Source of the DNA: Akkermansia muciniphila
GTDB lineage: Bacteria > Verrucomicrobiota > Verrucomicrobiia > Verrucomicrobiales > Akkermansiaceae
Assembly (NCBI GenBank): GCA_945870545.1
Contig: CAMBTF010000028.1
Location: 1 to 10,522, forward strand
DNA length: 10,522 nucleotides
Direction of reading: 5' to 3'
Below, in pieces: positions 1 through 10,522 of this stretch. Each line of letters starts with the position of its first letter. Within the stretch, counting starts at the first letter, position 1. A program made the position numbers and the translations under genes. Under the pieces are notes generated by a model. It saw only the letters and a list, made by a program, of their open reading frames with translations. It searched no databases and was not told where the DNA came from.

Positions 1-611
1 AGCCAGTGTTCGAAGGCTTGGTGGTTGTCGAGGTGGTATTGGTGGGTGCGGAGGCCGAACTGGTTGCCGGTGGCGATGTTGGCGGGGAGGTCGTCGATGT
101 AGAGGGTTTTCCCGGGAATGAGCGAATATTTCTCAATGGCGTGTCGGTAGATTTCCGGCTCGGGTTTAATGGAATCGACCTCGTAGGAGAGGATGGCGCC
201 GTGAAAGAGGGAGAACTCCGGGTAGGCCTCGAAGACCCAGGGGCAGTGGATGGCGTTGGTGTTGGAAAAAAGGATGAGGCGGTGGCCGGCGGCGTGGAGG
301 GCGCGGACGGTTTGCCACATGGGTTCGTTGGGTGTGAAGATGTGTCGCCAGGCGTGGTGGAACTCAGCGTGCGACGCGCTGGAGCCGAGGGTCGCGAGCG
401 CCCAGTCGGTGTAATCGGAAACGGAGATACGGCCGGCCTCGAACTCGTCTTTTTTCGCGAGGAGATCGGAAAGGGCGGAGGCGGGATCCGGGTGACCGGG
501 CGGAAGGAAGGTTTTGAGCGAAGCCTCGAAATCAAAATCGAGGAGGACTTTGCCGATGTCGAAGAGGAAGGAAAGAGATTGGAGATTGGAGATGGGAGAT
601 GGGGTATTCAC
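1..611 (-). CDS. HAD-superfamily hydrolase (YihX-like), partial, runs off the window edge
   Basis: Predicted cytoplasmic haloacid dehalogenase-type phosphatase; substrate unknown. The minus strand stays open from 611 to the window edge (203 visible codons, C-terminus missing). All four HAD motifs are visible, numbering from the GTG at 611: motif I FLFDIGKVLLDFD with nucleophile Asp18, motif II LFSNTN (Ser116), motif III Lys149 in SIKPEPEIY, and motif IV YIDDLPANI (Asp173/Asp174). The DxG form of motif I is as in the YihX group. The GTG overlaps the TGA of the upstream glycosyltransferase gene as GTGA, which suggests translational coupling; no good Shine-Dalgarno site and no nearby in-frame ATG are seen. 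Residues about 4-13 are encoded by a 7-bp tandem repeat (575-602) and are probably not part of the fold. Family assignment is firm, the start less so. Confidence 0.88.
   Translation of the reverse strand, partial: MNTPSPISNLQSLSFLFDIGKVLLDFDFEASLKTFLPPGHPDPASALSDLLAKKDEFEAGRISVSDYTDWALATLGSSASHAEFHHAWRHIFTPNEPMWQTVRALHAAGHRLILFSNTNAIHCPWVFEAYPEFSLFHGAILSYEVDSIKPEPEIYRHAIEKYSLIPGKTLYIDDLPANIATGNQFGLRTHQYHLDNHQAFEHW
575..602. repeat. Four tandem heptanucleotide repeats at the 5' end of the HAD gene
   Basis: On the plus strand two copies of GAGATTG (575-581, 582-588) are followed directly by two copies of GAGATGG (589-595, 596-602). They lie just inside the HAD reading frame, 9 nt after its proposed GTG start. 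Seven is not a multiple of three, so gain or loss of one unit would shift the frame between the start and the HAD fold. Heptamer repeats of this general kind (STRR) are known from cyanobacteria; similarity of role is an inference. Confidence 0.9.
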
Positions 612-1726
612 GGACGGTGATTCTCGAGGTTGGATAGGATAAATTGGGCGGCGGTGATGGCTCCGTCGTTGCGGTTGTGGGCGGCGAGGGCGGCTTTCAT
701 GGTGCGCCATTTCGCGGCGCGGTTCGCGAGGATGTGGGTGACGGCTTCGGTGAGGTCTTTCGGCTGCTCGGCGAGATCGCCCGCGCCGAACTGCTGGAGG
801 AGGCGGAGGTTGCCCTCCTCTTGGCCGGGGACGAGGTGGTGGATGAGCATGGGGCAGAGGGCGGCGATGGCCTCGTGGACGGTGGCTCCGCCAGCCTTAC
901 CGACGACGAGATGGTGCTTGTTGAGGAGCTGCGGGACTTTCCGCGTCCATCCCAGAAGGCGGACACGGCCTGGATACGCGGCCTTGATCTCACGGGCGCG
1001 AGACTGGAGCAGGCGGAAGTTTTTCCCCATTACGATGGTGAGGTGCACATCGGGCGAGGCGTCGAGCAGGGCGCGGCTATGGCGGCGGACGAAAGGCTTC
1101 TTTGCCGTAGGGAAATAAAGGATGCGGAAAGGGTTGCAGGGATCATCCGCCGCGATGGGCGCGAGTTCCGAAAAGGCGGGGTTTACGGGGAAGCCGGTGT
1201 CGGTGATTTTTTTCTCGGGGATGCCCCAGCAGCGCATCGTTTCGAGCGTGGTCTGATCGCTGACGAGGAAATGATCGGTAGGCGCGCGGAGCCAGGACGC
1301 ATTGATCTCGATGGAGTCCGTGACGATGGTGAAGACGGGGAGACGGCTGCTAGTTTCCTTGAAATTCCGCTCGAGGAAATAGGGGTAAAGCGGGTATGTG
1401 CAGGCGATGGCGTGGGGCTTGTATTCGCCGACCAGCCCTTCGAGGTAGCTCTCCGGGTGGCGCATTAGCGGGAGGTTGGGGCGGGAGAAGTCACATTGAT
1501 CCGTGCCCCGGTAAATCGCCTCCCAGACGCGCGGGAAATGGGTGGTGACTAGGCGGTATCCCCACTGCATCAGGGAGGTGGCGCTCGGCATCGAAAGCAC
1601 GCAGGGATCAGCGACGCAGGTTTCGGCGCCCATGGCTTGGAGGGCGAGGGATAGGTTGCGCGCGGCGCTGTTGTGACCTTCGCCGAAGGCAGCGGTGAGG
1701 ATGAGGATTCTCGGTTTTTCTGGCAT
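608..1726 (-). CDS. MGDG synthase/UgtP-type glycosyltransferase (membrane glycolipid synthesis)
   Basis: 372 aa, two-domain GT-B fold. The N-terminal domain matches the MGDG-synthase family: a beta strand ILILTAAFGEGHNSAARN with Gly15-Glu16-Gly17-His18, and a TDS motif near residue 136. The C-terminal GT28-like domain carries the nucleotide-sugar signature GKAGGATVHEA (276-286) and PGQEEGN (300-306). Family members move galactose or glucose from UDP-sugars to diacylglycerol at the inner membrane face; the actual donor and acceptor here are not known. The frame is open upstream to 1873, but that extension is Arg-rich, unlike the family, and overlaps the divergent gene. The ATG at 1726, preceded by GGGAAAG, puts the Rossmann strand at the N-terminus and is preferred. 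The stop overlaps the GTG of the HAD gene by 4 nt, so the two are probably one operon. Confidence 0.9.
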   Translation of the reverse strand: MPEKPRILILTAAFGEGHNSAARNLSLALQAMGAETCVADPCVLSMPSATSLMQWGYRLVTTHFPRVWEAIYRGTDQCDFSRPNLPLMRHPESYLEGLVGEYKPHAIACTYPLYPYFLERNFKETSSRLPVFTIVTDSIEINASWLRAPTDHFLVSDQTTLETMRCWGIPEKKITDTGFPVNPAFSELAPIAADDPCNPFRILYFPTAKKPFVRRHSRALLDASPDVHLTIVMGKNFRLLQSRAREIKAAYPGRVRLLGWTRKVPQLLNKHHLVVGKAGGATVHEAIAALCPMLIHHLVPGQEEGNLRLLQQFGAGDLAEQPKDLTEAVTHILANRAAKWRTMKAALAAHNRNDGAITAAQFILSNLENHRP

Positions 1727-1747
1727 GGATTGCTTTCCCGCAGCGAC

Positions 1748-1760
1748 TTTACGTGACAAC
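1748..1760. promoter_or_regulatory. Shared 13-mer, copy 1, in a divergent promoter region
   Basis: TTTACGTGACAAC lies between the glycosyltransferase start (1726, minus) and the start of the divergent membrane-protein gene (1775 or 1805, plus). The identical 13-mer recurs at 6465-6477, in the only other divergent intergenic region of the window. Read on the minus strand it contains TTGTCA, similar to a -35 box, but no matching -10 box is found here. It may be a regulator site. Position and identity are observed; function is inferred. Confidence 0.35.
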
Positions 1761-1804
1761 CAAGCGTTGCGTCGATGGGCATTTCTGCTTTCCTTGTGTC
1801 GACG

Positions 1805-2914
1805 ATGGCGAAGGCAAAGGAAAAACAGAAGTGTGAGCTGAGGCCGGTGGACGAGGAGGCCGACACCAATCATCGATTTGTCCGGCTGGGAATAGACTCT
1901 GTCGAGGAGATCGAGGAATTGCCGCCCGTGCGGGTGGGTGAAAGGATCAGCCCTGACCTTTTGCTGAATCCCTCCGGCAAGGAGGATCTGAGAACCCGTT
2001 CCATCGAACCGGATGTGGGTTCACTCATCGAGAGGGAAGTTCAAGTGATGGAGGAGTCTTGGGCCACGGAAGCGGCGTCCGGCCAGACCTTTGCATGGGG
2101 TTGGGTTGCGCTCGTGGCGTGCCTTTTTGCCGCGGCCATCCTGTGGTCACTCACGAATCTGAACAAAGCGGGTGAGGAGAGCGAGGTGCTGGATAGGGCG
2201 ACCCAGTCCAACATAGAGAAAGAGAAACAGGAGGAGATCGACGCGGAGACCCAAGTGAGCACCATCGAGCGTGCCGTCCGCAATTTCTTCGACTCGAGAT
2301 CGGTGGAGGAAATGCTCCGCTACGTCCGCCATCCCGAACGGGTGCGCCCGTTGATGGAGGGCTACTATGCGGAATCCTCGCTCAAGCCGTTGCGTATCGA
2401 GAGCTTTCTCTCCTTGGAGCCGCTGAACATAGATCATTCTGCGTCGTATTGGGCGGTTTTCTGTGAGTTGGAAGGAGCCGTGCAATCGCAGCTGATGTTG
2501 GAGTCGGCATCTGTCAACGAGGCGAAAGTGGATTGGGAAACCTTCGTTTGCTACCAGCCGATGGACTGGGACGAATTCGCGAAAAGCAGGCCGGAAGGAT
2601 ACACGGGAGACTTCCGAGTTTATGTGGAAAAAGATGAGCTTCATAGCCATGAGTTTTCGGATTCCAGCAGCTTTGATTGTTATCGGCTGACGGCGCTCAA
2701 TGGGGATGAGGTGCTCTTCGGCTATGTGCCGCGGGGGCTAGGTTTAGGTCTTAGGTTGGATAAGCTGACCGCCGGCAATGAAAACCAAGAGGTGCCCATG
2801 TTGTTGCGCTTGCACGTTCCCAAGGATATCAAGTCGCCGCGAGGCGTTGTGATCAGGGAAATCGTAAGTCCTAGGTGGTTTTTCACGGATAATCCAAAGG
2901 AGGAAGGGCCTTGA
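1805..2914 (+). CDS. Unrecognised single-span membrane protein with an extracytoplasmic C-terminal domain
   Basis: 369 aa from the ATG at 1805; another in-frame ATG lies at 1775. Neither has a clear ribosome binding site, and 1805 is preferred because it begins the charged stretch MAKAKEKQ. Layout: an acidic, soluble N-terminal segment of about 95 residues (rich in Glu and Asp), one membrane span near residues 96-116 (FAWGWVALVACLFAAAILW), a charged Glu/Lys/Gln-rich linker, and a C-terminal domain of about 225 residues containing FFDSRSVEEMLRYVRHPERV and ending in VSPRWFF. The mixed alpha/beta pattern of this domain is reminiscent of NTF2-like folds, which is only an impression. No catalytic motif is seen. 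The TGA overlaps the TTG start of the next gene by 4 nt, so this protein is probably made with, and may partner, the sulfatase-type membrane enzyme. Confidence 0.75.
   Translation: MAKAKEKQKCELRPVDEEADTNHRFVRLGIDSVEEIEELPPVRVGERISPDLLLNPSGKEDLRTRSIEPDVGSLIEREVQVMEESWATEAASGQTFAWGWVALVACLFAAAILWSLTNLNKAGEESEVLDRATQSNIEKEKQEEIDAETQVSTIERAVRNFFDSRSVEEMLRYVRHPERVRPLMEGYYAESSLKPLRIESFLSLEPLNIDHSASYWAVFCELEGAVQSQLMLESASVNEAKVDWETFVCYQPMDWDEFAKSRPEGYTGDFRVYVEKDELHSHEFSDSSSFDCYRLTALNGDEVLFGYVPRGLGLGLRLDKLTAGNENQEVPMLLRLHVPKDIKSPRGVVIREIVSPRWFFTDNPKEEGP
2896..2903 (+). promoter_or_regulatory. Strong Shine-Dalgarno site that decides a TTG start
   Basis: AAAGGAGG is an almost perfect complement to the 16S anti-Shine-Dalgarno sequence and ends 7 nt before the TTG at 2911. 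It lies inside the last codons of the upstream gene. This supports TTG 2911 as the start of the sulfatase-type gene even though TTG is a rare start. It is the only strong site of this type seen in front of a gene here. Confidence 0.8.
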
Positions 2915-5109
2915 AAGAAGAGGGTGATTTGGAAAAAGCAAAAACGTCTGCCCGCCGACCGGCGTGTTTTGGTGCGGCGCTGGCAGGCTCGGCGGTATTT
3001 TTCTTTTTCCAATATGCCGCGGCGCTGGCGAAGCTGGGGCAGACCTCCGGCAGGATGGAGAACAAGTTCAGCGTTCTGGCGCGGGACAAATACCTGGATT
3101 TCCTGGTCTGGCAGAACGTCCAGGCGCTCTTCGCCTACGCGATCCTGACGGTTCTCTTCGCGGTCATCCTTGGGCCTTTCGTGTCGAACGTGTGCGGTCG
3201 CTTCGCGCTGCGCGGTTTCCGGGAAAAAATCCTTTTAGCGGTTCTCGGTGCATTTGCGGTGCACGGATTTTTCGTCCTGAGGCTGGTGGAGACGCGACCC
3301 TATTTTCTGGACGATGCAAAATTCGGTTATTGGTACTTCGAGATCCTGAACGTTGTGCCGGACGCGGCCAAGCCGGTGGTTTTTTTCCTACTCTTCAAGG
3401 TGCTACCCGCCGCCATCCTGCTTTACCTCGCCTGGTGGTATTGGGGCAATCTTTCGCGGAAAGGCCGCCTGGCAACGCTGTCGGCCGTTTGTGTGCTATC
3501 CGCGTTCGCTGTTTGGCGCATCGGCATGCCGCAGCGACTCTCCGCCGCTGCGGCGGACGGAAGGGAAGGGCAGCCGCCAAACGTGATCCTCATCGGTTCC
3601 GATTCCCTCCGCGGCGATCGGCTCGGCTATACCGGCTACCGACCCCGGCGGACGGATGGCCCGGCGGCGGCGGGTGTTTCGCCGAGGATTGATGCGCTGG
3701 CATCGAAGTCGATAAACTTGGAGAATTGTTTCACGCCGATCGCCTCGACGTTGGAGTCGGGGACATCGCTGATGTCATCGACGTATCCGCACACGCACGG
3801 CTTCCGGCACATGTATCCGGATGCGGAGACCTTGCAAGGGGTGAAATCGCGCGTCCGGCCCTTGGCGAAGGTGCTTGCGGAAAAGGGCTATGAGACGGCG
3901 GTTTTCGGCGATTGGTGCGCGGGATACTTCGAAATGATGCCGCTGGGATTCGGGCATGTTTCGGTATCCAGCTTCGACAATTTCAAGATCTACATGAGCC
4001 AAGCGGTGGTGATGGCGCACTTCGTGATCCCGCTGTACTTCGATCATCCGGCGGGATACGCGTTGTTTCCGCAGCTCGGCTCCTTCGCCCAATTCGTCAC
4101 GCCCGAGGTGGTGACCGACCGCGTGAAGGAACGGCTGGGAGCGGTTTCGGAAAGCGGCCGGCCGTTTTTTTGGCACGTGTTCTATTCCTGTAATCATCTT
4201 CCTTACCGCAGCCCGGAGCCTTACTCAAGCATGTTCGCGGATCCCGGTTACTCGGGGCCTAACAAGAGCGGCGTGGATTTCGACATCGACTCATTCATCG
4301 GCGGGACGGATCTGGAGAACAAGTGGAAGGCGCTGCCCGAAAAGGAGATCCGCCAGATCCGCGACCTTTACGATGGTTGCACGCGGCAGTTCGACCACAA
4401 CGTGGGCATGATCCTCGACGAACTGGAGAAGCGCGGCCTCGCGGAGAACACCATCGTGATCATCACCGCCGACCATGGCGACAACCTCTACGAGGAAGGT
4501 GTCACCTTGGGCCACGGACTCACTTTCAACGGGGCCGCGCGCGGCAACCATGTGCCACTGCTTTTCCATGTGCCCGGAGTGGGGGCGGCCAGGATCAACT
4601 CGCAGGTGAGGATGATCGACATCGCGCCGACGATCGCGGATCTGCTGGGCGCGCCCAAGCCGGATTCTTGGGAGGGAGAAAGCTTCGCCGGATGGCTGGA
4701 CGGCAGGGAAAAGCCTGCGGCGCGCGCGTTTTACGGCGAGACCGGGTTTCCCTTCGTTCAGTTCCGGGTGCCAGGCATCGAGCGCCCGAAGCTCCCGCCG
4801 ATGGACCGGATGAATTTCATCGACGATTCCTTCAACTACCAGTTCGTCCTCAAGGACGAGTTCGAGGAACCTTTGGTGAAAGCCAAGCAAAGATGCCTGA
4901 TGTCGGAGAAGTGGAAACTAATCTGCACGCCCACGGCGGATGGCGGGCGTCACTTCTCCCTGTTTTCCAGGTATCCCGATCCTTACTGCGAGGTCGATGT
5001 CGCACCGTCCAACCCGGATATCGTCGCACCGATGAGGGTAGCCTTGGAGAAATGGATGGATGAAAAAACCGAGACCCCTCTTGCTGAATTTTTCCCGCAA
5101 GGGGAGTGA
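2911..5109 (+). CDS. Polytopic membrane sulfatase-superfamily enzyme with a Thr nucleophile (LtaS/EptA-like architecture)
   Basis: 732 aa, TTG start backed by a strong ribosome binding site. The N-terminal 210 residues hold about five hydrophobic spans (roughly 17-40, 70-95, 106-125, 155-176, 188-205). An alkaline-phosphatase/sulfatase-fold domain follows: NVILIGSDSLRGDRLGY with metal ligand Asp231, TPIASTLESGTSLMSS, YPHTHG at 292-297, ITADHGDN (Asp521, His522) and LGHG (His535). Aligned on the YPxxHG anchor, the sulfatase CxPSR position reads T-L-E-S-G, so Thr280 replaces the cysteine that becomes formylglycine. That points to a phosphotransferase or phosphodiesterase, as in LtaS or EptA, rather than a classical sulfatase. 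The DSLRxDRLG motif also resembles a widespread uncharacterised group of membrane sulfatase homologues. The active domain should face the periplasm. The substrate is unknown; the cotranscribed membrane protein and divergent glycolipid synthase suggest a lipid or envelope glycan. Confidence 0.85.
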   Translation: MKEEGDLEKAKTSARRPACFGAALAGSAVFFFFQYAAALAKLGQTSGRMENKFSVLARDKYLDFLVWQNVQALFAYAILTVLFAVILGPFVSNVCGRFALRGFREKILLAVLGAFAVHGFFVLRLVETRPYFLDDAKFGYWYFEILNVVPDAAKPVVFFLLFKVLPAAILLYLAWWYWGNLSRKGRLATLSAVCVLSAFAVWRIGMPQRLSAAAADGREGQPPNVILIGSDSLRGDRLGYTGYRPRRTDGPAAAGVSPRIDALASKSINLENCFTPIASTLESGTSLMSSTYPHTHGFRHMYPDAETLQGVKSRVRPLAKVLAEKGYETAVFGDWCAGYFEMMPLGFGHVSVSSFDNFKIYMSQAVVMAHFVIPLYFDHPAGYALFPQLGSFAQFVTPEVVTDRVKERLGAVSESGRPFFWHVFYSCNHLPYRSPEPYSSMFADPGYSGPNKSGVDFDIDSFIGGTDLENKWKALPEKEIRQIRDLYDGCTRQFDHNVGMILDELEKRGLAENTIVIITADHGDNLYEEGVTLGHGLTFNGAARGNHVPLLFHVPGVGAARINSQVRMIDIAPTIADLLGAPKPDSWEGESFAGWLDGREKPAARAFYGETGFPFVQFRVPGIERPKLPPMDRMNFIDDSFNYQFVLKDEFEEPLVKAKQRCLMSEKWKLICTPTADGGRHFSLFSRYPDPYCEVDVAPSNPDIVAPMRVALEKWMDEKTETPLAEFFPQGE

Positions 5110-5111
5110 GA

Positions 5112-6434
5112 TTATTTCGCCATCAGCGCCTCGATCTCGTCGGCTTCGATGGGGATGTTCGCCATGAGGTCGATGTTTTCCTTCTCGCCGATCAGGTAGT
5201 CGTTCTCTAGGCGAACGCCCATGCGTTCCTCCGGGATGTATATTCCCGGCTCGATGGTGAAGATCATGCCCGCTGCAACGGGCTGGTTTGGCGGTGAGAC
5301 ATCGTGCACATCGAGGCCGAGGTGATGGGAGGTGCCGTGCATGAAGTATTTTTTCACGAGCGGCTTGTCCTTGGGGGCGGCGGCGGCCTCCTCGGCGGTG
5401 TAGAGTCCGAGTCCGATGAGTTCCCTGTCCATCTGGGCGATGACCATTTTCTGGTAATCCGCGATGAACACGCCGGGACGCAGGATGGAAACTGCGAAGC
5501 GCATCATGCGGAGCACGGCATTGTAGACGTCCTTCTGGCGCGGGGTAAATTTTCCGGAAACCGGGATCGTGCGGGTCATGTCCGCGTTCCAACCGCCATA
5601 CTCGGCGGCGACATCGAGCAGCAGCAGGTCACCGTCCTCAAGTATCTGGTCGTTGGGGATGTAATGAAGGATGCACGCGTTGAGCCCGCCCGCGATGATG
5701 GGGGTGTATGCGAAGCCGTGCGAGCCGCGCTTGATGAACTCATGGATGAACTCGGCCTCGACCTCCCATTCGCCGACCCCGGGCTTAACGAAGCCAAGCA
5801 CGCGGCGGAAGCCCGCCTCGGTGATGTCGCAGGCGATCTGGGTGAACTCGACCTCCTCGTTCGATTTGACCGAGCGCAGCCCGTAGATCAGGGGGGCGAG
5901 GCGGCGGTAGGTGTGCAGCGGAAAGCGCGCTTGGCACTCTCTGGCGAAGCGCAGCGATTTTGTCTCGAAGCCGAGGTCGCCGCGCGGGTGCTCGTTTGTG
6001 GATAGGTAAACGGACTCGGCCTGCGGCATGAGCCGGTTCATGATGCCGTCGAATGCCGTGGTCCACTCGACGCGTGAAACGCCGGTTCTTTCCCTTGCCT
6101 GTTCCTTGGTCAGCTTGGTTCCCTCCCACACCGCGATGTGGTCGTTCGATTCGCGGAGAAAAAGGATCTCGCGGTCTTCCGGTTCCCGCGCTTCCGGGAA
6201 AAGGATGAGCACTGTTTCCTCCTGCGCGACACCGGTGAGGTAGAATAGGTCGCTGCCCTGCTTGAAAGGCTGCGAGGCGTCCGCATTGGTAGGCTGGATG
6301 TCATTTGACTGCACGACGGCCATCGCGCGAGGATCAAGCAGTGAGGCTAGGTTTTTCCTGTGGATAGTGAAAAGTCCAGCGGAGGGGATCTTGGTGCGCT
6401 TGCTACCTGATCTGGGTGGGTTTGGGGAAAGCAT
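5112..6434 (-). CDS. pepP: Xaa-Pro aminopeptidase (M24B, PepP type)
   Basis: 440 aa, cytoplasmic; removes an N-terminal residue that precedes proline, using two metal ions. An aminopeptidase P N-terminal domain (about 20-180, with SDLFYLTGVAQEE) is followed by the pita-bread catalytic domain. All five metal ligands are visible: Asp274 in LLLDVAAEYGG, Asp285 in NADMTRT, His370 in GTSHHLGLDVHD, Glu395 in TIEPGIY and Glu410 in RLENDY. The Asp-to-Asp spacing of 11 matches E. coli PepP, and length is close to family norm. The ATG at 6434 has no Shine-Dalgarno site; a possible promoter just upstream would give a very short leader. Its stop is 2 nt from the stop of the convergent sulfatase-type gene, so the two transcripts may overlap at their 3' ends. 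The gene is not tied to its neighbours by function. Confidence 0.95.
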   Translation of the reverse strand: MLSPNPPRSGSKRTKIPSAGLFTIHRKNLASLLDPRAMAVVQSNDIQPTNADASQPFKQGSDLFYLTGVAQEETVLILFPEAREPEDREILFLRESNDHIAVWEGTKLTKEQARERTGVSRVEWTTAFDGIMNRLMPQAESVYLSTNEHPRGDLGFETKSLRFARECQARFPLHTYRRLAPLIYGLRSVKSNEEVEFTQIACDITEAGFRRVLGFVKPGVGEWEVEAEFIHEFIKRGSHGFAYTPIIAGGLNACILHYIPNDQILEDGDLLLLDVAAEYGGWNADMTRTIPVSGKFTPRQKDVYNAVLRMMRFAVSILRPGVFIADYQKMVIAQMDRELIGLGLYTAEEAAAAPKDKPLVKKYFMHGTSHHLGLDVHDVSPPNQPVAAGMIFTIEPGIYIPEERMGVRLENDYLIGEKENIDLMANIPIEADEIEALMAK

Positions 6435-6447
6435 GGTTCGTTGTAGA

Positions 6448-6476
6448 ATTTAAAGTCTTGAGGGTTTACGTGACAA
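6448..6476 (-). promoter_or_regulatory. Possible sigma70-type promoter of pepP
   Basis: On the minus strand TTGTCA (6476-6471, 5 of 6 to consensus) is followed by a 17-nt spacer and TTAAAT (6453-6448, 4 of 6). Transcription would start near 6441, about 7 nt before the ATG at 6434, giving a near-leaderless message that fits the missing Shine-Dalgarno site. The -35 part lies within the 13-mer shared with the other divergent region. This is a pattern match only. Confidence 0.4.
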
Positions 6477-6477
6477 C
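6465..6477. promoter_or_regulatory. Shared 13-mer, copy 2, in the pepP-trpF divergent region
   Basis: Identical to TTTACGTGACAAC at 1748-1760. Here it lies 31 nt upstream of the pepP ATG and about 110 nt upstream of trpF. It overlaps the candidate -35 box of pepP. The same site in both divergent intergenic regions suggests a common regulator or promoter element, though a 13-mer repeat alone is not rare in 10 kb. Confidence 0.35.
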
Positions 6478-6497
6478 GCTGGATAGTCGCTCCCCAT

Positions 6498-6525
6498 TTG
6501 GCTAGATGGAATTTAGGATTATGAC
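6498..6525 (+). promoter_or_regulatory. Weak candidate promoter for trpF-tatD
   Basis: TTGGCT (6498-6503), a 16-nt spacer and TATGAC (6520-6525) each match 4 of 6 consensus bases and would start transcription near 6532, about 55 nt before trpF. The interval also has inverted 7-mers AGTCGCT (6486-6492) and AGCGACT (6558-6564). No leader peptide rich in Trp codons, T-box or terminator-like attenuator is seen. Confidence 0.2.
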
Positions 6526-6586
6526 GGCTTGCATTGCCATTTCGGTTGTGGAGAGCTAGCGACTCATGCGGGATTTGGAGTTTTTC

Positions 6587-7225
6587 GTGAACAAGGGGAC
6601 ATCGCTGAAGATATGCGGCGTGACGGCGCGGTCGGACGCCGAAAAACTGGCAGCGATGGGCGTTCACGCCGTCGGATTTAATTTCTGGCCGCTATCTAAG
6701 AGATATCTCGATCCACGGACGAATCCCTGGATGCAAGGTTTGGCGGGCGGGATTCTGCGCGTCGGCGTTTTCGTGAACGAGTCCAGCGACCTTCCCTACC
6801 GGCTTTACGGGGAGGGCATGATCGATGTGGTGCAACTACACGGCGACGAGACGCCGGAGCGCGTCGGTGGATTCCGCAAGGCGGGCATACCGGTCATCAA
6901 GGCGGTGGGTGTGAGGGATGTTTCCGATATCGATGCGGCCGGAAGCTACGGTTCCGACGCGGTGTTGCTGGATGCGCATGCCCCGCAAGTTTTCGGCGGC
7001 ACCGGCGAGACGTTCGATTGGGGGCTCGCGAACGCGTTCGGGAAAAGGTTTCCCGCCATCCCGATGATACTGGCAGGCGGGATCACGCCGGAGAACGCTG
7101 GGCAGGCGGTCGGGGAGGTTCGTCCGGTCGCGCTCGATGTGGCGTCCGGTGCTGAGATCTCGCCGGGCGTGAAGGATTTCAAAAAGGTCGCCGCGTTGTT
7201 GGAGGCATGTGTTTCGCAACGATGA
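6587..7225 (+). CDS. trpF: Phosphoribosylanthranilate isomerase
   Basis: Converts N-(5-phosphoribosyl)anthranilate to the carboxyphenylamino-deoxyribulose phosphate in tryptophan synthesis; a single-domain TIM barrel. Signatures seen, numbered from the GTG: KICGVT with catalytic Cys10, VGVFVN, VQLHGDE, LLDAHAP with catalytic Asp129, GGTGETFDW, ILAGGITPENA and DVASGAEISPGVKD, the phosphate-binding loop. It is a full-length 212 aa. The GTG at 6587 has GGAG 6 nt upstream, whereas the in-frame ATG at 6566 lacks a well-spaced site; GTG is preferred, ATG possible (219 aa). No other trp gene is present, so trpF is separated from any trp operon here. The TGA overlaps the tatD start as ATGA, indicating coupled translation. 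Confidence 0.95.
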   Translation: MNKGTSLKICGVTARSDAEKLAAMGVHAVGFNFWPLSKRYLDPRTNPWMQGLAGGILRVGVFVNESSDLPYRLYGEGMIDVVQLHGDETPERVGGFRKAGIPVIKAVGVRDVSDIDAAGSYGSDAVLLDAHAPQVFGGTGETFDWGLANAFGKRFPAIPMILAGGITPENAGQAVGEVRPVALDVASGAEISPGVKDFKKVAALLEACVSQR

Positions 7226-8034
7226 TCACGGATACGCATTGCCATCTGGCGTCGGCCCGTTTCGCGGACGATGAGCGCGCGGAAATCATCCGGCGGGCGC
7301 TGGAAGCGGGGGTGGGTCGCATGGTCACGCTGGCGACCTGCCTGGACGACGTTCCCGCAAATCTCAGACTTGCGGAACATCCCCGCGTGATGGCCGCCAT
7401 CGGCATTCATCCCTGCGATGTGCATCACGCCCCCGACGACGCGGTGGAGCATCTCGCCGCTCTCGCCGGTGATCCACGCGTGTGCGCGATCGGCGAGACG
7501 GGCCTGGATTACTTTCATCCCGCCCCGGAAGGCTGGAGCGAAACCGATTATCGGAAGCGGCAGAGCGATTTCCTGATCCGGCATTTCGAACTCGCGGCAT
7601 CCTCGCGTCTGAACATCGTGATCCACACCCGCGACCGCGAAGGCAGGGAATCGTTCGAGGACGCGCTCGGGATCTACGCCGGATTCGCGGATCGCGTTCG
7701 TGCCGTCTTCCATTGTTTCGTTTCCGAGTGGGATCTCGCGGAAAAGGTGATCGCCCTAGGCGGACTCGTTTCTTTCGGTGGCGTGGCGACATTCAGAAAC
7801 GCCGATCTCGTGAAGGAGGCTGTGAAACGCTGCCCGCCCGGAAGCTTTCTGCTGGAGACGGATTCACCCTACCTCGCGCCGGAGCCGCTGCGAGGGAAAC
7901 GCAACGAACCTGCCTTCGCGATGCGTGTGGCGGAAGCCGTCGCCGCGCTGCGGGGTGAAACGTTGGAACAGCTCGCCGCGCACACCGAAGCGGCCGCAGA
8001 CAAGTTTTTTCGATGGCCGGATGATTCCGCTTGA
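7222..8034 (+). CDS. tatD: TatD-family metal-dependent hydrolase (deoxyribonuclease type)
   Basis: 270 aa, amidohydrolase-superfamily TIM barrel. Characterised relatives are divalent-metal DNases; the cellular role of a given paralogue (TatD, YcfH or YjjV type) cannot be fixed from sequence alone. Metal ligands are complete: His6 and His8 in DTHCHL, Glu92 in IGETGLDY, His135 in VIHTRD, His164 in VFHCF and Asp214 in LETDSPYLAP. The RGKRNEP stretch near 224-230 is typical of the family. An upstream in-frame ATG at 7207 exists, but the family begins at MITDTHCHL, so 7222 is used; this gives a 4-nt ATGA overlap with trpF. Pairing with trpF is one of position and expression, not an obvious pathway link. 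Confidence 0.94.
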   Translation: MITDTHCHLASARFADDERAEIIRRALEAGVGRMVTLATCLDDVPANLRLAEHPRVMAAIGIHPCDVHHAPDDAVEHLAALAGDPRVCAIGETGLDYFHPAPEGWSETDYRKRQSDFLIRHFELAASSRLNIVIHTRDREGRESFEDALGIYAGFADRVRAVFHCFVSEWDLAEKVIALGGLVSFGGVATFRNADLVKEAVKRCPPGSFLLETDSPYLAPEPLRGKRNEPAFAMRVAEAVAALRGETLEQLAAHTEAAADKFFRWPDDSA

Positions 8035-8109
8035 ACAAAAGACCACCTGACAAACGTTACTTTGCGTAGCGGTGATCGCCGCTGCTCTGCGAATCAAACA
8101 AACAGCCCC
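8035..8109. other. Short intergenic region upstream of the LysM lipoprotein gene
   Basis: This stretch must hold the end of the trpF-tatD transcript and any promoter for the LysM gene. A small hairpin with arms AGCGG and CCGCT is present near 8068-8083 but has no T run, so it is not a convincing terminator. No -35/-10 pair with proper spacing was found. Confidence 0.4.
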
Positions 8110-8505
8110 ATGAATCAAAAACAACTGCTCGCATTCTCGCTCTTTCCCCTCCTTCTCGCCTCCTGCGCCGACCAAGCTGCAGAAGACTATGACGTTTCCA
8201 ATCCCTATGCCGCCCCCGACTACGGCGATGGAACGGCCACCCCGAGCCTGCCTTCGGACGTCAACCCCGCTTATGATCAGCCCGCCGTTTACGAGGACAC
8301 GACGCCATCCCTTCCGCCATCCGTTCCGGCATACACCTCTCCAGCTCCCGCGGCGACCGCGAAAGTTCACACCGTTGTCCGCGGCGATAGCCTCTGGAGC
8401 ATCGGGAAAAAATACGGTGTCTCAATCGACTCGATCAAGCAGGCGAACGCGATGACACGCGACATCGTGGTGCTGGGTTCAAAGCTGAATATCCCGGCGC
8501 AATAA
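8110..8505 (+). CDS. LysM-domain lipoprotein
   Basis: 131 aa. The N-terminus is a lipoprotein signal (MNQKQLLAFSLFPLLLASC) with lipobox LASC and predicted lipidation at Cys19, so it should be anchored in a membrane facing the periplasm. Residues about 20-84 are a low-complexity Pro/Ala/Tyr/Ser/Asp-rich linker. Residues about 85-131 form one LysM domain (VHTVVRGDSLWSIGKKYGV, then LNIPA at the end), a module that binds the N-acetylglucosamine backbone of peptidoglycan. No catalytic domain is present, so the likely role is wall tethering or structure. The ATG at 8110 is chosen because it opens the signal peptide; an upstream in-frame ATG at 8062 would precede it with an uncharacteristic polar extension. 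Only 4 nt separate it from the next gene, which suggests an operon. Confidence 0.88.
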   Translation: MNQKQLLAFSLFPLLLASCADQAAEDYDVSNPYAAPDYGDGTATPSLPSDVNPAYDQPAVYEDTTPSLPPSVPAYTSPAPAATAKVHTVVRGDSLWSIGKKYGVSIDSIKQANAMTRDIVVLGSKLNIPAQ

Positions 8506-8509
8506 TATC

Positions 8510-9469
8510 ATGCATCCGCGCGCCGCTTTTGCCGGTCTCCTACTAGGAGCTTCGTCGCTCATCGCCCAGGAAGGGCCGCCGCCAGAATCGCCGCTGAGCC
8601 CGAAGGAGGATGCCGTCGAGCAAATGCTTTCCGAAAGGGAATCCCCCGAAGCGCTGCAAAAGGCCATCAAGACCGCGCGTGACCTGAAGGTTTCCGAGCA
8701 GGTGATCCTGGAGGCGCGTTTCCTCTTCCATGTCGATCGCGCGGAGGACAAGGAGATCGCGGCGCTGCTCCCTGATTTTCTCGCGTTCAAGGATAAGTTC
8801 AGTCTCGAAGACTCCGAGACCTTCGCGGGCGTGGACGACTGGCTCGCCGTGACTGAATACGTACAGGCGCTGGCGGCGCTCGAAAAGGGTGATAAGGACG
8901 GCTTCAAAAGGCACATCACCGAGGCGTTCTGGCTCAGCCCTCGTCAAGGCGCCGCCTTCGCCCCACACATCGACCGCATTCGCCTGATGGATGCGATGAA
9001 GGTCGTGCGCGTTGATTTCGGGAAAGGCTACACCGACACGCTCACAGGACAGCCCACGGACTTCGGTAAGATCATCGGAACAAGGAAAGGGCTGCTGTTG
9101 CATTTCTGGTCCCCATGGAGCCAGGAGTGCGAAGCCACGCTCGCGGACTTCCTGATCTCCGCCGAATATCTATCCGCTAACGATGTGGCGGTGGCTTCGG
9201 TTCTTCCCGAGACATCCGCGAAAGTGATCGCCGATGCGAAGACCATGCTCAGCGCGGCAGGCAAAAAAATCTCCGGCTCATGGATCGTTGATTCGAAATC
9301 AAATCCCGTTAGCGCCCAGCTCAAGGTGCAGAGCGTGCCGGTTGTCGTTTTGGTTTCACCAGATGGAGCGGTTCTTTTCAACGGTCATCCTACCGACGAG
9401 GAATTCTGGAAATCGCTCGGGAAAATCAATCCGGCCATCGTCCGTCCAGAGATGCGCGGCAGGGATTAA
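8510..9469 (+). CDS. Exported thioredoxin-fold protein with a degenerate SxxC active site
   Basis: 319 aa. Residues 1-19 look like a Sec signal peptide (RAAFAGLLLGASSLIA followed by QEG), placing the protein outside the cytoplasm. Residues about 30-165 are mostly helical and charged, without a family I recognise. Residues about 170-310 form a TlpA/thioredoxin-like domain: strand LLLHFWSPWSQEC and cis-proline loop QSVPVVVLVSPDG (Pro277). The usual WCxxC reads W-S-Q-E-C, so the first, nucleophilic Cys is Ser204 and only Cys207 remains. It therefore cannot be a normal dithiol oxidoreductase; a binding, monothiol or structural role is possible. The gene follows the LysM gene by 4 nt with no evident ribosome binding site. 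Family call is good, function open. Confidence 0.82.
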   Translation: MHPRAAFAGLLLGASSLIAQEGPPPESPLSPKEDAVEQMLSERESPEALQKAIKTARDLKVSEQVILEARFLFHVDRAEDKEIAALLPDFLAFKDKFSLEDSETFAGVDDWLAVTEYVQALAALEKGDKDGFKRHITEAFWLSPRQGAAFAPHIDRIRLMDAMKVVRVDFGKGYTDTLTGQPTDFGKIIGTRKGLLLHFWSPWSQECEATLADFLISAEYLSANDVAVASVLPETSAKVIADAKTMLSAAGKKISGSWIVDSKSNPVSAQLKVQSVPVVVLVSPDGAVLFNGHPTDEEFWKSLGKINPAIVRPEMRGRD

Positions 9470-9484
9470 TTACGGCGTTCATAG

Positions 9485-9506
9485 AACTACTACTTAAATA
9501 GTAGTT
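9485..9506. promoter_or_regulatory. Inverted repeat 1: possible operator or weak 3' hairpin
   Basis: Arms AACTACTA (9485-9492) and TAGTAGTT (9499-9506) are perfect inverted copies around CTTAAA. The ACTACT/AGTAGT core loosely resembles MecI/BlaI operators, which contain TACTAC and GTAGTA half sites. It lies 15 nt after the stop of the thioredoxin-like gene and 116 nt before the BlaI-like start. As a terminator it would be weak: an AT-rich stem with no following T run. Confidence 0.5.
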
Positions 9507-9531
9507 GAGCCCATCTCGGACCCGGAAAAAT

Positions 9532-9553
9532 AAATTACGGTTTTCCGTAATTT
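9532..9553. promoter_or_regulatory. Inverted repeat 2: possible operator of the BlaI-like gene
   Basis: Arms AAATTACGG (9532-9540) and CCGTAATTT (9545-9553) are perfect 9-bp inverted repeats with a TTTT centre. The location 70 nt upstream of the BlaI-like start fits a dimeric winged-helix repressor controlling its own gene, as is usual for BlaI/MecI. Binding by this particular protein is an inference. Confidence 0.5.
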
Positions 9554-9622
9554 TCGCGTATTTTAACTTGACGGAAAAGTTAATTACTAGTTTCCTCGTA
9601 ACCAAGAAACGAAAGTTCACCA

Positions 9623-10327
9623 ATGGCCAAGCCATCACACCCATCAAACCTCGAACTCCAAGCACTGTCTGTCTTATGGCACGACGGTCCTTCTACTGTG
9701 AACGCAGTACATGGTTCGCTCCCGGATGGCCGCGAGCGCGCCTACACCACGGTGCTCTCCGTGATGCAAAGCCTAGAACGCAAGAAGTTGGTGAAGCGCA
9801 TACGGTCGGGCAGGGCCCACACCTATGAACCCGCCTACTCCCAAGAGGTCATCGTGCGCCGCGCCACGGACGACTTCATCACTAACGCTTTTGGAGGACG
9901 CCTCGGTGAGGCCGTCCTCGCTACCCTCTCCGCCGGTTCATTAACACCGGAAGAGAAAACAAACATTGAACGCGAACTCCAAAGACACAAAACCATGGCT
10001 GCAAAAAAAACAGTAAAGAAGGCCGCGGCCAAGCCCGCGAGTAAACCCGCCGCAAAAAAAGTTGCCAAGAAGGCGCCGGCTAAAAAAGCCGCTGCCAAAA
10101 AGGCAGTGAAAAAGGCAGCGAAAAAAGCACCCGCCAAGAAAGCACCTGCTAAAAAAGCTCCGGCTAAAAAAGCGGTGAAGAAGGTGGCGAAAAGCGCCAA
10201 GAAGGCACCTGCTAAAAAGGCAGTTGCTAAAAAGGTTGTAGCCAAGAAGGCCGCCGTGAAGAAGGCACCAGCTAAGAAGGCCGCCGTGAAGAAGGCACCA
10301 GCTAAAAAGGCCGCCAAGAAAGCATAA
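9623..10327 (+). CDS. BlaI/MecI-type winged-helix regulator fused to a histone-H1-like Lys/Ala tail
   Basis: 234 aa in one open frame. Residues 1-122 are a full-length BlaI/MecI/CopY domain: [19 protein letters not shown], the recognition helix region [19 protein letters not shown], wing [15 protein letters not shown], then the dimerisation helices ending [17 protein letters not shown]. Relatives are dimeric repressors of about 125 aa that usually stop here. Residues 125-234 are instead a low-complexity tail with 45 Lys in 110 residues, the rest mostly Ala, Val and Pro ([12 protein letters not shown] repeats) and no acidic or aromatic residue, as in histone H1, HupB tails or chlamydial Hc proteins. 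The protein should bind DNA specifically through the wing-helix and non-specifically through the tail. An ATG at 9995 could start the tail as a separate 110-aa protein. No BlaR1 protease gene is adjacent; a terminator follows, so the gene is probably monocistronic. Confidence 0.88.
9995..10324 (+). repeat. H1-like tail-coding repeat region, with possible internal start
   Basis: This encodes the Lys/Ala tail (110 residues). It consists of degenerate 15- and 30-bp units for KKAPA and [10 protein letters not shown]. The last two 30-bp units (10251-10280, 10281-10310) differ at a single base, which points to recent duplication. It opens with ATGGCTGC and an A8 run (10003-10010). The peptide beginning [13 protein letters not shown] looks like the start of stand-alone bacterial H1-like proteins, so independent translation is possible, although no Shine-Dalgarno site precedes it. 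Confidence 0.8.
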
Positions 10328-10347
10328 AGTAATATCACCACCGTGAA

Positions 10348-10379
10348 CAGCTTGGAGCGCCCTTAGTGGCGCCGAGCTG
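10348..10379 (+). other. Imperfect hairpin in the 3' untranslated region
   Basis: CAGCT (10348-10352) pairs with AGCTG (10375-10379) and GCGCC (10357-10361) with GGCGC (10368-10372), with an asymmetric internal loop and a six-base apical loop CTTAGT. It has no T run, so it is not a terminator by itself. It could stabilise the mRNA 3' end or be part of a small RNA. Confidence 0.4.
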
Positions 10380-10406
10380 TGACCGGAGTGGATGATATCT
10401 CAAAAC

Positions 10407-10442
10407 AAAGCGGGAAGCCATTTGGCTTCCCGCTTTTCTTTT
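10407..10442 (+). terminator. Rho-independent terminator of the BlaI-H1 gene
   Basis: A perfect 13-bp stem, AAAGCGGGAAGCC (10407-10419) and GGCTTCCCGCTTT (10424-10436), closes an ATTT loop and runs into TTTTCTTTT. The stem is GC-rich in its core and bounded by A and T runs, so it may act in both directions. It ends the transcript about 80 nt after the stop codon. Confidence 0.92.
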
Positions 10443-10522
10443 GCCGGACTATCCCAGTTAACTGTTTCTTTTTGTTTCCCCACGGAGCGTGATGTGGTTT
10501 GATCCGCCAGTGAGATACGTTG

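Follow-up and report, generated by a model that had tools for sequence, protein, structure and literature searches.

How bacteria outside the model phyla package their DNA is little known. The closest described relatives of the gene analysed here are the BlaI/MecI/CopY repressors (PF03965; PDB 1sd4, 2g9w), with which it shares a winged-helix domain and palindromic TAC...GTA sequences upstream; passages of PMC7253601 describe related BlaI, MecI and CopY sites. A folded DNA-binding domain and a basic tail are likewise joined in HupB, a mycobacterial HU with a eukaryotic-like tail (PMC5676037); HU, however, is no sequence-specific repressor. AlgP (PMC9239181) and chlamydial Hc1/Hc2 (PF07382) are stand-alone H1-like proteins of the same Lys/Ala/Pro-rich composition as the tail-only product proposed below. 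Unlike them, the H1-like protein proposed here would be nested in a repressor gene. Shorter C-terminal products from inner starts in the same frame occur in the nested genes of E. coli infB and clpB; the products proposed here differ in being a site-specific and a non-specific DNA packager, in an arrangement that one genus seems to have dismantled. We know of no nested start in HupB. A search of open-access PMC, within the portions of text that it returned, found no report of a BlaI domain fused to an H1-like tail or of such a nested start. Joining a sequence-specific repressor to a histone-H1-like tail would connect binding at particular genes with compaction of DNA in bulk, and the fused protein would work like a tailed nucleoid protein of the HupB type without being one.

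We analysed a window of 10,522 nucleotides, the complete contig C28 of a 2.0-Mb, 72%-complete draft genome in 317 contigs, whose sequence ends at position 10522. Near this end a single open reading frame for 234 residues (9623-10327, forward strand) runs without internal stop or frame break:

9623..10327, forward strand: fused gene, BlaI-type repressor plus H1-like tail, 234 aa (open reading frame, Pfam match, orthologues).
9644..9982, forward strand: Penicillinase_R (BlaI/MecI) domain, residues 8-120 (PF03965, E 7e-24; PDB relatives 2g9w, 2k4b and 1sd4).
10407..10436, forward strand: intrinsic terminator-like hairpin 3' of the fused gene, a 13-pair stem followed by a T-rich tail.

The Penicillinase_R profile scores 84.8 bits against a cut-off of 22.6, which makes the protein a member of the BlaI/MecI/CopY family, and the winged helix is clearly predicted. 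Lys makes up 41% and Ala 39% of the tail after Met125, which contains no Asp, Glu or aromatic residue and is expected to be disordered. The open frame, the profile match and the tail composition thus confirm what an earlier note on this DNA had claimed, an in-frame fusion of a BlaI/MecI domain to a histone-H1-like tail devoid of acidic and aromatic residues. The likeness to HC2 is compositional only, as the HC2 histone-H1-like profile (PF07382) reaches 24 bits, below its cut-off of 40. The 110-residue polycationic tail sets the protein apart from BlaI, MecI and CopY, as do the many intragenic motif copies in some genomes. The usual inducer did not turn up nearby either, as the note had remarked for blaR1: no Peptidase_M56 protein (blaR1/mecR1) was found among the eight upstream proteins of the window or ten downstream proteins of relatives. 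Opposite the Asn-Phe of 1sd4 near residue 101, which we take to be the BlaI/MecI cleavage site under BlaR1 induction, the aligned fused protein has other residues. It contains no Cys and therefore lacks the C-terminal Cys-X-Cys metal motif of CopY.

The fusion recurs well beyond this genome. Its repressor half was matched in 48 of 59 genomes at E 0.001 (own genome included and paralogues counted) and, family-wide, in 114 of 195 genomes at E 1e-10; genus g19 (40 genomes) had none among the matches listed at that threshold. Within the genus of the window, 32 of the 36 other genomes had a match, 56-98% identical and with an open frame of 162-295 residues. Outside the family the fused form occurs in several genomes of family f3, where one frame (L096) reads only 104 aa, and once in family f6 (G044). 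Isolates carrying the fusion and the methionine at its junction are Haloferula luteola, H. rosea, Haloferula sp. BvORR071, Luteolibacter pohnpeiensis, L. marinus, Roseibacillus persicicus and strain E54. Whether the fusion is conserved across genera, a point that the earlier note had singled out, is thus answered by isolates of three named genera and by f3 and f6. A tree built from 18 fused and 12 plain BlaI domains places the fused domains together in a single group (support 87/72), so the fusion may have arisen once. Recurring neighbours among 41 stretches are TatD (19), LysM (22) and a thioredoxin-like, TlpA-like protein (25; named by reading, with no Pfam match).

Could two genes have been merged by a homopolymer frame error? 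Several draft contigs end just after or within this repeat-rich gene, as might be expected of an assembly or annotation artefact. Against this, the gene is fused in the Haloferula, Luteolibacter and Roseibacillus isolates, and the same frame is open in the single-contig genomes of L005, L036, L043, L046, L048 and L050. The A8 run, at which the earlier note had pictured a frame break, is variable in relatives (e.g., L036 and L055) and their frame is open. We therefore reject the artefact, whose probability is negligible.

The junction between the two halves carries a conserved methionine, which may be a start codon in its own right:

9995..10327, forward strand: proposed nested in-frame gene for a free H1-like protein of 110 aa (junction Met kept, no other Met in the tail, stand-alone homologues in genus g27).

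This methionine (codon 125, nt 9995) is conserved at 75 of 81 orthologous loci and missing from L056, L057, L060, L096, L110 and L111; three loci added afterwards, L136, L146 and L149, are without it as well. Among the 80 named loci, a set that overlaps with these 81, it is present in 70, and 3 of the 10 exceptions are cut by contig ends. No second Met occurs in 95 distinct Met-bearing tails totalling 10,920 residues, some of them cut by contig ends. In f3 and f6 the linker is unrelated in letters and length, yet the joint still reads TMAVKKK, TMAAKKK or SMAKKK. The codons that follow are also distinctive: the first is GCT in 82 of 95 tails, Ala is encoded by GCT or GCA in 160 of 183 cases within the first five tail codons versus 1509 of 3792 later, and Lys by AAA in 137 of 227 versus 1824 of 4697. 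The 25 bases 5' of the Met consist of 45% A and 34% C. Shine-Dalgarno-like words precede the inner ATG in only 2 of 100 sequences, and the main start in only 11 of 54. Together, the conserved Met, the frozen synonymous sites described next and the stand-alone tail gene of a sister genus point to two products. With moderate confidence, we consider it probable that this one gene encodes two proteins that package DNA and share a reading frame: the fusion itself, and an H1-like protein made separately from the nested start.

Around the junction, selection acts on more than the protein sequence:

9887..10015, forward strand: constrained element within the coding sequence, spanning about codons 89-131, whose synonymous sites are nearly frozen (synonymous-site analysis; absent in five g27 sequences that have a short tail and lack the Met).

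Across 55 sequences from genera g1 and g23, the excess of synonymous codon identity in ten-codon windows was 0.01 to 0.20 over codons 1-90, rose to 0.31 to 0.45 over codons 86-135 and was 0.13 over codons 131-140. The top 40-codon window of the fused gene (codons 94-133; 17 loci) reached 0.379, and the maxima of neighbouring genes from the same loci were 0.105 for TrpF (13 loci) and 0.079, 0.098 and 0.114 for TatD, LysM and the thioredoxin/TlpA-like protein (17 each). The junction signal recurs in g25 (0.27, 14 sequences), g24/g32 (0.35, 7), g28 (0.24, 3) and f3 (0.30, 6); because g24/g32 and f3 also show signal farther upstream (0.28 and 0.19), the constraint is less sharply bounded there. 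In five g27 sequences without the Met (L056, L057, L110, L111 and L146), the junction signal was 0.04, not above the upstream values of 0.08 and 0.04. Synonymous-site and codon data thus agree on selection beyond the protein sequence at the inner start, in keeping with an in-frame nested gene. Overlapping genes in other frames were considered and rejected: the other two sense frames contain stops in most of 54 sequences, staying open in 2 and 4 of them. One antisense frame stays open in 53 of 54, and we put this down to composition; an antisense ORF of the window (9835-10341) does not match the constrained stretch in extent.

The constrained stretch also contains two predicted mRNA hairpins, located 39-101 nt 5' of the inner ATG:

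9894..9919, forward strand: predicted mRNA hairpin H1 (covariation; folding-energy test not specific).
9927..9956, forward strand: predicted mRNA hairpin H2 (covarying third positions of codons 105 and 108).

Standard pairs fill 98.6% of pair cells in 54 close sequences and 91.0% in 51 sequences from several genera. In the 51 sequences, slid controls give lower values, 45 cells show two-sided changes, a number reached by none of 500 shuffles, and 7 pairs have a two-sided change, reached by 32 of 500. The clearest covariation links the third positions of codons 105 and 108, which read CG, UA, UG, AU or GC. Folding energy was not specific: against synonymous shuffles of 61 g1/g23 sequences, the hairpin window had a mean z of -1.51 and other windows of the gene -1.66 and -1.52; in eight sequences without the junction Met the hairpin-window z was +0.29. 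Because of this lack of specificity and because many of the two-sided changes are shared by descent, we hold the hairpins with moderate confidence and regard them as likely real. No Rfam family matched 9400-10522 up to E 1. Across 12 genomes, RNA model R1 found the fused-gene locus in the 7 carriers (E < 1e-33) and nothing else below E 0.1; its best E in five g19 genomes was 0.2. A third hairpin before the inner ATG, in two registers, was seen by eye in g24/g25 (L098, L100 and L105; columns 74-95 of A3).

Is a second protein needed to account for these features? The frame between the two halves is kept in almost all orthologues, so selection acts on the fusion too, and the fusion could be the sole product. 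The Met would then be a relic of the junction and the frozen sites an RNA or codon signal, for example the two covarying hairpins ahead of the tail pausing ribosomes between repressor folding and tail synthesis. However, the constraint continues through the inner ATG into the first tail codons, GCT-GCA-type codons follow the Met, the Met persists across linkers of no common sequence, and a similar tail protein is a separate gene in g27. We therefore consider a fusion-only gene quite unlikely. Another way to read the constrained stretch is as an internal promoter or mRNA-processing site that gives the tail-only protein its own transcript. Some 110 nt of constraint 5' of the ATG exceeds the need of a ribosome-binding site, and codon 107 is TTA/TTG and codon 108 ACG/ACA, each in 52 of 55 sequences, so that TTAACG/TTGACG-like words recur. 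However, a sigma-70 scan of 9400-10522 returned zero matches, no -10 box is recognisable by eye, and covariation of the hairpin type suggests RNA over DNA. An internal promoter or processing site is thus unlikely, and it overlaps with our preferred account in that it, too, yields two products.

Genus g27 is where the arrangement departs from the rest. The tails of the five g27 sequences without the Met are about 24-35 residues long. A stand-alone MAAKK... gene of 58-98 aa was found elsewhere in the genome, by searching with tail proteins, in 8 of 10 g27 genomes (G068, G081, G090, G099, G108, G115, G122 and G150); none was found in G129, and the match in G142 is of another type. The leader of the stand-alone gene is A/C-rich in all eight, with a small hairpin apparent by eye before the A/C-rich stretch, and the first codons are ATG GCC GCA AAA/AAG AAA in the five genes examined. 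No TAC-N10-GTA lies within 300 bp upstream of any of the eight. G068 and G122 have both a fused tail with the Met (L055 and L145) and a stand-alone gene; in G150 (88% complete) the stand-alone gene is present, but no BlaI match at E 1e-10 is listed for this genome. The simplest account would be that the tail protein is a unit of its own. Most lineages would have it nested within the repressor gene, and in g27 it would have been copied or moved elsewhere, after which the nested start and its constraint decayed. G073 (g31), which has a full tail without the Met and no stand-alone match in an insensitive search, and G091 (g28), with a degenerate tail, the Met lost and no MAxKK-type gene at its matches, run against this account. 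The tail searches were insensitive in general, since they missed known nested tails, those of G105 and G077 in one search and those of G136, G077 and G105 in another, so stand-alone genes may exist outside g27 as well. In the draft genome of the window such a search found no stand-alone tail gene; a weak match there (L117:1498-1794, C210) is a different small protein with a Lys/Ala-rich N-terminus, MPAKKTTKK....

These results also bear on how the earlier note is to be read. It had held that homologues all ending near residue 125, with the tail as a separate gene, would speak against a fusion; this is approached in g27 only, where five Met-less repressors stop at about 148-159 aa and the tail is encoded separately, but G068 and G122 keep the longer fused tail with the Met. 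As a whole, its interpretation is partly supported: it stands for a conserved fusion with no blaR1 found among the neighbours covered; it overlooked the junction Met, the frozen synonymous sites and the stand-alone g27 tail.

Where would the fusion bind? Two palindromes precede the gene:

9488..9503, no strand assigned: O1, predicted operator TAC-N10-GTA, inside a 22-bp inverted repeat at 9485-9506 (recurs upstream of orthologues).
9568..9573, forward strand: tentative -35 element TTGACG (recurs by eye upstream across the genus; sigma-70 scan negative, so a putative element).
9585..9600, no strand assigned: O2, a second TAC-N10-GTA just 3' of the tentative -35 (read in the sequence; a similar site at -37 to -47 in ten close relatives).

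Two such sites are found in the window and in ten relatives. Of 79 named loci, 63 have TAC-N10-GTA upstream, where base-shuffled sequences predict 4.0; of 75 sites, 57 fall between -111 and -150. No other spacing between N6 and N14 is seen in more than 4 loci, apart from N7 in 20, which we take to be overlaps of the same repeats.

The palindrome is not confined to this promoter. ACTACGATN4ATCGTAGT, with up to two mismatches, has 14, 4, 8, 5, 0, 23, 13, 32, 35, 24, 8 and 18 copies in twelve genomes, where we estimate a chance level of one or two per genome; the reversed pattern has none in the same twelve, and a spacer one base longer gives 0-2. In the 195 family genomes, exact CTACGAN6TCGTAG occurs 2-33 times in each of 18 g23 (Haloferula-type) genomes, 20, 2, 4 and 21 times in four g28 genomes, 0-15 times in g1 and 0-3 times in g24, g25, g27, g31 and g32, with 0-3 for the reversed control; it is absent from all 40 g19 genomes and from the draft genome of the window. 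We fetched 41 sites in 40 stretches (21 of the 24 sites of G161 and 20 of the 32 of G096); those at the gene's own promoter were among the ones omitted. By greedy ORF calling, 36 lie inside ORFs and 5 between them; codon-position composition favours coding for most, with ORF ends unsure. With 5 of 41 sites between ORFs, a regulon of nearby promoters was rejected. The pattern would suit a protein marking the chromosome, not promoters. That the fusion itself binds these sites is suggested by a copy at its own promoter (G077, G096 and G161); where a lineage lacks the motif, the protein may recognise a different sequence or none. The dispersed TAC-N10-GTA-type palindromes of some genera lend indirect support to the suggestion in the earlier note of a nucleoid protein anchored at chosen sites.

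The same palindromes could belong to other BlaI paralogues, with the fusion an ordinary local repressor whose lysine tail enhances non-specific affinity or search. Polycationic tails are also present on unrelated proteins, some relatives have several weaker BlaI matches per genome, and the window's own genome lacks an exact motif copy. However, sites that are largely intragenic (by greedy ORF calls) are unlike classic repressor operators, and the g19 genomes, none of them among the matches listed, have no exact copy. A purely local repressor is therefore doubtful.

How might two products from one gene act together? The full fusion, presumably a dimer through its BlaI-type winged helix, would recognise the 16-bp palindrome TAC-N10-GTA and repress its own promoter at O1/O2, and its polycationic tail would hold or condense DNA around the sites scattered over the chromosome. 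The free tail protein would be translated from ATG 9995 on the same mRNA, behind an A/C-rich leader without Shine-Dalgarno sequence and two likely hairpins, and would coat or compact DNA without sequence choice. More tentatively, and as a possibility we rate below even, the two would form a two-part chromatin system, in which the fusion anchors at tens of mostly intragenic palindromes, the free protein is the compactor, the anchor sets the level of both through the shared promoter, and the system has been split into two genes in g27. The fusion with its hidden start may be how these Verrucomicrobia package their chromosome. A nested start for the compacting half, visible in evolutionary comparison and apparently lost again from a sister genus, would be a clean and testable case of two proteins from one frame. 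Should the scattered palindromes be anchors, they could be mapped in existing isolates.

Some minor observations concern the surroundings of the gene. Several draft contigs stop shortly past or inside it (the window itself, 10327-10522; L091, L097, L099, L105, L133, L134 and L143), perhaps because the repetitive tail breaks assemblies. The only fused match in f2 (L154, G546) is almost identical to g32 sequences (compared with L133) and is probably a misplaced or misbinned contig. Several MAGs titled Akkermansia muciniphila or Prosthecobacter debontii carry the fused gene, and these species names are probably wrong. Within the window, a sulfatase-family protein (PF00884, 2911-5106) and a glycolipid-synthase-like protein (PF06925, 608-1870) are ordinary neighbours. 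In L085, a pyruvate-phosphate-dikinase-like protein (gene 7, named by eye) that adjoins the g27 gene has a Lys/Ala-rich N-terminus, MAAAKKATKAAKKSAPAKGG, so such tracts occur on an enzyme too. Similar Lys/Ala tails are carried by SWIB, DksA-type and HU domains of other proteins (P0132, P0138, P0141 and P0128), which suggests that such tails have been joined to several DNA- and polymerase-binding folds.
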